Below the pieces are notes generated by a model. That model had not been told where the DNA came from and did no database searches. It saw only the letters and a program-made list of their open reading frames with translations. A program made the position numbers and the translations under genes. Positions 1 to 42,029 of a stretch of DNA of 42,029 bases are shown in pieces. Each line of letters opens with the position of its first letter. The first letter of the stretch is position 1. The stretch comes from Candidatus Rokuibacteriota bacterium (GTDB lineage Bacteria > Methylomirabilota > Methylomirabilia > Rokubacteriales > CSP1-6): contig JACQWB010000256.1 in the NCBI GenBank assembly GCA_016209385.1, forward strand, positions 1-42,029, written 5' to 3'.

Positions 1-879
1 ATGCTGGGGGTCATGTACGCGCTCATCGCCGTAGGCTTCACCCTGTTCTTCGGGGTGCTGGACGTGATCCACTTCTCCCACGGCGACATCTTCATGCTCG
101 GGGCCTTCGCCGGCCTGAGCCTCACGTTCCTCTGGACGGCCGTCGGGCTCGGCAGCCCGGCCGTCGCCCTCCCCCTCACCTTCCTGGGCGCGATCCTCCT
201 GATCGGCCTGATCGGCGTCCTGACCGAGCGGGCCTGCGTCAAGCCTCTCGCAAAGGCACCACCGCTGATGACCCTTCTCGCGACCCTTTCCCTCGGCCTC
301 GTCATCCGCGAGGCCGTCCTCGTCTTCTACCCCCGCGGGGCGGACCCCAAGCCCTTCCCCGCCCTGCTGCCGGGCGGGCTCTTCGAGATCGGCGGGGTCG
401 TCATCCGCTACGAGAACCTCGCCATCCTGGCCATCGGTGGAGCGTCCATGGTGCTGGTGGACCTCCTGATCAACCGGACGCGGATCGGCGCGAGCATCCG
501 CGCCGTGGCCCAGGACCCGGAAGCTGCGCAGATGATGGGCGTTGATCTCGACCGGACCGTGGATGTTACGTTCTTTCTCGGCGCGGCCCTGGCCGCCGTG
601 GCCGGGATCCTGAACGGCCTCTACTACAGCGAGATCCACTTCGTCATGGGGATCATGGGGGGCGTCATCGGCTTTTCCGCGGCCGCTATCGGCGGCCTCG
701 GCAACGTGTACGGCGCGATCCTGGGCGGCCTCCTCTTCGGCGTCCTCCAGACGCTCGCCGCGGCCTTCATTCCGCGCGGCTCCGAGTTCCGCGACGTCGT
801 CGCCTTCGCCGTCGTCATGGTCTTCATGGTCTTCCGGCCCACAGGTATCCTCGGCGAGAAGACCGTTGAGCGCGTGTGA
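1..879 (+). CDS. livH: Branched-chain amino acid ABC transporter permease LivH (probably 5'-partial)
   Basis: Inner-membrane permease of a Liv-type ABC importer for branched-chain amino acids or related amides. The 292 residues are almost wholly hydrophobic and show the LivH opening GVMYALIAVGFTLFFGVLDV followed by an FSHGDIFMLGAF segment, with the usual Gly-rich AAAIGGLGNVYGAILGG loop near residues 227-245 and an FRPTGILGEK end. LivH proteins normally have 10-15 residues before the YALI motif, so the reading frame probably starts upstream of the window. In this operon livM should follow directly, but about 1.2 kb of toxin-antitoxin-like DNA separates them. The substrate cannot be told from the sequence; the downstream amidase and hydantoinase genes suggest amide or amino acid derivatives. 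Confidence 0.93.
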   Translation: MLGVMYALIAVGFTLFFGVLDVIHFSHGDIFMLGAFAGLSLTFLWTAVGLGSPAVALPLTFLGAILLIGLIGVLTERACVKPLAKAPPLMTLLATLSLGLVIREAVLVFYPRGADPKPFPALLPGGLFEIGGVVIRYENLAILAIGGASMVLVDLLINRTRIGASIRAVAQDPEAAQMMGVDLDRTVDVTFFLGAALAAVAGILNGLYYSEIHFVMGIMGGVIGFSAAAIGGLGNVYGAILGGLLFGVLQTLAAAFIPRGSEFRDVVAFAVVMVFMVFRPTGILGEKTVERV

Positions 880-906
880 CGCCGACGCACAACGCCAGGT
901 CGTTTC

Positions 907-1143
907 ATGAAGCTCATTGAAGTGCGGGAGCTGAGGAATAAGACCGCCGAGGCGTTAAGCACTGTGCAGAAAGGCAATAGGGTCATTCTGACCAGAAGAG
1001 GCAAACCCTTTGCGGTGATCGCTCGCCTGCGCGAGGAAGAGGCCGAGCGCCTGATCTTAGAGGGCCGGGGATGGCTCAAGCTCTCCGCATCGGCCTTTGA
1101 CTTCTGGGACAATGAAGACGACGAGATCTGGAACAAGGCTTAA
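907..1143 (+). CDS. Phd/YefM-family antitoxin
   Basis: A 78-residue protein with the N-terminal fold of the Phd/YefM antitoxins: an opening VRELRNKTAEAL followed by a strand-turn of the type VILTRRGKPFAVI, which in the family forms the DNA-binding dimer. The short acidic C-terminus (FWDNEDDEIWNKA) is the part expected to wrap the toxin. The gene starts 28 bp after livH and is immediately followed, overlapping in another frame, by remains of a MazF/PemK-like toxin. Family knowledge says such proteins neutralise the toxin and autoregulate the pair. Because the toxin is broken, this antitoxin is probably an orphan. Its position inside the liv operon means it is probably co-transcribed with livH. 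Confidence 0.8.
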   Translation: MKLIEVRELRNKTAEALSTVQKGNRVILTRRGKPFAVIARLREEEAERLILEGRGWLKLSASAFDFWDNEDDEIWNKA

Positions 1144-1204
1144 GCGGGGCGATCTCCTTTTGCTTCCGTTTACAGACCTCTCTGCGATCAGGCGCCGACC
1201 CTCG
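1112..1204 (+). pseudogene. Decayed MazF/PemK-like toxin (N-terminal remnant)
   Basis: Overlapping the 3' end of the antitoxin in another frame is a stretch reading LKRGDLLLLPFTDLSAIRRR. It matches the start of MazF/PemK endoribonucleases (consensus KRGD-hydrophobic-PFPFTDLS-x-x-KRRPA) apart from a two-residue loss in the PFPF element. After RRRPS the similarity ends: no VLS strand or later MazF motif follows in any frame, and the DNA becomes low-complexity to about 1420. Antitoxin-then-toxin order and the overlap fit a type II module. Only the first 25-30 residues remain recognisable, so I call it a remnant rather than a gene. Confidence 0.55.
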
Positions 1205-1424
1205 AGCGGCCGCCATTTAGGGAGGCTCCGCGGTGCCAGGTTGACGGTCGTACTAAGTACCGCCGTGTGCGCCGTGGCAGGGGGCAGTTGTGGGAATGCC
1301 CGAAGCACCCGAGGGAGTGCACGACGGAGAAGGTGGTGCCGGGAGATCCGGCATAATCTTCCCTGCCGCCGCCTCACAGGCCGTAACAGCAGCAGCCCGC
1401 AACAGCAGCAAAGGATTGTATTGC

Positions 1425-2006
1425 ATGACTGAAGGACGTTCCATGAAAAGGGTCATCAGGCTGCCGAACAGGTTTGCTCGTACAACGAAGCGTCTGCTGA
1501 CTGAAGTCTACTGGCTTCGGACGGAACAGAAGGCGCTTCAGATGCTCGAAGGCAGGGATCATATAGGAGTTGACTTCTTCCTGGTTGCTTACACAGCCCT
1601 AGGGGGAGATCGACTCATCCGTCTGGTTCGAGTTTTTGAAAATAGCAAAAAGGTCGCCTCATTCTGGTACCTCTATCGGTGCGACCCCAAACGGATTGAG
1701 CAGTTGCTCAAGGTAACTGGGACCCAACTCAGTGAGCTGGAAGATTTATCTGACCGATTGAGGGTCATAAGAAACAAAGTATTTGTCCACATAGACAAAC
1801 AAGGTGTCTTTAACCCATCAGCAATCTATCAACTCGCCGCGATCAAGGGGAAAAGCGTTCAGCAGGCTATCGAAGCCCTATGGCATGTCTTTAGTCAACT
1901 TTATAGAGAGGTAACAGGCACCGACTTTCAATACGACGAGTACTCGGGGGACGACATCCTACGGCTGCTTGAGCTTCGCGCGAGGGATCCTCGGAGGCTA
2001 GGATAA
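1425..2006 (+). CDS. HEPN-domain protein, AbiU2-like
   Basis: A 193-residue, largely helical protein with a HEPN ribonuclease signature near residues 112-124 (LRVIRNKVFVHID): Arg116, polar Asn117, and His122 form R-N-x4-H, as in the AbiU2 and related HEPN families, which cleave RNA in phage-abortive or toxin systems. An alternative start lies at 1443; both ATGs have a Shine-Dalgarno-like purine run, and reading further upstream would add an Ala-rich stretch unlike the rest. The gene is richer in A+T than the liv genes around it, which suggests acquisition. It sits between livH and livM next to a broken toxin-antitoxin pair, with no obvious partner of its own. A defence or toxin role is inferred from the family. 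Confidence 0.6.
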   Translation: MTEGRSMKRVIRLPNRFARTTKRLLTEVYWLRTEQKALQMLEGRDHIGVDFFLVAYTALGGDRLIRLVRVFENSKKVASFWYLYRCDPKRIEQLLKVTGTQLSELEDLSDRLRVIRNKVFVHIDKQGVFNPSAIYQLAAIKGKSVQQAIEALWHVFSQLYREVTGTDFQYDEYSGDDILRLLELRARDPRRLG

Positions 2007-2061
2007 GTGGCTGCGGGGTGAACATGTACGGAGGCATTGGGGAGCGCGAGGAGCTGGTGTT

Positions 2062-3237
2062 GTGGGCGGTGTGATTGCGGTCTGGGCGGTTGAGCTCGTT
2101 CTGTTCGCGCTGATCGTGGCGGCGCTGCTGGCCGAGCGGCCGGTCCCGCTGGCGGCGACGATCGCCGCGATAGCTATCGTCGCGATCGTGGCCCGCACGT
2201 CCGCGCGCGTCGGGCAGTGGGTGACGACCGCGTTCCTGACCCACCGCGTCGCGGCTCTGGCCGGCGGGGCGGTCCTGGCCCTCGCGCTGCCGTTCTTCCT
2301 CCGGGCGAGCCCCTACTGGACCTTCGTCGCCACGATGGCGCTCCTCTACGTCACGATCGGCCAGGGCCTCAACCTCCAGATCGGCACGGCGGGCGTCCTT
2401 AATCTGGCGGGCGCGGCTTTCGCCGGCCTCGGTGGCTACACGGTGGGGCTTTTGACAGTCCGGCTCGGCCTCCCCCCGTGGCTGGCGCTCCTGGTCGGCC
2501 CGCTGGTCGCCGTCATCGTCGGCGCCCTCCTCTTCATCCCGATCCTCAAGGTCCGCGGACACTACCTGGCGCTCGTCACGATTGCCTTCGGCTTCATCTT
2601 CAACATCCTGATGAACAACCTGGAGTTCACCGGCGGCCCCCAGGGCATCAAGAACATCCCGACGCTCCGGCCGTTCGGTTACGCGTTCACCACGCCGCCT
2701 CACCTGTTCGGAATGACGCTCCCCTACCACGCCAACTTCTATTACGCGGCGCTCGCGATGGCGGCGTTGGTGACGTGGCTCACGTGGCGGCTCTACAACT
2801 CCTGGCTCGGGCTCACCCTGAACACGCTCCGCGATGACGAGATCGCAGCCAAGTGCAGCGGCGTCTCCGTGGCCCGCTACAAGCTGCTCGCCTTCTCCAT
2901 CGGGAACTTCTCGGTCGGTCTCGGCGGCGCCTTCTACGCCGTCATGGTGGGCTTCGTCTCCCCACCTGACTTCGACTTCGGCTACTCGCTGATCATGCTG
3001 TCGGTCATCATCCTGGGGGGGCTGGATTCGATCCCGGGGATCATCGTGGGCGCGTGCCTCCTGATCCCGCTGCCCGAGCGCTTCAGGTTCCTCCACGAGT
3101 ACCGGCTGCTCCTCTACGGGATCGCGATCGTGCTCATGCTCCTGTTCAGGCCGCGGGGCCTCTGGCCGGCCACCGTCCGGCGGTACGGCCTGCGCGACCC
3201 GGCGGGGAGCTTCGCAGCGGCGGGGGGTCAGCGGTGA
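2062..3237 (+). CDS. livM: Branched-chain amino acid ABC transporter permease LivM
   Basis: Second inner-membrane permease of the Liv importer. The 391 residues hold about ten hydrophobic segments, the LivM landmark LLYVTIGQGLNLQIGTAGVL near residue 100, the cytoplasmic coupling region LGLTLNTLRDDEIAAKCSGV near residue 255 that docks on the ATPases, and a C-terminal LMLLFRPRGLWP. The N-terminus is about 60 residues longer than usual, adding one or two hydrophobic segments. The start is a GTG behind a GAGGAG-like site. It overlaps livG by 4 bp (GTGA), so translation is probably coupled. It is cut off from livH by the inserted toxin-like genes, so its expression depends on read-through or a local promoter I could not identify. 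Confidence 0.95.
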   Translation: MGGVIAVWAVELVLFALIVAALLAERPVPLAATIAAIAIVAIVARTSARVGQWVTTAFLTHRVAALAGGAVLALALPFFLRASPYWTFVATMALLYVTIGQGLNLQIGTAGVLNLAGAAFAGLGGYTVGLLTVRLGLPPWLALLVGPLVAVIVGALLFIPILKVRGHYLALVTIAFGFIFNILMNNLEFTGGPQGIKNIPTLRPFGYAFTTPPHLFGMTLPYHANFYYAALAMAALVTWLTWRLYNSWLGLTLNTLRDDEIAAKCSGVSVARYKLLAFSIGNFSVGLGGAFYAVMVGFVSPPDFDFGYSLIMLSVIILGGLDSIPGIIVGACLLIPLPERFRFLHEYRLLLYGIAIVLMLLFRPRGLWPATVRRYGLRDPAGSFAAAGGQR

Positions 3238-4091
3238 GCCTCTTCGCCGCGCGCGGGCTCACGGTTCGCTTCGGCGGGCTCACAGCCGTGGACCGCGTGG
3301 ACGTGCGCGTGGACGAGGGCGAGACCCTGGGACTCATCGGGCCGAATGGCTCGGGGAAGACCACGTTCTTCAACGCGGTCACAGGGCTGGTCCCTGCGAC
3401 CGGCGACGTCCACTTCCGCGGGGATGCCCTCGGCGGGCTCGAGCCCCACGCCATCTGCCAGCGGGGGATCGCGCGCACGTTCCAGGCGAGCCGGCTCTGC
3501 CTCGGGCTGAGCGTCTTCGACAACGTCCTGATCGGGATGCATACGCAGGCTCGGAGCAGCCTTCTGGACGCACTGTTTCGCCGCAGGCGGCTCATGTCCG
3601 AGGTGCGCGAGGCGCTCAGGCGGGCCGCCCATCTCCTGAGCCTCTTCAACGCCGACCTGGTCGCGCGGGGCTTCGACCCGGTCGGGACGCTGCCTCAGAT
3701 CGACCGCCGCCGCGTCGAGATCTGCCGGGCGCTAGCGGCGCGGCCGCGGCTCCTCCTCCTCGACGAGCCCTCGGCCGGCATGAACCCGCAGGAGACCGTG
3801 GAGCTGATGAAGGATCTCCAGATCGTGCGCGAGGAGATGCCGGGGCTCAGCATCATCATCATCGAGCACGACATGTTCGTCATCGAGGGCGTGAGCGAGC
3901 GCGTCGTCGCGTTCAACTACGGCCGGAAGATCGCCGAGGGAAGCTTCGCCCAGGTCGCCCGGAACGAGGAGGTGCGCGAGGCCTACCTCGGGCGGAGCGG
4001 GGAGACGGCCCAACCCCCTCACCTTCATCCTCTCCCCCACGGGGCGGGAGGGCAGGGCGAGGGGGAGGCCGGGGAGCCGACCCGTGCTTGA
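3234..4091 (+). CDS. livG: Liv ABC transporter ATP-binding protein LivG
   Basis: Cytoplasmic ATPase powering the Liv importer. The GTG start overlaps the livM stop. Visible motifs: Walker A GPNGSGKTT (about residue 38), Q-loop region IARTFQASRL, Walker B LLLLDEPSAGMNP, and H-loop IIIIEHD. The ABC signature is unusual: where LivG proteins have LSYGQQRR or LSGGQ, this one reads LPQIDRRRVEICRALA, so the Ser and Gly that contact ATP across the dimer are missing. The last 30 or so residues (Pro/Gly/His-rich) are encoded by a palindromic repeat at 4014-4065, so the natural C-terminus probably ended near YLGR. It overlaps livF by 8 bp. Confidence 0.92.
   Translation: MSLFAARGLTVRFGGLTAVDRVDVRVDEGETLGLIGPNGSGKTTFFNAVTGLVPATGDVHFRGDALGGLEPHAICQRGIARTFQASRLCLGLSVFDNVLIGMHTQARSSLLDALFRRRRLMSEVREALRRAAHLLSLFNADLVARGFDPVGTLPQIDRRRVEICRALAARPRLLLLDEPSAGMNPQETVELMKDLQIVREEMPGLSIIIIEHDMFVIEGVSERVVAFNYGRKIAEGSFAQVARNEEVREAYLGRSGETAQPPHLHPLPHGAGGQGEGEAGEPTRA
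4014..4065. repeat. REP-like palindrome inside the 3' end of livG
   Basis: An imperfect inverted repeat: the left arm begins CCCCCTCACC and continues as CCTCTCCCCC; the right arm runs from GGGGCGGGAGGG to GGGCGAGGGGG, with ACG at the tip. It has the look of the C-rich/G-rich intergenic hairpins common in GC-rich bacteria, but here it is read as the C-terminal tail of LivG and ends about 20 bp before the livF start. Confidence 0.6.
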
Positions 4092-4788
4092 GGTGCGGGG
4101 AGTCTCAACCCGTTACGGCCAGATCTCCATGCTGAGGAACGTCTCGGTCATGCTCCGCGAAGGCGAGATTGCCTGCCTCCTGGGACCGAACGGCGCGGGG
4201 AAGACCACGCTGATCCGGACGATCCTCGGGATCGTCCGCCCGGTCGAGGGGTCGGTCGTGTTTCAGGGCGGGCGGATCGATGGTCTGAAGACCAGCGCGA
4301 TCGTCCGGCGGGGGATCGGGGTCGTTCCCGAAGGACGGCGCATCTTCCCCAAGATGACGGTCGAGGAGAACCTCCGGATGGGGGCCTTCTTCGACTGGGG
4401 CGCGAGTGACGTCGCGGACCGGATGCGCGAGATCTTCGAGCAGTTCCCGCGCCTCCGGGAGCGGCACCGCCAGGCCGCGGGCACGCTGAGCGGCGGCGAG
4501 CAGGCGATGCTCGCGATCGGGCGCGCGCTGATGGGACGGCCGAAGCTGCTCCTCCTCGACGAGCCCTCGCTCGGCCTCTCCCCGCTCCTGGTCGAGCAGA
4601 TCTTCGAGATGATCCACGCGATCAACCGCCAGGGGACGACGGTGTTCCTCGTCGAGCAGAACGCCCGCAAGACCCTGGCGCTGGCGCATCACGGCTATCT
4701 GATCCAGAAAGGGGAGATCGTCGGCTCCGGCAGTGCCGCAGAACTCCGGGAATCCGAGGTGGTTCGCCACGCCTACCTGACGGCGTAG
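4084..4788 (+). CDS. livF: Liv ABC transporter ATP-binding protein LivF
   Basis: Second ATPase of the Liv importer, 234 residues, the usual LivF length. It has a complete motif set: Walker A GPNGAGKTT (about residue 37), LivF-type VVPEGRRIFPKMTVEENL, signature TLSGGEQAMLAIGRALM, Walker B LLLLDEPSLGLSP and H-loop VFLVEQNA. The GTG start lies inside the end of livG. With livH, livM and livG it makes a full transporter except for the periplasmic binding protein, which is not in the window and may lie upstream. The signature motif intact here and degenerate in LivG implies an asymmetric ATPase pair. Confidence 0.95.
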   Translation: MLEVRGVSTRYGQISMLRNVSVMLREGEIACLLGPNGAGKTTLIRTILGIVRPVEGSVVFQGGRIDGLKTSAIVRRGIGVVPEGRRIFPKMTVEENLRMGAFFDWGASDVADRMREIFEQFPRLRERHRQAAGTLSGGEQAMLAIGRALMGRPKLLLLDEPSLGLSPLLVEQIFEMIHAINRQGTTVFLVEQNARKTLALAHHGYLIQKGEIVGSGSAAELRESEVVRHAYLTA

Positions 4789-4794
4789 CCAGCA

Positions 4795-4860
4795 GTGGCA
4801 GGTCGAGCCGAGGGCCGTCGGCCGTGCCGCAGGCAGGCCCGGCACGAGGCGAGGCCCGAA
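4795..4860 (+). repeat. Dispersed GC-rich repeat, short form, copy A
   Basis: Between livF and the deacetylase gene. Read on this strand it starts GGTCGAGCCGAGGG, has a central GTGCCGCAGGC and ends CGAGGCGAGGCCCGAA, 11 nt before the start codon and just ahead of its AAAGGAGGA ribosome binding site. The same blocks recur, in either orientation, at 8454, 11009, 17770, 18544 and 29099. Confidence 0.7.
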
Positions 4861-4871
4861 AGGAGGACGCC

Positions 4872-5750
4872 ATGAGACACCCGAGAGAGCGCTACGACTA
4901 CTCCGCGACGGTTGACCGGAAGCCGCTGAAGCTGCCCAAGGGCGCGCGCGTGGCGGTCTGGACCATCGTCAACGTCGAGGAGTGGGACATCGAGAAGCCC
5001 ATGCCCCGGACCGTTCTGTCCCCGCCGCAGGGAACGGGCGGGATTCCGGACGTCCCGAACTGGGCCTGGCACGAGTACGGGATGCGCGCGGGCTTCTGGC
5101 GGCTCAAGGCCGCCCTCGACAAGCACAAGGTCAAGGCCACGATGGCCATCAACGCCTCGGTCTGCCTGACGTACCCTCGGATCGCCGAAGCGGCGCTCCA
5201 GGCCGGCTGGGAGTTCATGGGCCATGGCTTCGTCCAGGGCTCGATGCACCTCCTCACCAACGAGCGCGAGGCCATCCGCAAGTCCGTGGAGACCATCAAG
5301 AAGTTCACCGGCAAGCCGCCCCGCGGCTGGCTGGGGCCGGGACTCACGGAGACCTGGCAGACGCTCGACATCCTGGCCGAGGAGGGGATCGAGTACGTCT
5401 CGGACTGGGTGAACGACGACCAGCCCTACGAGATCAAGACGACGGCCCGGCCCCTGGTCATGGTTCCCTACAGTCTCGAGATCAACGACATCCCGATGAT
5501 GCTGATCCAACACCACGAAGCGCACGAGCTGTTCGATCGAGCCCGCGATCAGTTCGACAGGCTCTACGAGGAGGCGCGCCACAGCGCGCGGATCATGGCC
5601 ATCGCCGTGCACCCCTACATCAGCGGCGTCCCGCACCGGATCAAGTACTTCGAGAAGATCTACGCGTACATGAAGAAGAGGCCGGGCGTGCTCTTCTGGA
5701 GGGGCGAGGACATCCTGGACTGGTACCGCCGCACCAGGGAACGCCGCTGA
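4872..5750 (+). CDS. Polysaccharide deacetylase-family hydrolase, PuuE/allantoinase-like
   Basis: A 292-residue NodB-fold hydrolase. Landmarks are the family-specific RGWLGPGLTETWQTLDILAE and EYVSDWVNDDQPYEIKT, found in PuuE-type (cofactor-light allantoinase/urate catabolism) proteins, with HGFVQGSMH and AVHPYISGVPHR carrying likely active-site histidines. Members act on amide or ureide C-N bonds rather than on chitin. The start is fixed by a strong AGGAGG seven nt upstream. It heads a tight run of same-strand genes (spacing about 15 bp) with a metallo-hydrolase and hyuB/hyuA, so a role in opening cyclic amides or ureides fits the context. Exact substrate unknown. Confidence 0.82.
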   Translation: MRHPRERYDYSATVDRKPLKLPKGARVAVWTIVNVEEWDIEKPMPRTVLSPPQGTGGIPDVPNWAWHEYGMRAGFWRLKAALDKHKVKATMAINASVCLTYPRIAEAALQAGWEFMGHGFVQGSMHLLTNEREAIRKSVETIKKFTGKPPRGWLGPGLTETWQTLDILAEEGIEYVSDWVNDDQPYEIKTTARPLVMVPYSLEINDIPMMLIQHHEAHELFDRARDQFDRLYEEARHSARIMAIAVHPYISGVPHRIKYFEKIYAYMKKRPGVLFWRGEDILDWYRRTRERR

Positions 5751-5765
5751 CGCACCCGCGCGCCG

Positions 5766-6707
5766 ATGGCACGCCACACCGTGCCCCGGGACTGGAAGAC
5801 CGGCATGATCGAGGTCGGGCCGAAGATCTTCGCCTACGTCCAGGCCACGGGCGAGACCGGCATCTCGAACTCGGGGCTGATCGTCGGGCAGGCCGCCGCC
5901 ATCGCGGTGGACGCGCTGATGGTGCCGTCGATGACGCGCCGGCTCCTCGCGGCCATCAAGCGGACGACGCGCAAGCCCATCGGCCCGCTCATCAACACCC
6001 ATCATCACCTCGATCATACCGGCGGCAACCGGCTCTTCCGGGTGGCGGCCATCATCGCCACAGAGAAGTGCCGCGAGGCCCTCGCGCCGGGCTTTCCGCC
6101 CCTGCCCCTGCTCCAGCTCTTCATGCCCCGCTTCGCGCGGGAGTTCCCGCTGCTCAGGGTGGCGCTCCCGACGGTGACGTTCCCCGACCGCATGGTGCTC
6201 CACGACGGCGAGCGCGAGATCCAGCTCTGGCACCCCGGCGCCACCGCCCACACGCCCGGCGACGCGGCCGTGTTCCTGCCGAAGGAGCGGGTCCTGTTCG
6301 CGGGGGACCTGGCCTTCCACTACGTGACGCCCCTCGCCTTCCAGGGCCACGTCGGCAACTGGATCAGGGCCGCCGACCGCCTGCTGACCTACGCGGCTGA
6401 CGTGATCGTCCCCGGCCACGGGCCGATCGGGACAAAGAAGGATCTGAAGGCGATGCGCGACTACCTGGCGTTCGTCCGGCGCGAGGCCCGGCGCTGCTTC
6501 GACGCCGGCATGCCGGCCGAGGCCACGGCCCATGAGGTCAAGCTGGGCGTGTACGCGGCGTGGCGCGAGGCCGAGCGGATCCTGCCGAACGTCCTGCGCT
6601 GCTACCAGGAGTTTCGGAACGAGACCCACCTGCCGCTCGACCTGGCGCAGATGATCGACGGAATGGAGCGGCTTCGCGGCGCGCGCGCCGATCACATGTG
6701 CCTGTAG
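5766..6707 (+). CDS. Metallo-beta-lactamase-fold hydrolase
   Basis: A 313-residue protein with the complete MBL metal-binding set: NTHHHLDHTGGN (HxHxDH, about residues 79-84), the mid HPGATAHTPGD region, FAGDLAF (Asp bridging the metals) and VPGHGPIG (last His). It most resembles the broad cytoplasmic hydrolase group related to glyoxalase II and quinoprotein relay enzymes, not antibiotic-degrading lactamases; there is no signal peptide. It begins 16 bp after the deacetylase and ends 18 bp before the hyuB start, so it is almost certainly in the same operon. The reaction is unknown; hydrolysis of an ester, lactone or amide intermediate is plausible. Confidence 0.85.
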   Translation: MARHTVPRDWKTGMIEVGPKIFAYVQATGETGISNSGLIVGQAAAIAVDALMVPSMTRRLLAAIKRTTRKPIGPLINTHHHLDHTGGNRLFRVAAIIATEKCREALAPGFPPLPLLQLFMPRFAREFPLLRVALPTVTFPDRMVLHDGEREIQLWHPGATAHTPGDAAVFLPKERVLFAGDLAFHYVTPLAFQGHVGNWIRAADRLLTYAADVIVPGHGPIGTKKDLKAMRDYLAFVRREARRCFDAGMPAEATAHEVKLGVYAAWREAERILPNVLRCYQEFRNETHLPLDLAQMIDGMERLRGARADHMCL

Positions 6708-6725
6708 TCGAGGTTGACCGACGGC

Positions 6726-8423
6726 ATGGCCGCGTTCGATCCCGTGACGCTCGAGGTCCTGTGGAACCGCCTGATCTCGATCGTCGACGAGACCGGGGCG
6801 ACGCTCCAGCGCACGTCGTTCTCGACCATCGTGCGGGAGTCCAACGACTTCGCCTGCGTCATCCTGGATCCGCTCGGGCGCTCGCTCGCTCAGTCGGTCT
6901 GGAGCGTCCCCTCCTTCACCGGCACGCTGCCGATCACGCTCCGCCACATGCTCGCGGAGCATCCCGCCGTCAGTCTCGAACCCGGCGACAGCCTGATCAC
7001 GAACGATCCCTGGATGGGCACGGGGCATCTGCCCGACCTGACGATCGTCACCCCGATCTTCCGTGACCGCAGGCTCGTGGCCTTCGTCGGCAGCATCGCG
7101 CACTCGCCCGACATGGGCGGATCCGGGCTCTCGGGAGAGTCGCGCGAGGTCTACGAGGAGGGCCTCCAGATCCCGATCCTGAAGCTCTGCCAGCGCGGCG
7201 AGCTGAACCCGACGCTGGTGCGCCTGCTCCGGGCGAACGTGCGCGTGCCCGATCAGGTGCTCGGCGACCTCCACGCCCAGCTCGCCGCAAACGCCACCGG
7301 CGGCAGACGGCTGCTGGGCCTGATGGACGAGCGCGGCCTCGACGACTTGATCCCGCTCGCCGAGGAGCTGCACGGCCGGTCGGAGGCGGCCATGCGGGCG
7401 GCGATCGCCCAGATCCCGGACGGGGAGTACCGCCACGTCGTGATGACCGACGGCTTCGACGCGCCCATCGAGATCCACTGCAGCGTCGGCGTCCGGGGGA
7501 GCGACATCCACATCGACTACGCGGGGACGTCGCGCCAGATCGAGCGCGGCATCAACTGCGTCATGAACTACACGTACGCCTACTCGCTGTTCGCGGTGAA
7601 ATGCCTGACCAACCCGCTCATTCCCAACAACGAGGGCGGCTTCAGGCCGGTGAGGGTCACGGCGCCCGAAGGCTGCATCCTGAACCCGACCTATCCCGCC
7701 GCCGTGGGCTCGCGCGCGCAGATGGGGCATTTCCTCCCGTCGGCCATCTTCGGCGCGCTGGCCCCCGTCATCCCCCAGCGCGTGGCCGCCGACAGCGGGT
7801 CCCCCCTCTGGGGGCCCGTCTTCTCGGGAACCTTCGGGGGCCGCAAGTTCTCCGACATCTACTTCTTCAACGGCGGCCAGGGAGCCCGGCCCGGCTCCGA
7901 CGGCATCCACTGCCTGAGCTTCCCGAGCAACATCTCCAACACCCCGCTGGAGGTCTTCGAGAACAACGTCCCCGTCCGCTTCGAGGAGAAATCGCTCCTC
8001 CCGGACTCGGGGGGCGCCGGCCGGTTCCGCGGCGGGTGCGGCCAGCGCGTGGTCCTCACGTTCCTCGCCGACACGCTCACGGCCGTCGCCATGCGGATGG
8101 ATCGCATCAGCTTCCCGCCCCAGGGCTTCCACGGCGGCGGGGCGGGCGCCACCGGGCTCATCGTGCTGAACGAGACAACGGCCCTCCACCCCAAGCGCAA
8201 GTATTTCATGAAGCACGGCGACTGCGTCCGCTTCCACACGCCGGGAGGGGGTGGGCTCTTCCCGCCGGAGACACGCGACCCACAGCGCGTTCTGGAGGAC
8301 GTGAGGAACGGGATCGTGAGCCTGGACGCCGCCGAGCAGGTCTACCGCGTCGCCATCAGGAAAGACGGGTCGGAGGTCGACCGGGAGCGAACGCGCCAGC
8401 TCAGGAAGCGCGCGCGAGGCTGA
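6726..8423 (+). CDS. hyuB: Hydantoinase B/5-oxoprolinase-family protein
   Basis: The B subunit of a hydantoinase/N-methylhydantoinase or oxoprolinase, which with HyuA hydrolyses cyclic amides (ATP-dependent in several characterised members). Characteristic blocks are FDPVTLEVLWNRLISIVDETG at the N-terminus, ESNDFACVILD, GDSLITNDPWMGTGHLPDL near residue 90, MGGSGLSGESREVYEEGLQIP, and a C-terminal GGAGRFRGGCGQ and FHTPGGGG. The length (565 from the ATG at 6726; a TTG at 6714 is possible) is normal. Order is B then A, with hyuA starting 14 bp after the stop. Together with the deacetylase and MBL hydrolase it suggests breakdown of cyclic ureide or amide compounds imported by the neighbouring transporter. 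Confidence 0.93.
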   Translation: MAAFDPVTLEVLWNRLISIVDETGATLQRTSFSTIVRESNDFACVILDPLGRSLAQSVWSVPSFTGTLPITLRHMLAEHPAVSLEPGDSLITNDPWMGTGHLPDLTIVTPIFRDRRLVAFVGSIAHSPDMGGSGLSGESREVYEEGLQIPILKLCQRGELNPTLVRLLRANVRVPDQVLGDLHAQLAANATGGRRLLGLMDERGLDDLIPLAEELHGRSEAAMRAAIAQIPDGEYRHVVMTDGFDAPIEIHCSVGVRGSDIHIDYAGTSRQIERGINCVMNYTYAYSLFAVKCLTNPLIPNNEGGFRPVRVTAPEGCILNPTYPAAVGSRAQMGHFLPSAIFGALAPVIPQRVAADSGSPLWGPVFSGTFGGRKFSDIYFFNGGQGARPGSDGIHCLSFPSNISNTPLEVFENNVPVRFEEKSLLPDSGGAGRFRGGCGQRVVLTFLADTLTAVAMRMDRISFPPQGFHGGGAGATGLIVLNETTALHPKRKYFMKHGDCVRFHTPGGGGLFPPETRDPQRVLEDVRNGIVSLDAAEQVYRVAIRKDGSEVDRERTRQLRKRARG

Positions 8424-8437
8424 CGCCCGGAATCGCC

Positions 8438-10597
8438 ATGGCTCAGGATCAACTCGGGCCTCGCCTCGTGAGTGTCGTCGCCTGCGGCTCCTCCGAACTC
8501 CTTCGGCTCGAACTACCACGGCTCCGCTGCGGCGTGGACATCGGCGGGACCTTCACCGACGTCGTCATCGTGGAAGAGGCCACGGGCCGCCTCCATATCC
8601 ACAAGCTCCTGACGACGCCCGACGATCCGTCGCACGCCGCGATCGAGGGCATCGCCGCCCTCCTCCGCAGGCAGGGGCTCCCGCCCGAGGCGGTGACCAC
8701 GGTCATCCACGGCACGACGCTGGTGACCAACACGCTCATCGAGCGCAAGGGGGCGAAGGCCGGCCTCGTCACGACGCGGGGCTTCCGCGACATCCTGGAG
8801 ATCGGCCGCGAGAAGCGCTACGACATCTACGACATCTTCCTCGAGATGCCCAAGCCCCCGCTGGCGCCCCGCTCCCTGCGCCGTGAGGTGACCGAGCGCG
8901 TGGATAACGAGGGGCGCGTCGTCACTCCGCTGAGCGCCGACGAGGCACGGGAGGCGCTCCAGGAGCTCGTCGAGAACGGCGTCGAGGCCCTCGCAATCTG
9001 CTTCATCCACTCCTTCATGAACCCCTCCCACGAGCGCCAGGTCGCCGCACTCCTGAAAGAGGTTTCGCCGGAGCTGCCCTATTCGCTCTCTTCGGAGGTG
9101 CTGCCGGAGATCCGGGAGTACGAGCGGACGTCCACGACGGTCGCCAACGCGTACGTCAAGCCCGTCGTCACCCGCTACCTCGACCGCTTGGAGACCGCGC
9201 TGCGGAAGCTCGGGGTCCCCGCCGAGCTGTTCCTGATGCTCTCCAGCGGGGGCACCGGCACCTGCGCGACGGCGAGCCAGTTCCCGGTCCGCCTGGTGGA
9301 GTCGGGGCCGGCGGCCGGCGCCCTCGCCGCCACGCTCATCGGCGGGCTGACCGGAACCCCGCGCGTCCTCTCCTTCGACATGGGCGGCACCACGGCGAAG
9401 ACCTGCCTGATCGAGGATGGCGTCCCGGCCGTCACCACCGACTTTGAGGTGGACCGGGTGTACCAGCACAAGAAGGGGAGCGGGCTCCCCGTACGCGTGC
9501 CGGTGATCGGGATGGTCGAGATCGGCGCCGGCGGCGGGAGCCTGGCGCGGATTGACGCCATGGGGCTCCTGAAGGTTGGCCCTCAGAGCGCCGGAGCCGC
9601 GCCGGGTCCCATCTGCTACGATCGCGGCGGCACGGAGCCCACGGTCACCGACGCCGATCTCGTCCTGGGATATCTGAACCCCGACTACTTCCTCGGGGGG
9701 AGGATGCGCCTCGACGCCGGGGGTGCCCGCCGCGGGATGGAAGAGCTCGGCGCCCGCCTCGGCCTGGACTGGCGACGGGTTGCCCAGGGGATCTCGGACG
9801 TGGTGAACGAGAACATGGCGAACATGGTCCGCGTCCACGCGGCCGAGCGCGGCCGCGACCTCCAGCAGTACACCCTGATCGCCTTCGGCGGCTCGGGGCC
9901 GGTTCACGCCTATGAAGTAGCGAAAAAGCTCGGGCTCTCCCGCGTGATCCTGCCCCTGGCGGCCGGTGTCACCTCCGCCGTGGGGCTCCTGGGAGCGCCA
10001 CCCGCGTTCGACCTGGTCCGCTCTCACGTGACACGACTGGACGACCTGGACTGGGAGCGGGTGAATGCCCTCTTCCAGGAGATGGAAACCGAGGCGATCC
10101 ACCTCCTCAGGGGCGCGGGTGTGGTGGAGACGGAGATGATCCTGGAGCGCTCAGGGGACTTCCGCTACATCGGGCAAGGGTACGAGGTCACGGCGCCGCT
10201 GCCCCGGACCCGCATGGCGCCCGAGACGCGCGTCGCGCTGATCGCGGCCTTCGAAGCTGAGTACACGCGGCTCTACCAACGGCTGACGCCCGGGGCGAAG
10301 CTCGAGGTCCTCAACTGGCGCCTCCGCGCGCGGGGACCGAAGCCGGCGCTCTCCCTCGCGCCGCCTTCCACCCCAGCACCCGCCGGGAGCGCCCAGAAGG
10401 GGGTGCGCCCGGCCTACTTCCCTGAGGTGGGCGCCTTCGTCGACTGTCCCGTCTACGACCGCTACCGTCTCGCTGTCGGGCAGCGGTTCGGAGGCCCGGC
10501 GATCGTCGAGGAGCGCGAGTCCACGGCGGTCCTCGGCCCGCGCGCCCGCATCGAAGTGGACGCGTATCTCAACCTGAGGGTAACGATCGAGCGATGA
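8438..10597 (+). CDS. hyuA: Hydantoinase A/5-oxoprolinase-family protein
   Basis: The ATP-binding A subunit (actin-like ATPase fold), partner of HyuB. Family landmarks: CGVDIGGTFTDVVIVEE, VIHGTTLVTNTLIERKGAK, the REYERTSTTVANAYVKP block, SGPAAGALAA, SFDMGGTTAK, GAGGGSLARID, and C-terminal RVHAAERGRDLQQYTLIAFG. The canonical N-terminus is within about six residues of VDIGGTFTD; here about 30 extra residues precede it and they are encoded by dispersed repeat copy B (8454-8521). Either the repeat inserted behind the original start and stayed in frame, or translation starts downstream at a non-ATG codon near 8534. The ATG at 8438 has only a weak GGA site. Confidence 0.92.
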   Translation: MAQDQLGPRLVSVVACGSSELLRLELPRLRCGVDIGGTFTDVVIVEEATGRLHIHKLLTTPDDPSHAAIEGIAALLRRQGLPPEAVTTVIHGTTLVTNTLIERKGAKAGLVTTRGFRDILEIGREKRYDIYDIFLEMPKPPLAPRSLRREVTERVDNEGRVVTPLSADEAREALQELVENGVEALAICFIHSFMNPSHERQVAALLKEVSPELPYSLSSEVLPEIREYERTSTTVANAYVKPVVTRYLDRLETALRKLGVPAELFLMLSSGGTGTCATASQFPVRLVESGPAAGALAATLIGGLTGTPRVLSFDMGGTTAKTCLIEDGVPAVTTDFEVDRVYQHKKGSGLPVRVPVIGMVEIGAGGGSLARIDAMGLLKVGPQSAGAAPGPICYDRGGTEPTVTDADLVLGYLNPDYFLGGRMRLDAGGARRGMEELGARLGLDWRRVAQGISDVVNENMANMVRVHAAERGRDLQQYTLIAFGGSGPVHAYEVAKKLGLSRVILPLAAGVTSAVGLLGAPPAFDLVRSHVTRLDDLDWERVNALFQEMETEAIHLLRGAGVVETEMILERSGDFRYIGQGYEVTAPLPRTRMAPETRVALIAAFEAEYTRLYQRLTPGAKLEVLNWRLRARGPKPALSLAPPSTPAPAGSAQKGVRPAYFPEVGAFVDCPVYDRYRLAVGQRFGGPAIVEERESTAVLGPRARIEVDAYLNLRVTIER
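8454..8521 (-). repeat. Dispersed GC-rich repeat, short form, copy B (inside hyuA)
   Basis: On the + strand it opens TCGGGCCTCGCCTCGTG, continues CGCCTGCGGCTC and closes CTTCGGCTCGAACTACCA. It is the reverse orientation of copy A and lies between the hyuA start codon and the conserved GVDIGGTFTD. It is the only copy facing away from the gene's start. Confidence 0.7.
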
Positions 10598-10602
10598 GCG
10601 CG

Positions 10603-10995
10603 CTAGCCTCCGGCTCTGACCTCGGCGAAGAGATCCTTCGCAGCGAGGAGGGCTTCGCGGACGACCGGCGCGCCGACATAGCCGGCCAGGTGGAGCAGGA
10701 CCTCGGTCAGCTCGCCCTCCGTCCAGCCCTGGCGGAGCGCCATCCTGAGGTGGATGCCGAGCTCCGCGCTCCGGCCCGTCGCGGCATCCGACACCACGCA
10801 CACCAGCGTCCGGGTCTTCAGGTCCAGGCCGGGCCGGGTCCAAAGGGTACCGAAGATCATCTCCGTCATGGTGTCGATGAAGGTGCGCATCGTGGGGTCG
10901 CTGTACGTCGTCCGGTTCACCCGCTCGACGTACGCGTCGCCCAGGAGCTGCCGGCGGATCTCGCTTCCCCTCCGGTATCGCTCGCTCTCGGTCAT
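10603..10995 (-). CDS. Carboxymuconolactone decarboxylase-family protein
   Basis: A 130-residue CMD-fold protein. The motif run is LDLKTRTLVCVVSDAATGRSAEL-GIHLRMALRQGWTEGELTEVLLHLAGYVGAPVVREAL, with the His of ELGIH, the Glu of the helix and the late His/Tyr expected in gamma-carboxymuconolactone decarboxylases. There is no CxxC pair, so it is not an AhpD-type peroxidase. The start is set by AAGGAGG seven nt upstream of the ATG. It converges on hyuA (stops 5 bp apart). Dispersed repeat copy C lies just upstream. Family members decarboxylate aromatic-degradation lactones, but many have unknown substrates. Confidence 0.88.
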   Translation of the reverse strand: MTESERYRRGSEIRRQLLGDAYVERVNRTTYSDPTMRTFIDTMTEMIFGTLWTRPGLDLKTRTLVCVVSDAATGRSAELGIHLRMALRQGWTEGELTEVLLHLAGYVGAPVVREALLAAKDLFAEVRAGG

Positions 10996-11008
10996 CGTGC
11001 CCTCCTTA

Positions 11009-11146
11009 TTGGGCCTCGCCTTGTGGCTATTGACTCGGGCCTCACCTCGTCGCTGGCGCAGGCGATGAAGCTGCCTGCGCCGAAGCGCCTCGGCTCGAAT
11101 TGCCACGCCTGCGGCTCGTCCGAAGCGCCTCGGCTCGAACTACCTT
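11009..11146 (-). repeat. Dispersed GC-rich repeat, long form, copy C
   Basis: Lies between the decarboxylase-like gene (-) and the FMN oxidase gene (+). It contains the hairpin arms GGCGCAGGC and GCCTGCGCC around the loop GATGAAGCT (11056-11082), then CGAAGCGCCTCGGCTCGAA twice. Compared with copy F, both arms carry one changed base that keeps the pairing. Confidence 0.75.
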
Positions 11147-11194
11147 GGGTTTGGCGTGTTCACCTGAACGGTATCCCCTGCACGGGAGGCGTCA

Positions 11195-12280
11195 ATGGCG
11201 TCGAATCTCGAGGACCGGTTCCAGACACTTCACGAGCTGGTCAAGGCCGCTCGATCCAACCTGGCGCGGGACGCGTGGGATTACCTGGCCGGCGGCAGCG
11301 AGACCGAGACCACGCTCAAGCGGAACCGCCAGGCCCTGGACTCGATGGCCTTCAGGCCGCGGGTCCTGCGGGACGTCTCGAAGGTGGACTGCACGTCGAC
11401 GCTCCTCGGCAAGCCGATGCGCATCCCGGTACTGCTGGCCCCCATCGGCGCCCTCGAGAGCTTCGACCCCGGCGGGGGCGCGACCGCCGCAAAGGCATCC
11501 GCGGAGTTCGGCGTCCCCCACATGCTGAGCTCGGTGTGCAGTCCTGGTCTCGAGGCTGTCGCCGCAGCCACCGACAACTTCCGCATCTTCCAGCTCTACG
11601 TCCGTGGCGACGACGCCTGGGTGGACGACCACGTGAAGCGCGCCGTGGACAACGGCTACACGGCCTTCTGCCTCACCGTGGACTCGGCCCTCTACAGCCG
11701 CCGCGAACGCGATCTGGCCAAGCGATCCGTGAGGGCCGCCTCGCGCGCCCGCGCAACCGGGCGCGAGTACCAGGCCCGGCTCTCCTGGGACCACGTCAAG
11801 CGCTTCAAGGACCTCCACGGCCTCCCGCTCATCCTGAAGGGCATCGCGACGGCCGAGGACGCGGGGCTCGCCTGCGAGCACAGCGTCGAGGTGATCTACG
11901 TCTCTAACCACGGGGGGCGCCAGCTCGACCACGGGCGCGGCGCGATCGAGGTGCTCCCCGAGGTCGTCGCGGCCGTCGGAGGCCGGGCCCCGATCATCTT
12001 CGACGGCGGGTGCATGCGGGGCACCGACGTGGTCAAGGCGATCGCCCTCGGCGCGCACGCGGTCGGGATCGGCAGGCTCCAGTGCATCGGGCTGGCCGCC
12101 GCGGGACAGGCCGGCCTGGTTCGCGTGCTCGAGATCCTCGAAGGCGAGATCAGGATCTGCCTCGGGCTCCTGGGCGTGGACCGGCTGGGCGCGCTCGATG
12201 CTTCCTATCTCCACCCGGCGCGCCCGGTGGACCTGCCGCACGTGACGAGCGCCTTTCCGCTCCTCGAGGAAGGCTACTAA
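11195..12280 (+). CDS. FMN-dependent alpha-hydroxy-acid oxidase/dehydrogenase
   Basis: A 361-residue TIM-barrel flavoenzyme of the L-lactate dehydrogenase/glycolate oxidase family, oxidising an alpha-hydroxy acid to the 2-keto acid. Visible sites are DAWDYLAGG (N-terminal FMN/substrate Tyr), PVLLAPIGALESFDPGG, FQLYVRGD, LTVDS, the LILKGI strand (Lys binding FMN), VSNHGGRQLD containing the catalytic His, and the phosphate-binding IIFDGGCMRGTDVVKAIALGAHAVGIGR. The start ATG has GGGAGG seven nt upstream. It is transcribed away from the decarboxylase-like gene. Substrate cannot be assigned; the family ranges from glycolate and lactate to mandelate. Confidence 0.93.
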   Translation: MASNLEDRFQTLHELVKAARSNLARDAWDYLAGGSETETTLKRNRQALDSMAFRPRVLRDVSKVDCTSTLLGKPMRIPVLLAPIGALESFDPGGGATAAKASAEFGVPHMLSSVCSPGLEAVAAATDNFRIFQLYVRGDDAWVDDHVKRAVDNGYTAFCLTVDSALYSRRERDLAKRSVRAASRARATGREYQARLSWDHVKRFKDLHGLPLILKGIATAEDAGLACEHSVEVIYVSNHGGRQLDHGRGAIEVLPEVVAAVGGRAPIIFDGGCMRGTDVVKAIALGAHAVGIGRLQCIGLAAAGQAGLVRVLEILEGEIRICLGLLGVDRLGALDASYLHPARPVDLPHVTSAFPLLEEGY

Positions 12281-12524
12281 TCACGACGAGCTTCGGAACC
12301 TCCGGTAACCTGCGCGACAGGATCTGGCTTCGCTCCACGCTCTCCGAGTCGCTCAGGCGCGGATCGCCCCCTCGCGTTACACTCCGATCTCACTCCGGCA
12401 CGGGTCGGGGCCGCCAGCGTTCCGTGTAGTGCCTCCCGCCTCTCGATGCGCGCCCCCATAGGCGGACTGCAAGCTCACTGGCCGGGCGACCGGGGACGTC
12501 ACCCGATGTTGCCTAGCGGCTACA

Positions 12525-12890
12525 CTAAACACAACTCGATCGCTCGGTACAGATGCCCCAGAATCTCGCGTGTATTCTGATCCGCTTCTGGATGCTCTCG
12601 ATAGTCCAGATCACTGCAGGACGCAGGGCCAGATTGGGCGATGTCACATAACATTCAATGTACTCCGGATGAGGATCGTAGTCCTTGACTTCTGCTTTGC
12701 GATCAATTCTGCGCCGTCCGCTATCAGTTTTTATGTGAACAGGAGGAACAATTTTAACAGGAGGAACCATTGGGGACATATCAGGAGGGAGTTTGTCGCG
12801 AATATCAGGAGGCAGTTTGGCGCGAGATGCCTCCCTATATTGTTCTATCCATCCTTTAGTCAGGCGCTTACGCGCGCCCATTCTCGGCAA
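12525..12890 (-). pseudogene. Likely frameshifted tail of the upstream PLD-like gene
   Basis: A 121-residue reading frame that overlaps the end of the hepT/PLD chimera by 31 bp in another frame. It begins MPRMGARKRLTKGWIEQYREASRAKLPPDI, resembling a C-terminal extension of a larger protein more than an independent start, and has no ribosome binding site. It contains charged and Pro-rich sequence (KLPPDIRDKLPPDMSP) and no domain I recognise. The 244 bp between it and the FMN oxidase gene hold nothing I can identify. I suggest a single-base frameshift around 12880 separated it from the gene at 12860; it could also be a small gene of unknown function. Confidence 0.35.
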
Positions 12891-13387
12891 AAGAGGTCAC
12901 GAATCTTCTTTAATACGTTACTGCTGCACGCGTCGCGCAGTTCCAGCACGACTTCTCCAGCCCTCGCTAATCCACCAGGAGCACTCGGCTGTCTACCGGA
13001 CGTAAAGTTCGGCGAGCCTATCCACGCGATGCCCTGCGAGCCGCTACGCCATAGGTACAGCTTGCCGTGAAACTGCTTGTGCCCAGCACAATTCCACAAC
13101 CTCACCTGAAGCCGAGGACACGTTCGAGAAAGATGCAACAGTTTTCGAAACGTGGCCTTGCGCGTTGCGCTGCCCATGTCTTTCCAAGGAATACTAGGGT
13201 ATCGCTCGCGAACGGGCGCCGGGACATTCTTGGCAGCTTCTCCGACCACTTCTAGGCATCGCAGGACCGCATAGACGGTCTTGCGGTCGGCGGTGAATTG
13301 GTCATACGTTCGGTCCCCAACGAATTCTATTGCCAGGTTCAGGTTGTCAAGGATATCCCGAAGGTAGACGACCGTATTCCGGGTCAT
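12860..13387 (-). pseudogene. HepT toxin N-terminus fused to a phospholipase D-like segment
   Basis: A 175-residue chimera. Residues 1-75 (MTRNTVVYLRDILDNLNLAI through RCLEVVGEAAKNVP and IPWKDM) are a HepT/DUF86 HEPN toxin. In HepT the next block is a MRDRLIHGYFGVD-type motif carrying the catalytic R-x4-6-H; here it is absent and the sequence switches at about residue 80 to a segment with QFHGKLYLW and GIAWIGSPNFTSG, the HxK and N-x-S/T-G features of the PLD superfamily (restriction-endonuclease-type branch). The two halves are in frame. The gene overlaps mntA by 4 bp (ATGA), the normal mntA-hepT arrangement. A deletion joining two defence genes is the simplest explanation, leaving a HepT without its nuclease site. 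Confidence 0.6.
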
Positions 13388-13677
13388 ACCTCGACGGCCG
13401 CCAATTCAATGGATTCCTTTAACTCGGCCCTGATATCCTCGCGCGGGACGAGGTCGACTTTTACCCCCAGGAGTTCCGAAAGCAAGACCTGTGCGCCACC
13501 GAGATCGAGAAGCGAGGCGGTTTTATCGAATTCGGCGAGCAGATCTAGATCGCTATCCTCTCTTTGCTCGCCGCGGACATAGGATCCGAATATCCCCACC
13601 ACACGCGCCTTGTAGCGCCGGTGAAGCTCATCCTGATGCGCGCGAATCACCGCGCGGATTTCTTCAAGGGTTTTCAT
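13384..13677 (-). CDS. mntA: MntA-type nucleotidyltransferase antitoxin
   Basis: A 97-residue minimal nucleotidyltransferase. The active-site motif is intact: GSYVRGEQREDSDLD gives GS-x10-DxD near residues 30-44, followed by the third-Asp region VKVDLVPRED. In MntA-HepT modules this enzyme AMPylates a tyrosine on the HepT toxin and neutralises it. Here the downstream hepT is a chimera lacking the catalytic motif, so the antitoxin may have lost its target. Upstream on the same strand, 77 bp away, is an xre regulator with two operator-like palindromes, suggesting one transcript xre-mntA-hepT. Confidence 0.88.
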   Translation of the reverse strand: MKTLEEIRAVIRAHQDELHRRYKARVVGIFGSYVRGEQREDSDLDLLAEFDKTASLLDLGGAQVLLSELLGVKVDLVPREDIRAELKESIELAAVEV

Positions 13678-13754
13678 GCCCCTTCCCCACCGTGGCGCCT
13701 ACAAAGACATCGCGCCGGGCGTTGAAACACTTCTCTTCTCGAGTCATTGATCGC

Positions 13755-14018
13755 CTACCCCTTCTGCCTGCTGGGACTTCTTTCGTGCGAAGGTTGGTCC
13801 TTCGTCAACTGATCCAAGGTAACCCCGAGGGCCCTGGCGATCTTTTGCGCGGTGTCTACGGTTGGGCTTTGAATCGCCCCGGTTTCTATCTTGATGATGG
13901 TATTGTGTGACACATCGGCGAGCTTGGAGAGTCGATCCTGGGAGAGGCCGCGCTCTTCTCTCAACCTCCTCAGATTTCTTGCCAGCGGGGACAAATCGGT
14001 TGCCTTCCTCATCGTCAT
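13755..14018 (-). CDS. XRE-family helix-turn-helix regulator
   Basis: An 87-residue protein that is almost all a Cro/cI-type HTH: NLRRLREERGLSQDRLSKLADVSHNTIIKIETGAIQSPTVDTAQKIARALGVTLDQL, with a short basic tail. ATG codons at 14018 and 14012 and a TTG at 14021 are possible starts; none has a clear ribosome binding site. Two palindromes sharing ACTAT/ATAGT halves lie at 14020-14035 and 14050-14064, directly upstream, as expected for autoregulation. It probably governs the mntA-hepT pair downstream. The A+T-rich upstream DNA differs from the surrounding GC-rich genes, consistent with transfer. Confidence 0.88.
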   Translation of the reverse strand: MTMRKATDLSPLARNLRRLREERGLSQDRLSKLADVSHNTIIKIETGAIQSPTVDTAQKIARALGVTLDQLTKDQPSHERSPSRQKG

Positions 14019-14019
14019 C

Positions 14020-14035
14020 AACTATTTCAATAGTT
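14020..14035. promoter_or_regulatory. Operator-like palindrome abutting xre
   Basis: AACTAT-TTCA-ATAGTT, six-base perfect arms with a four-base centre, ending at the xre start codon. Shares the ACTAT/ATAGT half-site with the palindrome at 14050. Confidence 0.55.
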
Positions 14036-14049
14036 GGCTTTCTTTATCA

Positions 14050-14064
14050 CTACTATGATAGTAG
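14050..14064. promoter_or_regulatory. Second operator-like palindrome upstream of xre
   Basis: CTACTAT-G-ATAGTAG, seven-base perfect arms around one base. Its centre lies 29.5 bp (about three helical turns) from that of the palindrome at 14020, so two repressor dimers could sit on the same face of the DNA. Confidence 0.55.
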
Positions 14065-14215
14065 ACCTCTCCGGGCGATGGAGTCAAGAGCCAAACCTCC
14101 GGAAGCTTTCTGCGAGGCCGACGAGTTTCGGTATAAGCGGAGCATCAAGGAGTAGAAGGCTTTCTATGGGGAGCGCCAGCCCATCGTCCAGCGGGCCGGT
14201 CGCGCGCGGCCGGGC

Positions 14216-16252
14216 TCAGGCCGGCGCGACCTCGACCATGGCGTCGAAGGCTGCCTGGCCGGCGGAGAAGGCGAAGAGATCGACGGCGTCGTCGGGGATC
14301 GACGGGCGCCCAGACGTCAGCCGGTTGAGCCCCTCCCACCCGTCGCGCATCCAGACGGTTCCGGGCGGGATTTTCGCCGTGACCCGGGCGCGGGCGCGGA
14401 ACTCGCCGCGCTCGTTGTAGATCCGGATCGCGGCCTCATCCCGGATCCTGCGCGCAGCCGCATCCGACGGCGAGATCCAGAGGTACGGCTCCGGGTCGGC
14501 CTTGGCCAGCGTCGGCAGGGCGCGCCCGTGCTCGTAGAAGCCGTGAAAGTGGGTCAGCGTCCGCCCCTGCCTGAAGGCGAGCGGATAGCTCGACGCGGGC
14601 AACTCCTCGTACACGGGGAGCGGCGGGAGCCCGAGAGCGCGGGCGCGCTCGGAGTAGAACTCGACCTTGCCCGACGGCGTGTGGAAGGCGAGCCCCGGGT
14701 AGGCGACGTGAGAGATCCTGAGGCTGCGGATCCCGCCCTCGGCGCGGAGCGCGGCAACCGTGGCGTGGCCTGTGGACGGATGGTCCAGGATCGCGTCGAT
14801 CGGCCCCTCGTGGGTCTCCCAAGGAAAGAACTCCGCGATCCCGAGCCTGCCCGCAAGCTCCTTCAGGACCCACGCCACCGAGCGCGCCGCGCCCGGCGGA
14901 TCGAGGACCTGGGGCATCAGGTAGAGGTGGGTGTTCGTGCTCTTGCACCCGACCTCCTCGAGCCAGGAGGTGCTCGGCAGGACGACGTCGGCGTACTGGC
15001 GCGCCGTGTCGTTCAGGAACAGGTCGTAGCTCACGACCAGCTCGGCCCGCGCGAGACCCTCGGCGACGCGCCCGGCCTCGGCAAACGACGAGAGCATGTC
15101 GGTCCCGAAGAGCAGCAGCACGCGCACGGTCCCGTCCAGGAGCGCTTGGGTGATCCGAGACATCTGGTTCGGGATGTAGTTCCCCGGCGGGCGCTTCTCG
15201 AGGGCGACGATGCTCGCGAGCGCCTGGCCGTGAGTCGAGCTGCCGTGGCGCGGCCCCAGCCCTCCGCCCGGCACGCCGAGGTTGCCGGTGAGGGCCGGGA
15301 GGCAGCCGACAGCGCGGCCGCCCTGCCAGCCGTTCGCCCCCTTGTGCATGGAGCTGCCGCCGAGGACGATCACCGCGGGCTTGGTCGTCGCGTAGCGGCG
15401 CGCGAGGTCCGTGATCCGCTCGGCGGGAACACCGGTGACGCCGGCCGCCCACGCCGGCGAGCAGGTCTGGACGTGAGCCGCCAGCGCGTCGAAGCCGACC
15501 GTGTGGCGTACAACGAACTCCCGGTCGTGGAGCCCCTCCTCGATGATGACGTGCATCATCGCGAGCGCCAGCGCGGCGTCGGTGCCGGGCCGTAGGAGCA
15601 GAACCTCGTCAGACTGAGATGCGGCCTCGCTCTCCCGCACGTCGATGGTGACGATGTACGCCCCGCGCCGCCGCGCCGCGGCGATGTGGCGCGCGGTGTT
15701 CGGCTGGCTCGCCAGGTTCGCCCCCCAGAGGATGATGAGGGCCGAGTTGATCCCCATGTCCTCCTTGGTATTGGTCTCGAGCACGCCGGTCAGCCCGAGG
15801 CCGAAGGCGCCGAGCCCCCAGCAGATGATCGCCGGACTCCACCACTGGCAGCCGTAGAGGTTGGAGAAGCGGCGGATCAGGTGCGAGTTGAGGCGGGTCC
15901 CGTAGTTGTTGGCGAAGACGCCGTGGCCTGACCATGTCGCGACGGCCTCCCGGCCCACGGCGCGCATCCGCGCAACGATCAGGTCGAGGGCTTCGTCCCA
16001 GCTCGCCTGGCGCCAGGCATCCTCGCTGCGCCGCGCCCGGACCAGCGGATGAAGGAGCCGCCGCGGGTTGCCGATGATGTCGCGCGCCGCGTGGCCGCGG
16101 ACGCACAGAAAGCCCTGGCTATCGGGGTTTTCCGGATCGCCGCTGACCTTGACGACGCGCCCGTCCTCAAGCTCGACCAGCATGCCGCACAGGGTCGGGT
16201 GGCAGTTCATGGGACACATGGTCCGGAAGACGCGGCGCTCACCCTCGACCAT
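14216..16252 (-). CDS. Molybdopterin (bis-MGD) oxidoreductase
   Basis: A 678-residue catalytic subunit of the DMSO reductase/formate dehydrogenase superfamily (COG0243 type). The N-terminus has a 4Fe-4S site: CPMNCHPTLC, with the fourth Cys in FLCVRGHAAR. The spacing Cx3Cx4C is one residue longer than the usual Cx3Cx3C. Mo-cofactor blocks include ILWGANLASQPNTARHI, VTIDVRESEAASQSDEVLLLRPGTDAALALAM, ALTGNLGVPGGG and LPSTSWLEEVGCKST, and the C-terminal dinucleotide-binding domain starts around residue 555 (YPLAFRQGR). There is no Tat signal and no adjacent electron-transfer subunit, so it is probably a cytoplasmic single-subunit enzyme. Substrate unknown. It is separated by 71 bp from the pilus-associated operon on the same strand. 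Confidence 0.92.
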   Translation of the reverse strand: MVEGERRVFRTMCPMNCHPTLCGMLVELEDGRVVKVSGDPENPDSQGFLCVRGHAARDIIGNPRRLLHPLVRARRSEDAWRQASWDEALDLIVARMRAVGREAVATWSGHGVFANNYGTRLNSHLIRRFSNLYGCQWWSPAIICWGLGAFGLGLTGVLETNTKEDMGINSALIILWGANLASQPNTARHIAAARRRGAYIVTIDVRESEAASQSDEVLLLRPGTDAALALAMMHVIIEEGLHDREFVVRHTVGFDALAAHVQTCSPAWAAGVTGVPAERITDLARRYATTKPAVIVLGGSSMHKGANGWQGGRAVGCLPALTGNLGVPGGGLGPRHGSSTHGQALASIVALEKRPPGNYIPNQMSRITQALLDGTVRVLLLFGTDMLSSFAEAGRVAEGLARAELVVSYDLFLNDTARQYADVVLPSTSWLEEVGCKSTNTHLYLMPQVLDPPGAARSVAWVLKELAGRLGIAEFFPWETHEGPIDAILDHPSTGHATVAALRAEGGIRSLRISHVAYPGLAFHTPSGKVEFYSERARALGLPPLPVYEELPASSYPLAFRQGRTLTHFHGFYEHGRALPTLAKADPEPYLWISPSDAAARRIRDEAAIRIYNERGEFRARARVTAKIPPGTVWMRDGWEGLNRLTSGRPSIPDDAVDLFAFSAGQAAFDAMVEVAPA

Positions 16253-16323
16253 GGCTCAAAGGATACCGCGAACCGCCAGCCGCGGAAAAGCCTGGGCTGC
16301 CGATCGGTCCCGGGGGATCGGCC

Positions 16324-17619
16324 CTAGCGTTGACCCGACAGGAGGTCCGCCTTCCACTCGGCCCAGCTAATCCCCTCCGGGAAGCGGAACTTGGTTACCC
16401 TGTCCACGGTCTCGCTGTGCCCGCTGAACCACTCATCCTGCTCCCACAGGATCCCGTGGGGGAAGAGAACCTTTGCCAGGACGAGCTTACCCATCCCCAT
16501 CAGGGAGACCGGCTTCAGGTTGAGCGGACCGGGGTGGCTGTTCCCGGGCAGGTACAGGCTCGGACGCACGTCGCTGACCGCGACCGGAGCTCGGTAGCGA
16601 AGCTCGAACGTGTAGACGCCCGGCTTCAACGGCGGAAGGGAGAAGGCCCCGGCGAACGCGCCCGGCGCGACATCGAGGACCTTCAACGCGACTGTCTGGA
16701 CAGGAGCGTCGAGGCGCTCGGGACTGGCGCGCCAGCTGGCGTTCACCTCCAGGTACAGGCCCTCGGCTCGCTGCGGTGCGTCCACCACCAGGAGGCCCGC
16801 GGCGGGACTCGCCGGGCTGGCGTGCACCGTCACCGTCTCGCTCCGGTGGGCTGGGGCGCCGTTCGACGACGTCTCAGCCCAGAGCCGGAGCACAGGTTCG
16901 AAGGCCTGGACCACCTGGCGAAAGCGTCCGCCGTGGGTACGCACGGCAATCCGGCGCCCGTTTGCGACGAGCCAGATGGCGGAGGCCCCCGGATCCTCCG
17001 AGCGTCCCTCGACGACGATGATCGGGGGCGCGGCGGGCGTCAGTGTATGTCCGTCAGGCGGTGACGTGATCACGATGCCGTGTGACGCACGCGGCGCGAG
17101 AGGCTCAACCTGGAGCGTCACCGGGACCGGGCCCTCCGCCGACAGCTTCGCCTCGGGCGCGGTCGAGGCCTCCGGCAAGACAGGCGCGGCCGGACCGGTC
17201 GGCCGCGGAACCTCGGCCCGCGCTAAGGGAGCGTCGAGTCTCCCCGGAGGCTTCCGACCACTCGGAGCTCGCGGAGCGCGAGTCATCTCCACAGCCGGGG
17301 GCGGCACGGCCGTGGGCATCGGCGACTCCGGCTCGGAGTCGCTCGCACCCGTCTCGATCGTCGCGCTCAAGGCCACCCATGGCGCTTCCTGGAAACTGTC
17401 CAGCGCGGGTCCCCGTGCAGGCGCAACAGCGAAGCGGAACAGGAAGCCCGCGAGCCCTGCGTGGACCAGAAGCGAGCAGGCAAGGGCGAGGCGCTTCCGG
17501 CGGCGGGCCCATCGTCGTGCTCTTTCACGCCGGAGGGTGTCCAGCCGGGGGAACGGATCTTGCCGACGCCCGCCATCTACAGGCAAAGGAAAGCGGCCGC
17601 CCTGCTCATGGCCGGGCAC
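16324..17619 (-). CDS. Single-pass, Pro-rich envelope protein of the pilus-associated operon
   Basis: I do not recognise a family. The 431 residues comprise a basic cytoplasmic N-terminus (RRERARRWARRRKRLALAC), one membrane segment at about 45-65, a long Pro/Ala/Ser-rich stretch to about 175, then a region like a bacterial Ig-type fold (IVITSPPDGHTLTPAAPPII to VTVHASPASP), a second beta-rich part with YTFELRYRAPV, and a C-terminal FRFPEGISWAEWK. The TonB-like layout (anchor, Pro-rich spacer, periplasmic domain) suggests it spans the periplasm. The GTG start lies 18 bp after the lipoprotein stop, with no clear ribosome binding site. It is the last gene in the secretin operon, so a role in anchoring the channel is possible. 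Confidence 0.7.
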   Translation of the reverse strand: MPGHEQGGRFPLPVDGGRRQDPFPRLDTLRRERARRWARRRKRLALACSLLVHAGLAGFLFRFAVAPARGPALDSFQEAPWVALSATIETGASDSEPESPMPTAVPPPAVEMTRAPRAPSGRKPPGRLDAPLARAEVPRPTGPAAPVLPEASTAPEAKLSAEGPVPVTLQVEPLAPRASHGIVITSPPDGHTLTPAAPPIIVVEGRSEDPGASAIWLVANGRRIAVRTHGGRFRQVVQAFEPVLRLWAETSSNGAPAHRSETVTVHASPASPAAGLLVVDAPQRAEGLYLEVNASWRASPERLDAPVQTVALKVLDVAPGAFAGAFSLPPLKPGVYTFELRYRAPVAVSDVRPSLYLPGNSHPGPLNLKPVSLMGMGKLVLAKVLFPHGILWEQDEWFSGHSETVDRVTKFRFPEGISWAEWKADLLSGQR

Positions 17620-17637
17620 TCGTTCTGGGCTGGGGTG

Positions 17638-18537
17638 TTAGCGCTCGCCTCGTCTGCCTGCGAGCGCCGGGACAGGGCTCATCGTGCCCGCTCGGCTGAG
17701 CGGAGCCGCGGGCTCATGTTTCGGAGCGTTGGCGGTGAGCCCGCCGGCCAGCACGGGCGCGCTTTCATTTCGGGCCTCGCCTCGTGGCTGTCCTCGCCTG
17801 CGGCTCGTCCGAAGCCCCTCGGCTCGAACGTCCACGGCTGAAGGCGTCTGAACCGGCCCGGCAGCCCCGTTTGCCGGGACGGGGAGTGTCGGAACGCCGG
17901 AGGAGGCGGGAATCACCAGGATCCCGGAACCTCGCTCAGTGAGCACGGCCGAGGCCGCTTCCGCCGGCTCAGGCGGTGCACGGACAGCACCTCGCATTTC
18001 TTCAAGCTCTGACCTGAGACGCCGGATCTCCCTCTCGAGGGCGGCCAGGGCCTCGCGCTGGGCACCCGGCTCCCGGGACGGCTCGCCGCGGGCGAGAGCC
18101 GTAGCCCCAGCCAGGGAAACAGCGACCTGCTTCAGAATCTCCTCCCCGGTCAGCTTGTCCGCCAGGAGCCGGCCCGCCTCCACCCGTACGGAAAGCCTCG
18201 TCAGCCTGGGCGTGACTGGCGTCAGTTCGGCGCGGACGCTGATTTTCTCCCCGGTCCCCTCCAGCACCCAGGTCTCGGCGCCCCGGTCGGCCTCGCGGAC
18301 TCGGATTTCCAGTCTGGTGAGGGCGTCCCGCGTGGCAGTCCAGGCTGCGGCGAGATCCGCAGCCAGGGTTCGCTCGACAGTCCGGTCGCTGAGCACGTAG
18401 AACCCTGCCACCACCGGTCCCGCCATCATCAGGCCGGCAGAGGCGCACCCGCCGACTCCCAACAGGCCGACGACCAGCGCGACGAGCAGGAGAAGCGTCG
18501 CGGCGTTTCTCGACTTCGCATGCGCTTTTCGTCTCAC
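17638..18537 (-). CDS. Lipoprotein (DUF3568-like) with repeat-encoded C-terminal tail
   Basis: A 299-residue predicted lipoprotein: basic start, hydrophobic LLLLVALVVGLLGVGGC with a VGGC lipobox, then the Gly/Ala-rich GLMMAGPVVAGFYVLSDRTVERTL and an alternating segment ending VRVEAGRLLADKLTGEEILKQVA that looks like the DUF3568 family of small outer-membrane lipoproteins. Residues 175-215 form a short coiled coil (ALEREIRRLRSELEEM). From about residue 240 the frame runs through dispersed repeat copy D, giving an Arg-rich VRAEGLRTSRRRG tail unlikely to be native. The GTG start at 18537 directly follows repeat copy E, whose GGAGGCGAGG may serve as ribosome binding site. Confidence 0.65.
   Translation of the reverse strand: MRRKAHAKSRNAATLLLLVALVVGLLGVGGCASAGLMMAGPVVAGFYVLSDRTVERTLAADLAAAWTATRDALTRLEIRVREADRGAETWVLEGTGEKISVRAELTPVTPRLTRLSVRVEAGRLLADKLTGEEILKQVAVSLAGATALARGEPSREPGAQREALAALEREIRRLRSELEEMRGAVRAPPEPAEAASAVLTERGSGILVIPASSGVPTLPVPANGAAGPVQTPSAVDVRAEGLRTSRRRGQPRGEARNESAPVLAGGLTANAPKHEPAAPLSRAGTMSPVPALAGRRGER
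17770..17838 (-). repeat. Dispersed GC-rich repeat, short form, copy D
   Basis: Located inside the 3' part of the lipoprotein frame. On the + strand it reads CGGGCCTCGCCTCGTGGC, CGCCTGCGGCTCGTCCGAAG, CCCCTCGGCTCGAAC in order. It is in frame, so it adds about 23 Arg-rich residues instead of ending the protein. Confidence 0.7.
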
Positions 18538-18543
18538 GACCGT

Positions 18544-18742
18544 TCGGGCCTCGCCTCCGTCTGATTTGCTCGGGCCTCGCCTCGTCGCTGGCGATGAAGC
18601 GGCCGGCGCCGAAGCGCCTCGGCTCGAACTGCCATGCGTGCGGCTCGTCGGGCGCCCCTCGGCTCGAACTTCTACTCGGGCCTCGCCTCGTGGCGCTCCT
18701 CGCCTGCGGCTCGTCGGGCGCCCCTCGGCTCGAACTGCCATC
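18544..18742 (-). repeat. Dispersed GC-rich repeat, copy E (long plus short unit in tandem)
   Basis: Fills the gap between the OmpA/Pal-like gene and the lipoprotein gene. The long unit (18544-18672) matches copy F over about 130 bp, including the leading CGGGCCTCGCCTCCGTCTG, except for a six-base deletion that removes part of one hairpin arm. The short unit (18675-18742) follows directly. It ends seven nt before the lipoprotein GTG. Confidence 0.8.
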
Positions 18743-18748
18743 CTCGCA

Positions 18749-19762
18749 TTACCTCGTGACCACGAGATGGGCACGCCGGTTCCACTTCCATGCGGACTCG
18801 CCTGGCCCCGGAACAAAGGGTCGCTCCTCGCCGTAACTGATCGTTGACAGGCGGCTCGCCGCAACGCCCGCGGCCACCAGGTAATCGCGCACCGCCTGTG
18901 CCCGACGCTCGCCGAGGGCGAGGTTGTATTCGCTTGTCCCCCGCTCATCGCAGTGACCTTCCACGACCACCCTGGTCTCGAGACGCGCCTTGAGCCACTT
19001 CACGTTCCCATCCAACGTCGCGCGTGCATCATCCCGCAGCTCATAGCGGTCGAAGTCAAAGAAGACATCTTCGAGCCGCGAGATCGCCTCCTTCACCGCG
19101 GGCGCCGGGGACACCGGCGCCTGGGAGACGGGAGACGGAGGGGCGGGGTCCGCGGCGGTCTTGCGGGTCTGAACCCGCTCGAAGCTGACACGCTCGATCG
19201 CCTGCCACGGGATGTCGACGCGCCCCTGCGGCGTCGTCCCGCGCAGGAGCGTGGTCCCCATGTTCACGTAATCCCCCTCGACGCGAGACCCGTCCACCAG
19301 GATCGCGGTGGCCGCGTACCGAAAGTGAGCGGATGCCACGTAGGGCGGGAGCAAGGGCGGCCGGACTGGCTGGCGGAATAAGACCAGACTCGCCATCCTG
19401 GCAAGGGGAACGCGAACCTCGACGCCGGCTCGTGACAGCGTCACGCCCTCCGTCCGCGTGTGACCCTGCTTCGGCTCGGATTGGGTCGCTGGGCTGCTCG
19501 ACTGGAGGAGGCCGGCCATCGGGGAAGGCGGCGCCCCGAACAGGCTTGCCTGAGGAGATGGCGATGGCGCCGGTGGGTAGCCGTCGGTCTGTCGGGATGT
19601 CGGCGTGATCGTGTAAAAGATTTCGAGCGAGGGCTCGGTGAGACGCCACGATTGGCCATCCCAGGTCAGCACCTCGGCAGTCACTTCCTGCGCCGCCGCC
19701 GAGCCGACGCACACCGCGAGCACAACCGCTCCCGCCAGGCTGACCAACGATCTCAGCTCCAC
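18749..19762 (-). CDS. OmpA/Pal-like peptidoglycan-binding envelope protein
   Basis: A 337-residue secreted protein. From the GTG at 19762 (AGAGGGG just upstream) it has a signal peptide, LVSLAGAVVLAVCVGSAAAQ. The middle part is of unknown type, with Pro-rich spacers and a WQAIERVSFERVQ strand. The C-terminal 105 residues are an OmpA domain: VFFDFDRYELRDDARATLD, VVVEGHCDERGTSEYNLALGERRAQAVRDYLV and the closing NRRAHLVVTR, matching Pal, with the Asp and Arg that bind diaminopimelate. There is no lipobox, so it differs from true Pal. It lies 34 bp after the secretin gene and probably ties the secretin to the cell wall. Confidence 0.85.
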   Translation of the reverse strand: MELRSLVSLAGAVVLAVCVGSAAAQEVTAEVLTWDGQSWRLTEPSLEIFYTITPTSRQTDGYPPAPSPSPQASLFGAPPSPMAGLLQSSSPATQSEPKQGHTRTEGVTLSRAGVEVRVPLARMASLVLFRQPVRPPLLPPYVASAHFRYAATAILVDGSRVEGDYVNMGTTLLRGTTPQGRVDIPWQAIERVSFERVQTRKTAADPAPPSPVSQAPVSPAPAVKEAISRLEDVFFDFDRYELRDDARATLDGNVKWLKARLETRVVVEGHCDERGTSEYNLALGERRAQAVRDYLVAAGVAASRLSTISYGEERPFVPGPGESAWKWNRRAHLVVTR

Positions 19763-19796
19763 CAGACCCCTCTTTCCCGCCTCGGCGACCGTCCGC

Positions 19797-21227
19797 TCAC
19801 GGGGCCTCGAGGTTGCTCTTGCCAATGGGGCGTTCCACGACCTCCCCCACCCCACGAATTCCCGGCAGAAGCGTGAACTCCGCCTTCTCGTTCTCCCGCG
19901 GCTCCATCAGCGCTTGAGGGTCGGGGATCGACGCAGAGCCGGGCGGCGGCGGCGTCACCAGCTTCACCGTCACCAGGAAGAGCAGCTCGGTTTCGTTGTT
20001 CTGGAACCGCGTGCTCCTGAAAAGCGCGCCCAGGATCGGGATGTCGCCGAGCAACGGGACCTTGGACACGGACTGCCGGACCTCGTTGTTGACGAGCCCG
20101 GCGATGGCAAAGCTCTCGCCGTCCCTCAGGTTCACGGTGGTGAAGGCGTGGTTCTTTCGCAGCACCGGGATGGCGAACCCCGAGGCGACCAATCCCTGAG
20201 TGAAATCGAGGCTCGAGACCTCCGGCATCACCTTCAGCGTAATGCTCTGATCCTCCTGCACCACGGGGGTGAAGACGAGACCCACCCCGAACTCCTTGAA
20301 CTCGATCGTGATGGTGTTCTCGCGCTGGGCGATGGGATACGGGAACTGACCGCCGGAGAGGAACCTGGCTTCCTTGCCGCTCTGGGTGATCAGGTTGGGC
20401 TTCGCCAGGGTTCGGAGCAGGTTCCGCTCGGCCAAGGCCCGCACGACAGCCGCGTAGTCGCGTTGCCCCGAGGCCAAAAACAAGTCGGTCCCCAGAAATC
20501 CGAAGTCGGGCGTCGAGCGGCCGACCACCGATCGCTTCCCGCTTTCGGTGACTGCCCCGAGCGTTCCGAGAGGAGTCGAGAAGCTGGAGCCCGGGAAGCT
20601 GCCGCCCTGGAGGGCCTGGCCGAGCGCCCGAATACTGAAGCCAAGCTCGCGCAGGGCCTCGCGGGCGACCTCCGCCACATGGATCTGGATCAGCACCTGC
20701 TGTGGCTTGGTATCGGTCAAGCCGACGAGATTGATGACCTTGCCTTTGGGCGCGAAGACGGCAGCGACCTCCGCCGCGGCCGTCATCACCGCCGCGCTGG
20801 ACACCTTCCCGGTGAGGATGATCGCGTCCTTCGCCGGCTGCGCCCGAATCTCGTCGCGGGGGGCGATCTCACTGAGCCGCTCGTTGAGGAGCGCGATGTC
20901 GGACTGGATAACCAGGTCGAAGAACAGGGTCTTCGCCGGGTAGAAGACGACGAGCGACGTGACCCCGACACCCTTGCCGTTGATCAGGATCTGGTTCGGT
21001 GTGATGACGAACACGTCCGCGATGTTGGGGTCGGAAACCGAGACCCGGGTGAACGGTTCTTTCAGCTGGAGCACCTGCGATTTCCCGATGGTCGCCTCGA
21101 GGCGAACAAGCCCTTGCTCGGCCGCGACGCCGGGGCTGGTCACGAGCACCGTCGCGACCAGGAGCCCGAGGACGGTCAGGCTCCGGAGGCCATGGTGTTG
21201 CGCGCGTGCTCCGTCTGCCCGCCTCAC
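19797..21227 (-). CDS. cpaC: Tad/Flp pilus secretin CpaC (RcpA)
   Basis: Outer-membrane channel for the Flp pilus, 476 residues. Order: signal peptide (LTVLGLLVATVLVTSPGVAA), the pilus-formation N-terminal domain with VSVSDPNIADVFVITPNQILINGKGVGVTSLVVF (residues 60-95), a BON-like segment, then the secretin domain from about 260 (AERNLLRTLAKPNLITQSGKEARFLSGG) to the signature VPLLGDIPILGALFRSTRFQNNETELLFLVTVKLV. Typical CpaC length. The ATG overlaps the upstream gene's stop (ATGA), so the two are coupled. The operon starts at a sigma-54 promoter at 21784. It is separated from the assembly genes by a hairpin at 21916. Confidence 0.93.
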   Translation of the reverse strand: MRRADGARAQHHGLRSLTVLGLLVATVLVTSPGVAAEQGLVRLEATIGKSQVLQLKEPFTRVSVSDPNIADVFVITPNQILINGKGVGVTSLVVFYPAKTLFFDLVIQSDIALLNERLSEIAPRDEIRAQPAKDAIILTGKVSSAAVMTAAAEVAAVFAPKGKVINLVGLTDTKPQQVLIQIHVAEVAREALRELGFSIRALGQALQGGSFPGSSFSTPLGTLGAVTESGKRSVVGRSTPDFGFLGTDLFLASGQRDYAAVVRALAERNLLRTLAKPNLITQSGKEARFLSGGQFPYPIAQRENTITIEFKEFGVGLVFTPVVQEDQSITLKVMPEVSSLDFTQGLVASGFAIPVLRKNHAFTTVNLRDGESFAIAGLVNNEVRQSVSKVPLLGDIPILGALFRSTRFQNNETELLFLVTVKLVTPPPPGSASIPDPQALMEPRENEKAEFTLLPGIRGVGEVVERPIGKSNLEAP

Positions 21228-21754
21228 CGGCGAGTCACGCCCTGCGCGCTTCGGCCTGCGTGCGGGTCATCGCTCTCCGTTCGCGCAGAGCCGAGCTCAA
21301 CCCAGAACTGATCGTCGTCGCGGACGAAGAGGTGGCTGGTCACCCTGTCCGCCCGATGGACCAACACCGTATGGGGCTCGGAGCTTCGGATCGGCTCCCG
21401 GCCGGCCAGCGTCGGGGCCGGCTGCACCACCACGTCAACCTGACGGACCTTCCTGGGTGAGAAGACGACCAGCGAGGTGACTCCGGCGGCTTTCCCGTGG
21501 ACCAGGAGCTGGTGGGGGGTGACCACGTGGACGTCCGCAATCTTCGGGTTGGCGACTGACACCTTCGTGAACGCCGCTCCCGGCAGGACGATGAGATGAG
21601 ATTTGTCGACGGTGAGGTAGAGGCGCGTCGGGAGTGGCTCGCCCGCCGGGCCTGGCCCGGGAGCGATGCCCACCAGACCGATCGCGGTCAGGAGTCCCAC
21701 GAGGATCTGGCCGGCGAGGCCGTGCAGTCGCGAACGCATGGATGGTCTCCGCAT
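21224..21754 (-). CDS. Stand-alone pilus N-terminal domain protein (secretin-N-like)
   Basis: A 176-residue secreted protein consisting of a signal peptide (LAGQILVGLLTAIGLVGIAPG) and one copy of the same N-terminal domain found in CpaC: VSVANPKIADVHVVTPHQLLVHGKAAGVTSLVVF, nearly parallel to the secretin's own VSVSDPNIADVFVITPNQIL. A C-terminal stretch of about 60 residues has no match I recognise. Starts at 21754 or 21739 are both possible. It overlaps cpaC by 4 bp. It looks like a duplication of the secretin N-domain; it could form an extra periplasmic ring or act as a pilotin-like partner. First gene behind the sigma-54 promoter. Confidence 0.82.
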   Translation of the reverse strand: MRRPSMRSRLHGLAGQILVGLLTAIGLVGIAPGPGPAGEPLPTRLYLTVDKSHLIVLPGAAFTKVSVANPKIADVHVVTPHQLLVHGKAAGVTSLVVFSPRKVRQVDVVVQPAPTLAGREPIRSSEPHTVLVHRADRVTSHLFVRDDDQFWVELGSARTESDDPHAGRSAQGVTRR

Positions 21755-21783
21755 GGGAATCGGCTCCGACGCGCGCTTACGTG

Positions 21784-21799
21784 TGCAGAGTCCATGCCA
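21784..21799 (-). promoter_or_regulatory. Sigma-54 promoter of the secretin operon
   Basis: On the - strand: TGGCATGGACTCTGCA, matching the -24/-12 consensus TGGCACG-N4-TTGCA with the essential GG and GC exactly ten bases apart. Transcription should begin near 21773, about 19 nt upstream of the first start codon. Confidence 0.75.
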
Positions 21800-21850
21800 G
21801 ACGCCAAGGTACGTCAAGTCGCCTCCTTGCGCCCTCGAGGGGCGATGAAT

Positions 21851-21889
21851 CGTCGCAGGCTGCGACAGAAGCCTGTCGCATCTGTCGCG
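21851..21889 (-). promoter_or_regulatory. Enhancer (UAS) for the NtrC-type activator, secretin operon
   Basis: GTCGCA-GGC-TGCGAC palindrome centred at 21859, then half-sites TGTCGCA (21874) and TGTCGCG (21883). The centre is 60 bp upstream of the -24 element, the identical distance seen at the flp enhancer, and the half-sites also align without gaps. Confidence 0.75.
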
Positions 21890-21915
21890 CTCAGAACACA
21901 TCGGAATAGAGTGCT

Positions 21916-21941
21916 CGGAGGGGGGCTCCGCCCCCCTTCCG
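21916..21941 (-). terminator. GC-rich hairpin between methyltransferase and secretin operon
   Basis: Stem AGGGGGGC/GCCCCCCT extended by CGG/CCG, loop GGA. It sits 59 bp past the stop of the methyltransferase gene and ahead of the sigma-54 enhancer, so it could insulate the two operons. No T-run follows, so a rho-independent terminator is not certain. Confidence 0.5.
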
Positions 21942-21999
21942 ATGCCTCCCCCTCGATTGCGCGGGCCAAGCCCGCGCTCGAACCAGATTTTTCCGGAGA

Positions 22000-22626
22000 C
22001 TAGAACAGGCCAGGGAAGAAACGATACGCAACGACCTTTCTGTAGGCGCGGTATTCGGGGTCTTGCCCGAGATGGTGCTCTTCAACCCAGGCCCGGAGCA
22101 CGAGCCCGCACACGATCCCGTACCAGGGGACCACATTGTAGGGGGAAAGGTTCGTCAGGAGGAAGCCCGTGAAGAAGATGAGCTCGCCAGCATAGAGGGG
22201 ATGGCGCACCCAGCGGTAGGCGCCGGAACGCTTGATCCCCCGGTTGGCGGCCACGATGCCGAAGCTGGTCCCCAGGCTCGTGAGCGCGCCGACCATGATC
22301 ATGAGCCCGACGCCCTGGAGACCGGAGCCCACCGCGTGCCCGACCGGATGCTGCCATTCGCCGGGTCGAAACATGATCGGGAGCGCCATCGTCACGATCG
22401 CCGCCGCCCAGTCCCGCACCCGGGTGGAGGTGGACAGGCTGGGGCGACGCGCGATCGTCACACCTACCAGAAGCGTGTTGAAGGCGACGAGGCCGAGCAG
22501 GATCAGTGACCCCGTGTTGGCCCACCGATGGTAGGCATCGACGGCGACCTTTACCCACAGCAGGGCCAGAACGACGTTCCCTCCGCACCGACAGGCGAGG
22601 CGAAAGAGTGCTGGCGCGCGACTCAC
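22000..22626 (-). CDS. Isoprenylcysteine carboxyl methyltransferase-family membrane protein
   Basis: A 208-residue membrane protein with about five hydrophobic segments and the ICMT/PEMT C-terminal signature: GAYRWVRHPLYAGELIFFTGF, then EEHHLGQDPEYRAYRKVVAYRFFPGLF. The RHPxYxGE and the late Glu/Arg pair form the SAM-binding face in the family, which methylates small molecules, phospholipids or C-terminal cysteines. It overlaps tadC by 4 bp (ATGA) and is the last gene of the flp operon. That coupling suggests it modifies a pilus component or lipid near the assembly machine, though it could be a passenger. Target unknown. Confidence 0.83.
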   Translation of the reverse strand: MSRAPALFRLACRCGGNVVLALLWVKVAVDAYHRWANTGSLILLGLVAFNTLLVGVTIARRPSLSTSTRVRDWAAAIVTMALPIMFRPGEWQHPVGHAVGSGLQGVGLMIMVGALTSLGTSFGIVAANRGIKRSGAYRWVRHPLYAGELIFFTGFLLTNLSPYNVVPWYGIVCGLVLRAWVEEHHLGQDPEYRAYRKVVAYRFFPGLF

Positions 22627-23573
22627 CGCGCGATCGCGTTCAGCGCCTTGAAAATCGTGATGTAGGAGGGCCCGAGGAGCACCAGCAGCGTCGCGGGGAA
22701 GATCAGCAGAACCAACGGGAACACCATCTTCACCGGGATCTTGGCTGCCTGCTCCTCGGCCTGTTGGCGCCGTTTCGTTCGCAGGCTGTCCGCGTGGACG
22801 CGGAGGGCTCGACCGATGCTCGTTCCCATCTTCTCCGCCTGGACCAGCACCACGATCAGGGACGACAGCTCGGTCAACTCCACCCGCTCCTTCAGCGCCA
22901 GGAGGGCCTCAGACCGCGGCCGGCCAGCCCGCGTGTCGTGGTGGACGATCTGGAGCTCCTCGCTGAGCGCCTGTTTTGTGAACTGCCGTTCCTGCGCCAC
23001 GCGCTGGATCGTCGCGTCGAGGCCGAGCCCGGCCTCGACACACACCACCATCAGGTCAAGGGCATTCGGGAGCGCGTCGGTGATCTCCTCTTGCCTCGAC
23101 TTGACGTGCCGAAGCAACCACCAATGGGGCACGAAGAGACCCGCCCCCACCGACACGAGGACGACGGCCAGCCCGCGGACTCCGTTCCACGCCATGAGAT
23201 GCGGCGCGATGAGCAGGGCCGCGGCGGCCAACAGCCCCGCCAGCAGGACTCGGCACCCCCGGAAGATGAAGACCGCGTTCGCCCTGCGGTGTCCGGCCTG
23301 CACCAAGAGCTTCCGCCACGTCGATTGAGCTTCCGGATCCGGGGGCGTCAGCGTCCGTCCAAGCCACTCGACGAGCCGCTCGATTCGACCGACGAGATGG
23401 CGTCGGCTCCCCGTCGACGTCGGGTGCACGGGCCCTGGATTCGCGGGGATTGCGCCGACCTCTCGAAGCCGGGTGACGTGCGCCTCGGGCGCGGGGATCA
23501 GCAACGCCAGGACGACCGCCACGCCCAGCGCCGTCCCGATCAAGGTGAACGCGACCGCGAGGAGAATCACCAT
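22623..23573 (-). CDS. tadC: Tad pilus inner-membrane protein TadC
   Basis: Type II secretion F-family platform protein, 316 residues. It has hydrophobic segments near the N-terminus, around 105-160 and at the C-terminus (VFPLVLLIFPATLLVLLGPSYITIF). The diagnostic GspF region is LPNALDLMVVCVEAGLGLDATIQRVAQE and LVQAEKMGTSIGRALRVHADSLRTKRRQQAEEQAAKIPVKMVFPL, which is TadC-specific. It partners TadB to form the platform on which TadA acts. Start 10 bp after the tadB stop. Confidence 0.93.
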   Translation of the reverse strand: MVILLAVAFTLIGTALGVAVVLALLIPAPEAHVTRLREVGAIPANPGPVHPTSTGSRRHLVGRIERLVEWLGRTLTPPDPEAQSTWRKLLVQAGHRRANAVFIFRGCRVLLAGLLAAAALLIAPHLMAWNGVRGLAVVLVSVGAGLFVPHWWLLRHVKSRQEEITDALPNALDLMVVCVEAGLGLDATIQRVAQERQFTKQALSEELQIVHHDTRAGRPRSEALLALKERVELTELSSLIVVLVQAEKMGTSIGRALRVHADSLRTKRRQQAEEQAAKIPVKMVFPLVLLIFPATLLVLLGPSYITIFKALNAIAR

Positions 23574-23583
23574 GCGCCTACCG

Positions 23584-24540
23584 TCAGATCTTGATGGTCA
23601 TGATCCGCTTCATGACGAAGAACCCGAGGACCTGCATCACCACGGCGGCCGCCATCAGGGTTCGCCCAAGCTCCTCTTTGAACAGGACCATGATCAGGTC
23701 CGGGCGAAGGAGATAGATCATCACCCCGATGGCCAACGGCAGGGCGCCGATGATCCGGCCGGTGAGCCGGTGCTCGGCCGACAGCGCCCGGATCTGCCCG
23801 AGCAACCTGTAGCGCTCGCGAATTGTGCGGCTCGCGTTTTCGAGGATCTCGGTCAGGTTGCCGCCCACCTCGCGCTGAATCAGCACTGCCGTCGCGAACA
23901 AGTTGAAGTCCAGGTTGTCCACCCGGGCCGCATGGGCCTGGAACGCCTCCCGGAGGCTGTGCCCCAGGCGGAGGGCTTCAAAGGTCATCCGGAACTCCGT
24001 CGCCGCCGGCTCAGGCATCTCCCGGGCCACCGCCTGGAGCCCCTGCATGAATGACTGGCCCGCCTGGAGCGCCCGGGTCAGCACGTCGAGGGCATCGGGG
24101 AGCTGTTCGGCGTAGCGGCTCAAACGGGCCCGCCGCCGCCGGAGCACGTAGAGGGCCGGGACGCCGCCAATGGCGCCCGTCGCGAGGATGGACCAGAACC
24201 ACGACGAGGTCAGCAGCCAGGCCAGCTGGCCACCGAGGATCGCCAGGAGCAGGATCACGCCGAGCACCATGCCCACCGGCTGAGAGATCTCCGCCTGATC
24301 GAGGCGTTGCCTGAGCGTGCTCGCCAGGGGTACGCGACTCAGCCAACGGTGGAGCACGGGAACGGAGCTCATCGTCTCGTCGCGAAATACGCGCAGAATC
24401 GGGCCGCGTTTGCCCGACGGGCTGAGCCGCTCACGCACCAGTCGGAGGGGAGACCGCCGAATGCCCTCCCACACCGACGCGCCGCCCAAGATCATCAGCA
24501 CGGCGGCCAGGAAGGCCAGCCCCATCGCCGCGGGGAGCAT
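23584..24540 (-). CDS. tadB: Tad pilus inner-membrane protein TadB
   Basis: Second F-family platform protein, 318 residues. It has an N-terminal membrane segment, a pair near 95-135, the GspF block LPDALDVLTRALQAGQSFMQGLQAVAREMPEPAATEF, and FNLFATAVLIQREVGGNLTEILENASRTIRERYRLLGQIRALSAEHRLTGRI, the TadB form of the signature, with two C-terminal membrane segments. It begins three bp after tadA's stop. Confidence 0.93.
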   Translation of the reverse strand: MLPAAMGLAFLAAVLMILGGASVWEGIRRSPLRLVRERLSPSGKRGPILRVFRDETMSSVPVLHRWLSRVPLASTLRQRLDQAEISQPVGMVLGVILLLAILGGQLAWLLTSSWFWSILATGAIGGVPALYVLRRRRARLSRYAEQLPDALDVLTRALQAGQSFMQGLQAVAREMPEPAATEFRMTFEALRLGHSLREAFQAHAARVDNLDFNLFATAVLIQREVGGNLTEILENASRTIRERYRLLGQIRALSAEHRLTGRIIGALPLAIGVMIYLLRPDLIMVLFKEELGRTLMAAAVVMQVLGFFVMKRIMTIKI

Positions 24541-24543
24541 CGC

Positions 24544-25923
24544 CTACTCGGGAGCGTCCAGGCCGTCCTCGAACAGGTCGCCCGGCAGCGCAATGCCGGC
24601 CGCGCGCAGGCGGTCGGCGAACTTCGGCCGGATTCCCGTGGCCCTGTGGCGCCCGACCACCATCCCCAGCTCGTTGATCCCCTCCTTGTCAAAGGCAAAG
24701 ATATCCTGCGTCGTGATGACGTTGCCTTCCATCCCCACGATCTCGGACACGGTCATGATCTTTCGTGTCCCGTCGCTCAAGCGGGCCAGCTGGACCACCA
24801 GATCCAGGGCCGAAGAGATCCATTCCCGGAGGGCGCGCTCCGGAATGTTGATCCCCGCCATGAGCACCATCGTTTCCAATCGCGTGAGCGCATCGCGCGT
24901 GGAATTCGCGTGGATGGTGGAGAGCGAGCCGTCATGCCCCGTGTTCATCGCCTGGAGCATGTCGAGCACCTCGCTGCCACGCACCTCGCCGACGATGATG
25001 CGTTCCGGCCGCATGCGCAGGGCATTCCGCACCAGGTCGCGCTGGCTCACGACTCCTGTCCCCTCGAGGCTCGGGGGCCGGGTCTCCAGGCGGACGACGT
25101 GCTCCTGGTGGAGGTGCAGCTCCGCGGAGTCCTCGATGGTAATGATCCGCTCCGTCGGCGGGATCGCACCGGAGAGGACGTTCAAGAGGGTCGTCTTGCC
25201 GGAGCCGGTCCCCCCGGAGACCAGGATGTTCAAGCGGGCGCGGACCGCGCCCGTCAGCACCTCTGCCATCGCCGGGGGCAGGGTCTGCAACGCCAGCAGG
25301 TCGGTCAGCCGCAGGGGATCCTTGCCGAAGCGACGAATCGAGAGCACGGGCCCTGTCAGCGAGACCGGCGGGATGATCGCGTTCACGCGTGAGCCGTCCG
25401 GCAGCCGAGCATCCACCATCGGAGAGGCTTCGTCCACGCGCCGGCCCACTCCCGCGACGATGCGGTCGATGATCTGCATCAGGTGCGCGTCGTCTTTGAA
25501 CACCACATCCACGGGCTCGAGCTTGCCAAAGCGTTCTACGTACACCTGCCGGGGGCCGTTCACCAGGATGTCCGAGATCTGGGGGTCGTGCATCAATGGC
25601 TCAAGGGGCCCGAGGCCGAGAGTCTCGTGCAGCACCTCCACGATCAGCCGCTCCCGCTCCATTTGGCTCAGCGGAGCCGTCTCCGCCTGAACGAGCCCCT
25701 CAACCGCCCGCGTGATTTCCGACGCCAGCACCTCGTGCGGGATGCGCGAGAGATTGGAGAGATCGAGGCTCTCCACGAGCCGGCGGTGGATCCGTGACTT
25801 CAGCTCCTGATAGGCATCGCGCGGCGGGCGCGCTTCCGCCTGGACCACCACCGGAGGCCGGAATTCGGCGGCTGTCTGGGCAGCAGGCCTCAACGTCCGG
25901 GTCAAGCGATCACGGAGCGTCAT
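24544..25923 (-). CDS. tadA: Tad pilus assembly ATPase TadA/CpaF
   Basis: Cytoplasmic hexameric secretion ATPase that powers pilus extension (and in some Tad systems retraction), 459 residues from the ATG at 25923. Landmarks: N-terminal [42 protein letters not shown], Walker [18 protein letters not shown] (about residue 240), the Asp box [11 protein letters not shown], Walker B-region [30 protein letters not shown] with the His box. The start overlaps cpaE by 4 bp (ATGA); extending the frame upstream would run across cpaE and give nonsense. Confidence 0.95.
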
Positions 25924-27128
25924 CGAGCCGAGATGCTCGCGGGTCTCGCGCGAAAGAAGCCGAGCAGGCCTTTGGACGCGTGAGGCTCCGGCACCGCGCC
26001 CCCGCTCCTTCGGTCGAGCTTGGTCGCCAGCGCGCTCACGTGCGTGCCGAACGGGGAATTGGTCCCGTTGCGCGCGAGCGGTGCATTGGCGAGCACCGAC
26101 GCCATCACGGTCCCATCCTCGGGGAAATCCAAGAACACCGGACGGTGAAGAACTTCCTCGGCCATCTTGACCGCCTTTCCGAGCGGAAGGGCGCATCGGT
26201 TGAGGAGGACCTTGATCTTGTCCGGACCGTACCCGACCTGATCCAGAAGATCCAAGCACCGCCGGGCATGGTACAGGGTCGAAAAATCGGGTGAGACCAC
26301 GACGAGGAGCTCGTCGGTCGCGTCAAAGACTGAGAAGAGTCGCTCATCGTACGTCGGGGCGGTATCCACGACCACGTAGGCAAAACTCGCCTTGAGCAGC
26401 GTGAGGAGCTGGCTGATCCCGAGCGGGGTGATCCGGTCGATCTCCTCGATCTTCTGCGGCGCAGCAAGGACGGATAGCCCCGACGGATGGTGGCACAGAA
26501 GACTCTTCAAGAAGAGGGCATCTAGCCGGTCCAGGTTCTCGACCGCATCGGAGATGGTGTACGAGGGCTTGAGGCTGAGGAAGAGGCCGAGGTCGCCCGC
26601 CTGCAGGTCGAGGTCCACGCCGACCGCAGGCGCACCGGACTGGGCGAGCGCGACGGCAAGATTGAGGGCGAGGACCGTGGTCCCGCGTCCGCCTTTGCAC
26701 CCGAACAGTGTGATCACCTTTCCGCGCGAGGCGGACTCGGCGCTGGCGAGGGCCCGCTGGCGGGCGACGCGCTGGATCGCGGCGATGAGGTCCGTCCGGC
26801 TCACCGGTCTGACGAGGAACTCCCGGGCCCCGGCCCGCACCGCCCGCAGGATCGTCTCGGCCCGCTGGCCCTCGGCGCTGACGAAGACCGCGCTCCGGGG
26901 GGACGCGACCAGCAGCCGCTCGACGAGAGCGAGGTCCGGATCCGGCGGACTCCCGAGGTCGAAGATCACGATCGCCGGCTTCAGCTGGTTGACGAGCTGG
27001 TATCCAGTCTCCGGATCGGCAGCCTCAGCCTCCACGCGCACCGTCGCCGTGTCCGCGAGCAATTCCCGAAGCGCGCGGCGGCGGGCGGGGTCGCGATCGA
27101 TGATCAGCACGGGGAGCGTGTCGGACAC
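25920..27128 (-). CDS. cpaE: Tad pilus localisation protein CpaE/TadZ
   Basis: A 402-residue two-domain protein. Residues 1-115 form a receiver-like domain ([51 protein letters not shown]) that keeps an Asp in place of the phosphoacceptor. Then a ParA/MinD ATPase: [23 protein letters not shown] and [28 protein letters not shown]. The deviant Walker A reads KGGRGTT: the P-loop Lys that follows Gly in KGGxGKT is Thr, so ATP hydrolysis may be lost while binding remains. TadZ proteins place the pilus machine at the pole. The GTG start has no strong ribosome binding site and lies 17 bp after the tadG stop. Confidence 0.9.
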
Positions 27129-27145
27129 GTTGCCGGGTCCTGTCT

Positions 27146-28246
27146 CTACTGCACCAGCTGGACCGCCTTGAGGAGGGAGCATACGGCGTTGGGTGTTCCT
27201 CCCCGGCTGGGGACGAGGGTATAGCGACCGATGACATCCCCCTCGGAGGTCAGGCCCTCGAGAAAGAAGCCCCCCACGTTTCCGACGACGATCTGCTTGC
27301 GCCCGGACATAACCGGATACCGCGGATCGAAGAACGAGATGCGGACGAGCCGCGGGCTGCTCACCCCGAGGGGCGAGTTCAAGCAGTTGCATTCCGGGTC
27401 CCAGAACGCGGTCGGGTCCTGGTCGATCAGGGCCTGCACGCCCTGCTGGGTGGGTCCCACCATGTTGCCGGGTTCGACCTTCAGCTGGTCGCCAACCGAC
27501 ACGAAGGTGCCCGGCGCGCAGGTGAGGATGTTCTCACGATAGGCGTCAGCACCCACGAGAGGAGTCCCCCGGTTAATGGCAGGAAAATCAACAGGGTAGA
27601 AGATGCTGGGGACGATGGTCTCGCTCGGCGAGCCGACTTTGAGGACGACCCTGACGCCCTGGTCGGCGGGATACCGGTAGCCTGTCGCGCCGGGCTCGGT
27701 CGGCGGGGTGTAGGTGTCGATTGCCGGGTCGAATTCCCCGTTACCGTCCCGATCGATCCACCGATCAGGCGGTGACCAGGGCTTGAAGCAGTCGCTGCTG
27801 CACGTGTTGACCAGCCGCGCCGTTGCGGTGGCGGCCACATCGGCGGTGGTCCGCCCCAGGCCGAAGAGCTGGAGAACCGGGAGCATGAAGAGCTGCATGG
27901 GATTCCGATGGGTCACGTCTCGGTAGGTCACACACCGGACTCCATCAGGCGTGGAGCCCCCGTTGCTCGACAGCGACACATCAACCTGCTCCGGCGTCAG
28001 CAGTTGCCCGATGATGGGGGTCCGGCCCGCAAACGCTTTCGCGTCGGCCACCGCCTTCGCCTCGCTGAGGAACAGCGCGTAGGCGCCCGCCAGCGCGCCC
28101 GCGTCGGCGGCCGTCTGAGCCTGCTGCCTGGCGACGTAGAGGTACGGGAGGTCGGTGGCCAGCCCGGCGAACGCAATCAGGGTTGCGAGGCCGGCGGCGG
28201 CCCAGATCAGGATGCTGCCCCGTTCATCCCTCAGCGACTCTCCCAT
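27146..28246 (-). CDS. TadG-like pilus assembly protein
   Basis: A 366-residue protein with the Tad N-terminal signature: short basic start, RGSILIWAAAGLATLIAFAGLATDLPYLYVARQQAQTAADAGALAGA as the membrane segment, and a following amphipathic stretch of the TadE/TadG family. The remaining 300 residues are periplasmic, with six or more cysteines (NTCSSDCF, ILTCAPG, CNCLNSP), so disulfides are likely. A DRDGNGEFDPAID stretch looks like a calcium-binding EF-hand-like loop. It starts 30 bp after cpaB. In Tad systems TadG is an accessory of assembly and surface attachment. There is no von Willebrand domain, as some TadG have. Confidence 0.8.
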   Translation of the reverse strand: MGESLRDERGSILIWAAAGLATLIAFAGLATDLPYLYVARQQAQTAADAGALAGAYALFLSEAKAVADAKAFAGRTPIIGQLLTPEQVDVSLSSNGGSTPDGVRCVTYRDVTHRNPMQLFMLPVLQLFGLGRTTADVAATATARLVNTCSSDCFKPWSPPDRWIDRDGNGEFDPAIDTYTPPTEPGATGYRYPADQGVRVVLKVGSPSETIVPSIFYPVDFPAINRGTPLVGADAYRENILTCAPGTFVSVGDQLKVEPGNMVGPTQQGVQALIDQDPTAFWDPECNCLNSPLGVSSPRLVRISFFDPRYPVMSGRKQIVVGNVGGFFLEGLTSEGDVIGRYTLVPSRGGTPNAVCSLLKAVQLVQ

Positions 28247-28276
28247 GTTCCGCTTCTCAAGCCGTGGGGCGACCCG

Positions 28277-29098
28277 TCACTCCAGCGGGTGGGTCTCGAC
28301 GGTCCGGTTCCCCCCTCGGATGACCTCGACCACGAACGTCTTCCCGCCCCGCCGCTCCGCCACCGCGGGCCGGGGTCCGGCGTGCTGCGTCCCCACCGCC
28401 GCGTTCCTGCGCGCGAGGGGCAACACCGGAACCACCTGCCGGTCCAGAATCGAGCGCAAGACGATGTGAATTTTCCCCTCGTGGAGCGCGAGGGCCAGGC
28501 GCTCGGCCTCCTCGGGTGTCACGGCCAGCGTGACCGTCGGGACCTCCACATGCTGCTCGCCCTTCTGCTCCAAGCGATGCCCGACCGCCAGCACCTCGAC
28601 GTGCTGCAAAATCGTCTCGGAGGCTTTGCTCGTCCCCGCGTCGGTCCTGGTCGCGATCACGTCCACCCGGTTCTTCGGGAGGATGAACCCGCTCACCCCG
28701 ATCACCTCGTTGACGCCGACGGTCATGGCACGCTTGCCCGGCGGAACGATGACGGACATGACGCCGGGCGCCGCGGTCAGATCTTTCGGGAAGAGCCGAT
28801 GCTCGAGCACCGGCTCGTCGCGTGCAATCGCCCCTTTCGCGACCCGGCCCACAATCGCGTGCGGTTCGGACACGGCTCCCTGCGGAACCCCGGCCTTGGG
28901 CCACGCTCGCACGGCCACCAGGTCGGTGCTGACACGAGCTCCGAGAGGGATGTCCGCCGCGGCCACCACGACGGGCCGGAGCTCGATCGTGGCGGCGCGC
29001 GCCAGCTGCTCCTGCTGCCGGACGTAGCGCGCAACGAGGTAGCTCGCGAGCAGCCCGCAGAGCAATGCCACGCCGAGGATGAACCCCGCGCGCCTCAT
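28277..29098 (-). CDS. cpaB: Flp pilus assembly protein CpaB/RcpC
   Basis: A 273-residue membrane-anchored periplasmic protein that stabilises the secretin. N-terminal segment GFILGVALLCGLLASYLVARYV, then an SAF-type domain: ELRPVVVAAADIPLGARVSTDLVAVRAWPKAGVPQGAV, and the RcpC block VPPGKRAMTVGVNEVIGVSGFILPKNRVDVIATR, then VTLAVTPEEAERLALALHEGKIHIVLRS. This is a normal RcpC layout. The ATG at 29098 follows repeat copy F directly; the repeat's GGAGGCGAGG lies about 8-12 nt upstream and may serve as ribosome binding site. Confidence 0.93.
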   Translation of the reverse strand: MRRAGFILGVALLCGLLASYLVARYVRQQEQLARAATIELRPVVVAAADIPLGARVSTDLVAVRAWPKAGVPQGAVSEPHAIVGRVAKGAIARDEPVLEHRLFPKDLTAAPGVMSVIVPPGKRAMTVGVNEVIGVSGFILPKNRVDVIATRTDAGTSKASETILQHVEVLAVGHRLEQKGEQHVEVPTVTLAVTPEEAERLALALHEGKIHIVLRSILDRQVVPVLPLARRNAAVGTQHAGPRPAVAERRGGKTFVVEVIRGGNRTVETHPLE

Positions 29099-29240
29099 CT
29101 CGGGCCTCGCCTCCGTCTGATTTGCTCGGGCCTCGCCTCGTCGCTGGCGCCGGCGATGAAGCTGCCGGCGCCGAAGCGCCTCGGCTCGAACTGCCATGCC
29201 TGCGGCTCGTTGGGAGCCCCTCGGCTGGAACGTCCACGGT
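29099..29240 (-). repeat. Dispersed GC-rich repeat, long form, copy F
   Basis: Fills the tadE-cpaB gap. It has perfect 9-bp hairpin arms GGCGCCGGC/GCCGGCGCC around GATGAAGCT (29146-29172). The nearest relative is copy E; copy C has the same hairpin with one compensated pair. It ends adjacent to the cpaB start codon. Confidence 0.8.
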
Positions 29241-29254
29241 GTCGCCCCGCGCGG

Positions 29255-29680
29255 TTAGCGTTCATAGCGCATCGTGGCTGAAGCGGTGAGCGGGATGCTC
29301 CCCGAGAAACCGAACCCGAGGATCGGGCCGATTCTCGTCAGAAAGGCGAAGTTGAGATTGGTGGTGACGGTGACCTCAGGTGGCGTGCCGGAGGGGGCCG
29401 TGTTCGCTACAGACGCCCCTGCCAAGCCGGCGGCCACGAGGATCGCCTTCGCTTTATCGATCACCGCGGGGGCATCCGCCGTGAGGCCTTCCGTCGTCGC
29501 CGCAACCCGTACCGCCTCCCGCGTGGCATGGTTCAAAGTGTTTACGACCAGCCAGGCGCGCCCGAATTCGAAAATCCCCAGGGTCAACAGCAAAAACACG
29601 GGGAGGATGAAGCCAATTTCCAGAGTCGCCGTACCTGCCTGGCGCCAGGTGTCCGGGTGACGTCGCCCCCACCCTGGCAT
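29255..29680 (-). CDS. TadE-like minor pilin
   Basis: A 141-residue TadE-family protein. The leader ends in Gly before TATLEIGFILPVFLLLTLGIFEFGRAW, so it has the G/xxxxE processing pattern of a class IVb prepilin with Glu at +5, followed by VVNTLNHATREAVRVAATT typical of TadE. The 141-residue length is normal. The start at 29680 gives a leader of about 18 residues; a further in-frame ATG upstream exists but adds unlikely sequence. Sits between flp and cpaB. Minor pilins prime assembly in Tad systems. Confidence 0.85.
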   Translation of the reverse strand: MPGWGRRHPDTWRQAGTATLEIGFILPVFLLLTLGIFEFGRAWLVVNTLNHATREAVRVAATTEGLTADAPAVIDKAKAILVAAGLAGASVANTAPSGTPPEVTVTTNLNFAFLTRIGPILGFGFSGSIPLTASATMRYER

Positions 29681-29803
29681 CGGAGCTACTGTCGAAAAGG
29701 GTGGATGTCCAGGGGTCGGACATGGGACCCGGCCCCCGGTAGGTGGCATACACCGTCCGGAGGCCGAGCCCCGGTCCATGGCACCCTCGGGATTCGAGCG
29801 GAA

Positions 29804-29959
29804 CTATGGGGCCAGAGCCGCGACGATGGTCTGGTAGGCTCCGACCACCGCGTTCCCGATGGGAGTCAGGAGCGCGACCGCCGCCGCGATGACCAGGGCG
29901 GCGTAGATCCCGAACTCGGTGACCTGTGCTCCCTTCTCTTCCCTCAGTAGCCTCATCAT
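29804..29959 (-). CDS. flp: Flp major pilin
   Basis: A 51-residue Flp prepilin. After a short basic leader MMRLLREEKG the mature protein begins AQVTEFGIYAALVIAAAVALL: cleavage after Gly, Glu at +5 and Phe at +6 where most Flp pilins have Tyr. The rest is one hydrophobic helix with a small polar tail, as usual. The start is set by AAAGGAG seven nt upstream. First gene of the assembly operon, behind a sigma-54 promoter at 30135 and an unusually long leader (about 165 nt). The prepilin peptidase (TadV/CpaA) is not in the window. Confidence 0.92.
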   Translation of the reverse strand: MMRLLREEKGAQVTEFGIYAALVIAAAVALLTPIGNAVVGAYQTIVAALAP

Positions 29960-29982
29960 AGGTCGTCTCCTTTCGTTTCTTC

Positions 29983-30044
29983 GGTGGTGTGCAGAAACTG
30001 GAGCGAGCGATGTCTCCCCGTGCCGATCAGCTCTCGACACCACC
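29983..30044 (-). other. Structured leader of the flp mRNA
   Basis: Between the sigma-54 start site (near 30124) and flp there are about 165 nt without a gene. On the - strand the arms GGTGGTGT and ACACCACC can close a 46-nt domain beginning 23 nt upstream of the flp start codon. No known riboswitch is recognisable. It may serve mRNA stability or translation control. Confidence 0.4.
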
Positions 30045-30134
30045 TCCTTGTCCCTTGTTTCTCGGCGGAGTTGCCTGCCATCCCACCGCGCTGGCTTCCT
30101 CCAACTCGGAGGCAGCTCTCGCGATCTGTGTAGG

Positions 30135-30150
30135 AGCAAAGGGTGTGCCA
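30135..30150 (-). promoter_or_regulatory. Sigma-54 promoter of the flp operon
   Basis: On the - strand: TGGCACACCCTTTGCT, with the conserved GG and GC ten bases apart and a near-perfect TGGCAC and TTGC. This is the closest match to the sigma-54 consensus in the window. Confidence 0.85.
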
Positions 30151-30201
30151 CGGGCCAGCGCGCGGAAAATCGCCTGCTTGCGGCGCACCGACGGGAGGGG
30201 A

Positions 30202-30240
30202 TGTCGCAACGTGCGACACGCGACTGTCGCGACCGTCGCG
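30202..30240 (-). promoter_or_regulatory. Enhancer (UAS) for the NtrC-type activator, flp operon
   Basis: Perfect palindrome TGTCGCA-ACG-TGCGACA (30202-30218), then half-sites TGTCGCG (30225) and CGTCGCG (30234). The centre is 60 bp upstream of the -24 element. It lies immediately after the stop codon of the activator gene. Confidence 0.8.
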
Positions 30241-30241
30241 G

Positions 30242-31738
30242 TCAGCCGGATTCGCTGGTTCTGATGTGATCGGGCCGGAGCCCGAGGGCCATGACCTTGC
30301 GGTAGAGCGTGGCCCGGTGGATTCCCAGCACGCGCGCGGCCCGGCTGATGTTCCACTGCTCGCGGCGCAGGACCTCGAGGACGTGACGCTTGTCGATCTC
30401 AGCGAGCGTCTCGGGACCGACCAGGGGACCCACGTCGCTCGGCGTGATCGCGCGCAGGACGCGCGGGGGAAGGCTCTCGGGCGTGAGGGCCGGCCCGAGC
30501 GTCAGGATGGAGGCGCGCTGGATCACGTTCTCCAGCTCGCGCACGTTGCCGGGCCAGGGGTAGGCGCTGAGGAGGGCCAGACAGTCCGGCAGAATCTCCT
30601 TGCCCACCATTCCAGCAGCTTGGCAGAACCGTTCCACGAAGTGGGTGGCCAGGAGCGGGATGTCTTCTTTTCGCTCCCGGAGGGCCGGGAGGTCAATCTC
30701 GACGACGCTCAGGCGGTGGAAGAGGTCGCGGCGAAACGCGCCCTCTTCCGCCATGGCAACGAGGTCCCGGTTCGTCGCGGCGATCACCCGGGTATCGACA
30801 TTGACCGCAAGATTCCCGCCGATACGTGTCACCTGACGATGCTGGAGGAACCGAAGGCACTTGGCCTGGACGTCGTGCGGCAGCTCGCCGACCTCGTCGA
30901 GGAAGAGCGTGCCCCCGTTGGCCTCCTCCACCTTGCCCCGCCGTTTGGCCACGGCGCCGGTGAACGCCCCGCGCTCGTGGCCGAAGAGCTCGCTCTCGAA
31001 CAGCGAGACCGGCACCGACGGGCAATCGACGACGACGAGGGGGCCCGCGGCGCGCAGGCTCCGGGTGTGGATCAGGCGGGCCACCAGCTCCTTGCCTGTC
31101 CCGCTCTCCCCCGTGATGACGACCGTGGCATCGGTCGGCGCCACCAGCTCGACGATCTTCCGAACCGCAGCGATCTTCGGATCGACCCCGAGGAGCGTGA
31201 GTGGGAGGGAGGCCCGATCTCCGCTGGCCGCCCGCACCGCTTCGGGCCGTCCCTTCGCGCACTGGAAGGCCACAGCCCGTCGGGCGACCTGCTCGAGCTC
31301 TGAGAGGTCGATGGGCTTTCGCAGGTAGTCATGAGCGCCCAGCTTCATGGCGGCGACGGCGCTCTCGACATCCGCGTAGCCCGTCAGCACTACCACCTCG
31401 ATGTCGTACCCGACGGTTCTCACGGCCTTCAACACGTCCAGGCCATCCATACCCGGCATCCTCAGGTCGAGGAGGAGAACCTGGAAGCTCTCAGCCCGAA
31501 TCAGCCGGAGGGCCTCCCGTCCCGACGCCGCGACCGCCACCCGGTGCCCGAATCCGGTCAGCGCCTCCCGCAACAGCTCGCGCATCACCGGCTCGTCATC
31601 AACGACCAAGATCTTCAGCGCGCCCGGTGGGTTGAGGGCTTCCGGATCCTGAATGGCGTCGGCCGCGGCAGGAATGCTGGCGCGCGACGCGAGGGCATGA
31701 TCGGAAAAAGACGAAGGGATGAGGGTTTCTGGTGCCAT
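30242..31738 (-). CDS. NtrC-family sigma-54-dependent response regulator
   Basis: A 498-residue enhancer-binding protein. Receiver domain from about residue 42 (ILVVDDEPVMREL; phosphoacceptor Asp91 in LLLDLRMPGMDG; VVLTGYADVESAV; the Lys of DYLRKPIDL). AAA+ domain: Walker A GESGTGKELVARLIH, the sigma-54-contacting ERGAFTGAVAKR intact, GGTLFLDEVGELP Walker B, RIGGNLAVNVDTRVIAATNRDL and YPWPGNVRELENV. C-terminal Fis-type HTH: ISRAARVLGIHRATLYRKV. An N-terminal extension of about 40 residues has no motif. ATG 31738 has AGGGAGGA upstream; the mRNA leader carries a c-di-GMP-type riboswitch. It probably activates the two sigma-54 promoters of the Tad locus. No histidine kinase gene is adjacent. Confidence 0.95.
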   Translation of the reverse strand: MAPETLIPSSFSDHALASRASIPAAADAIQDPEALNPPGALKILVVDDEPVMRELLREALTGFGHRVAVAASGREALRLIRAESFQVLLLDLRMPGMDGLDVLKAVRTVGYDIEVVVLTGYADVESAVAAMKLGAHDYLRKPIDLSELEQVARRAVAFQCAKGRPEAVRAASGDRASLPLTLLGVDPKIAAVRKIVELVAPTDATVVITGESGTGKELVARLIHTRSLRAAGPLVVVDCPSVPVSLFESELFGHERGAFTGAVAKRRGKVEEANGGTLFLDEVGELPHDVQAKCLRFLQHRQVTRIGGNLAVNVDTRVIAATNRDLVAMAEEGAFRRDLFHRLSVVEIDLPALRERKEDIPLLATHFVERFCQAAGMVGKEILPDCLALLSAYPWPGNVRELENVIQRASILTLGPALTPESLPPRVLRAITPSDVGPLVGPETLAEIDKRHVLEVLRREQWNISRAARVLGIHRATLYRKVMALGLRPDHIRTSESG

Positions 31739-31741
31739 GGG

Positions 31742-31763
31742 GGTCCTCCCTGTGCGGAAGACC
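31742..31763 (-). promoter_or_regulatory. Hairpin that can mask the regulator's ribosome binding site
   Basis: On the - strand GGTCTTCC and GGAGGACC pair over eight bases (one G-U) with loop GCACAG. The right arm contains the Shine-Dalgarno sequence for ATG 31738. A GGAAG run on the 3' side of the riboswitch P1 helix could compete for the left arm, giving a switch. Confidence 0.6.
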
Positions 31764-31795
31764 ACCATGTCCCCGGGGAGCCTGCCGTCTCCCTT

Positions 31796-31885
31796 CCTTC
31801 GGTAGCCCGGCTGTCAGGACTTGCGACCTGACCCGTGGCTTTGCGCCCCCGCCTCGCGGCGGGTTTGCCCTTTATCGGGAAGGGG
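31796..31885 (-). promoter_or_regulatory. GEMM-I (cyclic di-GMP-I type) riboswitch
   Basis: On the - strand the conserved elements occur in order: AAAGGGCAAACC, then a P2 stem CCCGCC/GGCGGG capped by a GCGA (GNRA) tetraloop, then GCGCAAAGCC, then a P3 stem GTCAGG/CCTGAC, then CCGGGCTACCG. P1 can form between CCTTCC and GGAAGG. The base corresponding to G20 of the Vc2 riboswitch appears to be G, which favours c-di-GMP over the cyclic AMP-GMP variants. It sits between a sigma-70 promoter and the activator gene, about 60 nt upstream of its start. Whether it turns expression on or off is not shown; the competing stems suggest off on binding. Confidence 0.85.
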
Positions 31886-31901
31886 TCTCCGCTATACGTA
31901 C

Positions 31902-31930
31902 ACCGTATCGAGGCGACTCAGCCGTGTCAA
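31902..31930 (-). promoter_or_regulatory. Sigma-70 promoter for riboswitch and activator
   Basis: TTGACA (31925-31930), a 17-bp spacer and TACGGT (31902-31907) on the - strand. Initiation would fall near 31895, about ten nt before the riboswitch, leaving the aptamer intact at the 5' end of the transcript. Confidence 0.6.
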
Positions 31931-32082
31931 GTGGCATCTCCGTCCCACGCCTGGAGACGGGATGGGCCTCAGCCTCCAATCCGGAGTCGAGCCGGTCCTT
32001 GACCGTGCCAGGCCGCCCGGCTAAGCTTGGCGCACTGCTTGTCCCGTCCGGCTTGTCAGCCAGCGGAGATCGGAGGGCTCGA

Positions 32083-33078
32083 ATGGAATACCGTCTCCTC
32101 GGAAAGACAGGGCTGCGCGTGTCGGCCCTCGGCTTCGGGTGCGGGAACGTCGGGGGCCTGATGGTGAGGGGCACGCCGGCGGAGCGAGAGCGTGCGATCG
32201 CCCGAGCCCTGGAACTGGGGATCAACTACTTCGACACGGCTCCTTCCTACGGCGATGGCCAGTCCGAACGCCATCTGGGCCAGGCGCTGAAGGCTCTCAA
32301 GGCCGATGTCTATGTCGGGACCAAATTCCGCCTTAGCTCCGCAGACATGGGCGATGTTCGGGGCGCCATCGGGCGCTCGCTGGCGGCGAGCCTCACGCGG
32401 CTCGGCATGGAGCACGTGGACCTCCTCCAGCTCCATAATCACATCGCGCCCGAGCGCGGGGGCGGCGCCCTTGGCGTCGGGGAGGTTCTCGACGAGGTCG
32501 TCCCCGCTCTCGAGGCGCTCCAGCGGCAGGGCAAGATCCGTTTCTACGGCATCACCGGGTTCGGCGAGACGGCCGCGCTTCACCAGGCGATCGCCGCCGG
32601 CGCGCTCCACGCGGTCCAGGTGTGCTACAACCTGCTCAACCCAAGCGCCGGTGTCGAACTCCCGCCAGGCTTCCCGGCCCAGGATTTCCGCCGCCTTCTC
32701 GATCGGGCGGGCGAGCAGCGGATGGGCGTGATCGGCATCCGGGTCCTGGCCGCCGGCGCGCTGAGCGCGACCGAAGCCCGCCACCCGATCGCAGCGCCGA
32801 GCGTGGATCCCCTCGCCTCAGGCCCGGACTACCGGACAGACGTGGAGCGGGCCAGGATCCTCGGCGCGCTCGTGGACGAGGGTCTCGTACAGAGCCTCAT
32901 CGAGGCGTCCCTGCGCTTCGCGTTGAGCACGGCCACCGTCTCGACGCTCCTGGTGGGCTACTCGAGCCTCGACCACCTCGAGTACGCCGCGGCCGCAGTG
33001 GCCAGAGGCCCGCTGCCTGGAACGGCCCTGGCGCGGCTCTCCAGCCTCTGGCAGCAGCTCGCCACTCCGGCCAAGTAG
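32083..33078 (+). CDS. Aldo/keto reductase
   Basis: A 331-residue NAD(P)H-dependent oxidoreductase of the AKR superfamily. Tetrad residues are all visible: Asp and Tyr in GINYFDTAPSYGDGQSERHLG, Lys in VYVGTKFRL, His in VDLLQLHNH. The N-terminus MEYRLLGKTGLRVSALGFGCGNVGG is the normal AKR start, preceded by GGAGG seven nt upstream. The C-terminal cofactor part (VSTLLVGYSSLDHLEYAA) is present. Transcribed divergently from the riboswitch-controlled activator. Closest to the L-galactose dehydrogenase/YajO-like branch; substrate unknown. Confidence 0.9.
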   Translation: MEYRLLGKTGLRVSALGFGCGNVGGLMVRGTPAERERAIARALELGINYFDTAPSYGDGQSERHLGQALKALKADVYVGTKFRLSSADMGDVRGAIGRSLAASLTRLGMEHVDLLQLHNHIAPERGGGALGVGEVLDEVVPALEALQRQGKIRFYGITGFGETAALHQAIAAGALHAVQVCYNLLNPSAGVELPPGFPAQDFRRLLDRAGEQRMGVIGIRVLAAGALSATEARHPIAAPSVDPLASGPDYRTDVERARILGALVDEGLVQSLIEASLRFALSTATVSTLLVGYSSLDHLEYAAAAVARGPLPGTALARLSSLWQQLATPAK

Positions 33079-33121
33079 CGGCTACGAGCGACGCAACCGG
33101 GGGCCGACGCGAGCCCTCGTC

Positions 33122-33150
33122 TTTCGCGGCTCGTGAGAATCCTCTACAAT
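33122..33150 (+). promoter_or_regulatory. Possible promoter giving a leaderless mRNA
   Basis: TTTCGC (33122-33127), a 17-bp spacer and TACAAT (33145-33150). The expected start of transcription falls on the GTG at 33157, so the M28 peptidase message may be leaderless. The -35 match is weak. A short hairpin CGAGCC/GGCTCG at 33110-33133 precedes it. Confidence 0.35.
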
Positions 33151-33156
33151 ACGACC

Positions 33157-34980
33157 GTGCGCCCGGGTGCCGTTCCGCGATCGCTCGCCGTTCTGATCAC
33201 GCTGGCCGTCGCACTGGTTCAGGCCGCGGCCTCGCAGTCAGGAAGCCCGCAGGCCCCGCCGGCGGCCTGGCTCCTCGATCAGGTCAAAGTCCTCTCAGCC
33301 CCCGAGATGGAGGGACGAAGCTCGGGGACGCCGGGGGCGGACCGGGCGGCCCGTCACATCGGCCGGGTGTTCCAGGAGACCGGTCTCAGACCCGGAGGTG
33401 AGGCGGGCGGGTTCCTCCAAGCCTTCCAGGTGCCGACGGGCATCAGGCTCGGGTCGGCCAACGCGCTGAGCATCCTCGCCCCGTCCCTCCGGTCGCTGGC
33501 GCTCGGCCGCGAGTTCACGCCGCTGGCGGTCTCGACCGACGGGAGCGCGGTCGGGGAGCTTGTGTTCGTCGGCTACGGGATCACCGCGCCGGATCTCCAC
33601 TACGATGACTACGCGAACCTCGACGTGCGCGACAAGATCGTGCTGGCGATCACGCGAGAGCCGCGGAGTCAGGACCCGGGAAGCCCGTTCCGGCGTCCCG
33701 AGGCGTACCACTACTCGCAGCGGAACCACAAGATCATCAACGCCCGCGAGCACGGCGCGCTGGGGATCATCCTGGTCGCGCATCCCGCGGCAGACACGGA
33801 AGCCCTTCCCGCGCTCCGGGGCGTCAGCCAGCCGTGGGGCATCGTGGCCGCCTTCCTGACGCGCGCCGTAGGGGAGGATCTCCTCGCCCCCTCCGGGAAA
33901 CGGCTCGCCGAGCTCGCCGACGGGATCGATCGGACGCTCACACCCCAGTCCTTTCTCGTCACCAATACGAGGCTCAGGCTGGAGGTGAACCTGGTGCGCG
34001 AGCGCGGGACGACAGCCAACGTCGTCGGGATCCTGCCGGGCACCGACCCGCGGCTCAAGGACGAGGCGATCGTCATCGGCGCCCACTACGATCACCTGGG
34101 GCGCGGCGGGGAGGGCTCGCTGGCTCCCGATCAGGCGGGCACGATCCACCCCGGCGCTGACGACAACGCCTCGGGCACGGCCGCCGTGATGGCCCTCGCC
34201 CGGACCTTCGCCGCAGCCGGCGGGCTCTCGCGGACGCTGGTCTTCGTCGCGTTCGCCGGCGAGGAGATGGGGCTGCTCGGGTCCTCGCACTACGTGAAGC
34301 GGCCCGCGTTCCCGCTCGAAAGGACGATCCTGATGGTAAACCTGGACATGATCGGCCGGCTCCGCGACGGAAAGCTCTACGCGGCCGGCGTGGACAGCGG
34401 CACCGGCCTCCGCGCGCTGGTGACCGACGCCGCTCAGGGGCTCGGGCTCTCGCTCCAGCTCCGCGGCGATCCGTACTCCCCGTCGGACCACACGGCCTTC
34501 TACACCGCGGAGCGGCCCGTGCTCTTCCTCTTCACCGGAGCCCACGGCGATTACCATCGGCCGACCGATACCTGGGAGAAGCTGAATCCCCAGGGGCTGG
34601 AGACCGTGACGACGTTCGCAGCTCGCGTCGTTGCCGCCGCCGCGAGCGCGGCCACTCCACCCGCCTACGTGAAGGTCCAGGCCCCACCGAGCCGCGCCCG
34701 GGGCGGCGGCTACGGCCCGTTCTTCGGAATCGTTCCGGACTTCGGCGAGGCCGAGCGCCCGGGTGTGAGGATCAGCGGGGTCCGCCCGGGCAGCCCGGCC
34801 GCGAAGGCGGGGGTCCAGGCCGGCGATGTCATCGTGAAGTTCGCGGGCGTGATGGTGAAGACGCTCGACGACCTGACGTTCGCGCTCCGCGGCAGACGCC
34901 CGGGCGACCGGGTGGACGTGGTGATCTTCCGCGACGGGCAGGAGCGCCAGGTCGAGGCCACGCTGGAAGAGCGACGCTGA
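33157..34980 (+). CDS. Secreted M28-family zinc aminopeptidase with PA and PDZ domains
   Basis: A 607-residue exported peptidase. Signal peptide RSLAVLITLAVALVQAAASQ. Then a protease-associated (PA) domain around residues 100-230 (GELVFVGYGITAPDLHYDDYANLDVRDKIVLA, NAREHGALGIILV). The M28 domain has its full zinc set: GAHYDHLG (His), HPGADDNASGTAAV (bridging Asp), AFAGEEMGLLGS (catalytic Glu-Glu), VNLDMIG (Asp), PSDHTAF (His). A C-terminal PDZ domain begins near residue 525 (FFGIVPDFGE, VRPGSPAAKAGVQAGDVIVKFAG). GTG 33133 is an alternative start. It overlaps the next gene by one base (TGATG), so the two are coupled. Confidence 0.9.
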   Translation: MRPGAVPRSLAVLITLAVALVQAAASQSGSPQAPPAAWLLDQVKVLSAPEMEGRSSGTPGADRAARHIGRVFQETGLRPGGEAGGFLQAFQVPTGIRLGSANALSILAPSLRSLALGREFTPLAVSTDGSAVGELVFVGYGITAPDLHYDDYANLDVRDKIVLAITREPRSQDPGSPFRRPEAYHYSQRNHKIINAREHGALGIILVAHPAADTEALPALRGVSQPWGIVAAFLTRAVGEDLLAPSGKRLAELADGIDRTLTPQSFLVTNTRLRLEVNLVRERGTTANVVGILPGTDPRLKDEAIVIGAHYDHLGRGGEGSLAPDQAGTIHPGADDNASGTAAVMALARTFAAAGGLSRTLVFVAFAGEEMGLLGSSHYVKRPAFPLERTILMVNLDMIGRLRDGKLYAAGVDSGTGLRALVTDAAQGLGLSLQLRGDPYSPSDHTAFYTAERPVLFLFTGAHGDYHRPTDTWEKLNPQGLETVTTFAARVVAAAASAATPPAYVKVQAPPSRARGGGYGPFFGIVPDFGEAERPGVRISGVRPGSPAAKAGVQAGDVIVKFAGVMVKTLDDLTFALRGRRPGDRVDVVIFRDGQERQVEATLEERR

Positions 34981-36065
34981 TGCTCCGCTGGGCGCTCGAC
35001 CGGAGGACGGTGCTGAAGCTCGGGGTCACCGGTGCCGGCTGGGCCCTGATCGAGCTGATCCGGGCCCGACGCGCGAGCGCGGCCGCGCCCCCGCTCCAGC
35101 CCGACCCGCGGGAGCGCCGGCTGGCCAACCTCCGCCAGCTCACCTTCGGCGGCCAGAACGCCGAGGCCTACTTCGACTGGACGGGCACCCGGCTCGTCTT
35201 CCAGTCCACCCGCCCGCCCGTCGGCTGCGATCAGAGCTTCCCGATGCGGGCGGACGGCAGCGACGTGAGACTGGTCTCGACGGGCAAAGGACGGACGACC
35301 TGCTCGTTCTTCTTCCCCGACGGGAAGCGCTTCCTCTACGCCTCCACCCATCTCGACAAGGGCGCCTGCCCGCCACCGCCCGACAGGTCCCGGGGCTATG
35401 TGTGGCCCATCTACCCGGGCTACGAGATCTTCTCGGCCGACGTGGACGGCGGAGACCTCCGACGGCTGACGGAGAACGACGGCTACGACGCCGAAGGGGC
35501 GGTCTCGCCGGACGGGAGCCGGATCGTCTTCACCTCTCTCCGCGACGGCGACCTGGACCTCTACGTGATGGACGCTGACGGCTCAAACGTGCGGCGACTC
35601 ACCGACAGGCCCGGCTACGACGGCGGCCCGTTCTTCTCCTGGGACGGGCGCTTCATCGTCTTGAGGTCCGCCCACCCGGAGACCCGGGCGGAGCTGGACG
35701 AGTACCGGATGCTGCTCGGCCAGGGGGTCGTCCGGCCGCGCGCGCTCGAGATCTTTGTGATGCGAGCCGACGGGACCGGTCTCACTCAGGTCACGCGGAA
35801 CGGCGCCGCGAACTTCGCCCCGTTCATGCACCCGAACTCCCGGCAGGTGATCTTCTCCTCGAACCTCCACGATCCGACCGGGCGCTCGTTCGCGCTCTAC
35901 CTGATCAACGTGGACGGCTCCGGGCTCGAGCGCCTGACGTACGCCGACTCCTTCGCCTCCTTCCCGATGTTCTCGCGCGACGGCACCAGGCTGGTCTTCT
36001 GTGGGAACCGGTACGCAGTGGCCCCGCGCGAGATCAACGTGCTCATCGCCGACTGGGAGGCCTGA
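34980..36065 (+). CDS. Tat-exported TolB-like beta-propeller protein
   Basis: A 361-residue protein of PD40/TolB-type repeats: units like EIFSADVDGGDLRRLTENDGYDAEGAVSPDGSRIVFTS, DLYVMDADGSNVRRLTDRPGYDGGPFFSWDGRFIVLRS and FALYLINVDGSGLERLTYADSFASFPMFSRDGTRLVF, about five blades. The N-terminus has a twin-arginine signal (DRRTVLKLGVTGAGWALIEL) ending near ASAAA, so it is exported folded. Overlapping the peptidase gene by one base and the acyl-AMP ligase gene by one base, it lies in a tightly coupled operon. A protein-binding or peptide-handling role with the M28 enzyme is plausible; no enzyme motif is visible. Confidence 0.85.
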   Translation: MLRWALDRRTVLKLGVTGAGWALIELIRARRASAAAPPLQPDPRERRLANLRQLTFGGQNAEAYFDWTGTRLVFQSTRPPVGCDQSFPMRADGSDVRLVSTGKGRTTCSFFFPDGKRFLYASTHLDKGACPPPPDRSRGYVWPIYPGYEIFSADVDGGDLRRLTENDGYDAEGAVSPDGSRIVFTSLRDGDLDLYVMDADGSNVRRLTDRPGYDGGPFFSWDGRFIVLRSAHPETRAELDEYRMLLGQGVVRPRALEIFVMRADGTGLTQVTRNGAANFAPFMHPNSRQVIFSSNLHDPTGRSFALYLINVDGSGLERLTYADSFASFPMFSRDGTRLVFCGNRYAVAPREINVLIADWEA

Positions 36066-37651
36066 TGCAGGAAGCCGGAACGCTCACCGAGGTGATGGAG
36101 CATCGGGTTGCGGCCACGCCCGACCTGACCTACTTCACGCTCCTCGACCAGCCCGTCACCTACGGGCAGCTCTGGGAGCTGAGCGGCCGGTATGCTGGGG
36201 GCCTTGCCAAGGCCGGCATCGGCCCGGGAGACACGGTCTGCCTCGTCTATCCAACCTGCGCCGAGTTCTTCTACACCTTCTTCGGCATTCTCCGTCTCGG
36301 GGCGATTCCCGCGCCGCTCTACCCGAACATGAGCCCCGAGGGAATGGCCAACATCTTCCGGAGCTCCGAGGCGAGGGCCGTCGTCTCCATCGACTGGTTC
36401 AGGCCGGGCATCGAGGACGCCAAGGCCGCCGCGGCCAACGTCCGCCACTTCCTCACCCCGTCAGACCTCGAGGGCGCGGCTCCGCCGTCAACGTTCCCCA
36501 CGGCGCGCCCCGAGGACATCGCCTTCGTCCAGTACACCTCGGGGAGCACCGGTCACCCGCGCGGCGTGGTGCTCTCACACACCAATGTGGTGGAGACCAA
36601 GAAGATCATGGCGCGGGCCGCGGGCCTCACGGCGGCCGACACCGTGGTGAGCTGGCTCCCGCTCTACCACGACATGGGACTCATCGGCTGCGGCTTCACG
36701 CCGCCTCTCGTCGGCGCGCGGCTCATCCTCCTCCCGCCGGATCTGCGCAGCCCCCGGCTGTGGCTCGAGACGATCACCCGGGAGCGCGGGACGCTCACGG
36801 TATCCCCTGACTTCGGCTATCGAAACTGCGTGCGAAACGTAAAGGACACGACCGGCCTGGACCTCTCGTCGCTCAAGATGGCCCTGTCCGGCGCCGAGCC
36901 CGTCCGGCTCTCCACGATCAGGGCCTTCGAGGAGAAGTTCAACGTGAAGGATGTCCTGGTGCCGTGCTACGGCCTCGCCGAGGCGACGCTAGCCGTGACG
37001 ATCTGGCCGCGCGGCGAGCCGATCCGCCTGGATTCGTCGGGACGCTTCATCTCGGTCGGGCAACCGTGCCCGGGCATCTCCGTCCGCATCATGGAAGGCG
37101 AGACGGTTCTCCCCGCCGGGAAGGAGGGGGAGATCGTGGTCAACGGCCCGGGCGTCATGCAGGGCTACTACAATGACCCCGAGGCCACCCGCCAGGTCCT
37201 GATGCCCGACGGCTGGCTCCGCACCGGCGACCTGGGCTTCCTCGATGCCGAGGGCTACCTCTACATCACGGGCCGGCTCAAGGACCTGATCATCGTCGCG
37301 GGCGAGAACATCGTGCCGGCGGACATCGAGGACGTGGTGGACCAGGTGGCCGGCATCCGCTACTCGGCCGCGGTCGGGGTCGAGAGCGAGCGGCTCGGGA
37401 CCCAGCGCCTGCACGTCGTGGCCGAGCTGAGAGAGCCCACGGCCGACTCCGAGACCCTCTCCCGCCTGGTGCGCGAGATCGCGCAGCGCGTCCACGCCCA
37501 GTGCGGCCACCACCCGGCCCGGGTCGTGCTGACCAAGCCGCGGGCGCTGCCCAAGACCTCCAGCGGCAAGCTCCAGCGTTCGCGGCTCAGCCAGCTCATC
37601 GCGCGCGGCGAACTCGGCGAGAGCATCGTCTATCAGAGCGGCCATCACTGA
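36065..37651 (+). CDS. Fatty acyl-AMP ligase-like adenylating enzyme
   Basis: A 528-residue AMP-binding (ANL superfamily) enzyme that activates a carboxylate as acyl-adenylate. Core motifs: P-loop YTSGSTGHPRGVVLSH, SWLPLYHDMGLIG (FAAL/FadD-type), CYGLAEATLAVTIWP, GWLRTGDLGFLDAEGYLYITGRLKDLIIVAGENIVPADIE, and the C-terminal catalytic Lys in LPKTSSGKLQRSRL. YHDMGLIG is the pattern of fatty acyl-AMP ligases, which hand acyl groups to a carrier protein rather than CoA, but no ACP or polyketide synthase is nearby, so acyl-CoA ligase activity is not excluded. One-base overlap with the previous gene. Confidence 0.88.
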   Translation: MQEAGTLTEVMEHRVAATPDLTYFTLLDQPVTYGQLWELSGRYAGGLAKAGIGPGDTVCLVYPTCAEFFYTFFGILRLGAIPAPLYPNMSPEGMANIFRSSEARAVVSIDWFRPGIEDAKAAAANVRHFLTPSDLEGAAPPSTFPTARPEDIAFVQYTSGSTGHPRGVVLSHTNVVETKKIMARAAGLTAADTVVSWLPLYHDMGLIGCGFTPPLVGARLILLPPDLRSPRLWLETITRERGTLTVSPDFGYRNCVRNVKDTTGLDLSSLKMALSGAEPVRLSTIRAFEEKFNVKDVLVPCYGLAEATLAVTIWPRGEPIRLDSSGRFISVGQPCPGISVRIMEGETVLPAGKEGEIVVNGPGVMQGYYNDPEATRQVLMPDGWLRTGDLGFLDAEGYLYITGRLKDLIIVAGENIVPADIEDVVDQVAGIRYSAAVGVESERLGTQRLHVVAELREPTADSETLSRLVREIAQRVHAQCGHHPARVVLTKPRALPKTSSGKLQRSRLSQLIARGELGESIVYQSGHH

Positions 37652-37675
37652 CGGGAACGGCCGCAGGAGGCTTCA

Positions 37676-39373
37676 ATGACGCATGATCTGGTGATCCGTG
37701 GTGGGTTCATCGTGGACGGGACGGGCGCTCCCGCCCGCCGGGCCGACGTCGCGGTGATGGGCGGGCAGATCGTCGAGGTGGCCACGGCGGCGGGGCCCGG
37801 CAGGCAGGAGATCGACGCGACCGGCCTCGCCGTGACGCCGGGCTTCATCGATCCCCACACCCACTACGATGCCCAGCTCACCTGGGACCCCCTCGCGTCC
37901 TGCTCCTCCTGGCACGGCGTCACGACGGTCGTGACCGGCAACTGCGGCTTCACGATCGCGCCCTGCCATCCCCACAACCGGGAAACGCTCATGCGCATGC
38001 TGCAGTACGTCGAGGGGATGTCGCTGGACGCGATGCGGAAGGGGATCCGCTGGGAGTTCGAGACGTTCGGCGAGTACGTCGACGCCCTCGACCGGAGCGG
38101 CCTCTGGGTGAATGTGGGCGCCCTCATCGGCCACTCGGCGGTCCGCCAGTACGTGATGGGCGATGCGGCCTGGGAGCGGGCGGCCTCCGACGACGAGGTC
38201 GCGCGGATGGGCGAGGTCGTGCGGGAGGCCATGGCGGCCGGAGCCCTCGGTCTCTCCTCCTCCACGAACACGAACCATGTCGGCGACCGCGGCCGGCCCG
38301 TCCCGACCCGCCTCGCCACCGAGGATGAGCTGACGCGGCTCGTCGCGCTGATGGGGGAGACCAGGCGCGGGATCCTGGAGCTGACGATCGGGGGCACCCG
38401 CCCGGACCGGGTCGCGGAGATCGACCGGTTCGTCGAGCTGGCGCGGGCGGCCCGGCGGCCCGTCACGCTGGTGTCGCTCCGGCACAACCCGCTGAAACCG
38501 GAGGAGCACCGCACGATCCTCGCGCGGATCGAGGCGCTCCACCGCGAAGGCATCCTCATCTACCCCCAGGGAACCTGCTCGCCCCTCACCGCCACGTTCG
38601 ACCTCACCGGCGCCTTCGTCTTCTTCCGCTTCCCGGTGTGGCGCCGCGTCCTCGAGGCGCCGCTCTCCGAGTGGCGCGCCATCTTCCAGGACGCGGGATT
38701 CCGCGCCGAGTTCCGCGCGACGGTCGGCCGGACGCCGCTCTTCGAGGGCGACACCGCCCCGCTGCGCGTGAAGGCGGTGCGCGACCCCGCTCACACCGGC
38801 TTCGTAGGTCGAACGATGACCGACGTTGCCGCCGCCATGGGGAAGGACGTCATCGACGCCTTCTTCGACCTGGCCCTGGCCGAGGACCTCAAGACCGAGT
38901 TCACGGTTGCGATCTTGAACACCGACGCGGCGGCGGTCGCCGAGATCTTCACCCATCCGCGGTCGCTGCTCGGCCTGTCGGACGCGGGGGCCCACGTCAC
39001 GCTCTTCTGCGAGGCCGGCCAGACGAGCCGGCTGCTGGGCCACTGGGTGCGCGAGCGCAAGGCGCTCTCCCTCGAGGAGGCCGTGCGCCGCATCACCTCA
39101 ATGCCGGCCGACGTGTTCGGAATCCGCGATCGCGGGCGGTTGGCCCCCGGGCTCGCCGCCGACATCGTCGTCTTTGACCCGGACGCGATCGCGGACCACG
39201 AGCCCGAGCTGGTCTACGACCTCCCCGATGGCGGGCCGCGCCTGGTCCAGCGCGCCAGCGGCATCCGCTGGTCCTTCGTCAACGGCCGTGCGCTGATCCG
39301 CGATGGACGGCTTATCTCTCCTGAGGGACCGGGGCCCGGTCGAGTCCTCCGCCCGCGGACGCCAACAGGCTGA
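37676..39373 (+). CDS. N-acyl-D-amino-acid deacylase-family amidohydrolase
   Basis: A 565-residue metal-dependent amidohydrolase of the D-aminoacylase branch. N-terminal beta sandwich (MTHDLVIRGGFIVDGTGAPARRADVAVMGGQIVEV), metal site GFIDPHTHYDAQLTWDP (HxH), the family-specific GVTTVVTGNCGFTIAPC, the second metal region TLVSLRHNPLKPEE, and C-terminal SDAGAHVTLFCEAGQTSRLLGHW and RITSMPADVFGIRDRGRLAPGLAADIVVFDPD. AGGAGG lies six nt before the ATG. Members hydrolyse N-acyl-D-amino acids or related amides. It follows the acyl-AMP ligase by 24 bp and ends the operon. The same chemistry (amide hydrolysis) recurs in the 5-10 kb cluster. Confidence 0.92.
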   Translation: MTHDLVIRGGFIVDGTGAPARRADVAVMGGQIVEVATAAGPGRQEIDATGLAVTPGFIDPHTHYDAQLTWDPLASCSSWHGVTTVVTGNCGFTIAPCHPHNRETLMRMLQYVEGMSLDAMRKGIRWEFETFGEYVDALDRSGLWVNVGALIGHSAVRQYVMGDAAWERAASDDEVARMGEVVREAMAAGALGLSSSTNTNHVGDRGRPVPTRLATEDELTRLVALMGETRRGILELTIGGTRPDRVAEIDRFVELARAARRPVTLVSLRHNPLKPEEHRTILARIEALHREGILIYPQGTCSPLTATFDLTGAFVFFRFPVWRRVLEAPLSEWRAIFQDAGFRAEFRATVGRTPLFEGDTAPLRVKAVRDPAHTGFVGRTMTDVAAAMGKDVIDAFFDLALAEDLKTEFTVAILNTDAAAVAEIFTHPRSLLGLSDAGAHVTLFCEAGQTSRLLGHWVRERKALSLEEAVRRITSMPADVFGIRDRGRLAPGLAADIVVFDPDAIADHEPELVYDLPDGGPRLVQRASGIRWSFVNGRALIRDGRLISPEGPGPGRVLRPRTPTG

Positions 39374-39418
39374 GATCTGCTTTCCGCTTCGCCATCGACA
39401 TGGCCCTGACAGAGTAGG

Positions 39419-39868
39419 TCAGCGGCCGATCAGTCGAACTCTCGGCAACTTCTTTCGAACGCCGGCAGCGAAGCGGCGGTCGGCTGTCCAGAACTCGTAC
39501 TCCATGAGGTCCGCCAACGCCAGGTACGCCGCGTCATAGCTGGTAGGAAGATTCAGCTGCTTGGCGAGTCTCCACGCCGTTTCCTCTATTCCGTCTGGAT
39601 GCAGCAGCAAGATCTCCTGGGTCCGGAAGGCGACAAACGCGGCCTCACCCGCCTCGGGTGGAAGCTCTCGCCGAAAGACCTTGTTTCGCAGCACCGCGAT
39701 GACCTCGTAGGCGAGCAGAAACGGAGCAACGACCTCCACTTCCTGCTCAACCCACCGGCCCCAGAGGTGACGGACCGCCGCGCTCCGCTCTTCGGGGAGG
39801 AGCAGCTTCAAGACAACGCTCGCGTCAACCACCACGCCCGCCGGGCGAGCGGAGTCAGCGGAGACCAC
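39419..39868 (-). CDS. PIN-domain toxin, VapC-like
   Basis: A 149-residue PIN nuclease. Acidic active-site residues are in place: VVVDASVVLKLLLPEE (first Asp), LLAYEVIAVLRNK (Glu), TSYDAAYLALADLMEYEFWTADRRFA (two Asp). It overlaps the antitoxin gene upstream by 14 bp. VapC toxins cleave tRNA or rRNA when free. Likely a complete, functional toxin in contrast to the toxin remnants at 1.1 kb and 12.9 kb. A run of arginine/lysine (RRFAAGVRKKLP) near the end is usual for PIN proteins. Confidence 0.88.
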   Translation of the reverse strand: MVSADSARPAGVVVDASVVLKLLLPEERSAAVRHLWGRWVEQEVEVVAPFLLAYEVIAVLRNKVFRRELPPEAGEAAFVAFRTQEILLLHPDGIEETAWRLAKQLNLPTSYDAAYLALADLMEYEFWTADRRFAAGVRKKLPRVRLIGR

Positions 39869-40157
39869 GCAGGCGTTCCTCCCTTATCCGAGCCAGCTCT
39901 TCCACCGAGTCAGTGAGTTTGAAGCCTTCAAGGGCTTGCCTCACCCGATCGGCCTGGGCGAGCGCGAGGGCTCGTTGAGGGGTGGAAGGCCGAACGGGAC
40001 GGACCCCCTCCAGGCGACGGAGATCTTCCACGCTGACCAGCGCCGCCTTAGGCCGGCCCCGGGACTGGATGACAACCCGCTCTCCTCCATAAGCGACAGC
40101 GTTGATCAAACTCGAGAGCTTTGCCTTCGCCTCCCCGACCGAGACCTCTTTAGCCAT
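39855..40157 (-). CDS. Phd/YefM-type antitoxin paired with the PIN toxin
   Basis: A 100-residue antitoxin: KEVSVGEAKAKLSSLINAVAYGGERVVIQSRGRPKAALVSVEDLRRLEG is the Phd/YefM DNA-binding half; the charged C-terminus (SVEELARIREERLRGLR) is expected to bind the toxin. ATG 40157 has AAAGGAG eight nt upstream. A palindrome at 40171-40185 covers the promoter region, consistent with autoregulation. Confidence 0.9.
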   Translation of the reverse strand: MAKEVSVGEAKAKLSSLINAVAYGGERVVIQSRGRPKAALVSVEDLRRLEGVRPVRPSTPQRALALAQADRVRQALEGFKLTDSVEELARIREERLRGLR

Positions 40158-40170
40158 CTCCGCACTCCTT

Positions 40171-40185
40171 TGACTATATTAGTCA
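40171..40185. promoter_or_regulatory. Palindromic operator of the antitoxin-toxin pair
   Basis: TGACTA-TAT-TAGTCA: six-base perfect arms, three-base centre, 14 nt upstream of the antitoxin start. On the - strand TAATAT inside it resembles a -10 element, so binding would block initiation. From here to 40403 I see no gene or clear signal. Confidence 0.55.
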
Positions 40186-40403
40186 TTTTGGTCCAAATAT
40201 CCTACAATGCGTGAACTGCGTCAAGTCTTTGAAGGGCAACCGGGCGGCCCACCCTATCGTTGTCCCTCCTCGACCCTCCCAGGGGAGGCGGCCCCGGCGA
40301 ACCTCGCCGAGAACATCCTCGGAAGCCCGGGCTCCTCGCGGCCTGAGAGCCGGCTCACCAAGTCGAGGATCCAGGGCGCTAGGCTATTCACAAGAGAGCC
40401 CTC

Positions 40404-40574
40404 TTTCCTCCGTTTTCAGGGGCAGAAGCGGTGACACGGTGACAGGCCAGTATTGGTGCGGGTTGTCACCGCTTCTGCATCCGGTGACGTCACCACTTGC
40501 ATGAAGCGGTGACACGCCAGTACTAATGCGGGTTGTCACCGTGTCACCGGATCGAGCGGCGAAAACAGAGGAAA
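40404..40574. repeat. 171-bp palindromic element (MITE-like)
   Basis: Outer arms TTTCCTCCGTTTTC (40404-40417) and GAAAACAGAGGAAA (40561-40574) are inverted with 13 of 14 bases matching. Inner arms GGTGACACGGTGACA (40430-40444) and its exact reverse complement (40534-40548) match perfectly. Between them are two direct subrepeats with CCAGTA(T/C)T and TGCGGGTTGTCACCG. No reading frame is evident. It ends ten bp past the stop of the fragment at 40585. Confidence 0.65.
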
Positions 40575-40584
40575 TGAGCATGGT

Positions 40585-40851
40585 TCACGCCTCGGGAGCG
40601 GGCTCGGCGGGAGCGCCACACCTCGCCCGGAGGTCGGCGAGCGTCTCGGCGGTGAGCACGTAGCAGCACCGGCGCCGCGCCCCCTCCCGGCACTGCTGGC
40701 GGAAGAGGCCGAGACAGTTCAGCAGCCTGGCCAGGCGTCTCGGGCCCTTGAGCCAATCCCAGCCCAGCCGGGCCTTCAGCACGTGGAGGAGCTCGGTCGG
40801 GGTGAGCACCTCCCCGACTTTCTCACGGATCTTCTCCAGCGCATCGAGCAC
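40585..40851 (-). pseudogene. Gene fragment, C-terminal winged-helix-like (possible DUF3631-type)
   Basis: An 88-residue frame from a GTG codon; the same frame is open for another 43 codons upstream (RTLCGGVREADQEAGRTARV reads like coding sequence) back to a stop at 40981. It contains VLTPTELLHVLKARLGWDWLKGPRRLARLLNCLGLFRQ and YVLTAETLADLRAR, resembling the C-terminal wHTH module of plasmid/phage primase-like DUF3631 proteins, where a PW...LxP..LA.LL pattern is usual. This match is loose. It probably lost its N-terminus. Could instead be a small intact gene. Confidence 0.35.
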
Positions 40852-40980
40852 GCGCGCGGTCCTGCCCGCCTCCTGATCGGCCTCCCTGACGCCGCCGCAT
40901 AATGTGCGGAAGAAGTTGCGATGGCTCGGGGCGGACTCGCGCCCCCTTGACCCTCGGGTAGGCGCAAGACTAAGATCGCG

Positions 40981-41322
40981 TCAACCAACGGTTCTGTCCC
41001 TGTACCCGCTTGCCAGGCGCTCGGCCAGGGCCGTCGAGTTGGCGAGGTCGCAGAAGAGGACCGTCACCTGCTTGCGCTCGCCCTCCAGGGCGCCCCGGGA
41101 AGTCAGGATCTTCTCGGCCAGGTGGCGGGGGGTGTAGGCCTGCGGCGAGGGAAACTTTTCCGCCGGCGGCTGGGTGAGCGGCGCACCACATTCACCGCAG
41201 AACTTCTGGGCCGGAGCATTCGACGCGCCGCATGCGGAGCAGACCGACGCGAGGTGGGCGCCGCACTCCCCGCAGAATTTCAGGCTTGCAGCGTTTTCGT
41301 GCTGGCACCGGGGGCACTTCAT
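40981..41322 (-). pseudogene. Inverted 5' part of a class III adenylate/guanylate cyclase gene
   Basis: Reads on the - strand from ATG 41322 with GGAGGG eight nt upstream: two zinc ribbons (MKCPRCQHENAASLKFCGEC, CSACGASNAPAQKFCGECG), a linker, then EGERKQVTVLFCDLANSTALAERL, the start of a cyclase catalytic domain (the Asp of FCDL binds metal). The protein then breaks off in unrelated sequence (ASGYRDRTVG). The missing continuation, PEAMHTLLNQFFELALGEVHRY, is found on the opposite strand at 41345. The two pieces are parts of one gene, separated by inversion of about 330 bp. Confidence 0.75.
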
Positions 41323-41341
41323 GCCGGGCCCTCCAGCGAGC

Positions 41342-42029
41342 CAGCCCGAGGCCATGCACACCCTCTTGAACCAGTTCTTTGAGCTGGCCCTCGGCGAGGT
41401 CCACCGCTATTCTAGGGGACGATCAACCAGTTCCTGGGCGACGGCTTCATGGCGTTGTTCGGCGCGCCTCTCGCGCACGAAGATCACGCCCGCCGCGCCG
41501 TCCTGGCCGCTCTAGGCATCCAGCGCGCCTTGAAAGAGCACCGGCCCGCGCTCGGCGAAGACCTGGCCCTCCGCATGGGCCTCAACACGGGCCCCGTGGT
41601 CGTGGGCAAGATCGGCGACAACCTCCGCATGGACTACACGGCGATTGGGGATACCACGCATCTGGCCGCTCGCCTTCAGCAGTTGGCTGAGCCGGACGCC
41701 ATCCTCGTCAGCGAAGCCACCCGCCGGCTCGTCAGGGGCTACGTGCGCCTCGAAGCATTAGAGCCGGTCCAGATCAAAGGCAAGACCGAACGAATCACGG
41801 CCTATAAGGTTCTGGGAGTCGGGCCGCGGCGCTCACCGCTGGAGCCGATCGGTGAGCGCCCGCTCAGCCGGTTCGTGGGGCGGGAGCGCGAGCTGGCCGC
41901 CCTGCACGATCTCCTGGCCCAGATCGAGCGCGGACAGGGGCAGGTGGTCGGGATCGTGGGCGAGCCCGGCGTGGGCAAGTCCCGGTTCCTCTACGAGTTT
42001 CGTCAGAGCCTCGAGGGGAGGCGGCTGAC
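41342..42029 (+). pseudogene. 3' part of the class III cyclase/AAA regulatory gene (runs off the window)
   Basis: Continues the cyclase on the + strand: PEAMHTLLNQFFELALGEVHRY, then a frameshift at 41411 (two extra bases and an in-frame TAG), then TINQFLGDGFMALFGAPLAH, MGLNTGPVVVGKIGDNLRMDYTAIGDTTHLAARLQQLAEPD and the end of the catalytic domain, followed by FVGRERELAALHDLLAQI and a P-loop VGEPGVGKSRFLYEF of an AAA/STAND ATPase. The usual order in this family is zinc ribbon, cyclase, ATPase, TPR. The downstream part is open to the window end. Start-less here because its promoter and 5' end face the other way. Confidence 0.75.

Follow-up and report, generated by a model that had tools for sequence, protein, structure and literature searches.

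A predicted c-di-GMP-I riboswitch in the leader of a sigma-54 activator gene beside a Tad pilus locus

Riboswitches of the GEMM-I (c-di-GMP-I) family have been published in both directions of switching (PMC6366702, PMC9262584). The best-studied translational member, Vc2, is an OFF switch (PMC7371385, PMC9262584), and its target, tfoY of V. cholerae, places regulators among the genes already known to be under riboswitch control (PMC7371385). In C. difficile, c-di-GMP riboswitches act on surface appendages, as Cd1 on the flgB operon and Cdi-2-4 on pilA1 (PMC6366702), and a GEMM-Ib RNA stands ahead of pilM in G. metallireducens (PMC9262584). At the protein level, c-di-GMP acts on NtrC-family activators such as FleQ, VpsR and their relatives (PMC8125075, PMC7371385). 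Here, we describe a locus in which a GEMM-I aptamer lies in the leader of an NtrC-type sigma-54 activator gene next to a Tad pilus gene cluster. The window, by which we mean the whole stretch of DNA that was analysed, corresponds to contig C256 (42,029 bases), one of the 310 that make up a 4.57-Mb genome, and all features described below lie on its minus strand.

An earlier note, made from the letters alone, had recognized a GEMM-I leader in this DNA and named the Rfam GEMM covariance model as the way to check it. A cmscan search returned both RF03167 (c-di-GMP-I-GGC; 31797-31879, 69.7 bits against a gathering threshold of 59, E 1.3e-14) and RF01051 (c-di-GMP-I; 71.1 bits, cut-off 35), the RF03167 alignment running the full length of the model (positions 1-80). 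The P1, P2 and P3 motifs and the GCGA loop of P2 occur in GEMM-I order exactly where the note had placed them. Together they form a three-way junction with a GNRA (GCGA) loop on P2, an outer P1 in which 31884-31878 pairs with 31797-31791, and a core that contains GCAAACC and GCAAAGCC and retains the G20-equivalent. The proposed layout is inexact at one point, an inserted G that lengthens J1/2 to 7 nt (AUAAAGG, 31869-31875). We assign c-di-GMP as the predicted ligand on the basis of the aptamer family, the G20-equivalent and the presence of diguanylate cyclases with the canonical Asp: the genome encodes five GGDEF proteins, and the four inspected are canonical GD, which speaks against Hypr-type cGAMP enzymes. 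Judged from its sequence, the window RNA is very probably a c-di-GMP riboswitch.

The J1/2 insertion raises the alternative that the aptamer has degenerated or changed its ligand preference, in which case the downstream hairpin would impose a constant low level of translation and the activator would obey its kinase only. J1/2 is 6 nt long in 101 of the 102 related aptamers in which it could be measured, the window being the sole exception, and equilibrium folding of the leaders (below) shows no dependence on ligand. Against this alternative, the helices and the remaining core positions are intact throughout, the score is well over the cut-off, and the three flanking elements of the proposed switch (A, C and D, below) are likewise intact in the window. 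The extra G could be tolerated, could weaken ligand binding or could reflect an error of assembly, and we regard loss or change of aptamer function as improbable.

Upstream of the aptamer lies the sigma-70-like promoter that the earlier note had identified, TTGACA (31930-31925) and TACGGT (31907-31902) separated by 17 nt. It matches the consensus at 9 of 12 positions, a score that 1.3% of shuffled versions of this 75-nt stretch also reach, and the 90 nt preceding the aptamer contain no sigma-54 promoter. Downstream, the activator AUG lies at 31738, at +58 after the aptamer. A longer open reading frame starting at 31768 is unlikely to be the one used, since the spacing of +58 agrees with the range of 44-72 nt typical of the host's class, into which 79 of 100 leaders fall. 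Between aptamer and start codon, element C (GGUCUUCC, 31756..31763) pairs with element D (GGAGGACC, 31742..31749), which carries the Shine-Dalgarno (SD) sequence. When partners were swapped among 79 leaders of the class, the C and D arms proved strongly partner-specific (z -18), and on this ground we take the SD-masking hairpin to be real. The earlier note had described an 8-bp hairpin over the SD; those 8 bp are present and their arms co-vary, but the whole structure (CAUGGUGGUCUUCC / GGAGGACCCCCAUG, 31736..31769) is larger than had been claimed, as CAU at 31769-31767 pairs with the AUG and thus the start codon is masked as well. No U-run follows the hairpin in the window, which argues for a translational rather than a terminator-based platform. 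We are therefore confident in predicting that the leader controls translation of the activator.

How the aptamer would communicate with this hairpin depends on which strand competes with D for arm C. The earlier note had assigned this role to the 3' strand of P1, which would imply OFF logic. We instead identified element A (GGAGACC, 31884..31890), which lies 5' of P1 with a one-base overlap and is complementary to arm C over 7 bp, one of them G-U; in many relatives it reads GGAAGACC. In swap tests that only partly correct for relatedness among leaders, and on a set picked by Rfam rather than by activator, the specificity of A for its own C reached z 4.3 (77 leaders), as compared to z 0.1, or no partner specificity, for the P1 3' strand (77-79 leaders). 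An A:C score of at least 6 of 8 was obtained in 44 of 77 leaders, compared with 9.7 expected with shuffled C arms, and the mean z remained 2.6 with one leader per genus. Element A thus looks like a decoy of D, and the C:D pairing that masks the SD is predicted to exclude, and be excluded by, the A:C pairing, with no terminator involved. As far as the literature searched goes, an A/C/D platform of this kind that turns a GEMM-I switch ON is undescribed.

The A:C proposal also predicts the sign of regulation, which cannot be transferred from published GEMM-I switches since those go both ways. Because the partner-specific competitor is the 5' element A, we lean toward an ON switch. Most related leaders serve secreted or adhesin-like proteins and pilins, genes expected to be ON at high c-di-GMP. 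In the opposite scheme, the P1 3' strand (or GGGAGAC directly downstream) would pair with C in the absence of ligand and leave the SD free, whereas c-di-GMP would close P1, permit C:D and stop translation. The complementarity that this scheme requires exists in the window, and Vc2 provides a precedent for translational OFF switching (PMC7371385). Its competing pair, however, is the one that lacks partner specificity, which weakens the OFF logic implied earlier; moreover, folding without P1 leaves the SD masked, and repression of adhesion genes by c-di-GMP would be unusual. Hence, we consider an OFF switch rather unlikely, and the ON reading is the one developed here.

Equilibrium folding did not reproduce switching in either direction. 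Mean SD accessibility across 70 leaders was 0.21 with P1 forced and 0.21 with P1 forbidden; C:D was always preferred, whether or not P1 was forced, and accessibility was equal in nearly all leaders. For the full-length window leader, forcing A:C together with P1 costs approximately 12 kcal/mol, whereas the same structure costs 0.4-4 kcal/mol before D is made. Folding of the nascent RNA revealed only a weak difference in SD accessibility between ligand states. Since equilibrium energies fail to reproduce switching and A:C is cheaper before D is transcribed, we propose kinetic capture of C; in terms of the modeled energies, the window switch is expected to need kinetics or forces outside the folding model.

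The gene served by this leader (30242..31738) encodes a 498-aa NtrC-type protein, as had been noted earlier, with a receiver domain (Asp91; Response_reg 8e-32), an AAA+ domain bearing GESGTGKE and GAFTGA (Sigma54_activat 5e-64) and a Fis-type HTH (HTH_8 5e-13). It is followed by two Tad units that between them encode TadA, TadB, TadC, TadZ, RcpC, a secretin and TadE/G by Pfam. The first unit opens with a 51-aa Flp-like pilin (MMRLLREEKGAQVTEFGIYAALVIAAAVALL..., 29804..29959), assigned by sequence and position from its pilin-like N-terminus and hydrophobic segment, with no Pfam match. Further along lie TadE (29255..29779; PF07811, 4e-13), RcpC/CpaB (28277..29197; PF16976, 7e-31), a TadG-like protein (27146..28246; PF13400, 5e-9), TadZ/CpaE with a receiver-like and an AAA domain (25920..27392; PF00072, PF13614 and TadZ_N), the TadA ATPase (24544..26259; PF00437, 8e-70), and TadB and TadC (22623..24540; PF00482, 2e-17 and 2e-20). 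The second unit (19797..21743) encodes a pilus N-terminal-domain protein (PF13629, 4e-16) and an RcpA-type secretin (PF00263, 2e-43).

Each unit is preceded by a sigma-54 promoter, scored against the consensus TGGCAC-N5-TTGCW, and the genome encodes one RpoN. The promoter of the flp unit (TGGCACACCCTTTGCT, 30135..30150) has no mismatches; it is the best sigma-54 site in the window and lies in the intergenic stretch after the activator gene. That of the secretin unit (TGGCATGGACTCTGCA, 21784..21799) is a near-perfect match. Exactly 51 nt upstream of each -24 element is an inverted repeat: TGTCGCA-CGT-TGCGACA at 30202..30218, the presumed upstream activating sequence of the flp promoter and the sole perfect copy in the genome, and TGTCGCA-GCC-TGCGACG at 21851..21867, with one mismatch. 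The pattern TGTCGCA-N3-TGCGACA, which was defined from the window itself, has only these two copies with at most one mismatch in the 4.57-Mb genome. Matches with two mismatches numbered 20, near the background of 14 given by a reversed-pattern control, and were set aside. The equal 51-nt spacing and the lack of other copies with zero or one mismatch point to the layout of a locus-specific enhancer-binding protein. Beside the second repeat we also observed further overlapping half-sites (GCGACAGATGCGACAGGCTTCTGTCGCA, window 21890-21849), an arrangement that suggests clustered activator sites.

These promoters and repeats bear out the suggestion in the earlier note that the activator is dedicated to the Tad pilus, and we think it highly likely, on sequence grounds, that it drives both units. 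It could instead be that the riboswitch works while the activator's chief targets lie elsewhere, its adjacency to tad being incidental. The nearest relative of the activator (62% identity, in G068) has neither a GEMM nor tad genes nearby, and the genome encodes many paralogous activators. A scan of genome contigs with the activator recovered distant paralogues only, mostly of 35-47% identity. Against incidental adjacency stand the pairing of a sigma-54 promoter with a repeat at 51 nt ahead of both Tad units, which recurs nowhere else in the genome at that stringency, and the neighborhoods of other Tad loci in the class. Such loci are rare (11 of 95 genomes), yet NtrC-type genes adjoin three of them (L306, L307 and L309) and sigma-54 promoters precede Tad units in L305, L307 and L309; in L305, as in the window, one promoter stands before TadE and another before the secretin. 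Incidental adjacency therefore seems to us a slim prospect, and we retain the Tad units as the predicted targets. None of the loci L305, L306, L307 and L309 carries a GEMM, and on this comparison the GEMM is an addition specific to the window locus.

Across the class, c-di-GMP-I leaders are associated with sigma-54 in a different way. Scoring a promoter as present when its -24/-12 elements matched at 9 or more of 11 positions, we found one upstream of 91 of the 104 RF03167 leaders (for example L178:2008-2088, L187 and L169), compared to 2.4 expected from dinucleotide shuffles. In most cases the -12 element falls 15-46 nt ahead of the first aptamer nucleotide. The identical scan of a control set, 43 of whose 45 members are Geobacterales, gave 3 of 45. 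The contrast amounts to a coupling, across the lineage, of a second-messenger RNA to an alternative sigma factor. Such a coupling, of which the literature searched gave us no description, suggests a single regulatory system under both signals jointly. The genes served, which were named by sequence with a Pfam scan covering part of them, encode mostly secreted, adhesin-like or fibronectin-type proteins, type IV pilins and response regulators.

Four leaders serve NtrC-type activators: that of the window and those of G086:C76, G087:C192 and G048:C106 (L150, L175 and L219). All four carry sigma-70-like promoters and are among the 13 of 104 leaders without a sigma-54 promoter, an association with Fisher p 1.6e-4 that weakens to p ~0.015 when counted as the two independent lineages they represent. 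The other three activators share 70-98% identity with one another and only 39-43% with that of the window, which indicates that a GEMM has joined an activator at least twice. Their loci are not beside tad. The earlier note knew of no riboswitch-controlled activator dedicated to a Tad pilus, and we likewise found none described in the literature searched; the novelty is narrower than this implies, however, as a GEMM precedes an NtrC-type activator at these three other loci of the class. We give about even weight to a broader reading in which GEMM-I would have become a fixed part of the sigma-54 regulon, placed on surface, pilin and signaling genes and also on sigma-70-driven activators, forming a two-level c-di-GMP gate with an A-decoy ON platform.

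Two further observations concern the distribution of these leaders. The sole other GEMM in the genome (C168:7507-7587; G000, L178) has the sigma-54 promoter TGGCACGTCGGTTGCG; the frame at +58 is just 75 aa long, and the next gene (membrane protein-like, L178:2428-2856) starts ~340 nt downstream. In addition, GEMM leaders occur twice on several contigs, no more than a few kb apart and each ahead of a gene of its own (L154, G055:C32; L166, G044:C46; L168, G033:C16; L205, G022:C22; L171, G052:C46), and some of these pairs seem to have arisen by recent duplication of the leader together with its gene.

Taken together, we propose that a c-di-GMP-I riboswitch gates translation of the sigma-54 activator of both adjoining Tad units, a scheme that as a whole we judge reasonably probable. 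The leader would be made from the sigma-70-type promoter recognized in its sequence and, by default, the SD and AUG would be locked in C:D, as partner specificity and folding both indicate. Binding of c-di-GMP would close P1 and place element A beside C, where it would capture C during transcription before D emerges, thereby freeing the SD and allowing the activator to be translated. The A:C complementarity in this step is comparative, while ligand binding, kinetics and direction are deduced. The activator, presumably phosphorylated, would then bind the inverted repeats that precede the observed -24/-12 promoters by 51 nt and elicit sigma-54 transcription of the flp and secretin units. The earlier note's overall reading survives in the identity of the RNA, its target and the layer of control; its competing strand is probably wrong, and it understated the scope of the pattern. 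If the scheme is true, c-di-GMP would enter one step above the pilus operon, at activator translation, and an entire adhesion machine would be gated by a single RNA.

Both the aptamer family and the kind of target, a regulator, are thus known already; their regulatory position at this locus is new. The locus resembles Vc2 in aptamer family, in masking of the ribosome-binding site and in having a transcriptional regulator as its target (PMC7371385), but Vc2 acts on a TfoX-family regulator as an OFF switch, whereas the window RNA precedes a sigma-54 activator, is predicted to use a 5' element and is likely ON. With Cd1 and Cdi-2-4 it would share the control of a surface appendage, and with Cd1 also a link to a sigma factor, as sigD lies within the controlled flgB operon (PMC6366702). 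Both of those switches act by transcription termination and are placed on structural operons rather than on an activator gene, and Cdi-2-4 is further set apart as a class II RNA whose target is a type IV pilus. The pilM GEMM-Ib of G. metallireducens has the GEMM-I fold ahead of pilus genes and is an ON switch (PMC9262584); it is, however, terminator-based and senses cGAMP, whereas the window RNA retains the G20-equivalent that a c-di-GMP sensor is expected to have. Finally, as with FleQ and VpsR, c-di-GMP would act here on an NtrC-family activator, yet in those cases the protein binds the second messenger, while in the window the mRNA is predicted to bind it and the protein resembles an ordinary response regulator.
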